NCBI GenBank assembly: GCA_903887485.1
Contig: CAISPV010000106.1
Location: 1-49,034 of the forward strand
DNA: 49,034 nt
Reading direction: 5' to 3'
Source: an uncultured Desulfobulbaceae bacterium
Lineage (GTDB): Bacteria > Desulfobacterota > Desulfobulbia > Desulfobulbales > Desulfocapsaceae
How positions within the stretch are numbered: the stretch's first letter is position 1; every line of letters starts with the position of its first letter. Both the position numbers and the translations under genes were made by a program. The notes under the pieces were generated by a model. It was not told the origin of the DNA. It searched no databases and was given only the letters and a program-made list of their open reading frames with translations. Positions 1 through 49,034 of the stretch are shown here, piece after piece.

Positions 1-1
1 G

Positions 2-322
2 CGAGACTATGATGGGATCATCGGTCATACCACAATAGCAATGGCTCGCTATATTTTTCTGGCAGTTGAGCAACGTTGTCATGATGATCCGAAAACCATT
101 GGCAGCTTATTTTTCGCCTGCAGCGAAGAGATCAAAGATCTCTCCTTGATAGAAGCACTTCAGAGATTGTTGGCACTCGCACTGGATAAGGTGCGTTCAT
201 CAGGCGAGTTTGCCGAAGATGTTGTTTTTGCTATGATTGATGCCATTATGGGGGCAACAGTTGAGTTCATTAAAACATGCAGACGCTTAACGATAAGTTC
301 TGCCATCCATTCAACAAGTTAA
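2..322 (+). CDS. IS4-like transposase, C-terminal fragment (cut by window edge)
   Basis: The reading frame is already open at base 2 and runs to a stop at 322, so this is the 3' part of a gene that begins outside the window. The protein end (DYDGIIGHTT, then ARYIFLAVEQR and a FFACSEE segment) resembles the C-terminal part of IS4-family DDE transposases as I remember them: an arginine-tyrosine helix followed by a variable acidic helix. The internal ATG at 41 is not a likely start because the similarity continues upstream of it. The catalytic residues lie mostly outside the window, so activity cannot be judged. An inverted-repeat-like sequence follows at 323-341 and may belong to the element's end. 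Confidence 0.7.
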   Translation, partial: RDYDGIIGHTTIAMARYIFLAVEQRCHDDPKTIGSLFFACSEEIKDLSLIEALQRLLALALDKVRSSGEFAEDVVFAMIDAIMGATVEFIKTCRRLTISSAIHSTS

Positions 323-341
323 CTCAACACGGAAAGTTGAG
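323..341. repeat. Small inverted repeat after the transposase
   Basis: CTCAAC at 323-328 is the reverse complement of GTTGAG at 336-341, with a 7-base loop. It starts right after the transposase stop, so it could be the end of the insertion element or a weak terminator. The sequence does not decide between them. Confidence 0.35.
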
Positions 342-355
342 ATTTAATTAATGTT

Positions 356-375
356 ATTCCCGCGCAAACGGGAAT
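356..375. repeat. Short dispersed-type palindrome (ATTCCCG...CGGGAAT)
   Basis: ATTCCCG at 356-362 pairs with CGGGAAT at 369-375 around a 6-base loop. Palindromes of this kind (attcccgc-loop-gcgggaat) are common intergenic dispersed repeats in proteobacterial genomes. It sits between the transposase fragment and tatD. Only one copy was noticed in this window. Confidence 0.5.
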
Positions 376-468
376 CCAGTATTTATGGGGTGTTTATGAA
401 CCGTTAGCTGAGTATTGTATAGAGACACTAAAAGCTATATCTGCCAACAAAGACATGGAGAAATTTTC

Positions 469-1314
469 GTGACAAAAAGCGCTGTCTCACTTCCCTTGCT
501 CACCCAAGACGCCTATCTCATCGACAGTCATTGTCATCTTGACATGGATGCCTACAAAGACGACATTGACATAATTCTGGAACAGGCATATCAAAACCAT
601 ATTTACGCCGTCATCAGTATCGGCATTGACGAAAAAAGTTCGCGACAGGCAATCTCTCTGGCAAGAAAATACAATATGGTCAAGGCCACCATTGGCATCC
701 ATCCCCATGATGTAGGCCATATTCATCCCCAGACCCTGAATATCTTGGCCGATCTTGCAGAAAAGAACCGCAACCATGTGGTGGGCTATGGCGAGATTGG
801 ACTTGACTATGCCAAGAACTACGCCCCCCCGGACATACAACGCCAGCATTTTTGTTCCCAATTGGCCTTGGCCAAAGATCTAATGCTGCCGGTTATCATC
901 CATGACCGTGATGCCCATGACGACACCCTGCGCATCTTACAACAAGCAGCTCCTTTCCCGCATGGCGGGGTCATGCATTGTTTCTCAGGTGACATGAATC
1001 TGGCCAGACAGGTACTGGATCTTGGTTTCCAAATCTCGATTCCAGGGGTTGTTACTTTCAAAAATGCGGTTGACCTCCAGGAGGTTGCAAGACTCACTCC
1101 CCTAACCTCCCTGCTTCTCGAAACAGATGGCCCCTTCCTCACCCCTGTTCCTAGGCGCGGCAAACGTAATGAGCCCTCATTCCTGCTTCATACCGCCCAG
1201 ATGGTTGCTGATTTGCGTGGAATTTCAATCAATGAAGTCGCAAGACAAACCAGCGCCAATGCCATAACACTTTTCCGGCTCTCTACCGATTTACTGGTGA
1301 AACCAACACATTGA
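469..1314 (+). CDS. tatD: TatD family metal-dependent DNase
   Basis: TatD-type hydrolases are two-metal TIM-barrel nucleases acting as 3'-5' DNA exonucleases in repair and nucleic-acid turnover. The metal-binding motifs are in order: DSHCHLD near the N terminus, GEIGLD, IHDRDA, MHCFSG and the late ETDGP. The frame is open from an ATG at 415, but the GTG at 469 has GGAG eight bases upstream (457-460) and gives an N terminus about 18 residues before DSHCHLD, closer to the family's usual start. It is followed 12 bases later by the yggS-type gene, so the two are probably cotranscribed. Family assignment is secure; the biological substrate is not shown by the sequence. Confidence 0.92.
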   Translation: MTKSAVSLPLLTQDAYLIDSHCHLDMDAYKDDIDIILEQAYQNHIYAVISIGIDEKSSRQAISLARKYNMVKATIGIHPHDVGHIHPQTLNILADLAEKNRNHVVGYGEIGLDYAKNYAPPDIQRQHFCSQLALAKDLMLPVIIHDRDAHDDTLRILQQAAPFPHGGVMHCFSGDMNLARQVLDLGFQISIPGVVTFKNAVDLQEVARLTPLTSLLLETDGPFLTPVPRRGKRNEPSFLLHTAQMVADLRGISINEVARQTSANAITLFRLSTDLLVKPTH

Positions 1315-1326
1315 AGGACGTGAAAA

Positions 1327-2019
1327 ATGATCGACCGCAACTTGCAGGATATCCGCCAAAAAATCACAGAAACAGCCATCCAGTGCGGACGTGACCCGGC
1401 CACCATCAGACTTGTCGCCGTTTCTAAAAAATTTCCAGCGTCTCATATTCAGGAAGCAATACAGGCTGGCCAGTTTCTTTTTGGAGAAAACTATATCCAG
1501 GAAGCCTCACAAAAGAAGACAGAAATCGGCGACACAGCCTCTTTTCATTTTATAGGACACCTGCAAAGCAACAAGGCAAAACTGGCAGCCCAGATCTTTG
1601 AAATGATCGAGACCATTGATCGCTACAAACTGGCAGCAGCACTTGACAAAGAACTCAAATATCTGGGCAAAACCCTTGATGTCCTTGTCCAGGTCAATAT
1701 CGGCCAGGAGCCCCAAAAATCAGGGGTCCTTCCCCAAGATACAGAAGAGCTGCTCAAACAACTTCTCCTGTTATCGAACCTGAAGGTACGCGGACTCATG
1801 ACGATTCCCCCTTATTCTGACAACCTGGAACACACCCGTCCGCATTTTAAGGCCCTCCGTCTGCTGGCTGAAGAGATGCAAAGGAAAAATTATTTCTCTG
1901 ACAACACCTGCGTGGAATTATCCATGGGGATGTCCAGTGATTACACCGTTGCCATCGAGGAAGGCGCCACCTTCATCCGTATAGGGTCCGCTCTTTTCGG
2001 GCATCGCCTTGAAAAATAA
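1327..2019 (+). CDS. yggS: YggS/PROSC family pyridoxal-phosphate homeostasis protein
   Basis: A 230-residue single-domain PLP-binding protein of the YggS/PLPBP family, which buffers free pyridoxal phosphate and affects amino-acid and vitamin B6 metabolism; no catalytic reaction is established for it. Family motifs are visible: VAVSKKFP with the expected PLP-binding lysine, FGENYIQE, FIGHLQSNK, and the C-terminal SMGMSSDYTVAIEEG and RIGSALFG phosphate-binding segments. Length is typical. A purine-rich GAAGGACG lies just before the ATG. It follows tatD by 12 bases and converges on the glycosylphosphotransferase gene with only 13 bases between the stop codons, leaving no room for a separate terminator. 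Confidence 0.95.
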   Translation: MIDRNLQDIRQKITETAIQCGRDPATIRLVAVSKKFPASHIQEAIQAGQFLFGENYIQEASQKKTEIGDTASFHFIGHLQSNKAKLAAQIFEMIETIDRYKLAAALDKELKYLGKTLDVLVQVNIGQEPQKSGVLPQDTEELLKQLLLLSNLKVRGLMTIPPYSDNLEHTRPHFKALRLLAEEMQRKNYFSDNTCVELSMGMSSDYTVAIEEGATFIRIGSALFGHRLEK

Positions 2020-2032
2020 GGCTCTCAATTTC

Positions 2033-3448
2033 TTAATACGCCCCATTGCCGCGCCACATACAACGCACAGTCTTGGCAATAATCTTCAGATCAGTCCACA
2101 GGGAGTAATTGAGGATGTACCAGTCATCCAGCTCAACTCGTTCCTTATAATCTTCAATATCAGAACGTCCTCCCACCTGCCAGGGGCCGGTGATACCCGG
2201 CTTCATGGAACAATAGCGCCCAGCACTCTCCTGATAAAAATCACTCAACTCTCTTGCCACGATAGGCCGTGCCCCCACGACACTCATTTCTCCCTTCAAG
2301 ACATTCAGGAACTGAGGCAACTCATCGAGACTGGTTCTCCGTAAAAAACGTCCAATCCGGGTCACTCTGGGATCATTTTTGAGTTTGAAGGTGCGCTGCC
2401 ATTCTTCACGCAAGACCGTATCTTGCGCCAACATGGTCTGCAATTTCCCCTCGGCCTCTTCGCACATGGTCCGGAATTTCAAACAGTCAAACTCTTTACC
2501 AGCAGCGGCAATCCTTCTATGGTGATAAAAAACCGGCCCCCTGCTTTCCAGTTTAATCAACAAGGCAATAATCAGGGTCAAGGGCAAGGTAAACAACAGG
2601 GCCATGCTGGCAAATACCAAATCAAACCCCCGCTTCCACTCTGTATTCGGGTTGAAATTAAGGATCATCAAATTGCCAAGGGACTGGATCTCGGCGTGAT
2701 GCAGGCCAAAGGTGTAAAGATCAGGAACCAGATAGATGCGTGCTCCTAATGACCGGCAAGTCCGCAGAATCGTAAAAATCTTCTTTTCGGCCCGCATCGG
2801 CAGAGCAATATAGACATAATCGATATCATTACTTCCCAAGTACTCTTCGATCATTGCGATATCGCCCAACACAGGTTTTCCCATAACCTGCATGGCACCA
2901 TTCTCCTCTATCTTGTCATCAAAAAAACCAATGACCTCAATGCCGGCCCAAGGAATGGCCTCAACCTCCCGGGCCAGTCTTACACCAAGATCACCAGCCC
3001 CGGCGATTACAGCATGACGGACATTTTTCCCTTGGGAACGGTAGTAGCGAAGAATTTTTCTGGCAACCACATGCAGAAAAAAGAGCAAAAGAGGAGTACT
3101 CAATGACCAGATCATGAATACGACCCGTGAATAGGCATGGGATATTTTGAAGATAAAGAAATAAAACAATAACACCCCGACTACAGTCCCCCATGCCTTG
3201 GCAATCGCCAGAAATTCCTGATAAAATTTCCAGCCCCGCCATGATCGATACAACTGAAAAGACTGGAAACTGATCAAAGACAGCGCCAGAGTAATAAACA
3301 GAAAGCGGGTATAATAAAAGTTCCATGATACCTGGTACCAGACAAGAAGAAGCCAGAGATAACCACCTACCACAACAATATCAAGCAAATGCAAAACCTT
3401 GACCATTGTCGAACTTTGCTCACGCAGATTTGCAGACAGCATATTCAT
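2033..3448 (-). CDS. Undecaprenyl-phosphate sugar phosphotransferase (WbaP/WcaJ-like)
   Basis: A polyprenyl glycosylphosphotransferase that would start a repeat unit by moving a sugar-1-phosphate from a nucleotide sugar to undecaprenyl phosphate in the inner membrane. The 471 residues show the usual layout: several N-terminal hydrophobic segments (about 15-130), a central nucleotide-binding-like domain (AVIAGAGDLGVRLA, about 140-250), another membrane stretch (FDLVFASMALLFTLPLTLI), and the catalytic domain with LKFRTM, SLDELPQFLNVLKGE, VGARPI and KPGITGPWQVGGRSD. It is the last gene of a minus-strand operon with three glycosyltransferases (41-base gap from the nearest). The sugar cannot be predicted. 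No flippase or polymerase gene is in the window, so the rest of the pathway is elsewhere. Confidence 0.93.
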   Translation of the reverse strand: MNMLSANLREQSSTMVKVLHLLDIVVVGGYLWLLLVWYQVSWNFYYTRFLFITLALSLISFQSFQLYRSWRGWKFYQEFLAIAKAWGTVVGVLLFYFFIFKISHAYSRVVFMIWSLSTPLLLFFLHVVARKILRYYRSQGKNVRHAVIAGAGDLGVRLAREVEAIPWAGIEVIGFFDDKIEENGAMQVMGKPVLGDIAMIEEYLGSNDIDYVYIALPMRAEKKIFTILRTCRSLGARIYLVPDLYTFGLHHAEIQSLGNLMILNFNPNTEWKRGFDLVFASMALLFTLPLTLIIALLIKLESRGPVFYHHRRIAAAGKEFDCLKFRTMCEEAEGKLQTMLAQDTVLREEWQRTFKLKNDPRVTRIGRFLRRTSLDELPQFLNVLKGEMSVVGARPIVARELSDFYQESAGRYCSMKPGITGPWQVGGRSDIEDYKERVELDDWYILNYSLWTDLKIIAKTVRCMWRGNGAY

Positions 3449-3489
3449 GGTCGCTTACAACTACATAAAGGATATATCAACCGCACACA

Positions 3490-4470
3490 CTATTTATGAC
3501 CCACCAACACATCTCTGTTCCTGAGCCACCAGGATCTGTGCATACTCAAGACAGGTACCAGCCATTGCGGCAACAACTGAAAATTACGTCCTAATTTATA
3601 ACCAAGAAGCTTGAGCATCATTTTCCAGAAGAAACTTGGCAACGACGCTCTTTTTTTCATTTTCACAAGATAAGATAATCCAGATTGAACATATTGCCAA
3701 CCTCTTCCCTCCGCCTGCCCATAGGTATCAAGTAGCCATCTTTCGGTGACATGCAGCACCCCGATATCAAATGAACGCCGAAACTCCTGCAGACAGGTAT
3801 AGTTATGGGAATGAAAGACCATCGCCTCTGCCACATAGGCAATATTATAGCCACGCATCAACAAACGGCCAACCGCGCAGGTATCCTCACCAAAGATCAA
3901 TCCACTCTTGAAATAATCAACCTCAGCAAGGGCAGTCCGGCGATAGGCCGCAAACGAATTGGAGGCAAAAACAGTTTGAAATCCAAGACGCTCTCGATCA
4001 ACAAAACCGCGCACAACAGCTTGCGGAGGATAATTAAAATAACGCAGATGCGAGGCAATGATAGTAGCATCACGATTTGGCAACTGACGGCCATAGGTAA
4101 CGGCAATCTTCTCGTCTGACAACAGCGGCTCGATAAGTTTTGCCAAGGCATCTGCAGAGACAGGAACCACATCTTGCGTCAGAAAGATCAAAATATCGCC
4201 CTGTGCCTTCCTGGCAATCATAGATCGGGTCCCGCCATGATCAAAATCCTCCTGGGGAACAATCAGTACTTCAGCACCGAACTTTCTGGCCATTGCAACC
4301 GTTTCATCCCCAGAAGAAGAATCAACAACCAATAACTCATGAAATAAAACAGTCTGCCGAGAGAGCGCAACAAGGAGTTCTCGTAAAAAAGCAGCGCCAT
4401 TCCATGTCGGAAGTATCACCGACAACAAGGGCCCGTTATAAGAATCGCGAGAAGAGAACATGTAAGACAT
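3490..4470 (-). CDS. Family 2 glycosyltransferase
   Basis: A cytosolic GT-A fold glycosyltransferase for polysaccharide or O-antigen assembly. The N-terminal nucleotide-sugar domain shows SVILPTWNG, LVVDSSSGDET and a LTQDVVP acidic motif in the DxD position; EDTCAVGRLLMRGY carries the likely catalytic acidic residue of the inverting family 2 fold. The C-terminal 80 residues are basic and moderately hydrophobic, possibly a membrane-associated tail. The overall pattern is like rhamnosyltransferases, but the sugar cannot be assigned. Third gene of the four-gene minus-strand operon. Confidence 0.9.
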   Translation of the reverse strand: MSYMFSSRDSYNGPLLSVILPTWNGAAFLRELLVALSRQTVLFHELLVVDSSSGDETVAMARKFGAEVLIVPQEDFDHGGTRSMIARKAQGDILIFLTQDVVPVSADALAKLIEPLLSDEKIAVTYGRQLPNRDATIIASHLRYFNYPPQAVVRGFVDRERLGFQTVFASNSFAAYRRTALAEVDYFKSGLIFGEDTCAVGRLLMRGYNIAYVAEAMVFHSHNYTCLQEFRRSFDIGVLHVTERWLLDTYGQAEGRGWQYVQSGLSYLVKMKKRASLPSFFWKMMLKLLGYKLGRNFQLLPQWLVPVLSMHRSWWLRNRDVLVGHK

Positions 4471-4492
4471 TGATTTACGGACACAAAAAGAG

Positions 4493-5311
4493 CTAAAAAT
4501 AAAAAAAACGTACCAACAAATACTTCAACCAGGCCCATATCATATAAGGTGAGGGATGTTTTTTGTACAGCAGGATCTCATTTGCGGCCGCCATACATCG
4601 TAGTCCAATAGGTATTGTCCCTCTTTTCTTATTCCAGCCACGACCGTGATACGCTAACAGCCCAGGATGATAAAGAAGTAGCCATCCCGCCTTTCTCATG
4701 CGCAGACTGAGCTCGATATCCTCCTTATACAAAAAGAAATCAGGATCAAAGACAGGTCCAGGCAATGCCCGTAGAGCGGTCATTCGACAAAAAAGTAGCG
4801 CTCCACATAGAGCAGGAACGAACGCCGGGATATCATATTGTCCAAGGTCTTGCTCTCCCTGGCCACGGTCAAACCAACGGCCATACCATTTACGGAAAAT
4901 ACCCGTTGAATCAAGTCTGCCGGTGGGTACGTTTTGCGTAACGTCGTATCCATTCAATTTTCCAGAAACCAACCCTGCCCGGGGATTATTCAGACAAATC
5001 TCTAAAGCTGTTTCAACAAAACCTGGGGCTAACAAGGTATCAGGATTGAGAAAAACGACAAAATCAGTTTGTGGAGACACAACCTCCATCCCCAGGTTAT
5101 TTGCCCTTGAAAAACCGACATTGCTGGTTTCAACAAGAACAACACCTTCTCGCCTGCCAAGAGACAGCAGGATACTACGATTTCCAGAGCCACAGTCAAC
5201 AATAATTATTTCACGCACCGCAACCGTTTGTTGCGCCAAGGCATCCAGACAACGCGGCAACACAGAATCCGAATTATGACTGACAATAATCGCAGCTACT
5301 TTTTGCATCAC
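4493..5311 (-). CDS. Family 2 glycosyltransferase
   Basis: A second GT2 enzyme of 272 residues. Motifs: AAIIVSHNSD at the N terminus, IIVDCGSGN, FLNPDT for metal/nucleotide-sugar binding, and EDIELSLRMRKAGW as the acceptor/catalytic segment. It ends in an aromatic-rich stretch (WLKYLLVRFFYF) that could contact the membrane. Two adjacent ATGs begin the frame; either may be used. Gaps of 13 bases upstream and 22 bases downstream to the neighbouring glycosyltransferases indicate one transcript. Donor and acceptor are unknown. Confidence 0.9.
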   Translation of the reverse strand: MMQKVAAIIVSHNSDSVLPRCLDALAQQTVAVREIIIVDCGSGNRSILLSLGRREGVVLVETSNVGFSRANNLGMEVVSPQTDFVVFLNPDTLLAPGFVETALEICLNNPRAGLVSGKLNGYDVTQNVPTGRLDSTGIFRKWYGRWFDRGQGEQDLGQYDIPAFVPALCGALLFCRMTALRALPGPVFDPDFFLYKEDIELSLRMRKAGWLLLYHPGLLAYHGRGWNKKRGTIPIGLRCMAAANEILLYKKHPSPYMIWAWLKYLLVRFFYF

Positions 5312-5324
5312 AAAACTCGCAACA

Positions 5325-6371
5325 TCACAGAAACCAACGGGTATAAAGAGACAAAAGTCGATTCGTTTTCCCTTGGGCCAGCCGTCGATTCATAATGGAA
5401 CAAATCACGTCCCGTTCTGCGGCAACAATGATTCCTGCAAGCTCACCTGCAGTAAGTGTGACACCCGCTAAGACTTCTTTCCGTTTTTTTAACATGAGAG
5501 GAAGATTACCAATAAACTCCACCACACCACTCACGTATGCAGAGAATTGTTTTTTTTTCACAACAAAAACAAGCCAGAAAAACTGGTAGACAAGAAGAGC
5601 AAGGCCGAAACGAAAGAACAAAACAAGAGGATAGTTCTTGATCAATAAGTTCAGATTATTTCTGGTGGACAATCTGACAGTAAAGCTATTAATTTTTGAT
5701 CCCGTGGTGGCACTGCCAATATGAAACACCCTGGCTGCAGGCACATAATAACATTTTTTACCACGACTATTAGCCCTTAAATTAAAATCGACATCCTCCA
5801 GATAGGCAAAAAAATCTTCATCAAAAAGACCAATAGTATCAAACAATTCACGCCGATATAAGGCTGCCCCGGCACAAGCGCCAAAAACCCTTCCCGGACG
5901 ATTATAGAGGGCATCATCATTCTCCATTGTCCCTAAGCGGTACCCTGCCCCGCCCCTGAGAAACCCATCGCCAGCGCCATCAAGGATATGCCGTTCACGA
6001 TAACTAATCATTTTAGCAGCAAAAAAGTCATATTCATCCTGAAGAGTTGCCGCTTTCACTAGTTGCTCAAGACAATCTGCCTCAAGCTCGGTATCATTAT
6101 TTAAAAGAAAGATGAATGGGGAATTGCCAGCAGAGATTCCGGCATTAACCGCTGGACTGAATCCTTTGTTCTCGGGCCAAGTGATAAGGTGAACAAGCGG
6201 ATACTGCTTTCTGATAAATTCCAGGGAATTGTCAACGGAGCCATTATCAACAACAATGATGGAAAAGAAAGGATACGTCTGCCGGAGAATTGAGCGGAGA
6301 CATGTATCGAGAAATTCAACCCCGTTAAAATTAGGAATAACGATATCGACATGGGGTTGCTGATTGTGCAT
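5325..6371 (-). CDS. Family 2 glycosyltransferase with C-terminal hydrophobic segment
   Basis: First gene of the polysaccharide operon. The GT2 domain has VIPNFNG, IVVDNGSVDNS, LLNNDTE (metal-binding motif) and EDVDFNLRANSRGK. A hydrophobic segment around residues 245-270 (LFFRFGLALLVYQFFWLVFVV) suggests that the protein sits on or in the inner membrane, as in rhamnosyl- and galactofuranosyltransferase-like GT2 enzymes. The 668-base gap before the next gene upstream means the operon promoter should lie in that gap, though I see no convincing promoter on this strand. Sugar specificity unknown. Confidence 0.92.
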   Translation of the reverse strand: MHNQQPHVDIVIPNFNGVEFLDTCLRSILRQTYPFFSIIVVDNGSVDNSLEFIRKQYPLVHLITWPENKGFSPAVNAGISAGNSPFIFLLNNDTELEADCLEQLVKAATLQDEYDFFAAKMISYRERHILDGAGDGFLRGGAGYRLGTMENDDALYNRPGRVFGACAGAALYRRELFDTIGLFDEDFFAYLEDVDFNLRANSRGKKCYYVPAARVFHIGSATTGSKINSFTVRLSTRNNLNLLIKNYPLVLFFRFGLALLVYQFFWLVFVVKKKQFSAYVSGVVEFIGNLPLMLKKRKEVLAGVTLTAGELAGIIVAAERDVICSIMNRRLAQGKTNRLLSLYTRWFL

Positions 6372-6914
6372 ATTGGATGTTTATTATTGGTTGTAGAAAC
6401 AAACAGAATGAGAAGAAGAAAATACGGATACACTCAAATCCTTTCATCTCTCTCCAGAAAGCAGTAAAGAAATAACAGTCAAGACCTTCCTTGCTCGTAA
6501 AAATAGTCACCAAACCATCTGCTGTCTTGATCACAGTGGCAGTCACCAGTACTTCAGAAAATAATCACTTCTCCAGAAATATCCGGTCCAATCATCTCCA
6601 GCAATATGAGGAACAGCCCCCTGTTCCACAACAACTGCTTACCTGGCAACTGTACTTATTCCCTGGGACAATGAAAGATCACTCGAACGGTGAGTAACAA
6701 TATAGCCCTTTACTGATGTGTCAACACTTTTCCGGACACAATGTTAAGCAAAATTCAGGCTAAGATAATGGATCAAAATAATAACATATCCGATCTCATC
6801 ACAAAACACCTTGATATCATCTACATTTGTTAAGAAAACCGATTTTCCTTGTTAAACCCCTCGATAAGGCAGCAGTACCGACAAACACAACTGAACCGGT
6901 TCCAGCTTTTTCCC
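6372..6914. other. Long intergenic region between divergent operons
   Basis: This AT-rich stretch separates the minus-strand glycosyltransferase operon from the plus-strand yqeY gene. Short open frames within it have no ribosome binding sites and no recognisable products. It must contain the glycosyltransferase promoter, but nothing near consensus stands out. Confidence 0.5.
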
Positions 6915-6943
6915 TTGACATGGATTGCATGAGTTCGATAAGA
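6915..6943 (+). promoter_or_regulatory. Predicted sigma-70 promoter
   Basis: TTGACA at 6915-6920, a 17-base spacer, then ATAAGA at 6938-6943. The -35 box is perfect and the spacing ideal; the -10 box is a weaker match. It faces the yqeY gene at 7040, with a leader of about 90 bases that overlaps the hairpin at 6946-6982. Confidence 0.55.
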
Positions 6944-6945
6944 AG

Positions 6946-6988
6946 AAAAGGGCATCCTAAGCAAACAGGATTAAGCCCTTTTCGTTTT
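6946..6988. terminator. Terminator-like hairpin in the yqeY leader
   Basis: AAAAGGGC (6946-6953) pairs with GCCCTTTT (6975-6982), and ATCCT (6954-6958) pairs with AGGAT (6967-6971) inside it. A T-rich tract follows on the plus strand, and the symmetrical arms also give a T-tract on the minus strand. No gene obviously ends here. A transcript from the 6915 promoter would start within the 5' arm, so the hairpin may end a short unannotated RNA or a transcript from further upstream. Confidence 0.5.
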
Positions 6989-7039
6989 ATGCCACATCAA
7001 CACTGATTTCATCTGCCACCCTTTACCTGTGAGAGAACA

Positions 7040-7534
7040 ATGAGCAACACAACAAAATATGGCTGGAATGAGGCCTCTGGCATGCCCCTGCTCGCCAAGC
7101 TGCGAAGTGATTTAAAGGCTGCCATAATGAGCAGGAATGAGGCTGTCAAGGGTGCTATTCGTATTATCATCAGTGAATTTCCCACCAAAATTACCCTGCC
7201 TATCACCTTGGAAAGCGGCAAAAAGAGCAGCCGCCCCAAGCGCGATGACGAGATAACAAACGATGAAATCATCACCGTGATCATGGGCCTGTGCAAATCA
7301 GAAAAACAGACCCTGGAATTCACCAAGCAGGCCACTTCCGACTATCTGCAGGTGCTGGAATCATATCTGCCCCAAATGGCCTCCGAAGAAGAAATCATGG
7401 CCTGGGCCAAGGAAAACATCGACCTGTCACAATTCAAAAGTCCCATGCAGGCCATGGGGGCCATCATGAAACATTTCGGCAAGACCGCTGATGGCAATAT
7501 GGTGAAAAAGGTTCTGGCTTCAATAGCAGGATAA
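7040..7534 (+). CDS. GatB/YqeY domain protein
   Basis: A 164-residue protein of the YqeY family, which resembles the tRNA-binding C-terminal domain of the GatB amidotransferase subunit but is encoded alone; its cellular role is unsettled. Family features are the LRSDLKAAIMSRNE...KGAIRIIISE helix near the N terminus, the DEITNDEII segment, SYLPQMASEEEI, and the MQAMGAIMKHFGKTADGNMVKKV C-terminal tRNA-binding-like motif (about 145-163). About 15 extra residues precede the usual start, possibly a clade-specific tail. The kinase gene begins four bases after the stop, so it probably heads the regulatory operon. Confidence 0.9.
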   Translation: MSNTTKYGWNEASGMPLLAKLRSDLKAAIMSRNEAVKGAIRIIISEFPTKITLPITLESGKKSSRPKRDDEITNDEIITVIMGLCKSEKQTLEFTKQATSDYLQVLESYLPQMASEEEIMAWAKENIDLSQFKSPMQAMGAIMKHFGKTADGNMVKKVLASIAG

Positions 7535-7538
7535 AAAG

Positions 7539-8705
7539 ATGGCAAAGACCCCGATCAGACTAGGACCTGCGGCAGCAAACACCCCGGAGTGCCTGCACCT
7601 CGCTTGCCCCACAGGAAAAGACAGTAGTGGCGATGAGCTTTTTGACGCCATCCAGGACCCGGTGCTGGTTGTCACCCCGGAAGGCATTATCATTGATGCC
7701 AATCTGGCCGCCATCAATGCCGCCCGTAAAACAAAGAATCAGATCCTTGGCATGGGAATCTGCAAGATTATCCATGGTGGCAGCTCCCCTCACTTGCAAT
7801 GTCCGCTGGAATCATTTTTACGCACCTGCACCCCCCGGGTAGAAGAAACAAGACTGCCTGGCCTTTTTGGAGAGTACCTGCTCACGATCTCACCAATCAA
7901 AGATAGTGATGATATCATCCGAAAGATATTACTGATTGCCCGCGAACTGACCTCCGATGAACTGCGAAAAGTCGATTCCATGCGTACGGCGCAACTGGCA
8001 GCCATCGGTGAACTGGCGGCAGGCGTTGCCCATGAAGTCAATAATCCTATTACCGGTATTATCAATTTTGCCCAACTCCTCCTTGATGACAGTGAAAAAA
8101 ACTCGCTCCAGGCAGAACTTCTCACCCGGATTATCAATGAAGGTGAACGAATCGCGTCCATCATCAAGAATCTGCTCTCCTTTGCAAGGGAAGGCAATCA
8201 GGAGCATGAACCCATCGATATGATCAGGGTTATTGAGGCCACCCTGTCACTGGTCGAGCATCAATTCAAAAAAGATGGCATCCAGATCAGCACAGACTTT
8301 TCCCAAGACCCCTGCCCTATCTATGGAAATTTTCGTCAACTGCAGCAAGTAATCCTGAACCTGCTGAGCAACAGCAGGTTTGCCTTGAACGAGCGTTACC
8401 CCATTACTTCTCCAGACAAGAAGATTCTGATCTCCTGTCACCCTGTCACCACCGAGGAAAAAATCACCTGGATCCAGACAACCATCCGCGATCTGGGCAC
8501 CGGGATACCGCAAGGCATCCTCGATCGATTATTTGATCCATTTTTCACCACCAAACCATCAGGTCAAGGGACAGGGCTTGGCCTCAGCATCAGCTTCGGG
8601 ATTATCCAGGATCATGGCGGCACCATCAAGGTCAACTCGATAATGCATCAATTCACTGAGATGCTCATTCAAATCCCCACATCAGGATCACCTAATGCAA
8701 AGTGA
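7539..8705 (+). CDS. Soluble PAS-domain sensor histidine kinase (NtrB/ZraS class)
   Basis: Autophosphorylating kinase partner of the next gene's response regulator. Residues about 32-140 form a PAS domain containing CKIIHGG, then H85, C88 and C97, a Cys/His cluster often seen in redox- or metal-linked PAS domains. The dimerisation domain carries the phosphoacceptor in GVAHEVNNPITGI (H165). The ATPase domain has the N box (QVILNLLSNSRFALNE), DLGTGIP, FDPFFTTK and GTGLGLSI. No membrane segment is visible, so the kinase is cytosolic and needs an internal signal or a membrane partner; the membrane protein at 13565 carries a copy of its dimerisation helix. It overlaps the regulator gene by 11 bases, indicating translational coupling. 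Confidence 0.93.
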   Translation: MAKTPIRLGPAAANTPECLHLACPTGKDSSGDELFDAIQDPVLVVTPEGIIIDANLAAINAARKTKNQILGMGICKIIHGGSSPHLQCPLESFLRTCTPRVEETRLPGLFGEYLLTISPIKDSDDIIRKILLIARELTSDELRKVDSMRTAQLAAIGELAAGVAHEVNNPITGIINFAQLLLDDSEKNSLQAELLTRIINEGERIASIIKNLLSFAREGNQEHEPIDMIRVIEATLSLVEHQFKKDGIQISTDFSQDPCPIYGNFRQLQQVILNLLSNSRFALNERYPITSPDKKILISCHPVTTEEKITWIQTTIRDLGTGIPQGILDRLFDPFFTTKPSGQGTGLGLSISFGIIQDHGGTIKVNSIMHQFTEMLIQIPTSGSPNAK

Positions 8706-10512
8706 TGAAATAGTTGACAAAAATGCTAGAATTCTCATTGTTGACGACGAGGCAAGCATTCGTCTCACCTTTGAAATGTTTCTAGCCAGAGATGGTTATG
8801 GACCTATCACTACTGCCGCCACCATTGAAGAGGCCCTGGTGGCCATCCAGACCCAGGAGTTTGACCTGATCATTAGTGACATTGTCCTTGAGGGCGCGCG
8901 CGGCACGGATCTCCTGCGCAAGATTCGCAAGACCGGAATTTTATGCCCGGTCGTCATGATTACCGGTGTCCCCAATCTCAATTCTGCCGCTGAGGCAGTA
9001 AGATATGGGGCCTTTGATTACATCTCCAAGCCTGTCAACAAAGAGACGCTGCTCAGATTTGTCCGGCAGGCCTTGCAACACTGGGAGCTTGAAAAAGAAA
9101 AAAAACAGCTCCTCAAGGAAAACGAAAAATATAAACGCTATCTGGAGGCGATCCTCAGTTCCGTTCGTGACGCGATCATTACCATTGATAACGACATGAA
9201 TATCATCCAGATCAACGATACTGCCAAAAATTGGCTGGCCTTTAATGAGGACAATCCCCCGACAAACATAAAAACCCTCTCCGAAGAAATGGGCCGCATC
9301 TGCCTTCAGGATGCCTTACAGGTCCTGAAGAATCGGACGGAAGTCAGAGAACATCAGATTGAATGCCATAAAGCTGACGGCAACATTCGAATCATCAGCC
9401 TGAATGCCTCCCCACTCCAGGACGGGCAGGATGAATTCAGCGGGGTTGTCATTGTCGCCAGGGATATCACTCTTCCAAAACCAGATGAACTCAACGGCAT
9501 ACGAAATCGTTTTCACGGCTATGTCGGTTCAAGCCAGGTGATGCAGGGTGTTTATAAACTGATTGAAAATGTGGGCAAGGTGGATACGGCCGTTCTTATT
9601 ACCGGAGAATCAGGAACGGGCAAAGAGCTCGCAGCCGAGGCGCTGCACGCAGAAAGTCCCAGAAAAGATATGCCCCTCATTAAAGTTGATTGTGCCGCTA
9701 TCCCAGAAGATCTATTGGAGAGCGAACTCTTTGGCCATAAGAAAGGCGCGTTTACCGGTGCCGACCGCGATCGGCCCGGACGGCTCCTGCAGGCCGATCA
9801 TGGCACATTATTTCTTGATGAGATCGGCGACATCTCGCCAAAGATGCAACTGCGTCTCCTCCGCTTTCTTCAGGAAAAAACCTTCACTCCTGTTGGCCAG
9901 GATACACCGGTAAAGGTAGACGTCCGCGTCATTGCGGCAACCAATGTCAATCTCATCGAAAAAGTCAGGGCGGGAAAATTTCGCGAAGATCTGTACTATC
10001 GTTTGAAGGTATTAGAGATAAAACTTCCTCCCCTTCGTGATCGTAAAGGAGGAATCCCCATGTTAGCGTATCACTTCCTCTCTTTGTTTCGAGACCAGCT
10101 CAAAAGAAATATTCACGGGATTTCCGATCAGGCCATGAATGTCCTTTCCCGTTATTCCTGGCCAGGAAACGTAAGGGAGCTCAGTCATGTCATGGAAAGG
10201 GCCTGTGTCCTGTGTGAAGGCTCGACCATATCCCTTGAACACTTCCCCGAGGAGATTCGCTCACAACAGATGCTCCAGAAGACAATCCCTGCCTTGACGT
10301 CAGCAGCCACCTCCCTGGAAGACCAACAAGACACAACAACAGTGAACCCCAGCACATACCCTCCTTATATAAGCGAAAAGGATGAACTCATTGATGCCCT
10401 GAAACGAGCCAGAGGCAACAAATCCAAGGCCGCCCGCATATTAAATGTCGATCGTAGCACCCTGTACCGGAAGATGCAACGCCACAAAATAGAACCCGAC
10501 GAGTTCGCATAA
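8695..10512 (+). CDS. Sigma-54-dependent response regulator (REC-PAS-AAA+-Fis)
   Basis: An NtrC-class activator. The receiver (about 10-125) has the acidic pocket VDDE, phosphoacceptor D62 in ISDIV, T90 and K112. A PAS domain lies at about 145-265, an unusual insertion between receiver and ATPase for this class. The AAA+ domain carries Walker A GESGTGKE (304-311), the sigma-54-contacting loop GAFTGA (351-356) and the DEIGDI Walker B region. The C terminus has a Fis-type helix-turn-helix (GNKSKAARILNVDRSTLYRKM, binding DNA). Near-consensus sigma-54 promoters lie just downstream at 10748 and at 18921 (minus strand), so both are likely targets. Confidence 0.95.
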   Translation: MQSDEIVDKNARILIVDDEASIRLTFEMFLARDGYGPITTAATIEEALVAIQTQEFDLIISDIVLEGARGTDLLRKIRKTGILCPVVMITGVPNLNSAAEAVRYGAFDYISKPVNKETLLRFVRQALQHWELEKEKKQLLKENEKYKRYLEAILSSVRDAIITIDNDMNIIQINDTAKNWLAFNEDNPPTNIKTLSEEMGRICLQDALQVLKNRTEVREHQIECHKADGNIRIISLNASPLQDGQDEFSGVVIVARDITLPKPDELNGIRNRFHGYVGSSQVMQGVYKLIENVGKVDTAVLITGESGTGKELAAEALHAESPRKDMPLIKVDCAAIPEDLLESELFGHKKGAFTGADRDRPGRLLQADHGTLFLDEIGDISPKMQLRLLRFLQEKTFTPVGQDTPVKVDVRVIAATNVNLIEKVRAGKFREDLYYRLKVLEIKLPPLRDRKGGIPMLAYHFLSLFRDQLKRNIHGISDQAMNVLSRYSWPGNVRELSHVMERACVLCEGSTISLEHFPEEIRSQQMLQKTIPALTSAATSLEDQQDTTTVNPSTYPPYISEKDELIDALKRARGNKSKAARILNVDRSTLYRKMQRHKIEPDEFA

Positions 10513-10535
10513 CGTTCCCACCCAAGCCCATTCAA

Positions 10536-10615
10536 GTTGTCGCACAACTGCTTCAATGCAACAGTTTTGCAATACCATCGCAACGGCTTTGCACCAACAG
10601 GTAAATATTGCAACA
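10536..10615 (+). promoter_or_regulatory. Candidate activator-binding (enhancer) region
   Basis: A palindrome GTTGT-CGC-ACAAC (10536-10548) and an inverted pair TTGC-N9-GCAA (10567-10583), followed by more TTGCA/TGCAA half-sites up to about 10613, lie 130-210 bases upstream of the sigma-54 promoter. This is the normal place for an NtrC-type upstream activating sequence. Only the position and repeated half-sites support it; the regulator's binding site is unknown. Confidence 0.35.
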
Positions 10616-10747
10616 CTTCCGCCACAGATATCAACCATCCCGCCCATTCCTGCCACACCTACACATTGCCATCCGACAAAAAGAAAAACAACTGAGATAA
10701 CAGATAGTTACAATCAATATATTTTCAGTTAAGCATAAAAATTATTC

Positions 10748-10763
10748 TGGCACGCTACATGCA
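10748..10763 (+). promoter_or_regulatory. Sigma-54 promoter for the small membrane protein genes
   Basis: TGGCAC (10748-10753), five bases, then ATGCA (10759-10763). The GG and GC dinucleotides are separated by ten bases, the invariant -24/-12 spacing, and the -24 box is a perfect match. Transcription would start near 10774, about 100 bases before the first small gene. This also rules out the upstream ATG at 10759, which is part of the -12 element. Confidence 0.85.
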
Positions 10764-10875
10764 TCATAAGTGTCAAGACAGCAAGAACGACACACAAGAT
10801 CGTAACAAAATGACCAGGAAAGTATCAATCGTTTGGTTACGGCTTCAAAACAAACAAACCACCTTGGAGCGAATC

Positions 10876-11088
10876 ATGAAAAACACAATTGGCATGGACA
10901 GAAGTCACACAGCAAGCACCGTAGCCACCAGCGTAAGTACAGAAATCTCCAAGACAGGGATCGTCGCTGTTGGCATTACTGCCGGCATCATTGGCTGCTG
11001 GGCGATTGCCAGCATGATTGCCGGTGTCGTCAACAGTGGAGGACCAATTGACCTTGTGACCAGCCTCTTTAAGGCAATCAATGGATAA
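10876..11088 (+). CDS. Small single-pass membrane protein (paralogue 1)
   Basis: A 70-residue protein with a polar N terminus (about 1-26), one hydrophobic, glycine-rich helix (about 27-50, IVAVGITAGIIGCWAIAS) and a C-terminal motif SGGPIDLVTSLFKAING. The start is the ATG preceded by GGAGC; upstream ATGs fall in the promoter or untranslated leader. It is the first gene after the sigma-54 promoter and is paralogous to the next gene. I do not recognise the family. Context (activator upstream, membrane protease and kinase-like protein downstream) suggests a role in a membrane stress response, possibly as a regulator or substrate of the FtsH-like protease; this is inference. Confidence 0.75.
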   Translation: MKNTIGMDRSHTASTVATSVSTEISKTGIVAVGITAGIIGCWAIASMIAGVVNSGGPIDLVTSLFKAING

Positions 11089-11186
11089 TCACGGCATAAC
11101 AACCAGCTTCTGCAAATAAATATGTAGGCGGATGACAAATCAAACGTTCCGCCACCCAACAATCTCATAGCAAAAGGAGTTTCACC

Positions 11187-11405
11187 ATGAAAAATACCGC
11201 AATCACAAAACAGCAGACCAAAGCAACCGCCCATGATTCCGCCAGTGCTGACAGCGAATTATATAAACTTGGAACCTATATTACCGCTGCCTTTGCTGGA
11301 GCCATTGGAATCTGGAGCCTTATTTGTCTCTCAAGCGCCATGATTTCTACCGGCGGACCTGTTGCCCTTGTTAAAAGTATGTTCTCGGCTATTACTGGTA
11401 GTTGA
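11187..11405 (+). CDS. Small single-pass membrane protein (paralogue 2)
   Basis: A 72-residue paralogue of the preceding protein: polar N terminus, one hydrophobic helix (about 30-53, TAAFAGAIGIWSLICL) and STGGPVALVKSMFSAITGS. Shared features are G-x-W in the helix, the GGP turn, and the amphipathic LVxSxFxAI-G tail; the first 25 residues differ. AAAAGGAG lies eight bases before the ATG. The 98-base gap from paralogue 1 contains no clear terminator, so both are probably read from the 10748 promoter. Function unknown; the pair looks like an ancient tandem duplication kept as two versions. Confidence 0.75.
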   Translation: MKNTAITKQQTKATAHDSASADSELYKLGTYITAAFAGAIGIWSLICLSSAMISTGGPVALVKSMFSAITGS

Positions 11406-11481
11406 TTTTTCTTGCAGCCTATTACCCTCAACCGGACAACCTGAGTATTTATAAGTTTTTGGATAAAGACAAAACAACAAC

Positions 11482-11515
11482 AAATAGCCAGGGAGACATA
11501 TCTCTCTGGCTATTT
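11482..11515 (+). terminator. Strong 15-bp hairpin after the small membrane protein genes
   Basis: The arm at 11482-11496 (AAATAGCCAGGGAGA) pairs with 11501-11515 across a four-base loop, with a single G-U pair. The following bases are GTGTG rather than a T-tract, so it may slow or process the transcript rather than end it, letting some transcription reach the protease gene. The minus-strand side has the more T-rich exit. Confidence 0.55.
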
Positions 11516-11672
11516 GTGTGATAGAATGGAGCATATTCTGATACAAACAATTCTTGAAGGTTCAGAAAAATGTATTTCTTTGACAGAAATACCCTAAAGG
11601 TTTCGACCAACCCATCAACCTGAAAGAATATCCCCATACAATCACGCTTTTCTTTATCCAAGGAACTCCATC

Positions 11673-13577
11673 ATGGCCATTCTCGCTCGCAACTTGTTTA
11701 TCTTTTTTCTTTTTACCCTCTTTGCCGGCGGCTGTTATCTCGTATGGACCATTGAACACCGCCTGCCCGAAAGAACGTATACCGAGTTCCTCTACTGCCT
11801 CAGTCATCATGACATCTCTGACATGACCTTTACCGGAAACCGGGTTGTGGTCAGTCATCGTGCAGGAGAGACAAGCACGAATCCCGGCTTTACCTATGTA
11901 ACCACCGTTCCCAAGCCAGAAGAGCTTATCGCCGAACTCCAAGACAAAAACATCCGCATCGTCTTCAACAAAGATCGCTCTGAGATTATCCTGCAGGGCC
12001 TGGCCCTCCTCTATGTTATCCTGCTCATTCTTGTCATTGTTCTCTCGCTGGGCAGGATGAAAAGGGAAGAAAAAGAAAGCAAGTTTGCCACTGATAAACT
12101 CATCCTTCCTGACGACGGCCACAAGATTGTGACCTTCAAGGACGTTGCTGGTATCCCTGAGGCCTTGGAAGAGCTTCAGGAGATTGTGGCGTTTCTGAAA
12201 AACCCGGCCCAATTCAACCAGGTTGGCGCCACCATCCCCAAAGGAGTTTTATTGCAGGGACCGCCAGGAACGGGCAAGACCCTGCTGGCCCGCGCTATTG
12301 CCGGTGAATCGGGAGTACCGTTTTATAGTTTCAGCGGTTCTGATTTTGTTGAAATGTTTGTCGGCGTCGGCGCTTCCCGGGTCAGGGATCTATTCAAGGA
12401 GGCCAAAAAGAATGCTCCCTGCATTGTCTTTATTGATGAAATCGATGCCGTTGGCGGAAGTCGCAGCGGTGGAGCGTCAGCCAGTGGCAGCGATGAAAGG
12501 AGTCAGACCCTGAACGCCCTGCTGGTTGAGATGGATGGTTTTGGGACATCGGACAATATCATCGTCATAGCAGCCACCAACAGACCTGATATCCTTGACT
12601 CAGCCCTGCGCCGTCCGGGACGGTTTGATCGCCAGGTGAACATCCTGCCCCCTGACGTTAAGGGACGCCAGCAGATTCTCCATGTCCACGCCGCCAAGAT
12701 AAAACTAGCCCCGGATCTGGATCTGGACCAGATAGCTCAGATGTGTCCAGGATTTACCGGAGCAGAACTTGCCAATCTGGTTAATGAAGCCGCCCTGATG
12801 GCAGCACGAGGAAACAAACAGTCCGTTGATCTTACAGATTTTGAACTGGCCCGGGATCGCATTATGATGGGGGTGGAGCGTAAAGGAATGATCATGACCG
12901 AACAGGATCGTACCATCCTTGCCTACCATGAAGCCGGACATGCCATTATTGCCAAAAGCCTTCCTGACGCCGACCCGCTCCATAAAATTACCATTATCCC
13001 CAGAGGCAGGGCCTTGGGACAAACCCAGCAACTCGCCTTATTCGACCGGCACGCGTATTCTTATCTATATCTGAAAAACAGAATCACTATCTTGATGGGA
13101 GGCCGCGCCGCCGAAGACATCGCCTTCAAGCAACGTTCCACTGGCGCTCAGGGTGATATCCTCCAGGCAACGGAGATCGCAACCAATATGATCTGCAAAT
13201 GGGGCATGAATGAGGCCATGGGCCCTCAGGCCTTTATTATCGACGACAGCGGCTTTCTTGGCGGCTCATCCCAACGTCTGCCCATGGCCGACGAAACAGC
13301 GAGAACCATTGACCGTGAGATCAAAATTCTTCTGACAACCTGTTATGAAGATGCCGTGGCCATTCTCAGTCAAAAATTTTACCTCTTGAAAAACCTTGCC
13401 GGAATCCTGATCCAGACTGAGACCCTCGACAATGAAGAATTCGATATCATTCTCGCCTGTTCGGAAAAGAAAAAAGCTGAAGATAACATTTCCGACAAAA
13501 ACGAATGCATCAGTTGCCCTGCCGCCCAAAGCTGCATCCACAGTAAAATAAAAAAGTCAACGCCATGTATTCTCTAA
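11673..13577 (+). CDS. FtsH-family membrane ATP-dependent zinc metalloprotease
   Basis: A membrane-anchored AAA+ protease that would extract and degrade membrane and regulatory proteins. Layout: TM helix about 7-26, a short periplasmic domain to about 105, TM helix about 107-126, AAA+ domain with Walker A GPPGTGKT (196-203), Walker [13 protein letters not shown], arginine finger in RRPGRFDR, and a zinc protease domain with HEAGH (H419, E420, H423) and the third ligand probably D495 in [10 protein letters not shown]. All catalytic residues are present. Instead of the usual acidic tail it ends in a cysteine-rich tail ([10 protein letters not shown]). Its position in a sigma-54-linked cluster suggests a dedicated paralogue rather than the housekeeping ftsH. 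The stop overlaps the next gene by 13 bases. Confidence 0.93.
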
Positions 13578-14470
13578 AGAAAACAGGATATCTGGCCTTT
13601 GCCTCAGTCGCCTGCCTTCTGGTCTTTGTGGTACTTCTGGGTATCCGTCAATACCAGCTCACAGGGCAATATAACAAAATCATCACCCAAAGCGAGGAGT
13701 CCATCTTTCAATTCGCCGCCATCCGTGAACAGATCACGGCATCATTGATAGAAAAGAACTGGGACAAGGTGGTAGCTGCCTCCAGAGACTTGAAAGATCT
13801 CAATTCAACCCTTGTCCGCTTGCAGGAAAACGATCTCATCCCCGCCGAATACAAACTTGACATGGCCAAACAGGTTGATCTCTCAGGGCTTGCCATTTCA
13901 TCAAAAAATATCATCGCGGCTGAAGACAAGATTGCATACAGTCTCAATCTGCAACGCCAGACGCGAACACTGGCTGATTATCTTCAGCAGTTTGACCGGA
14001 TTATTGTCAGTCAGATGCGGGCAAAACTTGTTCATTTTCAGACGATCATGATTGGCGCCCTTGGCACTATAATCTGCATTATCAGCTTCTCCCTGATCCT
14101 TCTCTATCAGAAAACCCTGCTTCCCCTTGTCCATCTCTCCGAACAGGCAAGAGAAAAGGATATTCTCGCCGATGGTTTCACCTATAGCATTGATTCATGT
14201 ACCGAAATTGCGGAACTGGCAGAAACGGTCAATGGATTACTGCAAAACCGGCAACCCGAGAATGCGGCCAATGAATCTCCAAAAAAATATGACGAACAGC
14301 TTGCAGCCATTATTAATGAAGGTACCAACCTGTCCAATGGCATTATCAATTATGCGCAACTTCTCTCTGACTCTTTTCAGGACACGACAGGAAATATTGA
14401 AGGAAAAAACATCCTGGAAAAAATAATTTCAGCAGGTGAACGTATTGCTACCATATTAAAAAAAATATAA
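13565..14470 (+). CDS. Two-TM sensor-like protein ending in a degenerate, His-less kinase dimerisation domain
   Basis: 301 residues: TM helix about 9-27, a helical periplasmic domain (about 28-155), TM helix about 158-180, a HAMP-like linker (LLPLVHLSEQAREK...IAELAETVNGLL), then a short C-terminal domain. That domain matches the dimerisation region of the kinase at 7539: LAAI...GIINYAQLL here against LAAI...GIINFAQLL, and ISAGERIATILKKI against INEGERIASIIKNL. The phosphoacceptor histidine and about seven surrounding residues are missing, and no ATPase domain follows. It therefore cannot act as a kinase but could pair with the soluble kinase and give it a membrane-linked signal. No separate ribosome site; coupled to the protease gene. 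The pairing is inference. Confidence 0.8.
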   Translation: MYSLKKTGYLAFASVACLLVFVVLLGIRQYQLTGQYNKIITQSEESIFQFAAIREQITASLIEKNWDKVVAASRDLKDLNSTLVRLQENDLIPAEYKLDMAKQVDLSGLAISSKNIIAAEDKIAYSLNLQRQTRTLADYLQQFDRIIVSQMRAKLVHFQTIMIGALGTIICIISFSLILLYQKTLLPLVHLSEQAREKDILADGFTYSIDSCTEIAELAETVNGLLQNRQPENAANESPKKYDEQLAAIINEGTNLSNGIINYAQLLSDSFQDTTGNIEGKNILEKIISAGERIATILKKI

Positions 14471-14647
14471 GAGGGCCGACATGCAAAATAACCCATAATG
14501 AATTTTCGGAGTCTCGCAGGCTCACATACCTGCACAAACATCTCAATATCAGGTTTTTCAAGAAACTTAGTAACCCTTAATAAGTAAGGGGCACTGAGTT
14601 ATTTCCAGTCACAGCAGTTATAGATAAAAGGAGGCAGGAGCACATCA

Positions 14648-15352
14648 ATGAACACAAACAAAGCGTCAACGATTAACCTACTGGCATTAGCGGCATTTTT
14701 GGCTACATCTCTTCTGGCCAATACCAGCATGGCGGCAGAAACATACGATGCCGACAAATATGGCCCTCAAGAACCAATTGTCTGGACGACTCCGACAAAG
14801 TCAACATTCACCCATAAAACCCACACCATGGATGCCGGCCTTGCATGCGACTCCTGCCATGAAAAGATCTTTGCCATGGAAAGGGGCTCTGCTGAGAAGG
14901 CAGGTGATTTTTCCATGAAATCATTCAAGGAAGGGAAGTATTGCGGAAGCTGTCATGATGGCAGTACCGCTTTTAATACTACCACCCAATGCGGTTCCTG
15001 CCATTCTGCTCCTGAAACCCCAATTATCTTTACCGCGCCGGTCAAAGCGGTATCCTTTGAGCATTCCATCCATCTAAAAAAAGGTGGCCTTACCTGTGAA
15101 GCATGCCATAAAGAAGTTTTTGCCATGAAGAAAGGCTCCGTGGAAGAGGCAGAAAAAACCGGTACGCATCAAGGCGACAAAAGGGAATACCTGGAGAAAC
15201 TCCACAATAAATACTGTGGCACCTGCCATAATGCCTCTCAAGCCTTTGGCTACCTGACCCGCTGTACCGTCTGCCATATTGGCGTGAAAGGGAACAATGC
15301 CCTGCAAGGTGGCGATCAGAAAAAGCAAAAACACGGCGACAGTAAGCACTAA
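14648..15352 (+). CDS. Periplasmic hexaheme c-type cytochrome (two triheme modules)
   Basis: An electron-transfer cytochrome exported by Sec: signal peptide about 1-30 ending TSMAA. Six CxxCH heme sites begin at residues 67, 99, 115, 150, 190 and 206, arranged as two similar triheme modules (about 50-120 and 132-212), each with an FxH..H segment, an L-x-C-xx-CH site and a KY-CGxCH site. This is the c7/c3-like triheme fold, here duplicated. It has a good AAAGGAGG site and is followed by NrfD and ferredoxin genes, so it is probably the periplasmic electron acceptor or donor of a quinone-linked membrane module. The C-terminal 20 residues are basic and low in complexity. Confidence 0.92.
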   Translation: MNTNKASTINLLALAAFLATSLLANTSMAAETYDADKYGPQEPIVWTTPTKSTFTHKTHTMDAGLACDSCHEKIFAMERGSAEKAGDFSMKSFKEGKYCGSCHDGSTAFNTTTQCGSCHSAPETPIIFTAPVKAVSFEHSIHLKKGGLTCEACHKEVFAMKKGSVEEAEKTGTHQGDKREYLEKLHNKYCGTCHNASQAFGYLTRCTVCHIGVKGNNALQGGDQKKQKHGDSKH

Positions 15353-15430
15353 GAATATCTCTGGATAAGTGAAGACGACGATCTCAACAGTTATAATTAC
15401 AACTAAAATATTACTTAAAAAGGTGAACAG

Positions 15431-16738
15431 ATGACTGGAAGTATGGTTAATATTTCAAAGAGATGGGGGTATCATGGCATTGATGCCCTGAAAAAAGCGA
15501 GCCCAGGCTATCTCATGCTCATGGGAGCCTTTGCCCTCCTGGCATTGGCCGGAGTGTCGGTAGGCTTACACGGTATGGTTGTCGGATATCATCATGTCTA
15601 TGGAGTAAGCCGTGAAATCTCCTGGGGCATACTGATCTCTGCCTATGTTTTTTGTGTCGTTACCTCGACAGGACTCTGCATTATTTCTTCCATTGGCCAT
15701 GTTTTTGGCGGTGAGGCCTTTATGCCCATTGCCAAGCGCGCGGTTTTCATGTCCATTATCTTTATGCTTGGTGGTTTCTGCATTATTTTCTTTGACATTG
15801 AAAACCCGTTCAGGATGGCTATCTACAACGTGATATCCCCCAACCTGAGCTCAAACATGTGGTGGATGGGAACCCTGTATGGGGCCTATCTGGTCTTTAT
15901 GATCATCGAGTATTATTTCCTTCTTGAGCAGAACCACAGTCTTTCCCGGCTGATGGGATTCTTTGGACTGGTTGTCGGTATCGCCGCCCATAGTAACCTG
16001 GGTGCTGTTTTCGGAATGTTGCATGGCCGCCCATTCTGGTATGGCCCTTACCTGCCTATTTATTTTATCTTCTCAGCGGCCATGTCTGGCGGCTGCGCCA
16101 TCATGTTCGTCTCCACCCTGGCCTGGAAGATCAACCCAGAGATCATGAATCAGCGTATGGAACGCGCCATTAAGGCCGTCTGTCAAGTCACCATTTTCCT
16201 GATCTCTACCATCATGTTCTTCACCATCTGGAAAATCGTTACCGGTATGGTGTCTCATGACAAATCCCTTGTCATCATGTCTCTCGTAACTGGAGATTAT
16301 GCCATCAACTTCTGGTGTTTTGAGATCTTCCTCGGCATGGTTCTCCCTTTGTTTCTCCTTCTTCGTTCACGGGGAAATAATTTCAACATGATCATGTGGG
16401 CCACTGGACTCATGATGGTTGGTATTTTCTTTATGCGTTACGATATTGTGATCCCAGGTCAGATGATCTCTGTTTATCACTCACTTGGTGTCGAAGAAGC
16501 GCTTGATATCATCAAATACACACCGTCATTCCATGAAATCATGGCCGCTCTCTTTGGTCTTTCTGTTATCTGCTTCGCCTATTTTGCCGGAGAAAAAATG
16601 CTCAACGGGCATCAACTGGAGAAACACGAGATTGTGCCAGAAGGCGGATATATCTGTCCTGGTTGTGGAGCCATCCACTTCATGGAGGAAGGCGAGACTG
16701 TGGAAGACGCCATGAAGCGTCATCATAAAATCTGGTAA
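15431..16738 (+). CDS. NrfD/PsrC-type integral membrane quinone-interacting subunit
   Basis: A 435-residue polytopic inner-membrane protein with about nine or ten hydrophobic helices. NrfD/PsrC-family subunits exchange electrons between menaquinone and periplasmic [Fe-S] or cytochrome partners without bound heme. Charged and aromatic residues inside the helices (for example IEYYFLLEQNH) and the flanking cytochrome and ferredoxin genes support this. An extra C-terminal extension with a CPGC-A-IHF zinc-ribbon or rubredoxin-like motif (about residues 410-420) follows the last helix and is not part of the core family. No molybdopterin or other catalytic subunit gene is adjacent. Confidence 0.88.
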   Translation: MTGSMVNISKRWGYHGIDALKKASPGYLMLMGAFALLALAGVSVGLHGMVVGYHHVYGVSREISWGILISAYVFCVVTSTGLCIISSIGHVFGGEAFMPIAKRAVFMSIIFMLGGFCIIFFDIENPFRMAIYNVISPNLSSNMWWMGTLYGAYLVFMIIEYYFLLEQNHSLSRLMGFFGLVVGIAAHSNLGAVFGMLHGRPFWYGPYLPIYFIFSAAMSGGCAIMFVSTLAWKINPEIMNQRMERAIKAVCQVTIFLISTIMFFTIWKIVTGMVSHDKSLVIMSLVTGDYAINFWCFEIFLGMVLPLFLLLRSRGNNFNMIMWATGLMMVGIFFMRYDIVIPGQMISVYHSLGVEEALDIIKYTPSFHEIMAALFGLSVICFAYFAGEKMLNGHQLEKHEIVPEGGYICPGCGAIHFMEEGETVEDAMKRHHKIW

Positions 16739-16779
16739 AAACAGGTAATTGCCTGAGACCATCGAAAGGAACCAATACT

Positions 16780-17607
16780 ATGACATTTCCTAAAATAGAT
16801 TTAAACAAACTGAAAAATGAGGGTACCGAATCGGTTACCATCAAAGAAAGACGTAACTTTCTCAAACTGGGCTTTGCCATTACCGGTGTCTATGCCAGCG
16901 GCAAGATACTCTCTTTGTCTTCCACGTTTAGTGGTGTCGCCTATGCCTCCGGCGGCTCTGATTTTGTGGAGAAATATCCGTATAATCCGCATTACAGCAT
17001 GGTCATCCGTCAATCGCTGTGCATTGACTGTGAAAAATGCGTAGAAGCCTGCAACAAAACGAATCATGTCCCGGAATATGGCTACCGGACCCGTATTCTT
17101 ACCCGAAAGTATCAGGGACAACTTGATAAACAGGTAGAATTTATTCCTGTCTTGTGTAACCACTGCAACGATGCCCCGTGCGTCAGGGCGTGTCCGACCA
17201 AAGCGACCTATAAAGATCCGGTCACCGGTATCGTCCGTATGGAGAGCAAAAAATGCATCGGCTGTAAAACATGTATGCTGGCCTGTCCTTATGACGCCCG
17301 CTATTTTAACGCGGGACGGCATGCCATTGACAAATGTGATTTCTGCTGGGAAGAAAGGTTATCAAAAGGAGAAACCCAGACCGGCTGTTCTTCCGCCTGT
17401 CCAACCGGGGCGCGAACATTTGGCAATCTGACCGATCCAGAGAACATTGTCTTCAAACTGGTACACCAACTAGAAGAAAGCGTCTGGGTCCTCCGGCCAG
17501 AAGATGGCACAAAACCTAATATCTTTTATATGAAAGGGAATATGGTGTCTGTGGATAACATTTTGAAAGGGCAGAAATTTATATATTCTGATCCGGCCAA
17601 AAGCTGA
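16780..17607 (+). CDS. Tat-exported 4x[4Fe-4S] ferredoxin subunit (DsrO/HybA/PsrB-like)
   Basis: The N terminus has a twin-arginine-type signal (ERRNFLKLGFAI), although the strict motif is ERR-NF rather than SRRxFLK, followed by a hydrophobic stretch. Four cysteine groups for cubane clusters follow: CIDCEKCVEAC, CNHCNDAPCVRAC, CIGCKTCMLAC and CDFCWEE...CSSACPTGA, the classical four-cluster pattern of DMSO-reductase-type electron-transfer subunits. It would sit on the periplasmic side and link NrfD with the hexaheme cytochrome. Third gene of a compact three-gene operon closed by the terminator at 17632. Confidence 0.92.
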   Translation: MTFPKIDLNKLKNEGTESVTIKERRNFLKLGFAITGVYASGKILSLSSTFSGVAYASGGSDFVEKYPYNPHYSMVIRQSLCIDCEKCVEACNKTNHVPEYGYRTRILTRKYQGQLDKQVEFIPVLCNHCNDAPCVRACPTKATYKDPVTGIVRMESKKCIGCKTCMLACPYDARYFNAGRHAIDKCDFCWEERLSKGETQTGCSSACPTGARTFGNLTDPENIVFKLVHQLEESVWVLRPEDGTKPNIFYMKGNMVSVDNILKGQKFIYSDPAKS

Positions 17608-17631
17608 TCCATAACTTCCATTTTGATAAAT

Positions 17632-17675
17632 AAAAAAGGGTAAACCTGATATCGGGTTTACCCTTTTTTATTTTA
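17632..17675. terminator. Strong rho-independent terminator (bidirectional)
   Basis: AAAAAAGGGTAAACC (17632-17646) pairs with GGTTTACCCTTTTTT (17655-17669) around a short loop and continues into a T-rich tract. It ends the cytochrome/NrfD/ferredoxin operon. Because the arms are A- and T-flanked on both sides it would also end the minus-strand transcript of the cobalamin riboswitch and its small ORF. Confidence 0.9.
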
Positions 17676-17698
17676 TAAGACCTGGAACCGTTACACTA

Positions 17699-17803
17699 TC
17701 AGATTCCACCTCGTCGCCAAAGACGCATGACCATCTGAAAACTGTCCCAGTCCTTGATCCAAAGAAGCATCATCTTGGTCACCACCCGTTCCTGTAGAAT
17801 CAT
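17699..17803 (-). CDS. 34-residue small ORF downstream of a cobalamin riboswitch
   Basis: ATG at 17803 is preceded by a perfect AGGAGGT site (17808-17814) four bases upstream. The predicted peptide is tryptophan- and methionine-rich (MILQERVVTKM..., then LLWIKDWD and RLWRRGGI), with basic and hydrophobic faces, and ends in TGA 24 bases before the shared terminator. It is the only well-initiated frame between the riboswitch and that terminator. I do not recognise it. It may be a small regulatory or membrane-active peptide, or the degraded remnant of a B12-regulated gene; the clean ribosome site argues for translation. Confidence 0.5.
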   Translation of the reverse strand: MILQERVVTKMMLLWIKDWDSFQMVMRLWRRGGI

Positions 17804-17864
17804 TTGAACCTCCTGTAAAAAAAGCAGTTGAGGTCGAGGGAAAAAAAATCCCCAAACCGACAAG

Positions 17865-17897
17865 TTGATGGTCCCGCACAGAATGCGAATCCATCAA
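17865..17897 (-). other. Hairpin in the leader between riboswitch and small ORF
   Basis: On the minus strand TTGATGG (17897-17891) pairs with CCATCAA (17871-17865) and encloses a second CGCA/TGCG stem. A run of eight T lies about 16 bases further on, too far for a classical intrinsic terminator. It may be part of the riboswitch's regulatory output. Confidence 0.35.
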
Positions 17898-17973
17898 TGT
17901 TATCGACCCGAGGATGTCCCTTTATATCCACAAGATCACACACTCATTACCGATAATCCACGACGGTAACGAT

Positions 17974-18001
17974 TCAGCATGTTTAAAAATCAACATGCTG
18001 A
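17974..18001 (-). other. Ten-base-pair hairpin directly after the riboswitch
   Basis: TCAGCATGTT pairs perfectly with AACATGCTGA around an AT-rich loop and begins two bases after the closing helix of the riboswitch. Its position suggests an expression platform that competes with the P1 helix, but no T-tract follows, so classical termination here is doubtful. Confidence 0.4.
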
Positions 18002-18003
18002 CT

Positions 18004-18180
18004 TTTCAGGCAGGTCTTCTGACTTCCGGATCACTCTCTTCATGCGCCTTCCCATCATATTCCAGTTATTCACAGAATATGACAGTGACTTTATGCATGA
18101 TTCGTCCCCGGTTACAGCGGCGGGCCCATCTTCGATTTTCACGAAGTTCCCTTTTACTGTCCTGTAACGGACACCTGAAA
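18004..18180 (-). promoter_or_regulatory. Cobalamin (AdoCbl) riboswitch
   Basis: On the minus strand the conserved parts occur in order: a closing P1 helix TTTCAGG (18180-18174) with CCTGAAA (18010-18004), AAAAGGGAA, the GCCCGCCGCTGT core, AGTCACTG, GGGAAGG, and the canonical 3' B12 box AGTCAGAAGACCTGCC. Length (177 nt) is normal for the class. These RNAs usually repress cobalamin synthesis, cobalt/B12 uptake or B12-independent isozymes when the coenzyme is abundant. Here none of those genes follows; only a 34-codon ORF lies downstream before the terminator. Confidence 0.93.
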
Positions 18181-18301
18181 TTATTCTATCATATTTAATA
18201 GGCAAGCAGAATTTTGTCAACAAACAAAAGGAACAATACACTCTATATTGATGAGCACAATAAAAATAGATACAACATAAAGCACAACCACTGTATCTTC
18301 A

Positions 18302-18342
18302 TAAAAAAAGGGTTCACCAGACGGTAAATCCGGTGAACCCTT
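18302..18342 (-). terminator. Rho-independent terminator of the ZraP-like gene
   Basis: Read on the minus strand, AAGGGTTCACC and GGTGAACCCTT form an 11-bp stem with a 13-base loop, followed directly by a T7 tract. It lies 32 bases after the stop codon of the ZraP-like gene. Confidence 0.9.
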
Positions 18343-18374
18343 CAAACAGAAAAGAAGATACTGAGAACATCTTT

Positions 18375-18863
18375 TTATTGAGCACCACCGCCGGCAGGAC
18401 GCTTCGCTGCTCCAGCTCCCATATTATTAGGGCCGGCATCCATCATTCCTTGCCCCATGCCCATGCCCATGCCCATACCCATGCCCATGCCCTGGCAACC
18501 ACCACAACCAATCAAGCCCTGGACACCGGCAGCCACAGCCTTGTCCTGAAGACTGGTTCTCAGGTCAAAGATTTCACCAGCCAATTTGGCCGCTTTGGCA
18601 GGATCGGGATTATCCCCATGCATCAGCGCCGCCTCTTCCGCCTGCTTCATAACCATTTGCCTCCGCAGGTCCTTGGTCTCTTCATGAAACTTATCAACCT
18701 TGGCCTTGGAAGCCGCATCGAGTTGAGTATAGCCAGGACCTCTTTGCTGACACCCTGCGCCCATTCCTCGACCACCACCCATTCCCTTGTTTGCAGATGC
18801 CTGTTGCCAACCAAGAAATCCCATACTCACGACTAATGCGGTAATCACCAATACTTTTTTCAT
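18375..18863 (-). CDS. ZraP/Spy-like periplasmic metal-stress protein with Met-Gly repeat
   Basis: A 162-residue exported protein: signal peptide about 1-25 (MKKVLVITALVVSMGFLGWQQASA), a helical core (about 45-120, KVDKFHEETKDLRRQMVMKQAEEAAL...AGEIFDLRTSLQDKA) typical of ZraP/CnrX/Spy-family metal-binding chaperones, then CGGCQ, a run of (GM) repeats and a Gly/Met/Pro-rich tail. Cys and Met clusters suggest binding of soft metals such as Cu(I) or Zn(II). The start is the ATG after AGGAGG; earlier codons in the frame lie in the promoter. The sigma-54 promoter 60 bases upstream parallels enterobacterial zraP, which is controlled by a sigma-54 two-component system. Confidence 0.85.
   Translation of the reverse strand: MKKVLVITALVVSMGFLGWQQASANKGMGGGRGMGAGCQQRGPGYTQLDAASKAKVDKFHEETKDLRRQMVMKQAEEAALMHGDNPDPAKAAKLAGEIFDLRTSLQDKAVAAGVQGLIGCGGCQGMGMGMGMGMGMGQGMMDAGPNNMGAGAAKRPAGGGAQ
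18456..18492 (-). repeat. Hexanucleotide microsatellite encoding Met-Gly repeats
   Basis: Six tandem copies of a 6-base unit (CATGCC on the plus strand, one copy CATACC) lie inside the ZraP-like gene and encode alternating Gly-Met. Unit number could change by slippage without shifting the reading frame. Confidence 0.8.
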
Positions 18864-18920
18864 TTTATGCCTCCTGAAGAGATTTGAAGAAAAATAAAGA
18901 ACCTTCCTTATCATTAGTAT

Positions 18921-18936
18921 AGCAATTGTTATGCCA
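18921..18936 (-). promoter_or_regulatory. Sigma-54 promoter for the ZraP-like gene
   Basis: On the minus strand TGGCAT, five bases, TTGCT, with exactly ten bases between the GG and GC dinucleotides. It lies 58 bases before the start codon, giving a short leader. It is the second near-consensus -24/-12 element in the window and is probably controlled by the activator at 8695 or a similar regulator. Confidence 0.85.
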
Positions 18937-19102
18937 AGACAAGAACGAATGATACAACACACCATCTTTACAGATAGAAATCATATTGCATCTCCAAACA
19001 ACCCAACTATAGAATTCATATAGCAGTCTTTTTTACCCACTTTTTTATCTGCAGATGTAAAAATTTTTACCCAAACACCCAAATGACTGCTCATAAATAA
19101 CA
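18937..19102. other. Intergenic region upstream of the ZraP-like gene
   Basis: AT-rich sequence that should contain the activator binding sites for the sigma-54 promoter at 18921. No clear inverted repeat matching the half-sites near 10536 was found. Confidence 0.4.
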
Positions 19103-19136
19103 AAAAAAACGTCTGCTCGGTGTGAGCAGACGTTTT
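19103..19136 (-). terminator. Rho-independent terminator
   Basis: AAAACGTCTGCTC and GAGCAGACGTTTT form a 13-bp stem with a five-base loop, followed on the minus strand by a run of eight T. It probably ends the transcript of the DUF4177 gene, 245 bases after its stop codon. That 245-base stretch holds no convincing gene. Confidence 0.85.
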
Positions 19137-19380
19137 AGGGGGGGAGGGAGGAGGAGAAAAATGAAGTTTTTCATTTTCCTTTTACATTTCAACAACTGTG
19201 CCAATATAGAAAAAATACGCAACATACTATAATAATGAGAAATTCTCGGCAATCGGCGACACATGGACAACAATCCGCCTGCCACTTTTTTACCCACTCT
19301 TGTTCCAGACGCATATTTTCTACCCATCTTTATTCACGCCTGCCCGACTTGAGCTGTGAGACCTTGGGGAAACGCCAAGA

Positions 19381-19758
19381 TCATTCTATCCGAATGCCCC
19401 CCACACCTTCTTCTTTATCCTCTTTCTCCTCAAGCACCGACACAGCGGGCTCCCTACGCCCTATCTTGCGTTCAATTGTCGAATCCGCATCACTCTCTTG
19501 CCGACGGTTCAGAGAAAAACGATGCTCGACCGCGGCTTCCTCGGCAATAGCTTCATGGACTGACGCTCCCTTCATCTCCAGGGGTTGCTTAAAAACAGCC
19601 ATCAGCCCATCCTGCATGCCAAACAAAGACACCAGCTCCCACCCGGCCTGACCAAATTCATTCAAAGACTGTTCAACTTCCGCCTCATCAAGAAATGAAC
19701 TCCCCAGCAGACCTTCTTTTTTCAATCCAAATTGTACAGTTTTATAACCCCAACGCAT
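19381..19758 (-). CDS. DUF4177 domain protein
   Basis: A 125-residue protein. The first 60 residues have the DUF4177 pattern (YKTVQFGLKKEG, ...LNEFGQAGWELVSLFGMQDGLMAVFKQ), a small domain of unknown function resembling a beta-sheet core with an invariant GWELV. The C-terminal half (about 65-125) is charged and probably disordered. It appears to be transcribed alone, ending at the 19103 terminator. No function can be assigned from context. Confidence 0.8.
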   Translation of the reverse strand: MRWGYKTVQFGLKKEGLLGSSFLDEAEVEQSLNEFGQAGWELVSLFGMQDGLMAVFKQPLEMKGASVHEAIAEEAAVEHRFSLNRRQESDADSTIERKIGRREPAVSVLEEKEDKEEGVGGIRIE

Positions 19759-20080
19759 GATGTCTTATTCACTCCCGAATTTTTAATATACTCTTCACAT
19801 ACAACAACTTAAGTTCCTACAGTAATCAGGTCACCCGTTTAGACAGAGGCAATGGATTTTCACCCTCATGATCGGTACTTTTTGGAGTAAACAGCTGACA
19901 ATCCATTCCCGAAGAAGAAAAAACCTGGGCCGGATTATGAGCAGGCTTGAAATGCATGGCCTGGCAACCATAAGGCATACTCGGCTCACGGGTCACAATA
20001 AAGACAACGCTAACAGACAGGATGTTTAACCATTTACAAAGAATACGGAATAGATAAAAGATATGAAGCAGATAACCATA
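19759..20080. other. Intergenic region between DUF4177 and MFS genes
   Basis: Both flanking genes are on the minus strand. A 56-codon GTG-started frame on the minus strand (19826-19996) has no ribosome site and was not accepted. No terminator for the MFS gene is obvious. Confidence 0.4.
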
Positions 20081-21250
20081 TCATTTTTTTCCAGAAGAGA
20101 CAAAGAAAGAAAGAGCAGCGCCTGCCATCATAGCTGTTCCTGTTACCGTAAAACCGACTCCAATGGAAGCATAATCCCCAATAACTCCAATCAAGACGGG
20201 CAACACCCCGCCACCCAGAAGAAAAGCCACAGGAATACATAAAGAAATAGCAAGAACCCCCTTTCCCTCTGGTCCTAACGTCGATAAAACAGCAAAGCCT
20301 GAAGGGAAAAAACAGACAGCGACCATGGGCTGCAAGATCACTAAAGCGATCAACCATGGAGAAAAGGAGATCAAACCCAGGAGAACCGTACAGAGACCAG
20401 CGATCAACAACACAAATACCATAACCGATCTATTCCCAATCCTGTCACCAAGCCATCCTGCAAGGAGAGGCATCATAAGGGCCGCTATCCTGGAAAACGC
20501 CAGAAGCCGATTTGCCCGTTCCAAGGTCACCCCCTGATCTGAAACGAGGAAAAGAGGCAGCATGGCATAAACACCGAGGCTCGCACAGATTGCCAGCGAA
20601 AAAAGCAGAACCATAAGCCAGAAATCCAGTCGCGACAGAAGCGCCTGAGAAGTCAAGAAGTCCAGGGACCTCCCCCGTTCATGGCAACCACCACCTGCCA
20701 TACCGTATGACACCCCCGCGCCAATCATCAAGAGCCCCAACCACATCAGACCCTGCTGCCAGGAACAGCACCGTAACATCATGTCAGCAAGAATTGGGGC
20801 GGCGATAAATCCGAGATTAGGAGCCAGCTCATGCACCGCCATACCTCTGGCCAGATACGCAGGGGTGACCAGACTGCTGATGGAGGCCAGCCCGGAAGGC
20901 AGATATAATCCTGCGGCCAGTCCCAAACTAAAAAGACCAATTCGCATCAAGGGCAAGGTCGAGCAGAGCCCCAACAACAGCAAGACGATTCCAGAGGCAA
21001 TGGTGGACAAGACAATGGTATTTTTATGATTGATACGGGCCGAGACAAAACCGGATAAAAGGATGGAACAAAAATAGCCGGCAGAGATCAATAGAAAAAA
21101 AGAAGCAGCCGCCGCATGATCAAAACTAAACTCACCTTCTATAATGGGCAGAAGCGGTGAAAAGATAACCCGTGAGGTGAAGTTTAAAAAAAACAGGCAT
21201 ACCAGGAAAAACAGGCCACTGAACACCTTACGGCCAGGTCTATCGTCCAT
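20081..21250 (-). CDS. Major facilitator superfamily transporter
   Basis: About 389 residues with 12 predicted hydrophobic helices of the MFS fold, an inner-membrane secondary transporter. The N-terminal helix begins FSGLFFLVCLFFLNF, and loops carry the expected GWLGDRIGNRS-like motif A in the second half. The upstream in-frame codon at 21319 is TTG and overlaps the sixA gene, so the ATG at 21250 is the better start. It is the last gene of a CHAD-ParA-SixA-MFS series. Substrate unknown; drug or small organic anion export are typical for close families. Confidence 0.88.
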   Translation of the reverse strand: MDDRPGRKVFSGLFFLVCLFFLNFTSRVIFSPLLPIIEGEFSFDHAAAASFFLLISAGYFCSILLSGFVSARINHKNTIVLSTIASGIVLLLLGLCSTLPLMRIGLFSLGLAAGLYLPSGLASISSLVTPAYLARGMAVHELAPNLGFIAAPILADMMLRCCSWQQGLMWLGLLMIGAGVSYGMAGGGCHERGRSLDFLTSQALLSRLDFWLMVLLFSLAICASLGVYAMLPLFLVSDQGVTLERANRLLAFSRIAALMMPLLAGWLGDRIGNRSVMVFVLLIAGLCTVLLGLISFSPWLIALVILQPMVAVCFFPSGFAVLSTLGPEGKGVLAISLCIPVAFLLGGGVLPVLIGVIGDYASIGVGFTVTGTAMMAGAALSFFVSSGKK

Positions 21251-21284
21251 GATTTCACCCACCGCCTCAGATGCCGCAACTTTC

Positions 21285-21800
21285 TCAAACAGGGGTGGCA
21301 CCTTTTTTGGGATAATCAAAAAACAGGAATTGTCCCTCCTTCTCCTCTATCTGCCGCCAGGAGGAAAGCGAGAACTCTATAGCCACAATTCCACAGGTGG
21401 GAATCAGCTCAATTTCTGTGTCTCTGCCGCAGTCGATCAGGAGATTGGCAAATTCGGTAATCACCGGATTGTGTCCAACCACCAACAGACGTTTGACCTC
21501 ATCAGGGCAAGATCTGATCTCAAGCAACAGGTCATTTATCGCACTGGTATAGAGTCGAGCATGCAGCTCAATCTCTTTTCGGGGAACCTGCAGGGCCCTG
21601 GCAAAATAATGCGCCGTCTCCACCGCCCGCTGTGCCGGGCTGGTCCAGATGGCATCAACCTTGACTTTTTTATCAGCGAACCTCTGGGCCATAACCGGGG
21701 CATCGCGCAGACCTCGTTTATTCAAAGGACGCTGCTGATCATCCAGAGACGGGTCATCCCAACTGGATTTGGCATGGCGAAGCAGATACAGGGTTTTCAT
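21285..21800 (-). CDS. sixA: SixA-type phosphohistidine phosphatase
   Basis: A 171-residue histidine phosphatase. LYLLRHAKSSWDDPS at the N terminus contains the catalytic RHxK motif, TSPAQRAVETA is the second arginine region, and LLVVGHNPVI holds the second catalytic histidine. SixA enzymes remove phosphate from phosphohistidine on phosphorelay or PTS proteins. The start at 21800 has AAGGA upstream and overlaps the ParA stop as ATGA, showing translational coupling. SixA genes often accompany CHAD/polyphosphate-linked genes, as here. Confidence 0.88.
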   Translation of the reverse strand: MKTLYLLRHAKSSWDDPSLDDQQRPLNKRGLRDAPVMAQRFADKKVKVDAIWTSPAQRAVETAHYFARALQVPRKEIELHARLYTSAINDLLLEIRSCPDEVKRLLVVGHNPVITEFANLLIDCGRDTEIELIPTCGIVAIEFSLSSWRQIEEKEGQFLFFDYPKKGATPV

Positions 21801-22537
21801 AGCTGGGATCCTTTCCGCCACACCTCCATCCACAACTTCTCATAAGCAATGGCGGCGGAAGAAGTCGGCGCAGAAACCGCCACTGGCTGGCGGTAGAGAC
21901 CCATTTTTTCAACATCGGCAAGAGAGGGAATCTCGCTATCAAGAAACATCTTTTTCTTGCCGAATTTGGCGATAGTATCAATGTGCATGTTTTTTCGCCG
22001 ATCGACCATGGAGAAAAAAGCCGCCAATTTCTTCCGATTAACCTCAAGCTTCTCCGCCAGTTTTACCAGTTGGGCAAAAGAGAGGATGGAAAGCGTGGTG
22101 GGAATAACCGGGGTTACCACCAGATCCGCCGCCATGATGATATTCTCGGAAAGCAGGGTCATATTGGGCGGACAGTCGAGAATCAAGACCTCATACTCAT
22201 CCTTGACACAGGCAAAGACCTTTTTTAATTCGTTTGTCGCTCCGCCACGACCATCAAGGGCAATATCCAGGTTACGAAAAGAAAAATGGGTCGGCAACAG
22301 ATCAAGGTTTTCAAAATCCGTACCCCTGATAAAGGGCGCCAGATCCCCTTTGAGAAACTGCTTCCGATTAAAACTCTCCTTGGGGGAGATACGGTAATAA
22401 AAGCCTGCTGCGCCCTGGGGATCCATATCACAGAGCAGTGTTCTTTTTCCACTGCGAGAGCTGCCATACGCCAGGTTGACCGCAGCGGCAGTCTTCCCGA
22501 CACCTCCCTTGCTTGAATAAATGGCGATAATTTTCAT
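21797..22537 (-). CDS. ParA/MinD-like P-loop ATPase
   Basis: 246 residues from MKIIAIYSSKGGVGKT. The deviant Walker A motif KGGVGKT, switch I DMDPQGAAGFYY and switch II VLILDCPPNM place it in the ParA/Soj family of ATPases that position plasmids, chromosomes or protein complexes. There is no parB partner or parS-like repeat nearby, so it is an orphan ParA and more likely handles a cargo such as polyphosphate granules or a signalling complex. This fits the adjacent CHAD gene but is inference. Confidence 0.85.
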   Translation of the reverse strand: MKIIAIYSSKGGVGKTAAAVNLAYGSSRSGKRTLLCDMDPQGAAGFYYRISPKESFNRKQFLKGDLAPFIRGTDFENLDLLPTHFSFRNLDIALDGRGGATNELKKVFACVKDEYEVLILDCPPNMTLLSENIIMAADLVVTPVIPTTLSILSFAQLVKLAEKLEVNRKKLAAFFSMVDRRKNMHIDTIAKFGKKKMFLDSEIPSLADVEKMGLYRQPVAVSAPTSSAAIAYEKLWMEVWRKGSQL

Positions 22538-22582
22538 TGCAAACAAACCCCGTTCAATACAGCAATAATTTGTTGAAATTCG

Positions 22583-24127
22583 TTAAGAAAGCAAATCAAG
22601 CAGATTTCTGTTTTCTACAAGAGTAAACTGGGCAAATGTTTGATCAAACTTCTGACGAACCGCTACCTGCTCTTCGTGCAAATGGGTAATCAAGCCGCCA
22701 AGCGCAGCTGCTACCTGAATAACCTTATTTTGCTCCCCGCCAGCCAACTCATTCTGATACTGTGCCAACATCCTCTGCTGGACGGAAAGATCATTGAAAC
22801 TCCCCAGATTGTCCTGCAGTTTTTTTAGAGATTTTACTAAAGAATCCATTGCCGGTTCAGGGAACAAAGACCGGTAAAACTCCAGCAAATAACGGAGTTT
22901 TTTGGCCTGAATCCGTAACTGATGAAGGTCTATATCTGGACTCTGTGGACCAATCAGGGCGCCATCCTTCATAATACCCTGCAATCGTTTTCTGATCGCC
23001 TTGACAGCCACCTTTTTACAGGGCGTATGACCAGCTGCAGAGGCGGATGATATCAACGAATCTTCTACATATCTTCGCCACTGTGTCAAAAGCTGCTGAA
23101 AACCCTTGGAGTGAAAGGCCTTCTTCAGCCGTTGCAATTCTTTGACGCGCTGCCGGGCAAGATCTTTAAAAAAAACAGACAATCCTTCCTGCAGCCCTTC
23201 AGGCAACAGAGAGTGATACCTGTTTTTCTCCAGGAGATAGACATCCAGATCACGAAGAGGCCCGGTAACAAGGCCGATCTTCTGCAATCCTTGCTGAAAA
23301 CGACCCACATCAGCCGCAGGCACTCTATTTTTCATGCTGCCCAGCAAAGAGCGAGTCCTGCGCAAGGCGACCCGAAAGTCATGGAGAAATTCAGAATCAA
23401 TATCCTCAATAATCCCCGAAGTATTACGCTCCATCCCCACAAGGAGCTGGAGAAAGATCTTTTGCGCGGCTTGCACAACACTCTCTGCCGGATCCAGAAT
23501 AATGGAAAATTGAGAACGGTACTCAAGAGGCCTTCTTCCTTTGGCGGCAAGGGCAAGGCGCAAGAATCTCTCTTCTGAATATCCAGGCTTAACACCATGA
23601 CTTTGCACGAGATCTGCAACCAGTGCCAGGATCTTATCATAGCCACGAACACCCTGGATCCGCAGGGAACCACCAAAATCTATCGCGTCCCCATCGGGTA
23701 TCAACAGTTGATTCCACTCAAGAGAACCAGAAAGAACAATCTTCTGATCCCGATTAACAATCTGAAAGGGTTGGGACTGCCGGGTAATCTCGGCCTGAGG
23801 AAGCAGAGCCCGAATCCCTGCCACTGAACACAGCTTCTCACCCAGAACGCCACCGGCAAAATCCTGGGGAAAAACTTTTTTGAGAACAGGCCCATCAGCC
23901 TGAGTCCTGAATTCACCAGCAAAATCAGTCAGAACATAGACACTCTCCCCCTGGCGCAGACAGATGAAGCCCTTGTCATACAGGAGCCAGTCAAAGGTAT
24001 CCAGATAACAGAGCGAAGAAACCAATGTGCTACCTTCCTGAACAGTATATTTTGCAGAAAGTCCAGAGAACAGAACCGCAAGCTCCATCTGTTTAGGCAA
24101 GATATAAATTTTACTGGTTTCTTTCAT
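22583..24127 (-). CDS. CHAD domain protein with degenerate CYTH-like N terminus
   Basis: 514 residues. The C-terminal half (about 215-510) is a CHAD domain: conserved histidine helices FLHDFRVALRRTRSLLG and LHQLRIQAKKLRYLLEFY with many basic residues, known to bind polyphosphate and target granules. The N-terminal part has a CYTH-like segment (YLDTFDWLLYDKGFICLRQ) but lacks the ExExK metal motif of triphosphatases, so it is probably not catalytic. It heads the series CHAD-ParA-SixA-MFS. Granule association is inferred from the family. Confidence 0.88.
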   Translation of the reverse strand: MKETSKIYILPKQMELAVLFSGLSAKYTVQEGSTLVSSLCYLDTFDWLLYDKGFICLRQGESVYVLTDFAGEFRTQADGPVLKKVFPQDFAGGVLGEKLCSVAGIRALLPQAEITRQSQPFQIVNRDQKIVLSGSLEWNQLLIPDGDAIDFGGSLRIQGVRGYDKILALVADLVQSHGVKPGYSEERFLRLALAAKGRRPLEYRSQFSIILDPAESVVQAAQKIFLQLLVGMERNTSGIIEDIDSEFLHDFRVALRRTRSLLGSMKNRVPAADVGRFQQGLQKIGLVTGPLRDLDVYLLEKNRYHSLLPEGLQEGLSVFFKDLARQRVKELQRLKKAFHSKGFQQLLTQWRRYVEDSLISSASAAGHTPCKKVAVKAIRKRLQGIMKDGALIGPQSPDIDLHQLRIQAKKLRYLLEFYRSLFPEPAMDSLVKSLKKLQDNLGSFNDLSVQQRMLAQYQNELAGGEQNKVIQVAAALGGLITHLHEEQVAVRQKFDQTFAQFTLVENRNLLDLLS

Positions 24128-24396
24128 TTTTTCTAATAATTCCTGAAGCTCCGGTAATCGGCATTAATATTCCCTTATCATATCATGTTGTTTGAATTTG
24201 CGGGTTGCAGTAATCTCTAAGAGAATTTTACTACTTACGAGAAAATGTATCACTTATCATCAATCCAATCAATTTCTTTATTGCTAACAGCTTTATCACT
24301 TAAATTATAGTTATTTAGTCCTAATCTGACAAATTTGCCGATTAATTCATTAGCAAATCAGACATTCACTGTAGACATTCAAGTAAGGTGAACATA
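24128..24396. other. Intergenic region upstream of the CHAD operon
   Basis: AT-rich gap at the boundary between the less GC-rich left half and the signalling cluster. It should hold the CHAD operon promoter on the minus strand; nothing near consensus was found. Confidence 0.4.
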
Positions 24397-24442
24397 GGAT
24401 AGATTTACGGAATGTAGAGGTGTCCACTGGCAGGTTACATAA
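24397..24442. repeat. 46-bp repeat, copy 1
   Basis: This sequence (beginning GGATAGATTTACGG, ending GGTTACATAA) recurs at 44704-44749 with three mismatches in 46 bases and the same orientation. It contains no gene and probably belongs to the end of a mobile element. It marks the left edge of the more GC-rich block. Confidence 0.85.
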
Positions 24443-24505
24443 TTTCTGGAGTTTGGAGTTTCAGCCAACACCACGACTGAGACCACACATACCCCCATTA
24501 CCTCC

Positions 24506-25720
24506 TCAATGAGCAGCCACCTCACCGGTCAGAATCTCGACACGATTCCTCCCCTGTTCCTTCGCCTGATAAAGTGCGTCGTCCACCCTTTTCAGTAGTG
24601 AATTCATATCATCCTGCGGTTCGAAGGCGGCGACCCCGAAACTGACCGTCAGTTCATTCACCTTATCGAAGCGATGGCCGGTGATGGCCAGCCGCAGCTT
24701 CTCAGCCGCATTTTTGGCGGCCTGGATGTCCGAATGCGGCATCAGTACCATAAACTCTTCCCCCCCCCACCGCGCCACGATATCAATAGCGCGGATATTT
24801 TCCTTCACCAGTCCAGTGACGACCTGCAACACATAGTCACCGACATCATGACCGAAGGTATCATTCACGCGTTTAAAGTAATCGAGATCGTACATGGCCA
24901 GCGCCATGGGCGTGCCATACCTTCGTGTGCGATCCATTTCTCTTCCCAGGACCGCGGTGAACTCCCGGCGGTTGGCAATGCCTGTCAGGCTGTCGGTGGT
25001 GGCAAGGAGATAGATCTCCTCCTCATCCTGTTTGCGTTGCGTGATGTCCATAACATAGATGCGAATGAGGTTGACATCCTGAATGTAGGAAATATGCAGT
25101 TCATACGTCGCTTCGCCTATCTCAGCCTCATAGACTGCTTCTTCTTGCTTTTTACCTTGCCGCAAGGCCTCGATCAACTCCGCCGCGCTATGCAGCAAAG
25201 GATGTGACTTCCCCATCGCTCCCAACTCGGGAAACACTCTCTCGGCTGCCGGATTGAGATAGGAGACTTCCCCGGCAGGGTCAAGCTCAATCACCGGACA
25301 GGGGTGCAACCTGGGGAATGAGGCCAGGCGAAGGATTTCCTCCTTTGCCTGCTGGCGGTCGACGCCATGCCTGATAGCCCGTAGCAAATCATCCATATTG
25401 TAGGGTTTGAGGAGGTAGGAAAACGCCCCCTGCCCGGTCGCCTTGATGGCGGTGTCCATTGAGGCATGCCCGGTCAGGATGATTGCCTCCGTCAACGGCG
25501 AGATGGCCTTGATCCGCGCCATGACCTCGAGGCCGGACATATCCGGCAGCATCAGGTCGATCAGGGCCAGACTGATATCTCCTTGCTCCGCCGCCGCAAT
25601 AGCCTCGGTGCCGGTACCGGCAATAGCGGTTTCATAGCCCTTGACCCTCAGGATATCGGCAAGCGTCTTTCTGAGGTTCGGGTCATCGTCTACCACCAGG
25701 ATTTTTTCCGTTACATTCAT
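24506..25720 (-). CDS. Response regulator with PAS and GGDEF domains (diguanylate cyclase)
   Basis: A c-di-GMP-producing output protein. The receiver (first 120 residues after MNVTEKILVVDDD) has the phosphoacceptor in LIDLMLPD, then THxxAxx and the LLKPYN lysine. A PAS domain follows (ASFPRLHPCPVIELD...VMDITQRK), then the GGDEF domain with RWGGEEF, the active-site signature of functional cyclases, and NDTFGHDVGDYVL. The start is the ATG at 25720, 13 bases after the tandem receiver gene; the 21 extra codons upstream overlap that gene. Last gene of the signalling cluster. It would turn kinase output into changes in c-di-GMP. Confidence 0.93.
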   Translation of the reverse strand: MNVTEKILVVDDDPNLRKTLADILRVKGYETAIAGTGTEAIAAAEQGDISLALIDLMLPDMSGLEVMARIKAISPLTEAIILTGHASMDTAIKATGQGAFSYLLKPYNMDDLLRAIRHGVDRQQAKEEILRLASFPRLHPCPVIELDPAGEVSYLNPAAERVFPELGAMGKSHPLLHSAAELIEALRQGKKQEEAVYEAEIGEATYELHISYIQDVNLIRIYVMDITQRKQDEEEIYLLATTDSLTGIANRREFTAVLGREMDRTRRYGTPMALAMYDLDYFKRVNDTFGHDVGDYVLQVVTGLVKENIRAIDIVARWGGEEFMVLMPHSDIQAAKNAAEKLRLAITGHRFDKVNELTVSFGVAAFEPQDDMNSLLKRVDDALYQAKEQGRNRVEILTGEVAAH

Positions 25721-25733
25721 GGCTCTTCTCCCA

Positions 25734-26477
25734 TTATGCCGAGACCAGCAAATTTTGCAGTTTCTGGATCCGAATGTCTTCAATCACCTGGAACAAGTCA
25801 TCCATTTCCAACGGCTTGTAAAGGCAGGTATAGGCGCCTATCCTGCGCCCTTTCTCGATGGAATCCCCCATTTCCTGGCGATAGCCGGTCACCAGCACCA
25901 CCGGCTTGGTGGGATACTTGGCCCGCACCTCATTCAGCACATCCGTGCCGTTCACCGCCCCCAGCTTGAGGTCGAGAACGATGGCGAGTTTGTAGTCCTT
26001 GTCCAGATGGCTCAGCACTTTCTGCGGCTCACTTTCCGTCTCCACCCGGAAGCCCCGCAGGGTCAAAATATCCTGCAAGGTCTTGCTAAAATTCGGGTCG
26101 TCATCAACGACCAGTATGCTTTCCTCCTTGCGCAGCAGGGAAAGGAAGGAAAGGATCATGGGAAAATTGAGCGGCTTGCTCAAGACGGCATAGGCGCCGG
26201 AACGTTTCGCCTCCGCCATAAGCTCGTCTGTCGCGTAGGCGCTGACCAGCACGACAGGCAACTCCGGCACGATCTCCTGCATCCGTTTCATCGCCTCAAC
26301 GCCACTGATGCCGGGCATCTTGATGTCCATCAAGACACAATCCGGCTGGTCGCTCTTGACCTTCTCCACACCCTCCTCGCCCGAATAGGCGGCGGTGGGT
26401 TCATGACCCTTGATTCTCAGGATGTCGCAAGTCGTTTTAACAATACGGAGGTCATCATCCACCACTAGGATTTTCAT
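25734..26477 (-). CDS. Tandem receiver-domain protein (REC-REC)
   Basis: 247 residues forming two complete receiver domains and no output domain. REC1: VVDDD, D51 in LMDIKMPG, S79, K101. REC2: VVDDD, D169 in VLDLKLG, T197, K221. All phosphorylation residues are present in both. Such proteins act as phosphate shuttles or bind to partners when phosphorylated. Its start overlaps the kinase stop by four bases (ATGA) and it is followed by the diguanylate cyclase, so it probably passes phosphate from several kinases to that output. Confidence 0.92.
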   Translation of the reverse strand: MKILVVDDDLRIVKTTCDILRIKGHEPTAAYSGEEGVEKVKSDQPDCVLMDIKMPGISGVEAMKRMQEIVPELPVVLVSAYATDELMAEAKRSGAYAVLSKPLNFPMILSFLSLLRKEESILVVDDDPNFSKTLQDILTLRGFRVETESEPQKVLSHLDKDYKLAIVLDLKLGAVNGTDVLNEVRAKYPTKPVVLVTGYRQEMGDSIEKGRRIGAYTCLYKPLEMDDLFQVIEDIRIQKLQNLLVSA

Positions 26478-27577
26478 GATACTTCCCCTTCCTTGTTGGC
26501 AATAGCGTGATTCGTCACGGCCCTGTCACCTTCGCCACTCGGCAGCATAACGAAAAACGTGCTGCCCTTCCCAGGCACGCTATCCACCCTGACGCTGCCA
26601 CCGTTGACCTGCGTCAAATTCTTCACCACCGCCAGCCCCAGCCCGACCCGGCGTGCCTTGGTGGTGAACATGGGCTGAAACAGTTTGACCTGGTTTTCCG
26701 GGGCAATGCCACTACCGCTATCCTTGATGCTGATCGTCACGGTTTTCGCCACCTTGTCTTCGTCCGCACTTATTTCCAGCTCACCCCCATCCGGCATCGC
26801 CTCCACGCCATTAGTGATCAAGTTCCAAAACACCTGGCGCATTTGCCCCGGATCAACCCGGATGGCAGGTAATGTTTCCGGAATGTCCATCCGGAGGACG
26901 GTAACGGAGGGAGGGATATCGCACTTGCCCAAGGTCTGCTCTATTAACGCCGCAACTTCCATCATTTCCATATGTGGCGGCTTGGTGCGTACGGCATCCA
27001 GCAGGTCGGAGACGATGCGTTCCGCATCCGCAATCTCGTCCTTGATGATGCCGAGATATTCCCTGGTGGTTTCGTCCGCATCGGCGAGCACGATCTGTAA
27101 GAAATACACGGCATTGTTCATCACCCCCAGCGGGTTGCGCAATTCATGGCCCACCGTGTCCGCCACCTGGCCGAGCAGCACCAGTTTCTCCTTACGCACC
27201 AGTTCGTCCTGGGCCGCCAGCAGTTGCTGCGTGCGCTCCTGAATCTTGACCTCCAGTCCTTCGTTCAGCAGGCGGATTTGCTCTTCCGCCACCTGGCGCC
27301 GCGCCACTTCCTCACGGATCTCGTCGAGCATCGCGGTCACAAACACCACCAGGAGCAGGCCGTCGAGGAAAGGAGTGAGAACCCCCGCAAACTCCAGCTC
27401 GGCGTTGAAGCGACCATCCCACAGAAAATCGATAGTCATGACAATCATCACCGAGACCAACACCGCCACGACCTGGAACAGCACGGTAAAGCGCAGCGAA
27501 CTCACCTTGAGCAGCTCGTGAACGATCCGTTTCAACGCCTGTTGTGAAAAGTGGCACAGCTTTTTAATCATGCTCAT
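26474..27577 (-). CDS. Membrane histidine kinase, short sensor
   Basis: 367 residues: two N-terminal hydrophobic helices (about 28-50 and 66-84) with little between them, a coiled coil (IRLLNEGLEVKIQERTQQLL), then the kinase core: H in VGHELRNPLG, N box WNLITNGVEAM, DSGSGIAPENQ, FQPMFTTKAR and VGLGLAVVKN. No sensing domain is visible, so the signal may come through the membrane or another protein. Its catalytic half is closely similar to those of the three other kinases in the cluster. Translationally coupled to the tandem receiver gene. Confidence 0.92.
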   Translation of the reverse strand: MSMIKKLCHFSQQALKRIVHELLKVSSLRFTVLFQVVAVLVSVMIVMTIDFLWDGRFNAELEFAGVLTPFLDGLLLVVFVTAMLDEIREEVARRQVAEEQIRLLNEGLEVKIQERTQQLLAAQDELVRKEKLVLLGQVADTVGHELRNPLGVMNNAVYFLQIVLADADETTREYLGIIKDEIADAERIVSDLLDAVRTKPPHMEMMEVAALIEQTLGKCDIPPSVTVLRMDIPETLPAIRVDPGQMRQVFWNLITNGVEAMPDGGELEISADEDKVAKTVTISIKDSGSGIAPENQVKLFQPMFTTKARRVGLGLAVVKNLTQVNGGSVRVDSVPGKGSTFFVMLPSGEGDRAVTNHAIANKEGEVS

Positions 27578-27585
27578 TTTCCCTT

Positions 27586-29112
27586 TTATTGATCCGCCGG
27601 AAGGATGACCGAAAACACAGAACCTTTACCGGCCTCACTCTGCACTTCAATATGACCACCATTGGCCTGGATCAAGTTCTTTGCCACCACCAGCCCCAAA
27701 CCAATGCCGCGCGCCTTGGTGGTGAACAGCGGCTGAAACAGCTGGGCCAGTACCTCCGGGGTCATGCCGCTGCCGCTGTCACGCACGCTGACAATAACCG
27801 TTCCCTCCTGTCTGTTTTCAACCGCGCGGATTAAAAGCGGCCCCCCATCCGGCATGGACTCCGCGCCGTTGCTGATGAGGTTGCGGAGCACCTGTTGCAT
27901 TTGCAGGGCATCCACCCTAAAGGGGGGAATCGTTTCGGGGATGTCCAGGGTAACGGTCACGGAGACGGGAATGGTGCATTGGCGTAAAATCTGGCCGATC
28001 AGCTCCGCCACCCCGTGCGTGGCAAGGTCGGGGGAACGGGTGCGCACTGCAGCCAACAGCTCGTCAACAATGTGCTCCGATCGGGAGATCTCGGCCAGGA
28101 TGATTCCCAGGTATTCCTTGACGCTCTCGTCGCCCTCCGCAAGCACTGTCTGCAGGAAATAGACCGCATTGCTCATCACCCCCAGCGGGTTGCGCAGCTC
28201 GTGGCCGACACTGCCCGCCACCTGCCCCAGCATCGCCAGCTTCTCCTTGCGGATCAGCTGATCCTGGGCCTCCTGCAATTGCTCCGTGCGCTCCTTCACC
28301 CTGGTTTCCAGTTCTTCATTCAACCGACGGATTTTGTCTTCAGCCTCCTTGCGCCCTGTTATGTCGCGCACTGCTGCTTTCTGCCATTCGGCAACAGCGC
28401 GATCAGCTCTGAGTAGGGAGAAAAACAGCGTGCCATACAGCAAGACAAAGGCACCGAACACTATTAGCGGGATGCGAATGGTGTTCGCTTTGACATGTTC
28501 AAAAAACGAGGTGGCATCCGTATAGACTTCGAAGGCTCCAATTCGTTTTCCAGTATAATTCAGAGGCATATACACCGAGGCAACATAGACATTATGAAGC
28601 TCACCATTTGTGCTGGTAAACGTATCACGTAATCCTTGCTGGGGTATCACTTCGCCTGACAGTGCTCTTGTCAGCTTGTCTGGATGCTTGCTTGTTCCGC
28701 CAATTTCACTCTTAACAGACGAGTAGATGGTTGTTCCCGACAGATTAAATATCTTCAGCTTGAGGACATCACGTTCACGAACTGTTTCCAGCGCGGCAGT
28801 AATTAATCCGACATTCGGGTTCGTCTGGAGGGCTTGGGTGTCAAGCCCATAACTGGTGGTAACGAGGATATTAATCTGCTGATCCAGCAACTCCATCAGA
28901 TGAATCGCTGCCTTTTCGTTACTTTGCGCGACGATTTTATTGTGCTCGGCAAGTTGATCCTGCCGATACAGAAATACCAAGCCAGTGGCAATGATAAGCA
29001 TAGCCATCAGGCTTATCATTGAGAATTGGAGCAGCAGAGGGTATTGGTTCGCTGTGAGAAGGCTACTTGTCTCAGTCCTTTGGTTATTGTCATGCATGGT
29101 CATGTTGTCCAT
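27586..29112 (-). CDS. Membrane histidine kinase with periplasmic sensor
   Basis: About 508 residues. A TM helix (about 30-50) and a second (about 215-235) enclose a periplasmic domain of about 160 residues with a Cache-like look (LKIFNLSGTTIYSS). A short linker ends in DITGRKEAE, followed by a coiled coil and the kinase core (VGHELRNPLGVMSNAVYFLQ, DSGSGM, FQPLFTTKARGIGLGL). In-frame ATGs occur at 29112, 29103 and 29097; the frame extends to 29160 but that part lies inside the palindromic repeat, so a start at 29112 or later is likely. The sensed molecule is unknown. Confidence 0.88.
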   Translation of the reverse strand: MDNMTMHDNNQRTETSSLLTANQYPLLLQFSMISLMAMLIIATGLVFLYRQDQLAEHNKIVAQSNEKAAIHLMELLDQQINILVTTSYGLDTQALQTNPNVGLITAALETVRERDVLKLKIFNLSGTTIYSSVKSEIGGTSKHPDKLTRALSGEVIPQQGLRDTFTSTNGELHNVYVASVYMPLNYTGKRIGAFEVYTDATSFFEHVKANTIRIPLIVFGAFVLLYGTLFFSLLRADRAVAEWQKAAVRDITGRKEAEDKIRRLNEELETRVKERTEQLQEAQDQLIRKEKLAMLGQVAGSVGHELRNPLGVMSNAVYFLQTVLAEGDESVKEYLGIILAEISRSEHIVDELLAAVRTRSPDLATHGVAELIGQILRQCTIPVSVTVTLDIPETIPPFRVDALQMQQVLRNLISNGAESMPDGGPLLIRAVENRQEGTVIVSVRDSGSGMTPEVLAQLFQPLFTTKARGIGLGLVVAKNLIQANGGHIEVQSEAGKGSVFSVILPADQ

Positions 29113-29137
29113 CACTGCGGGGTGTGCGGTTAGTTTT

Positions 29138-29232
29138 GTAGGATGGGTGAAGCGTAGCACAACCCATCATTTCAATTGCCATCGACTTGATTTCGATGGG
29201 TTGCTGCGACCTGCAGCCTCCACCCTTCCTAC
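29138..29232. repeat. 95-bp palindromic dispersed repeat between two kinase genes
   Basis: The outer arms GTAGGATGGGTG (29138-29149) and CACCCTTCCTAC (29221-29232) pair with one mismatch, and an inner pair AACCCATC/GATGGGTT lies within. Repeats of this GTAGGATGGGT...ACCCATC kind are widespread intergenic elements in beta- and gammaproteobacteria. Its edge supplies the stop codon (TAG, 29229-29231) of the upstream kinase. Confidence 0.7.
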
Positions 29233-31118
29233 GTTATATCGCCGCCTGGCAACGTAACGAAAAACGTACTGCCTTTACCCCACTCACTTTGCACCTCGAT
29301 ATGACCACTATTGGCCTGGGTCAGGTTCTTCACCACCACCAGCCCCAAACCAATGCCGCGCGCCTTGGTGGTAAACAGCGGTTGAAACAGGTGGTTCTGC
29401 TGCTCAGGCGTCATGCCGACGCCGCTATCCTGCACGCTGACGGTAACCGTACCCTCTTGCCTGTTTTCAACCGCCCGGATTGCCAGCGTCCCACCATCCG
29501 GCATGGCCTCCACACCGTTACTGATAAGGTTGCGGAACACCTGCTGGATTTGCATGGGATCCACTCGAAGAGCCGGAAGCGTCTCAAGGATATCCAGCTT
29601 GACGGACACGGAAGGCGGTATTGTGAGCTTGCCCAATGTCTGTCCGATCACTTCACACACCCCTACCGTTTCCGGCTGCGGAGGTTTGGTGCGCACGGAA
29701 TCCAGCAGGTCGGACACGATACGCTCGGAACCGGCGATCTCATCCTTGATGATGTCGAGGTATTCCCTGGTGGTCTCATCCGCATCGAAAAGCACGGTTT
29801 GCAGGAAGTACACGGCGTTGCTCATCACGGCCAGCGGGTTGCGCAACTCGTGTCCGACGCTGCCGGCCACTTGGCCCAGCACCGCCAGTTTCTCCTTGCG
29901 CACCAGTTCTTCCTGCGCTGCCAATAGTTGCTGCGTGCGCTCCTGCACCTTGGTTTCCAGTTCTTCGTTCAATTTGCGGATTTTTTCCTCTACCTGCTTG
30001 GACTCGGTGATGTCCTGTACCGTTCCCAGCATCTTGATGGCTTGACCGGCATCGTTGCGGAACACCTCGCCCTGCTCATGCACATGGCGGACTGTGCCGT
30101 CCGGCAGCAGAATGCGGTGATCAATGCTGTAGCTACGCCCCTGCTCCTGGGCCGCACGAACCTCGTTATTCACGGCCTTCTGGTCTTCGGGATGTACGGC
30201 CTGCAGAAAGGCTTCGTAGGTGGCGCCGAATTGCTGCGGCGCGAGGCCGAAGATGCGGTAGATTTCATCCGACCAGTCCAGCCTATTGTTCACCACATCC
30301 CATTCCCAGTTGCCGAGATGGGCGATGCGCTGGGCCTCGGTCAGCCTGGCGGTGCGTTGCGCCACCTCTGCCTCCAGGTGTTCCCGATACCGTGCCAGCT
30401 CGGCATCGCGTGACTGGACTTGCGCCAGCATGTCGTTGAATCCCTGCGCCAGCATTCCCAACTCATCCTTGGCGCACAACTCTGCCCGCAGGGTATAGTT
30501 GTTGTCCCGCGAAACGGTATTCATCAGCCCGACCAGGTATTGCAGGGGATCGGTAATGGTCGGAAGCAACCGTAACAGCATCATCACTGCCACCAGAAAT
30601 GCGCCCGTTGCAGCGACAACGATCACCAGCATGCTCCATGCCAACTTATCGTACACCGGCGCCAGGTTGGAACGCACATGGATCATACCGATTCGCTCCT
30701 GCCTGAAAACGATGGGAATCACGACTTCGAGGTACTTCGCACTGAAGATATGGCTCTTCCCTTCCGCTGCCGGATGTTGATGGGGCGGCATCACCAACCC
30801 CGGCCGCACATAGACCGCAAGATTTTTTCCCGTCTTGTCGAGTAGCCCCGCAAACTCGATGTTGTCGATGACAGCCAGCGCCCCCAGCGTTTGCTCCGCC
30901 GCTTCGCGGTCGTTGAAGACCAGCGCCGCCGTGCTGTTTGCCGCGACAATGGACGCCTGGGCGTGAACGCTCTTTACCAGATCCTCACGCAGCAGAAACC
31001 ACTGCAGGACAGACAACGCCAGCATGGCAAACAGCGTGGCCGCCACGGTAGCAAGGAAGGTGATGAACATGAGTTTGCGGCGAATGGATGCATCCCTGAA
31101 CGAAGCTGGGAGTCTCAT
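29229..31118 (-). CDS. Membrane histidine kinase: CHASE8-like sensor, HAMP, PAS
   Basis: 629 residues: TM about 15-40; periplasmic domain about 42-165 with the CHASE8-like pattern (HAQASIVAANSTAALVFNDREAAEQTLGAL); TM about 163-185; HAMP; a PAS_3-type domain (AHLGNWEWDVVNNRLDWSDE...GTVQDITESK); coiled coil; kinase core with VGHELRNPLAVMSN, NLISNGVEAMPDGG, DSGVGM, FTTKARGIGLGL. The start overlaps the YfiR-like stop by four bases, so the two are coupled. In YfiN-type systems a YfiR protein controls a CHASE8 protein in the periplasm; this pair may work in the same way with a kinase instead of a cyclase. Confidence 0.93.
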   Translation of the reverse strand: MRLPASFRDASIRRKLMFITFLATVAATLFAMLALSVLQWFLLREDLVKSVHAQASIVAANSTAALVFNDREAAEQTLGALAVIDNIEFAGLLDKTGKNLAVYVRPGLVMPPHQHPAAEGKSHIFSAKYLEVVIPIVFRQERIGMIHVRSNLAPVYDKLAWSMLVIVVAATGAFLVAVMMLLRLLPTITDPLQYLVGLMNTVSRDNNYTLRAELCAKDELGMLAQGFNDMLAQVQSRDAELARYREHLEAEVAQRTARLTEAQRIAHLGNWEWDVVNNRLDWSDEIYRIFGLAPQQFGATYEAFLQAVHPEDQKAVNNEVRAAQEQGRSYSIDHRILLPDGTVRHVHEQGEVFRNDAGQAIKMLGTVQDITESKQVEEKIRKLNEELETKVQERTQQLLAAQEELVRKEKLAVLGQVAGSVGHELRNPLAVMSNAVYFLQTVLFDADETTREYLDIIKDEIAGSERIVSDLLDSVRTKPPQPETVGVCEVIGQTLGKLTIPPSVSVKLDILETLPALRVDPMQIQQVFRNLISNGVEAMPDGGTLAIRAVENRQEGTVTVSVQDSGVGMTPEQQNHLFQPLFTTKARGIGLGLVVVKNLTQANSGHIEVQSEWGKGSTFFVTLPGGDIT

Positions 31119-31696
31119 TTCATCCCTCCCGCTTCCCGGACGATACGCGCCAGTTTCAATAATTGCGAACTGATCTTGAGTCCGGCGCGCCCCGCCGAAT
31201 CATTGTTGATCTCGAAGCGCACCTTGTCCTGTTCCAGATAGAAATTAACTATCACGCCTTGTTCTCCATAACCGCCGGTGTTCCCCACCGTCAGGATCGG
31301 GCTGCCCTTGAGACTATCCAGCAGTCGCGGCAGATTACCCGCCTCAGAAGACTCGATGAACAACACCTGGCATTCCCTCAAATTGGCACTGGTGTCGACC
31401 GGCACCACCGACCAGACCATGTTGTCAATCGGCTTGTCCCGCAGCAGGTTTTCAGCCGCCTTGCCAAATGGCCCCTGCCCAAGAATACACAGCCGCAAAG
31501 CACCTTTAGCGCCGACGGAAGCAGGCCACTCGACAAACTTGGCGATATTGTGAACGAAAGCCGCCTCAACTTCGTATGCACCGGAAGAAGCGGCCTGGGC
31601 GCCCGGGCAAAAGATACCGAACAGAACGGCCAGCAGAAGGACCTGGGACTGTTCTTTCAACTTGACTCTCAAGATTTTCCCTCTTTTTGGATACAC
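31115..31696 (-). CDS. YfiR-like (DUF4154) periplasmic protein
   Basis: 193 residues with a signal peptide (about 12-36, ending GAQAAS). The mature domain begins YEVEAAFVHNIAKFVEWP, the DUF4154/YfiR signature, and continues LRLCILGQGPFG, QVLFIESSEAGNLPRLL and VNFYLEQDKVRFEIN. In Pseudomonas, YfiR is a periplasmic inhibitor of the diguanylate cyclase YfiN; other members accompany TonB receptors and kinases. Here it lies between a TonB-dependent receptor (14-base gap) and a CHASE8 kinase (overlap), which fits a role as periplasmic signal carrier. Confidence 0.9.
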   Translation of the reverse strand: MYPKRGKILRVKLKEQSQVLLLAVLFGIFCPGAQAASSGAYEVEAAFVHNIAKFVEWPASVGAKGALRLCILGQGPFGKAAENLLRDKPIDNMVWSVVPVDTSANLRECQVLFIESSEAGNLPRLLDSLKGSPILTVGNTGGYGEQGVIVNFYLEQDKVRFEINNDSAGRAGLKISSQLLKLARIVREAGGMK

Positions 31697-31710
31697 ACTG
31701 CCTCTCAGTC

Positions 31711-33774
31711 TTAGAACCGCCAGGTGATTTTCCCGTAAACGCTGCGCGGCACCTCGCTACTCAATTGCCCAGAACCGGCACTGAATTCGGAATAATGGTT
31801 GTCGGTCAGGTTTTGCGCCGCCAGGCTCAGTTCCACATCCTTACGCGGCTGCCAACCCAGACGCAAATCGAGACGGGTATAGGCCGGAATAGTCTGACTG
31901 GTCAGTCCGCAGACGTAATAAATTGCCGTATCCAGGCTCACGTTACGGGGCAAATTAAGATAGGAATGCAACTGCCACTGCTGGCGTGGGCTGTTGCCGG
32001 ACACTTGGGACACGGTGGCATCATTGCTGTCCGGGTCAGTCACCAGATACATCCGCAAAAGGCTGAAGCTGCCGCTGAGCCGCCATAGGTCGGTCGCTTG
32101 CCAGTTCGCGGTCACTTCCGCGCCGTACACCTGCCCATGGGCCTTATTGTCGGCAACCAACGGCACGACGAGGTACGTCGGTTGCAACGGGTCATCCAGG
32201 TAGGGCGTGCCCATCTCATGGGTGACAAAGTTTTTGTAGTCGTTGTAAAATACGGTAGCGTCGGCTGAGAGGTTCTGGCGCAACTTGTCACGCCACCCGG
32301 CTTCGTAAGCAATCAGACTCTCCGATTCTAAGTTGGGGTTGCCCTCAATCGTTACCACCGCCACGGACGGGGCCGACAAGGTCAGGCCGGACGGAAACGC
32401 ATTTGCAGCGACATTGACACCGATTTCACCGCGGGATGGCGTATGGACCGCTCGCGACACTGCCGCCCACAGGGCGCCGTCTGCACCGGTCTTCCACAGC
32501 AGGCGCACGTTGGGTTGGAGCTCGACGCCGGTGTAATCGTTATTCTCGAGCTTTGACCCCACGGTAAAATGCAGGCGATCCTCCATCCACACGCTTTCAT
32601 CCTGCACGAGAGCGCTGAACAGCTTGAGTGTCTTGTTCGCGGGGTTAAACCAGGTGAGGGTTCTCGTGCTGGAAGTTTCGTCCTTGGTCTGGCGGCAACC
32701 CACACCCCACACCAGCTCGTGGCGCCCGGCCCATGGGAAGCGGTGCTGGAAGTCCAGATCGTAAGTGTCACGCAGTTCTCTCAACGCCGCAGGATCGCGG
32801 CTGGTTTGGTCATAGTAGAACTGCAACGACCAGTCGGCACCACCATCCAGCACGTGACGCCAGTTCGTTCGCAGATAGTTGCCGCTGACATGCGTGACGT
32901 CGGAGAAAGTCCTGACATACGGAGGCGTAAGCATGGGATCGGTCACCGTCTGTCCTGAATTTCCCGAGTAAGATTCCCCTTGCATGGTCAGCGTGTCTTT
33001 ATTCTGCAGATCGTAGTCGATGCGAAAACCGCCGCGCTGCTGATCCCATTTATCGGCGGCATCGGCACCCGTGGTATCCACGAAGTTATCCCGGCTGAAG
33101 TGCTTGGCGTAAGCGCGGAAATAGCCTGATTCCCCCAGTTTCCCCCCATAGCGTAATCCCTCCTGGTTGTGTTCGAGGTTGCCGGTTGCCACCGTCACCA
33201 GACTGCCTTGAGTATCCTGGGCCTTCTTGGTGATAATGTTGATCACGCCATTCACCGCATTGGCACCCCACAACGTCCCGCCCGGCCCGCGGATCACCTC
33301 GATCCGCTCAATATCTTCCAGCAGGGTGTCCTGCACATCCCAGAACACACCGCTGAACAACGGCGTATAAACCGTGCGGCCGTCAATCAGTACCAGCAGC
33401 TTGTTTGCGAACAGGTCGTTAAAACCGCGGGAGGAAACCGCCCACTTGTTGGCGTCGAACCGGGCGACATCGAGGCCAGGCACCATGCGCAACAATTCTG
33501 GAATACTGGTCATGCCGGAGCGGCGGATGTCTTCCTGAGTGAGCACGAAAATAGCCGCAGCGGACTCGGAAAGCCTCTGCGGTGTTTTGGCCACCGAGGT
33601 GACCTCGATGTTCATCAACTCTTCAATGGAGAGTTCGGTGAGGCCCGTTTCTGCCGCCGCATCCTCGGCCATAACGGGTTGGGACAACGCCAAACCCGTT
33701 ACAACAACAGCCAGCACCCAAGCTGAAGAACGTGAATCACCCATACCATCGCCAATATGAGAAACCACCATCAC
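31711..33774 (-). CDS. TonB-dependent outer-membrane receptor
   Basis: 687 residues. A signal peptide ends VMAED; a short periplasmic stretch carries the TonB-box-like LTELSIEELMNIEVTSV; the plug domain shows PELLRMVPGLDVARFD, RGFNDLFANKLLVLIDGRTVYTP and IERIEVIRGPGGTLWGANAVNGVINIITK; then a 22-strand beta-barrel ends in the aromatic terminal residue (VYGKITWRF). It belongs to the class near vitamin B12 and colicin receptors. No TonB, ExbB/D or ABC importer genes are nearby, and it is followed by yfiR- and kinase-type genes, so it may act mainly in signalling. Ligand unknown. Confidence 0.93.
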   Translation of the reverse strand: MMVVSHIGDGMGDSRSSAWVLAVVVTGLALSQPVMAEDAAAETGLTELSIEELMNIEVTSVAKTPQRLSESAAAIFVLTQEDIRRSGMTSIPELLRMVPGLDVARFDANKWAVSSRGFNDLFANKLLVLIDGRTVYTPLFSGVFWDVQDTLLEDIERIEVIRGPGGTLWGANAVNGVINIITKKAQDTQGSLVTVATGNLEHNQEGLRYGGKLGESGYFRAYAKHFSRDNFVDTTGADAADKWDQQRGGFRIDYDLQNKDTLTMQGESYSGNSGQTVTDPMLTPPYVRTFSDVTHVSGNYLRTNWRHVLDGGADWSLQFYYDQTSRDPAALRELRDTYDLDFQHRFPWAGRHELVWGVGCRQTKDETSSTRTLTWFNPANKTLKLFSALVQDESVWMEDRLHFTVGSKLENNDYTGVELQPNVRLLWKTGADGALWAAVSRAVHTPSRGEIGVNVAANAFPSGLTLSAPSVAVVTIEGNPNLESESLIAYEAGWRDKLRQNLSADATVFYNDYKNFVTHEMGTPYLDDPLQPTYLVVPLVADNKAHGQVYGAEVTANWQATDLWRLSGSFSLLRMYLVTDPDSNDATVSQVSGNSPRQQWQLHSYLNLPRNVSLDTAIYYVCGLTSQTIPAYTRLDLRLGWQPRKDVELSLAAQNLTDNHYSEFSAGSGQLSSEVPRSVYGKITWRF

Positions 33775-34008
33775 TGAGCCCCCTTTCCCTGAAACACAAA
33801 AAGCAAGATAGGACTGTTGGCGCCAGATCTCAATTAACCGCTGGTGCCTATTGAGTATTAATCTAACAGCCTAGTCAAATAGCCAACAATTACATCAAGT
33901 TGTGCCTCCACAACCGCAAGTCCTTCCATGCAGGACGGGACAGAACCCATATAGGCCCAGCCAACCGCCCCCTACGACTGCATAAATCGCCACGACCGTC
34001 CGATTCAC
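33775..34008. other. Leader between PhnD-kinase and TonB receptor genes
   Basis: A hairpin (GGCGCCAG at 33819-33826 with CTGGTGCC at 33841-33848) lies about 45 bases before the receptor start. It does not fit a riboswitch I recognise. It may mark a separate promoter or control of the receptor gene. Confidence 0.35.
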
Positions 34009-37000
34009 TCATGCCGTTTCTACCGCTGAGTCATCACTTGGCAGCGTGATTGTAAACAGAGTTCCTTTGCCTGGCTCACTTTGCACTTCAACGCTGCCGC
34101 CGTTGGCCTGGGTCAGGTTCTGCACCACCACCAGACCCAGCCCGATACCGCGCGCCTTGGTGGTGAACAGCGGTTGAAACAGGTGGTTCTGCTGCTCAGG
34201 CGTCATGCCGACACCGCTGTCCTGAACGCTGACGGTAACCGTACCCTCTTGCCTGTTTTCAATCACACTGATTGTCAACGTCCCACCATCCGGCATGGCT
34301 TCCACGGCGTTGCTGATGAGGTTGCGAAACACCTGCTGGATTTGCATGACATCCACCCACAAAGGCGGAAGCGTTGCCGGAATATCCAGTTCAACGGTGA
34401 TGGATGAAGGAACAGTAAGTTTACGCAAGGTATTGTCTATCAGCTCTCTTATGTTCACCTCTTCCGGCTGCGGTGGCTTGCTGCGCACGGCATCCAGCAG
34501 GTCGGAGACGATGCGCTCCGCATCTGCGATCTCGTTCTTGATGATTTCCAGATATTCCCTGGTGGTTTCGTCCGCATCCGTCAACACAGTTTGCAGGAAG
34601 TACACCGCATTGTTCATCACCCCCAGCGGATTACGCAATTCGTGACCCACGCTGCCGGCCACCTGGCCCAGCACTGCCAATTTTTCCTTACGCACCAGTT
34701 CTTCCTGCGCATCAAGCAACTGTTTTGTTCTTTCCTGAACCTTCAGTTCAAGTTCATCATTCAATTTGCGAACTTCTTCTGCGGCCCGCTGACGCTCAGT
34801 TATGTCAAAAATGACACCCACCAACCCGCCGAGCGAACCATCCTTCTTATTGAAAGGAGCTTTATTGAATAACACCTCATGTTTCGTTCCGTCAGCGTAC
34901 ATCACGGAAGATTCATATCGCTGCACCCTCTGCTCTGCAAAGAGGGCAAGATCCATCTTATGGTATGCCTCAGCGAGCTCTTTTGGCGCCATATCGTAAA
35001 CAGACTTGCCGACAATCTGTTCTTTTTCCCTACCGATATACTCTTGAAATGCCTTATTACAGCCGATATACAATCCAGTGGTATCCTTATAAAAAACGGG
35101 GGTTGGTATCGCATCGATCAGCACCTGCAATAAATGAAATTGTTCCTGCAGCGCCTTCTCCGACAAATTCCGCTCGGTGATGTCCTGCCATATTCCCACC
35201 ATATAACTTGGCGTGCCGTCCTCAGACCGTATCAACCTCTGGGAATCTTGTACCCACCGGTAGCTTCCGTCAGCGGCCAGCCAACGGTATTCGTACGTGT
35301 TCATTCCTTTTTCAAACAGAATGGTTAGCTCGGAGTCAAGCCTTGATGCATCGTCGGGGTGAAGATGTGTGAACCATAATTTGCTATCTTCAATGAAGTC
35401 CCTGGATTCATAACCGGTGACAGTGACCACATTATGAGACATATACGTCACCGCAAAGTCACCGTCCGCCCGGCAGCGGTAAACAGCGATCGGTAACAAA
35501 TCCAGCAGGATCGACAATTGTTCGTTGGCGGCCTGGAGTTCCTGCTCTGCCGCCTTTCGCTCCGCCAGTTCCTTCCCCAACAGCAAGCTCGCTTCTACAA
35601 GGGCTTGTGCCGTCTGCTTGCGCTCGGTGATGTCGCGGTCGATGCCCCGATACCCGACAAATTCCCCATTCGGGTCGAAAAACGGAACCCCGCTCGTCTC
35701 CAGAACTACCAGCCGACCATCCTTATGAATATTGGTATTCTCCAGAGCGACTAAGGGCGCGCGTTTCACGATGGCCTCGCCGAAGATTTTACCGACGGCT
35801 TGCACTTCATCCGGCGGTATGAAGTCAAACGGCGACTTGCCCAACACCTCTTCCGGTTTGTACCCCAGCAGGGCTTCAACCTTGGGGCTGATATAGGTAT
35901 AGCGACCGTTCCGGTCCACTTCCCAGATCCAGTCGCTCGTCGACTCGACCAGGGCGCGGAACTTCTCCTCGCTCTCTTGCAGCTTTTGCTGGTGCAGCAA
36001 CACAACATTATGACTTACCGCCAGCCTCCGGTACATGAGCAGAACACTCACCGCCAAGGACAAAATCACCCCGCCGGCAAGCAAGGCCCCCATCGTTTGC
36101 CAGCGATAGAGCGTCCAGACGTCTTGTAGGGTAAATGAGGGCGCAACATCGAAAGGCGGCAGACGCAGTTCCCGCAACATGTCTTCCACCGGGCTGTAGT
36201 CGGCAGGCACGACAAAACCGTGTATGCCCATCGCCCGCGTGGCGGCTTTGTTCTCGTCCAGCTCGAAAAGTACGGCGACGACTCGCCTGGCAAGATTTTC
36301 GTCGATATTGGGCATGGCGGCAAACGGCCACTCCGGATACAGCCGGGTGGAAATTTGCAAGGGAAAACCGGGGAGAACCTGAGAATTGAGAATCTTGAGC
36401 TGTTTGATATCCAGCTTGCCTTCCCGCACCATGCCTTCCAATACGCCGCTGCGCACGAAACCGACATCGGCACGACCGGCCAGCACGGCCTCAACGACCT
36501 GGTCATGGGGATTCCCGGTGGTAATCAGTTTGACATCCTGCGGCAGACGAATCCCCACTCGGCTGAGTTCATAGGCCTGCACCTGATAGGCCCCTTGGGA
36601 TTCGGTGGCGACGGCGGCGACGGTTTTGCCCTTGATGTCACTCAGCGTGTTGATATCGGCCTGTCCCGCCCGACAGAAAATGACACCGCCAAAAACAGTA
36701 AGGGACCGGCCAGTTTCATCGGAAGCCAGTGTGGCAAGTGGCGAAGACAATCCATTACGGTTTCTCAGCAGCACGTAATGTCCGCCATTGGTCAGGACAA
36801 AATCCAGCTGGCGGGCAGCAACGGCCTGATCCAACTCGGGATGGCTGAGAGCTATCACCACGAAATCGCGCTCCGGCATGGCCTGTTTGAGTACAACTGT
36901 CAAAGGTTGCCATTGCGCCTGTGCTTGCGTTTTGGAGGGGAATGCAAGTACGCCGAGTTTTATCGGCTCCGCGCCGCCGTAGGCCGGGAGGGGTGATTGG

Positions 37001-37071
37001 GCGGCGCTGAACAAGCAAGCAATCAGCATCAGCACGCGAATGAATGGCTTCCTCTGCATAAATCTCTCCAT
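34009..37071 (-). CDS. Hybrid sensor: PhnD-like binding domain, TM, three PAS, histidine kinase
   Basis: 1020 residues. Signal peptide about 1-32; a PhnD/phosphonate-binding-like periplasmic domain (about 35-315: KLGVLAFPSKTQAQAQWQPL, TNGGHYVLL, VEAVLAGRADVGFVRSG); TM about 330-350; three PAS domains each closing with a DITERK-type linker (about 370-500, 530-650, 665-790); coiled coil; kinase core (VGHELRNPLGVMNN, NLISNAVEAMPDGG, DSGVGM, FTTKARGIGLGL). The fused binding domain implies that an anion or small metabolite is read directly. It follows the separate substrate-binding protein gene by only 8 bases, so the two form one unit. Confidence 0.93.
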   Translation of the reverse strand: MERFMQRKPFIRVLMLIACLFSAAQSPLPAYGGAEPIKLGVLAFPSKTQAQAQWQPLTVVLKQAMPERDFVVIALSHPELDQAVAARQLDFVLTNGGHYVLLRNRNGLSSPLATLASDETGRSLTVFGGVIFCRAGQADINTLSDIKGKTVAAVATESQGAYQVQAYELSRVGIRLPQDVKLITTGNPHDQVVEAVLAGRADVGFVRSGVLEGMVREGKLDIKQLKILNSQVLPGFPLQISTRLYPEWPFAAMPNIDENLARRVVAVLFELDENKAATRAMGIHGFVVPADYSPVEDMLRELRLPPFDVAPSFTLQDVWTLYRWQTMGALLAGGVILSLAVSVLLMYRRLAVSHNVVLLHQQKLQESEEKFRALVESTSDWIWEVDRNGRYTYISPKVEALLGYKPEEVLGKSPFDFIPPDEVQAVGKIFGEAIVKRAPLVALENTNIHKDGRLVVLETSGVPFFDPNGEFVGYRGIDRDITERKQTAQALVEASLLLGKELAERKAAEQELQAANEQLSILLDLLPIAVYRCRADGDFAVTYMSHNVVTVTGYESRDFIEDSKLWFTHLHPDDASRLDSELTILFEKGMNTYEYRWLAADGSYRWVQDSQRLIRSEDGTPSYMVGIWQDITERNLSEKALQEQFHLLQVLIDAIPTPVFYKDTTGLYIGCNKAFQEYIGREKEQIVGKSVYDMAPKELAEAYHKMDLALFAEQRVQRYESSVMYADGTKHEVLFNKAPFNKKDGSLGGLVGVIFDITERQRAAEEVRKLNDELELKVQERTKQLLDAQEELVRKEKLAVLGQVAGSVGHELRNPLGVMNNAVYFLQTVLTDADETTREYLEIIKNEIADAERIVSDLLDAVRSKPPQPEEVNIRELIDNTLRKLTVPSSITVELDIPATLPPLWVDVMQIQQVFRNLISNAVEAMPDGGTLTISVIENRQEGTVTVSVQDSGVGMTPEQQNHLFQPLFTTKARGIGLGLVVVQNLTQANGGSVEVQSEPGKGTLFTITLPSDDSAVETA

Positions 37072-37079
37072 GACCAGTT

Positions 37080-38054
37080 TTACTGAAAATCAGTGGGCAG
37101 AAAATCAGCGCGTATCAGTGTGGTGAGTGGGTCATCCTGCTTGAGCAATCCGCTCTTGACCATGACGGCGGACAGCTTGCGGGCACTGGTGAGCAATTCG
37201 GGCGCAGTTCCAGCGAGCAGGCGGTAATTATAAGCGGCGTCAGGTAACATCAAGCCTTTAAAGGCAGAAAGGAAATCCGCCGCCGGCAGACCAAGATGGG
37301 GAGCCATGCGGTAGGCTGCATCCTGCGGGTTTCGGTTCAGATGCTTGAGGGCGCGAAAATGAGCACCGAGCAGGTGGCGAATCGCGCGGGCGTGGCTCCG
37401 GTCGAGTCTATCACTGCGTATCGCCAGGACATCAACGATGGTGCTGGGAATACGCCGGCTATCGAACAGGTTGAGCGCACCTTGCGCCAGCAATTGAGTG
37501 GCCACCGGTTCATAGGTGATAACGGCATCCACCTGATCGCGCGACCAAGCCTCGCGTTGCTGATCAACGGGGAGCGTGACCAGGGTGACATCTTCTTTCG
37601 TCAGATTCGCCGCCCGCAAGGCTTCAACCAACATCAATTCACATACGGAGACTGGCTCAAAGCCAATGCATCGGCCTTTGAGGTCAGCGAGGGTCTTGAT
37701 GCCGGGACGCGCCACCAGCATATCGGCACCGGCCGAGATATCAAAAATCATCACCACCGAAAGTAGCAGACCGCTGGCGCGCGCTTGCAAAACTTCATCC
37801 AGGGTCATCGCTGCCCCATCAACATTGCCCTCGGCTAACGCTTTCACGGAATCCGCGGCTGATGTCGTCTCAACCAGGCGCACCCATTGTGTATCCAGCC
37901 ACCCTTCGCTACGCGCAAGAAACACCAGTTCGTATCCTGGCAAAACGCGTGTAGCAATGGAAATGGGCTTGTCAGCCCACCATGCACAAGCGGGCAATAT
38001 CGCGGCAAGAGTCACGTATCCAAAAAAGATGATAAATTGCCGTCGAGAAGCCAT
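37080..38054 (-). CDS. Orphan solute-binding lipoprotein (NMT1/SsuA-like)
   Basis: 324 residues from the ATG at 38054, which has AAGGAG seven bases upstream; the 43 codons further upstream overlap the preceding gene. The N terminus (ASRRQFIIFFGYVTLAAILPAC) is a lipoprotein-like signal with a probable lipobox ending at Cys23. The rest resembles the NMT1/ABC sulfonate-nitrate binding family: PGYELVFLARSEGWL, GNVDGAAMTLDEVLQA, VDAVITYEPVATQLLAQGA. There is no permease or ATPase gene in the window, so it probably delivers its ligand to the PhnD-kinase rather than to a transporter. Ligand unknown. Confidence 0.85.
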   Translation of the reverse strand: MASRRQFIIFFGYVTLAAILPACAWWADKPISIATRVLPGYELVFLARSEGWLDTQWVRLVETTSAADSVKALAEGNVDGAAMTLDEVLQARASGLLLSVVMIFDISAGADMLVARPGIKTLADLKGRCIGFEPVSVCELMLVEALRAANLTKEDVTLVTLPVDQQREAWSRDQVDAVITYEPVATQLLAQGALNLFDSRRIPSTIVDVLAIRSDRLDRSHARAIRHLLGAHFRALKHLNRNPQDAAYRMAPHLGLPAADFLSAFKGLMLPDAAYNYRLLAGTAPELLTSARKLSAVMVKSGLLKQDDPLTTLIRADFLPTDFQ

Positions 38055-38070
38055 TTTCTCACTCCTTTTC

Positions 38071-38259
38071 TCAGATTGCTCCGGTTCGCTCAGAATCCGC
38101 CGAAACAAAATAGCCCAACGCTTGCTCACGCCCTGGCGTCGTAGCGCACCCATACAGCGCGCCCGAGAGCAGTGTGCAAGCAAATAGCCAACGCAGTTTC
38201 GGCATAAACAAAGTTATGCTCTTCAACATGCTTTGGTGCATTTCTTGAATGGCTGACAT
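38071..38259 (-). CDS. Small putative lipoprotein
   Basis: About 62 residues. A basic start and hydrophobic helix (LRWLFACTLLSGALYGC) end in a lipobox-like LYGC, leaving a mature part of about 25 residues (CATTPGREQALGYFVSAD...). The frame has in-frame ATGs at 38292 and 38259; GGGAG lies 12 bases before the second, so the start is uncertain. It ends 16 bases before the binding-protein start and probably belongs to the same operon. Function unknown. Confidence 0.55.
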   Translation of the reverse strand: MSAIQEMHQSMLKSITLFMPKLRWLFACTLLSGALYGCATTPGREQALGYFVSADSERTGAI

Positions 38260-38292
38260 TGACACAGCACGCTCCCTCGAGATGACATACAT

Positions 38293-38988
38293 TAGGTGAT
38301 AAGTAATCGCTTTATCGGGCGAACCTGCAGGAAAACAAACTTATCATCAGCCCCTATTCCGCACTACAATCAAGCAGAGATTCCACTTAAAAAACGTGAA
38401 ATACTGTTCGAACGAACGGAGCCACTTCTCCATCATAAAAACGAGCATTGATTCATTCAATCACAGTTGAAATATTTTTAACAGGAATTCTGGGAAATAT
38501 GTCCAAAGGGAGCTATTGGCAATCTTAGCAATTTAAGCACAACTGCAAGTTGAGATGTTTCCTGACAGGATTTACTCCGAGCGAGCAGATTGGCAGCCCA
38601 TAGAATGTGGGCCAATAATCAGAGGAAACAGTAGGAATATCACCCTGAGGACAGTTGGATGTAATCAGATATTTAATGTGGCAATCTTAACGTCCGCAAT
38701 CACATGCCCGTGCCGGAAGTAATCCACAGATTTGTCTGAAGGGTTCCTTGAAAAATCCACATTGAATTCACGCACGGAATTGCATAGTTATATTAACAAA
38801 TAAAAAACAGGATATGATTCACTCGGGGTGGGCTGTTTTCCTGAGAAACAATGTCAAACTGGATGCAGTTTTCACGAAAACAATTATTCAAGGTTCCCTT
38901 TATATCACTCACGGGGAATGATATACTGAAATACGATAATAACTTGTTCGGAATTACCCGTTACTAACCGATACCAAAGGAGGATGTA
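38293..38988. other. Long intergenic region upstream of cooS
   Basis: Separates the minus-strand signalling cluster from plus-strand cooS. It holds copy 1 of the 33-bp repeat and several short hairpins (for example TTGG-CCCA / TGGG-CCAA around 38590-38613). No CooA-type TGTCG-N6-CGACA site and no strong sigma-70 promoter are visible. Confidence 0.45.
38700..38732. repeat. 33-bp direct repeat, copy 1
   Basis: The 33 bases starting TCACATGCCCGTGCCGG and ending CACAGATT occur again, identically, at 43608-43640 in the same orientation. The two copies enclose cooS and katG. Confidence 0.9.
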
Positions 38989-40866
38989 ATGGCAACAGCT
39001 AAAAAATCTATTGAAGAGAAATCGATCTGGGATGATGCTCGACAGATGCTGCGCAAGGCGGAACGAGACGGGGTAGAAACTGCCTGGGACCGCTTGGAAA
39101 ACCAGACACCTCACTGCGCCTTTTGCGAAAGCGGTCTTTCCTGCCGAAACTGCACCATGGGACCCTGCCGAATCAGCAAGAAGGCCCCCCTGGGTGTCTG
39201 CGGTGCCGATGCCGATGTGATCGTCGCCCGTAACTTTGGCCGTTTTGTGGCAGGGGGCTCGGCCGGCCATTCCGACCATGGCCGTGACTGTATTGAGGCC
39301 CTGCATGCGGTGGCCCACGGGCTGACCAAGGATTATACCATCAAGGATGAAGCCAAGCTGCTCCGCATTGCCGAAGAGTTGGGGATTGCCACCGAAGGGC
39401 GGCCGATCCTGGAGGTTGCCAAGGACTTGAGCACTGAATTTTATACCAATTACGGCAGTCTGCGCCAGGAGCTTTCTTTTTCGTGCCGGGTTCCGGAAAA
39501 ACGGAAGCAGATATGGCGGAATCTCGGCATCACCCCTCGCGGCGTTGACCGGGAGATTGCCGAGATGATGCACCGCACCCATATGGGTTGTGATAACGAC
39601 GCCGCCAACACCATGCTGCACAGTGCCCGCACCTGTCTGGCCGATGGCTGGGCCGGTTCGATGATCGCCACCGAGATCTCCGATATTCTGTTCGGCACGC
39701 CCAGCCCCAGAAAGTCCAAAGTCAACCTCGGTGTTATCAAAGAGGATCAGGTCAATATCCTGGTGCATGGCCATAATCCCATTGTCTCCGAGAAGATTAT
39801 CGAAGCGATCAACGATCCGGAACTGATCGCCCTGGCCAGGTCAAAAGGCGCTGCCGGCATCAACCTGGCCGGACTTTGCTGCACCGGCAATGAGCTGATG
39901 ATGCGCCAGGGCATTCCCATGGCCGGCAACCACCTGATGACCGAGCTTGCCATCATTACCGGCGCGGTCGAGCTCATCGTCGTTGATTATCAGTGCATCA
40001 TGCCCAGCCTGGTCACTGTCGGCAATTGTTACCACACCAAGATGGTCACCACCGCCGACAAGGCGAAATTCACCGGGGCCGAGCACGTGAAATTCGAGAT
40101 GCATAACGGTGCGGCGCAGGCGCGCAAGGTCGTGCGCATGGCCATTGAGCGTTTCCCGCTGCGCAATAAGGCCCGGGTTGAAATCCCTCAGGGACCGATT
40201 GACCTGATTACCGGTTTTTCCAACGAATCCCTCCTGGCCGCCATGGGCGGCACCCTGACGCCCCTCATCGAGGCGATCAAGGCCGGGAAGGTCCGGGGCG
40301 CGGTGGCCATCGTCGGCTGCAACAATCCCAAGTACCAGCAGGATCACTGCAATGTCAACCTGGCCAAGGAACTGATCAAAAAAGATATCCTGGTGCTGGT
40401 AACCGGCTGTGTAACCACCGCGGCCGGCAAGGCAGGCCTTCTTGTGCCGGAGGCCATTGAGATGGCGGGACCGGGTCTCAAGGAGATCTGTGGTTCTTTA
40501 GGTATTCCGCCGGTCCTGCATATGGGCAGTTGCGTTGATAACGCGCGAATCCTGCAACTTGCAGCACTCCTTGCCAACGAACTTGGTGTGGATATTTCCG
40601 ACCTGCCACTGGCCGGATCATCCCCGGAATGGTATTCGGAGAAGGCCGCAGCCATTGGCACTTACTGTGTCGCTTCTGGAATTTACACCCATCTAGGTCA
40701 TCCTCCCAACATTACCGGCTCCGAGCTGGTGACCAATCTGGCCCTGGAAGGACTCGATAAGCTCCTCGGCGCCTGCTTCGGCATTGAACCGGATCCCTTT
40801 AAGGCTGCTGACCTCATTGATAAGCGAATCAGACAAAAACGCAAGGCCTTAGGGCTTGGTGAATAA
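38989..40866 (+). CDS. cooS: Ni-Fe carbon monoxide dehydrogenase, catalytic subunit
   Basis: 625 residues; oxidises CO to CO2 (or the reverse) at a Ni-Fe-S cluster. B-cluster ligands C52, C55, C60 and C71 are present; the D-cluster cysteines are C43 and C46 (CX2C). C-cluster ligands are all found: the HGH motif at 260-262, C297, C336, C444, C474 and C515, plus the active-site lysine region (YSEKAAAIGTY). The ribosome site AAAGGAGG precedes the ATG. No cooF, cooC or acetyl-CoA synthase gene is adjacent, so electrons must go to a ferredoxin encoded elsewhere, and nickel insertion depends on distant genes. Probably used for CO detoxification or energy. Confidence 0.96.
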   Translation: MATAKKSIEEKSIWDDARQMLRKAERDGVETAWDRLENQTPHCAFCESGLSCRNCTMGPCRISKKAPLGVCGADADVIVARNFGRFVAGGSAGHSDHGRDCIEALHAVAHGLTKDYTIKDEAKLLRIAEELGIATEGRPILEVAKDLSTEFYTNYGSLRQELSFSCRVPEKRKQIWRNLGITPRGVDREIAEMMHRTHMGCDNDAANTMLHSARTCLADGWAGSMIATEISDILFGTPSPRKSKVNLGVIKEDQVNILVHGHNPIVSEKIIEAINDPELIALARSKGAAGINLAGLCCTGNELMMRQGIPMAGNHLMTELAIITGAVELIVVDYQCIMPSLVTVGNCYHTKMVTTADKAKFTGAEHVKFEMHNGAAQARKVVRMAIERFPLRNKARVEIPQGPIDLITGFSNESLLAAMGGTLTPLIEAIKAGKVRGAVAIVGCNNPKYQQDHCNVNLAKELIKKDILVLVTGCVTTAAGKAGLLVPEAIEMAGPGLKEICGSLGIPPVLHMGSCVDNARILQLAALLANELGVDISDLPLAGSSPEWYSEKAAAIGTYCVASGIYTHLGHPPNITGSELVTNLALEGLDKLLGACFGIEPDPFKAADLIDKRIRQKRKALGLGE

Positions 40867-41064
40867 TTCAAATGTCTCGTCAGTAATTGAAATGAGAAAA
40901 GGGGCTAAATTTATTTTTCCTTAAAGATCAAGCGGTAAAAAACGCCGAACCAGGAGCTTGTGAAAATCGAGAATTTCTGGAATTTGAAGCCCTGGAGTCG
41001 ATTGGAAACTTAATCTCAAACACATTCTGAGCACCGATGCACTATATTCATATCAGTACAGTGA

Positions 41065-43269
<2,205 letters not shown>

Positions 43270-43399
43270 TCGTAGTAAAAGCTTTTTTGAGGGCTTCTGA
43301 AGCGTATTCTGAACTGCAAAACAGATGATAGGAAGAACGATTGCAGCCATGAATTGATAGATGTCCTGAACACTCATTGAAGCTATTAGCAACAAATGA

Positions 43400-43440
43400 G
43401 CGCGGTGTTTCAATACAATCTGAAACGCCGCGCTTTCTTT
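43400..43440 (+). terminator. Rho-independent terminator after katG
   Basis: GCGCGGTGTTTC (43400-43411) pairs with GAAACGCCGCGC (43422-43433), one G-U pair, loop ten bases, followed by TTTCTTT. It is 130 bases downstream of the katG stop. Confidence 0.8.
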
Positions 43441-43832
43441 AGAGGCCCTTACAATCCGCTGGTCACAGAATTGGAGTCAGGCGAGACTTACGCAAGCCGC
43501 AACTTAAGTGTCGGGTAACGTAGCGCCGTCACGCGGGCGGTTAAATATCATAGTGTGCCGGCCTTTTTGATCAGGTGTTTCCAGTGTATCTTGTCATCTA
43601 TGCCAACTCACATGCCCGTGCCGGAAGTAATCCACAGATTCTGCTGACGAGCCCCAAAAGAAAAGAAACTGATGAGCAACAGGCAATAAGGACAACTTAA
43701 TAGGCTTATTTTCTCTTGCCACATCTCTTGACGTACGGTACTTTCATGTCCCACGTACCGGGGTAAAGCGACCGGGTGCGGATTCATTCGGCCGCAATCG
43801 GTCGGCATTTTATCACTACAGGAGGGGGAGTA
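43441..43832. other. Intergenic region between katG and the outer-membrane protein gene
   Basis: Contains copy 2 of the 33-bp repeat and the leader of the outer-membrane protein gene. No other gene or promoter was recognised. Confidence 0.45.
43608..43640. repeat. 33-bp direct repeat, copy 2
   Basis: Identical to 38700-38732 and in the same orientation, about 4.9 kb away, downstream of katG. Confidence 0.9.
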
Positions 43833-44522
43833 ATGAAACGGATCGTCAGTACAGTTTTAGCAGGAGTTGTGGTGGTGTCTCTCGGTGGGGTAGCCATGGC
43901 GGAAGAAGGCCATCTAGGGGGGACCGAGATCGCCGTTGGAGTCAAGTCGTGGGTAAACGACTGGAAGCGTGAGGTCCCGGGGGAAGGAAGCACCAAGTCG
44001 GATAACATCATGCTGGTTGGACCGGCGGTTGAGGTGGAGTTCGCGAACCATCTTTTTGCGGAAGCGTCCTACCTGTTCTCTACCTCCAATTATACGTTAG
44101 ACGAAACTGGTGTCGATGCCAACTTCGATCGCAAGGACTTCGATCTGGCGGTCGGATACTCATTCCTCAAGTATTTCGGCGCCTTTGTCGGTTACCGTGA
44201 TTCCGCCTTCGAGAAGAGTAATTCCGATGCCAAGGAGACCTCCTACGGCCCGCTGCTTGGGGTAAAGGCCTCCGTGGCGGTGAACGACGCCTTGTCGGTA
44301 TACGCCAAGGGGACCTACCTGATCACGCGATTGAAGACAGAAGAAGATGGTAACTCGGCTAAAGAAGATGCCCCGGGCTGGATCGCGGAAGTTGGCGTGA
44401 AGTACGCCTTTACCAAGCACATTGGGGCCGACCTCGGCTACAAGTACGAGCGGACCGAAGGCGACAGCGACATCAAAGACACCTTCCAGGGCGTGACGCT
44501 CGGCGTATCCTACACCTTCTAA
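43833..44522 (+). CDS. Outer-membrane beta-barrel protein
   Basis: 229 residues from an ATG preceded by GGAGGGGGAG. A signal peptide ends AMA-EEG. The mature protein alternates polar and hydrophobic residues in about eight to ten amphipathic strands (for example YLFSTSNYTL, KYAFTKHIGADLGYKYE) and ends in a typical C-terminal strand (GVTLGVSYTF) with terminal phenylalanine for BAM recognition. It resembles small OmpW/OmpX-like porins, but the exact family is not certain. It is transcribed alone and followed by a strong terminator. Confidence 0.85.
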   Translation: MKRIVSTVLAGVVVVSLGGVAMAEEGHLGGTEIAVGVKSWVNDWKREVPGEGSTKSDNIMLVGPAVEVEFANHLFAEASYLFSTSNYTLDETGVDANFDRKDFDLAVGYSFLKYFGAFVGYRDSAFEKSNSDAKETSYGPLLGVKASVAVNDALSVYAKGTYLITRLKTEEDGNSAKEDAPGWIAEVGVKYAFTKHIGADLGYKYERTEGDSDIKDTFQGVTLGVSYTF

Positions 44523-44549
44523 TAGATCCTCGTTCAGGCCACGATTACG

Positions 44550-44580
44550 AAAAAAGGCAGCCTTTGGGCTGCCTTTTTTT
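44550..44580 (+). terminator. Rho-independent terminator after the outer-membrane protein gene
   Basis: AAAAAAGGCAGCC (44550-44562) pairs with GGGCTGCCTTTTTTT (44566-44580) through a three-base loop, ending in seven T. It lies 28 bases after the stop codon. Confidence 0.95.
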
Positions 44581-44703
44581 ATCCGTTCCTCGCAGAGTCT
44601 GCGGTCGGACCAGGCTAACCAACCTCCCTGTCGAAACCAGACTATTTTTTAATAAAGTATCCAAGAGTAGGCTGAAAAGGTTGGCAGTAGACACCTCAAC
44701 TTG

Positions 44704-44749
44704 GGATGGATTTACGAAATGTAGAGGTGTCCACTGGCAGTTTACATAA
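44704..44749. repeat. 46-bp repeat, copy 2
   Basis: Differs from 24397-24442 at three positions. The preceding bases contain an imperfect inverted copy of its core, so two element ends may meet here head to head. Confidence 0.85.
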
Positions 44750-44915
44750 ATTTAAATTTACTCTGACCCTAATTATTCTAATTATTCCCCATAATCGTTG
44801 CTTGTTCTTCAGTACTCAACTGTATTAAAGACAATCAAAAAAAGAAGGCCTTCCTCTCGCGTTACATATCAAGAACGTCCCCGTTTAATCCCATAGCAAA
44901 ATATATTCCACTGAC

Positions 44916-44943
44916 TTGACAACGGTTATTCGTTGGGTACAAT
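44916..44943 (+). promoter_or_regulatory. Predicted sigma-70 promoter
   Basis: TTGACA (44916-44921), 16-base spacer, TACAAT (44938-44943): perfect -35 and five of six -10 matches. It faces the hydrolase pseudogene and the CsbD genes beyond. Confidence 0.65.
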
Positions 44944-45120
44944 TATATTTGAAGGTAGCAAGCAACAAGGGAGCGACCGGCACGCTGAAAAAAAATCGCC
45001 GAATTGAGCCTCTAAACCTGCTGCCAGCGTCAGCAGTTGCCCATATTGGACGTCCCCTCTGGAATCGACCCAGAGGGAAGTTTCACGCCTGGAATCCTTT
45101 TTCGAAAAGGAGATTCACTG

Positions 45121-45644
45121 TGAATTCCATACCTGTTGGGAAAGAAAACTCGACCAGTACCAAGCTAGACGATAAGGACTGGGGCTGCGGACAGGCTGGC
45201 GGCGAAGTCGCCCGCTACCCGGCCACACGGTACGAAACGTGTGGCCAAGACTGTGCTCACCGGCGCAGTGACACCGCTGATGCTGAAGACGGGCACCAAT
45301 CCCGCCGGCCTACCAATCGAGCCTTTCCACGAGATCCTCGCCGATCGTTCACAGTTCTTTCAGAATATCACCACGTCGTTCTCCGGCGACAACAGCTCCA
45401 ACACCAATGCCTCACAAGGTCTTATCCGAGAAGGACTTCACGAAAGATCTCGATAAATTCAACGTGCCGATACTGATCCTTCATGGCGACAACGACCCTG
45501 TCGTACCGATCGGCGCCTCGGCCTTACTCTCTCGTCCAAGATCGCCAAAGGCGACACGCGGAAGATCTCTCCAGGCCGCACCGTATGTGTTCGACCCTCA
45601 AGAATCAAGTCAACGAGGATCTGCTCGCTTGCTTCAAGGTGTAG
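45121..45644 (+). pseudogene. Decayed alpha/beta hydrolase (non-heme chloroperoxidase-like)
   Basis: Pieces of a chloroperoxidase-type alpha/beta hydrolase appear in successive frames. From a GTG at 45121 with GGAG upstream comes KDWGCGQ, then directly AGGEVARY, so about 80 residues including the catalytic serine region (normally GHSxGG) are mostly missing. After a frameshift near 45220 follow HGTKRVAKTVLTGAVTPLMLKT and ADRSQFFQNITTSF. Another frame from about 45410 carries EKDFTKDLDKF, then PILILHGDNDPVVPIGASALL, and a further shift gives HRMCSTLKNQVNEDLL to a stop at 45644. At least three frameshifts plus the deletion rule out an active enzyme. Confidence 0.85.
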
Positions 45645-45887
45645 GCGAGCAAGCGTTACGCTCCCGCTAAAAAGGAGAACATCCATGAAACTCAGATTTA
45701 ATCTGCCGTATTTTTAACCACAGCGCCCCTCGGAGCAACACCTGCCTGACCGGTGTCGACCAGAAGTGATGACCAAGACAGAAACAGGGCACCATCGCAG
45801 TGCTCATTACCAGGCTGGTCAAAAATTGCGGTGTTAACTATGGCTAAAGTCCCAGCAGTCAGATCAAAATCCTCAAGGAGGAAGACC

Positions 45888-46067
45888 ATGAAATCCAGTA
45901 CGAAGGACCAGGCAGAAGGCAAGTTTCACAAAGTTAAGGGAAAAGTCAAGGAGATCGCCGGGAAAATAAGCGATAACCCAAAGTTGGAAGATGAAGGTAC
46001 CGCTGAAAAGATAGCCGGCAAAGTTCAGGAAAAGATCGGCCAGGTCAAGAAGGTTTTTGAGAAGTAG
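45888..46067 (+). CDS. CsbD family stress protein, copy 1
   Basis: 59 residues starting at the ATG after AAGGAGGAAGACC; the frame's earlier codons have no ribosome site. The sequence (KGKVKEIAGKISDNPKLEDEG, then AEKIAGKVQEKIGQVKKV) is the two-helix, highly charged CsbD fold. These small soluble proteins are general-stress induced in many bacteria; their action is unknown. It is followed 46 bases later by a shortened copy. Confidence 0.88.
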   Translation: MKSSTKDQAEGKFHKVKGKVKEIAGKISDNPKLEDEGTAEKIAGKVQEKIGQVKKVFEK

Positions 46068-46113
46068 TAAGCAAGTCCCAGCAGTCAGATCAAAATCCTA
46101 AAGGAGGAAGACC

Positions 46114-46260
46114 ATGAAATCCAGCACGAAGGACCTGGCGGAAGGCAATCTTCACAAAGTAAAGGGGAAAGTCAAGGAGGTCGCCGGGGAAATAAGCGAT
46201 AATCCAAAATTGGAAGCTGAAGGTACCGCTGAAAAGATAGCCGGCAAGAGAGCTGACTAA
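46114..46260 (+). CDS. CsbD family stress protein, copy 2 (shortened)
   Basis: 48 residues, almost identical to copy 1 up to AEKIAGK, then ending RAD-stop, so the last helix is lost. The 36-base leader with the same AAGGAGGAAGACC site is also duplicated (46078 onward against 45850 onward), showing a tandem duplication with a period of 226 bases. Likely translated, but the loss of the C-terminal helix may change its function. Confidence 0.8.
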   Translation: MKSSTKDLAEGNLHKVKGKVKEVAGEISDNPKLEAEGTAEKIAGKRAD

Positions 46261-46375
46261 ACATCTCGGCATGAGCTGTTGCATGACGGCCGAATCGAAG
46301 TTTCAGGTGCCTGCCGGGAAAGGGAGATGAGTCTCCCCGGAAAAGTAAACACATTTAAAAGACAGGAGGAGTGGA

Positions 46376-46942
46376 ATGAAGAAAGTTATTTTTATGACAG
46401 TGTTAATGGTTTTCGGATTGGCCTTGTTTTCGGGCTGCGCCCCTATGATGCACACGTGGCCAGATCAGGAAAGAGATGCAGAGAACAAGATGGTTATAAT
46501 CCAGGAGAAGATTGGGGATGGGCTGAAAACGGGCGCGCTTACCCCCGATCAGTCCCAGATGTTTCTGACGAGACTGAAGAGTATCCGAATAGACTATGCG
46601 GAGTTGAGAGACAAAATAGTTTACCGGGAAGAATGGGACAGCCTTCATGGAAGACTTGATGCGCTTGGAGAGGATATAAACAGGGCGCATTCCCGGACTA
46701 CAAGAATTGAAGAACCAAGGAGTGGTGACACGATTGTCAGACTCCAAAGAAGAATTGATGATGGAAGAATCAGCGGGCGCTTGCCTCGGTCAGAGGAAAG
46801 AGAATTTCAGGCCAGATTAGACTCCATTCGGAGAGAATATTTACGGATCACGGAGGGAGACAGACCCGCTACGTACGAAGAGAGAGCAGACATCTCCCGT
46901 CGGCTTGACTCCTTGGCAATGGATATAGACAGGTTCCGGTAG
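46376..46942 (+). CDS. Lipoprotein with internal duplication
   Basis: 188 residues. Signal peptide with lipobox LFSGC (Cys21) gives a lipid-anchored periplasmic or outer-membrane protein. The mature part has two related helical units of about 70 residues: IQEKIGDGLKTGALTPDQ...RLKSIRIDY...RLDALGEDINRA and LQRRIDDGRISGRLPRSE...RLDSIRREY...RLDSLAMDIDRF. The D-G-x-x-x-G-x-L pattern in each resembles a calcium-binding-like turn but lacks a full EF-hand. Family not recognised. GACAGGAGGAG precedes the start. Confidence 0.8.
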   Translation: MKKVIFMTVLMVFGLALFSGCAPMMHTWPDQERDAENKMVIIQEKIGDGLKTGALTPDQSQMFLTRLKSIRIDYAELRDKIVYREEWDSLHGRLDALGEDINRAHSRTTRIEEPRSGDTIVRLQRRIDDGRISGRLPRSEEREFQARLDSIRREYLRITEGDRPATYEERADISRRLDSLAMDIDRFR

Positions 46943-47105
46943 AATTTTCTAGAAAAATCTGAATCCAGTGACGGAGACCTGTGTGAAAATATGCGTACGA
47001 TTCTGAGGATCGAGGAGCATGGATTTGTTTTCTTGAACGGGTTCAGAAGAACCTTCTATAGATATCAGAATGGTGCCGTTAAACAATTTAAAGGGAGGAC
47101 ATCAT

Positions 47106-49034
47106 ATGACGACTTTGTTGCAGCAAAGGTCGCGTTGCGACCGTATCGTGTTTCTGGCGGTTCTTTTCGCGTTTGCTTTTTGCGTGCCCAGCGCTTGGGG
47201 TGAAATCATTGTTGGCCGTATCACCAACGTGGAGGGCCAGCTGCTGCGTTTTGTTCCTGATCAGAACGACTGGGTGGCCACGATCAAGGACGCGCCTTTT
47301 GGGATCCAGGATGCCCTCTATTCAGACCAGGAAGGCAAGGCCGAGATTTTCATGCCCAATAATATCTGGGTCCGCCTCGGCGGGTCGACGCAGGTCCAGC
47401 TCATCGCAACCCAACCGGATGCCGTCGAGCTTGATGTTTCCCTTGGTGTGGCGCGTATCTTCAACGAAAGCGCAGAGGCGATCATCAAGGTCACCACGCC
47501 TTTCGGGTATGTTGTGGCCCCGCAGAACACTTCTTTTGATCTCTATGTCGGCGATCAGTCGACGGAGATTATAGCTCTGTCCGGCACGGTGGACTTCATC
47601 CACATTGCAGACAATACCAAGTACGAAGTCGTGTCCGGCGGGAGTTCGGTCATTGCCAACACGACTCAGGTCGGTTCTGGTGATGGAACTGTGGAGGCAG
47701 ACTGGGACGCCTGGAACCAGACTCGTAACGAGGTATGGGCCAAGCGAGACTCGGAGACCATGCCGTCCGCCCAATACCTTCCTGAATCTCTGAGGAACGA
47801 TGCCTATGAGCTGGAAGAAAACGGCAAGTGGGAGCGCGTAACTTATCAGGGCCGTGAAATCGAAATGTGGAGACCGACCGCGGTCGCAGCGGATTGGGCG
47901 CCCTTTACCTCAGGACGCTGGACGGAATGGAACGGCGATAACACCTGGGTTCCGGATGAGCCCTTCGGCTACACGACGCACCACTATGGGTACTGGATCA
48001 GCATAGAGGAGCGCTGGTATTGGCAGCCGCCCCCCCTGACCGAGCCGGAACCGAGCTGGTATCCGGGCCGCGTTGCCTGGGTGGGCTCCGACGATGAGGT
48101 GGGCTGGGTGCCCCTTGCCCCGGAAGAACCCTACTACAGCCACCGTCAATGGGGGCCGGCCGCGACTGTGATAACTACGGCTGGGGTTACCGTTATCGCT
48201 GTATCCTCCTTGACACACTGGAACCGCGCCGTTTTCGTGCCTCAAAATAAATTCTACGGTGAAAAGAACTATGCGCACATACGGATGCATGATCACATCA
48301 ACAAGAAGCTAAATGCATCCGGATACAAGTTGTCGCCGGATTTCAATAAAATTCATCTCGGAGATCACGCCACCAAGAGCGACCGGTTCGCCTTCACCAA
48401 TGCTGAGGTCAAGAACAAACCGCACCAGAGCGTGAACGATCATATCAAGCAGAATCAGAAAGTGTCAAAGCAAGATGCGACGCAGTTCAACGCCAAGTCG
48501 GTCCAGCAGACCTTGAAACACACCAGGACCGCTGCCCCGAGCAAGCAGGCGGTAGTATCCGCTCCGCAGATCACGAACAAGTTAGTGCCCGCGAACCAAG
48601 TCAACAAACCTGCGTCCGAGGTGAAATTTGGGCATCATAATCCCAAGGAAAAACCAATCCCGGTCTCTGCAACAACTCAGCAAGCAGGAGTGACAGGTTC
48701 GCAGATGCATCGTATGCCCGGCGGACCGGCACAGAATCCTGGCCTGACCGGACCGAGAAGACCTCATACACCTGAAACGACAGCCCCTGGCGGACCGGAA
48801 CAGAAGCCCGGCCTGACCGGACCGAGAAGACCTCATACACCTGAAACGACGGCCCCCGGCGGACCGGAACAGAAGCCCGGCCTGACCGGACCGAGAGGAC
48901 CTCATACACCTGAAACGACAGCCCCCGGCGGACCGGAACAGAAGCCCGGCCTGACCGGACCGAGAAGACCTCATACACCTGAAACGACGGCCCCCGGCGG
49001 ACCGGAACAGAAGCCCGGCCTGACCGGACCGAGA
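47106..49034 (+). CDS. FecR/DUF6600-type exported protein with C-terminal 23-residue repeats (cut by window edge)
   Basis: The frame is open from ATG 47106 (GGGAGG seven bases upstream) to the last base, 643 codons with no stop. Signal peptide about 15-38 (FLAVLFAFAFCVPSAWG). Residues about 39-200 have a FecR-like beta-rich domain (GRITNVEGQLLRF, TPFGYVVAPQNTSFDLYV, SGTVDFIH); about 265-360 is a tryptophan/tyrosine-rich DUF6600-like region (GYWISIEERWYWQPP, GWVPLAP). A lysine/glutamine-rich linker follows, then from residue 539 a tandem repeat of GGPEQKPGLTGP-RRPHTPETTAP. Probably a cell-envelope or surface protein with an extended proline-rich stalk. The end and any anchor lie beyond the window. 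Confidence 0.85.
   Translation, partial: MTTLLQQRSRCDRIVFLAVLFAFAFCVPSAWGEIIVGRITNVEGQLLRFVPDQNDWVATIKDAPFGIQDALYSDQEGKAEIFMPNNIWVRLGGSTQVQLIATQPDAVELDVSLGVARIFNESAEAIIKVTTPFGYVVAPQNTSFDLYVGDQSTEIIALSGTVDFIHIADNTKYEVVSGGSSVIANTTQVGSGDGTVEADWDAWNQTRNEVWAKRDSETMPSAQYLPESLRNDAYELEENGKWERVTYQGREIEMWRPTAVAADWAPFTSGRWTEWNGDNTWVPDEPFGYTTHHYGYWISIEERWYWQPPPLTEPEPSWYPGRVAWVGSDDEVGWVPLAPEEPYYSHRQWGPAATVITTAGVTVIAVSSLTHWNRAVFVPQNKFYGEKNYAHIRMHDHINKKLNASGYKLSPDFNKIHLGDHATKSDRFAFTNAEVKNKPHQSVNDHIKQNQKVSKQDATQFNAKSVQQTLKHTRTAAPSKQAVVSAPQITNKLVPANQVNKPASEVKFGHHNPKEKPIPVSATTQQAGVTGSQMHRMPGGPAQNPGLTGPRRPHTPETTAPGGPEQKPGLTGPRRPHTPETTAPGGPEQKPGLTGPRGPHTPETTAPGGPEQKPGLTGPRRPHTPETTAPGGPEQKPGLTGPR
48720..49034 (+). 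repeat. Tandem 69-bp coding repeat (23 residues)
   Basis: Units start at 48720, 48789, 48858, 48927 and 48996; four are complete and the fifth is cut by the window end. The later units are nearly identical and the first has diverged most, which suggests recent expansion. All keep the reading frame of the FecR/DUF6600-type gene. Confidence 0.95.

Follow-up and report, generated by a model that had tools for sequence, protein, structure and literature searches.

A cobalamin riboswitch followed by a conserved 34-codon reading frame in Desulfobulbales

The riboswitch and the 34-codon reading frame

The window analysed here, i.e. the whole stretch of 49,034 nucleotides from an uncultured Desulfobulbaceae bacterium, carries on its minus strand a small unit in which a cobalamin riboswitch is followed by a single short open reading frame (ORF). 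The aptamer (17992-18193, minus) matches the full RF00174 model (positions 1-189) with 100.6 bits in cmscan (E 4.4e-24) against a gathering score of 31.5, and RF00174 is the sole family above its gathering score in the Rfam scan of the window. The initial annotation had described a complete 177-nt riboswitch on this strand; it is indeed complete, but it spans 202 nt, with its start 13 nt further upstream. The genome contains three cobalamin riboswitches in total, one of them in the window; of those elsewhere, one lies upstream of a cbiK-like gene (L001, PF06180) and one upstream of a thiC-like gene (L002, PF01964). The ThiC-family gene behind the latter riboswitch (G000:C75 8278-8490) scores above the cut-off of the NCBIfam thiC model and below that of the BzaB model; either thiC would be under B12 control or the gene may serve lower-ligand synthesis. 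In one relative (G014, L013) the variable arm of the cobalamin aptamer is longer by ~100 nt, as the alignment shows by an insertion.

The ORF (17699-17803, minus) runs from an ATG at 17803-17801 to a stop codon at 17701-17699 and encodes a 34-residue microprotein, MILQERVVTKMMLLWIKDWDSFQMVMRLWRRGGI. As the initial annotation had noted, it is preceded by a good ribosome site, AGGAGGT (17814-17808, minus), and a purine-rich site is found before the ATG in 13 loci of the genus. Behind the ORF lies an inverted repeat, GGGTAAACC...GGTTTACCC, followed by a T run (17632-17663, minus); this unit-end terminator, which was also located by script (L004), is common to the unit and to the convergent Fe-S gene that comes next (16780-17607, plus). 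The earlier statement that the riboswitch is not followed by any B12, cobalt, metE or nrd gene thus holds within the window, where the terminator and the Fe-S gene are found instead. Upstream, a terminator-like site (18343-18307) closes a same-strand PF13801 gene; given this site and the convergent gene at the other end, the unit seems to be transcribed on its own. A TTGACA box (18215-18220, minus), invariant in 13/13 genus sequences, and a TAAATA (18197-18192, minus) 17 nt past it are candidates for the -35 and -10 elements and, judged by their sequence, may form the promoter of the riboswitch-ORF unit; a consensus promoter scan returned no minus-strand promoter at this site. The convergent Fe-S gene belongs to a row of cytochrome c7/c3, NrfD and Fe-S genes (14648-17607, plus), which we take to be a membrane redox module of the type found in sulfate reducers.

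Between aptamer and ORF, the hairpins reported earlier are present, but they number three rather than two, and one of them is the terminator preceding the peptide. The post-aptamer hairpin CAGCATGTT...AACATGCTG (17975-18000, minus) is a predicted fold that overlaps the 3' end of the Rfam match; its sequence varies among several genus loci with pairing still possible, as seen by inspection. The P13-like hairpin (17946-17970, minus; loop UCGUGGAUUAU) shows covariation, with 19 double-change cells versus 5.7 in shuffles, and in a larger alignment double changes occur at 7/7 pairs, although this alignment was fitted to the structure and is hence biased towards it. GUGG of its loop (17961-17958) is complementary to CCGC of L5 (18123-18120). 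This complementarity of the GYGG loop was seen by eye, with one differing L5 serving as a check (L002, CCAA versus UUGG). The available text of PMC9600662 describes an L5-L13 kissing loop for the AdoCbl class of cobalamin riboswitches, and by analogy the P13 loop of the window riboswitch may kiss L5.

The P13-like hairpin is followed by a conserved 27-nt element, UGAUCUUGUGGAUAUAAAGGGACAUCC (17912-17938, minus), which shares sequence with the 5' arm of the terminator and is a candidate antiterminator. Counting against that role, the outer helix of the element, though 80.9% paired, shows nearly no double changes. The terminator hairpin (17849-17914, minus) has a predicted energy of -31.2 kcal/mol and abuts a tract of eight T (17841-17848, minus), so the RF00174 aptamer of the window has a terminator as its expression platform. 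Across 73 platforms, a terminator hairpin abutting a T run was clear to the script in 66, the script halted at an inner T run in five, and two had none. This arrangement suggests an off-switch, in which bound corrinoid would terminate transcription ahead of the ORF, and, with corrinoid scarce, the conserved element before the terminator would act as an antiterminator. The covariance model of the platform was limited to P13 and the conserved element because the first alignment misplaced the 3' terminator arm of short-loop rows. It matches 195/257 genomes of the order Desulfobulbales, and the platform also precedes other genes, e.g. cbiK (L001), without an intervening peptide.

One copy of the platform, consisting of a P13-like hairpin, GGATANNAAGGGACATCC and a terminator (L024 2516-2619; G031:C72; L024/L043), lies before a cobT gene (TIGR03160 above cut-off) with no cobalamin aptamer detected there at E<=5. 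This copy prompted the idea that the element is a standalone regulatory element, either a second sensor or, judged by eye, an ANTAR/CsrA protein-binding site. The idea was dropped and the element filed as an expression platform, since it usually follows cobalamin aptamers: RF00174 is present in 15 of the 16 scanned loci from the order-wide search. The cobT copy itself may be a decayed riboswitch or a platform working without a sensor.

Conservation of the peptide and its linkage to the riboswitch

When 38 relatives were searched at the DNA level, the unit was recovered in the genus, and a peptide profile found the peptide in 13 of 17 genus genomes, the window's own included. Riboswitch, hairpins and ORF co-occur in the same fraction, 13/17, and this joint recurrence is more than expected by chance. 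The four genus genomes without a peptide match are 55, 63, 76 and 94% complete; given the last value, at least that genome (G015) seems truly to lack the peptide. The absence from G015, and from 141/257 order genomes in all (some of them incomplete), indicates that the peptide is dispensable.

Several features indicate that the ORF evolves as a coding sequence. The dN/dS ratio between the window and its genus relatives is 0.00-0.22 (nine of 12 pairs computable, dS being saturated in three), and that between the window and a further relative (L026) is 0.24. Among one-base codon differences, 510/757 are synonymous versus 19.6% expected from random changes, and 17, 15 and 25 of 33 columns vary at codon positions 1, 2 and 3, respectively, with 834 of 100,000 shuffles reaching as high a value at the third position; the sequence pairs are non-independent, and these statistics are thus descriptions rather than probabilities. 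Start, ribosome site and frame are kept in the 13 genus units, and a script found a terminator-like hairpin behind the ORF in 11 of them. Over 54 order-wide rows, M1, W19 and Q23 are invariant, and E5, D18 and D20 are kept in at least 90%. The 34-codon ORF is a real gene under purifying selection.

The peptide is widespread in the order, whose members are sulfur-cycling bacteria. Profile A3, built from 14 peptides, matches 111/257 order genomes at E<=0.1, and profile A7, with 54 rows, matches 116/257 at E<=0.001, covering 38 of 69 genera and 75 of 148 good genomes. Within the phylum, 6/395 genomes match in each of two samples, all of them in the order Desulfobulbales. We examined 115 loci, namely the 13 genus loci (own included), L026, 60 stronger, 20 weaker and 20 more loci, and L023; at least three places of the A7 search (G114, G154 and G207:C284) lie outside this set.

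A cobalamin riboswitch lies upstream of the ORF in 114 of these 115 loci, the window included, so that the pair of riboswitch and peptide, for which the initial annotation had suggested searching related genomes, recurs well beyond the 13 genus genomes. It was found in 73 of the first 74 loci (72 by the 3' box, and L140 by Rfam), by the box in 21/21 of the 20 weaker loci plus L023, with Rfam above threshold in 19 of those 20, and by both box and Rfam in all of the last 20. The exception (L115) lies at a contig end, with just 71 nt preceding the ORF. The distance from box to start is 71 to 458 nt. As the profiles contained peptide letters alone, the riboswitch linkage of hits beyond the starting loci is not circular. 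In a scan of named records, 98 stretches matched and 42 were confirmed as relatives, 41 of them with the box. The record titles among the relatives include Desulfocapsa, Candidatus Electrothrix aarhusensis, Desulfurivibrio, Desulfopila and Desulforhopalus, and NCBI taxonomy places Desulfocapsaceae and Candidatus Electrothrix within Desulfobulbales; outlying labels are Desulfobacteraceae (L192) and Patescibacteria (L183, the relative without the box). At one locus (L118; G037:C53 17005-19170), the cobalamin aptamer has three DNA matches within ~2.2 kb of a single contig, and the peptide ORF follows the first of them.

Gene neighbourhoods and copies outside the order

The surroundings of the unit differ among lineages. 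In the genus, the unit faces the Fe-S gene in ten of 13 cases and has a different neighbour in three, which indicates that the unit stays together when its surroundings differ. The peptide has no close same-strand partner in the genus, in Desulfocapsaceae where a gene named from its sequence as FeoB-like converges, and in the cable bacterium Electrothrix aarhusensis (L108). In 22 of 60 loci (L090-L149), a TonB-receptor-like ORF, judged from its N-terminus, lies directly behind the peptide, and in 14 of the 60 the two overlap by 4 nt, 11 at ATG. Plug and barrel domains were found in 4/4 tested TonB-receptor-like ORFs; NCBIfam B12-receptor models matched these receptors only below their cut-offs, and the receptors are thus not assigned as btuB. 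TonB plug proteins occur in 56/56 genomes searched, including those with an orphan peptide. On the window's own contig, a TonB plug domain lies at 33244-33573 (minus) in a 719-aa open frame. In four of the loci L090-L149, one of which was tested, a GFO/IDH-like gene lies 92-132 nt behind the peptide. At two loci (L144 1522-2493 and L109 1168-2139), the peptide is followed after 3-4 nt by the start of a membrane-like protein of 324 residues; it matches nothing in Pfam or NCBIfam at E<=1e-5 and is perhaps cbtX, the candidate cobalt transporter of PMC545781.

In six of the 115 loci (L146 and L225-L229), the peptide frame stays open into a CbiK-like protein that is headed by a signal-peptide-like stretch, and PF06180 was matched by 4/4 tested continuations. 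By inspection, L225, L226, L229 and L146 have no ribosome site before the start that heads the signal-peptide-like stretch. At the head of the stretch, L227 and L228 have a possible start, and in L225, L226 and L229 translation could begin further in; the CbiK-like part may therefore be translated separately. The B12-regulated CbiK of the window's genome (L001) begins at the signal-peptide-like stretch, without the peptide extension.

Outside the order, 27-residue relatives were found in two Patescibacteria of the same class, at L183 3998-4078 and, on the minus strand, at L249 1516-1599 (G800); G800 and L183 make up 2 of the 285 genomes searched, with a profile that already contained the L183 row. 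Both copies lie between HIT-like and pgk-like genes (named from sequence), with ribosome-site-like bases in front and a convergent gene behind, and neither has a match to the cobalamin riboswitch. They differ from each other at 19/84 bases, with ten changed codons synonymous and five not. From the sequences, the copies look like the product of a transfer; a binning error in a metagenome-assembled genome is possible, but the common gene order speaks against it.

Possible function of the peptide

The window peptide matches no family in Pfam, NCBIfam or PHROGs, hence also not the CbiK domain PF06180, with which six of its relatives share a frame. With 51 or 54 members as queries, hits were scattered over one or two members each (best E 0.016 in Pfam and 0.01 in PHROGs), and NCBIfam returned none. 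Among PDB sequences, each of the five rows found was a 13-residue match to actin-like protein 6A (best E 0.06), and no convincing relative was seen. AlphaFold2 predicts one helix (residues 2-32, pLDDT 81) with a pTM of 0.36, too low to say much, and the hydrophobic moment is not above that of shuffles, 21% being as high for the window peptide and 53% for L126. No description of the peptide was found among open-access papers as judged by their titles and the openings of their abstracts. Rodionov et al. 2004 reported that the sole B12 element of Desulfotalea psychrophila precedes cbiK-cbiL (PMC545781), and the available text of that paper mentions no small ORF.

The switch itself is of a known kind. 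It shares with RF00174 members of the AdoCbl class the full aptamer, the P13-like hairpin with a GYGG loop, CCGC in L5 and the terminator, and differs from the usual cobalamin riboswitch in controlling a 34-codon ORF alone. In M. tuberculosis, the conserved small ORF rv1805A is under an Mbox, as given in the available part of PMC12810186. Within that part, the layout is alike, with a conserved small protein controlled by a riboswitch and a homologue outside the riboswitch context, whereas the sensor there responds to Mg2+ and the platform is translational with Rho. The peptides described here are a new family of this known type, riboswitch-controlled small ORFs, and the peptide is the sole product in some lineages.

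We consider it probable, at roughly 0.68, that the locus is a self-contained gene for an autonomous B12-regulated microprotein with a role in trans in cobalt/corrinoid acquisition. When corrinoid is bound, the AdoCbl-type riboswitch would fold, the P13 loop would kiss L5 and the terminator before the ORF would form, leaving the gene off. When corrinoid is scarce, the conserved element would antiterminate, and read-through would allow the 34-residue protein to be made. The product, in which a W and a Q are invariant and the core reads KDWDxFQ, would probably be helical and cytosolic and may act in trans on cobalt/corrinoid uptake or insertion. Its most likely partners would be the cobalt chelatase CbiK or a TonB-dependent uptake system, because relatives have an operon or a reading frame in common with them; the proposed action is thus deduced from the company that the peptide keeps, i.e. 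cobalt chelatase and TonB receptors. Counting against a link to B12, the Patescibacteria copies adjoin HIT-like and pgk-like genes rather than B12 genes. The codon-level selection, the order-wide spread and the near-constant riboswitch linkage favor the B12-controlled small protein that the initial annotation had offered as one of its options.

The alternative that survives best is that the ORF is a translated leader, a ribosome landing pad that couples by termination-reinitiation to a downstream TonB receptor or CbiK, with an inert peptide and the window copy as a relic. The 14 loci with a 4-nt overlap to a TonB-receptor-like ORF fit such coupling, and the available part of PMC11260477 describes, for the genes behind a B12 riboswitch in M. 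tuberculosis, the coupling of uPPE2 to PPE2 by an AUGA overlap. As far as that part of the source goes, the layout of B12 riboswitch, short ORF and 4-nt overlap is the same in those 14 relatives, but the peptide here is conserved over an order and has no gene behind it in the window. There, a terminator and a convergent gene follow the ORF, and no coupled gene overlaps or abuts it. Furthermore, the residue pattern (M1, W19, Q23; E5, D18, D20) is kept order-wide, dN/dS is low among genus members, whose ORF has no coupled gene behind it, and the two copies from Patescibacteria lack a riboswitch match and are followed by a convergent gene. We therefore regard an inert leader as unlikely for the peptide.

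Some riboswitch-controlled transcripts, such as EutX and Rli55, act as RNA, and RNAs of this type carry ANTAR-protein-binding hairpins. A B12-controlled transcript working in this way, with the coding incidental, had also been proposed earlier, and the leader is in fact strongly structured and partly invariant. However, the conserved part belongs to a platform present in 195/257 order genomes and also found before cbiK (L001) without the peptide, and the conservation of the ORF is codon-like, which makes a regulatory RNA improbable. About as improbable is a peptide that is the broken-off N-terminal extension of an exported CbiK, made together with the pre-protein or cut from it. The six loci in which the frame runs through the signal-peptide-like stretch into a CbiK-like protein, four of them without a ribosome site before the start heading the stretch (L225, L226, L229 and L146), point in this direction, but the joined form is confined to 6/115 loci, five of which have possible starts at the stretch (L227, L228) or further in (L225, L226, L229), 22/60 loci precede a TonB-receptor-like ORF instead, and the B12-regulated CbiK of the window's genome has no extension. 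The least credible is a deletion remnant, which the initial annotation had also offered. The gene lost would be that of a TonB receptor or cbiK, with the riboswitch and the ORF left to decay. Other families do have such a gene behind the peptide, but the reading fails the check that the initial annotation had set for it because the peptide is conserved, the 13 orphan genus units being under purifying selection with start, ribosome site and frame retained, 510/757 one-base codon differences synonymous and a terminator-like hairpin 3' of the ORF in 11/13.

Returning to the autonomous microprotein, a wider and more tentative reading, which we hold at somewhat less than even odds, would make it the founding family of an undescribed, trans-acting microprotein of mostly ~27-60 residues with the core KDWDxFQ. 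Under B12 limitation, Desulfobulbales would produce it to direct the uptake or insertion of cobalt/corrinoid. Some Patescibacteria would have captured it and run it without the riboswitch; within this wider reading, the target would extend beyond the B12 regulon. The copies in Patescibacteria, if they are functional, widen the question of the target. If the autonomous microprotein is right, it would be an addition to B12/cobalt homeostasis in Desulfobulbales, cable bacteria among them. Riboswitch targets serve the assignment of function, and here a B12 sensor points to a protein that is absent from the searched family libraries, perhaps due to its shortness. With a riboswitch, a tiny gene and nothing more, the unit is a simple test case, and orphan riboswitches can expose missed genes.

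The window peptide had no match among phage and plasmid records. A relative was found on an IMG/VR contig (L247 1-3261; IMGVR_UViG_3300037424_001422), where it lies at the contig end with the tail of the riboswitch platform, ~1.5 kb from an integrase-like gene named by eye. We read it as host flank rather than as a phage gene, and the nearby integrase-like gene suggests an integration site adjoining the riboswitch-peptide unit.
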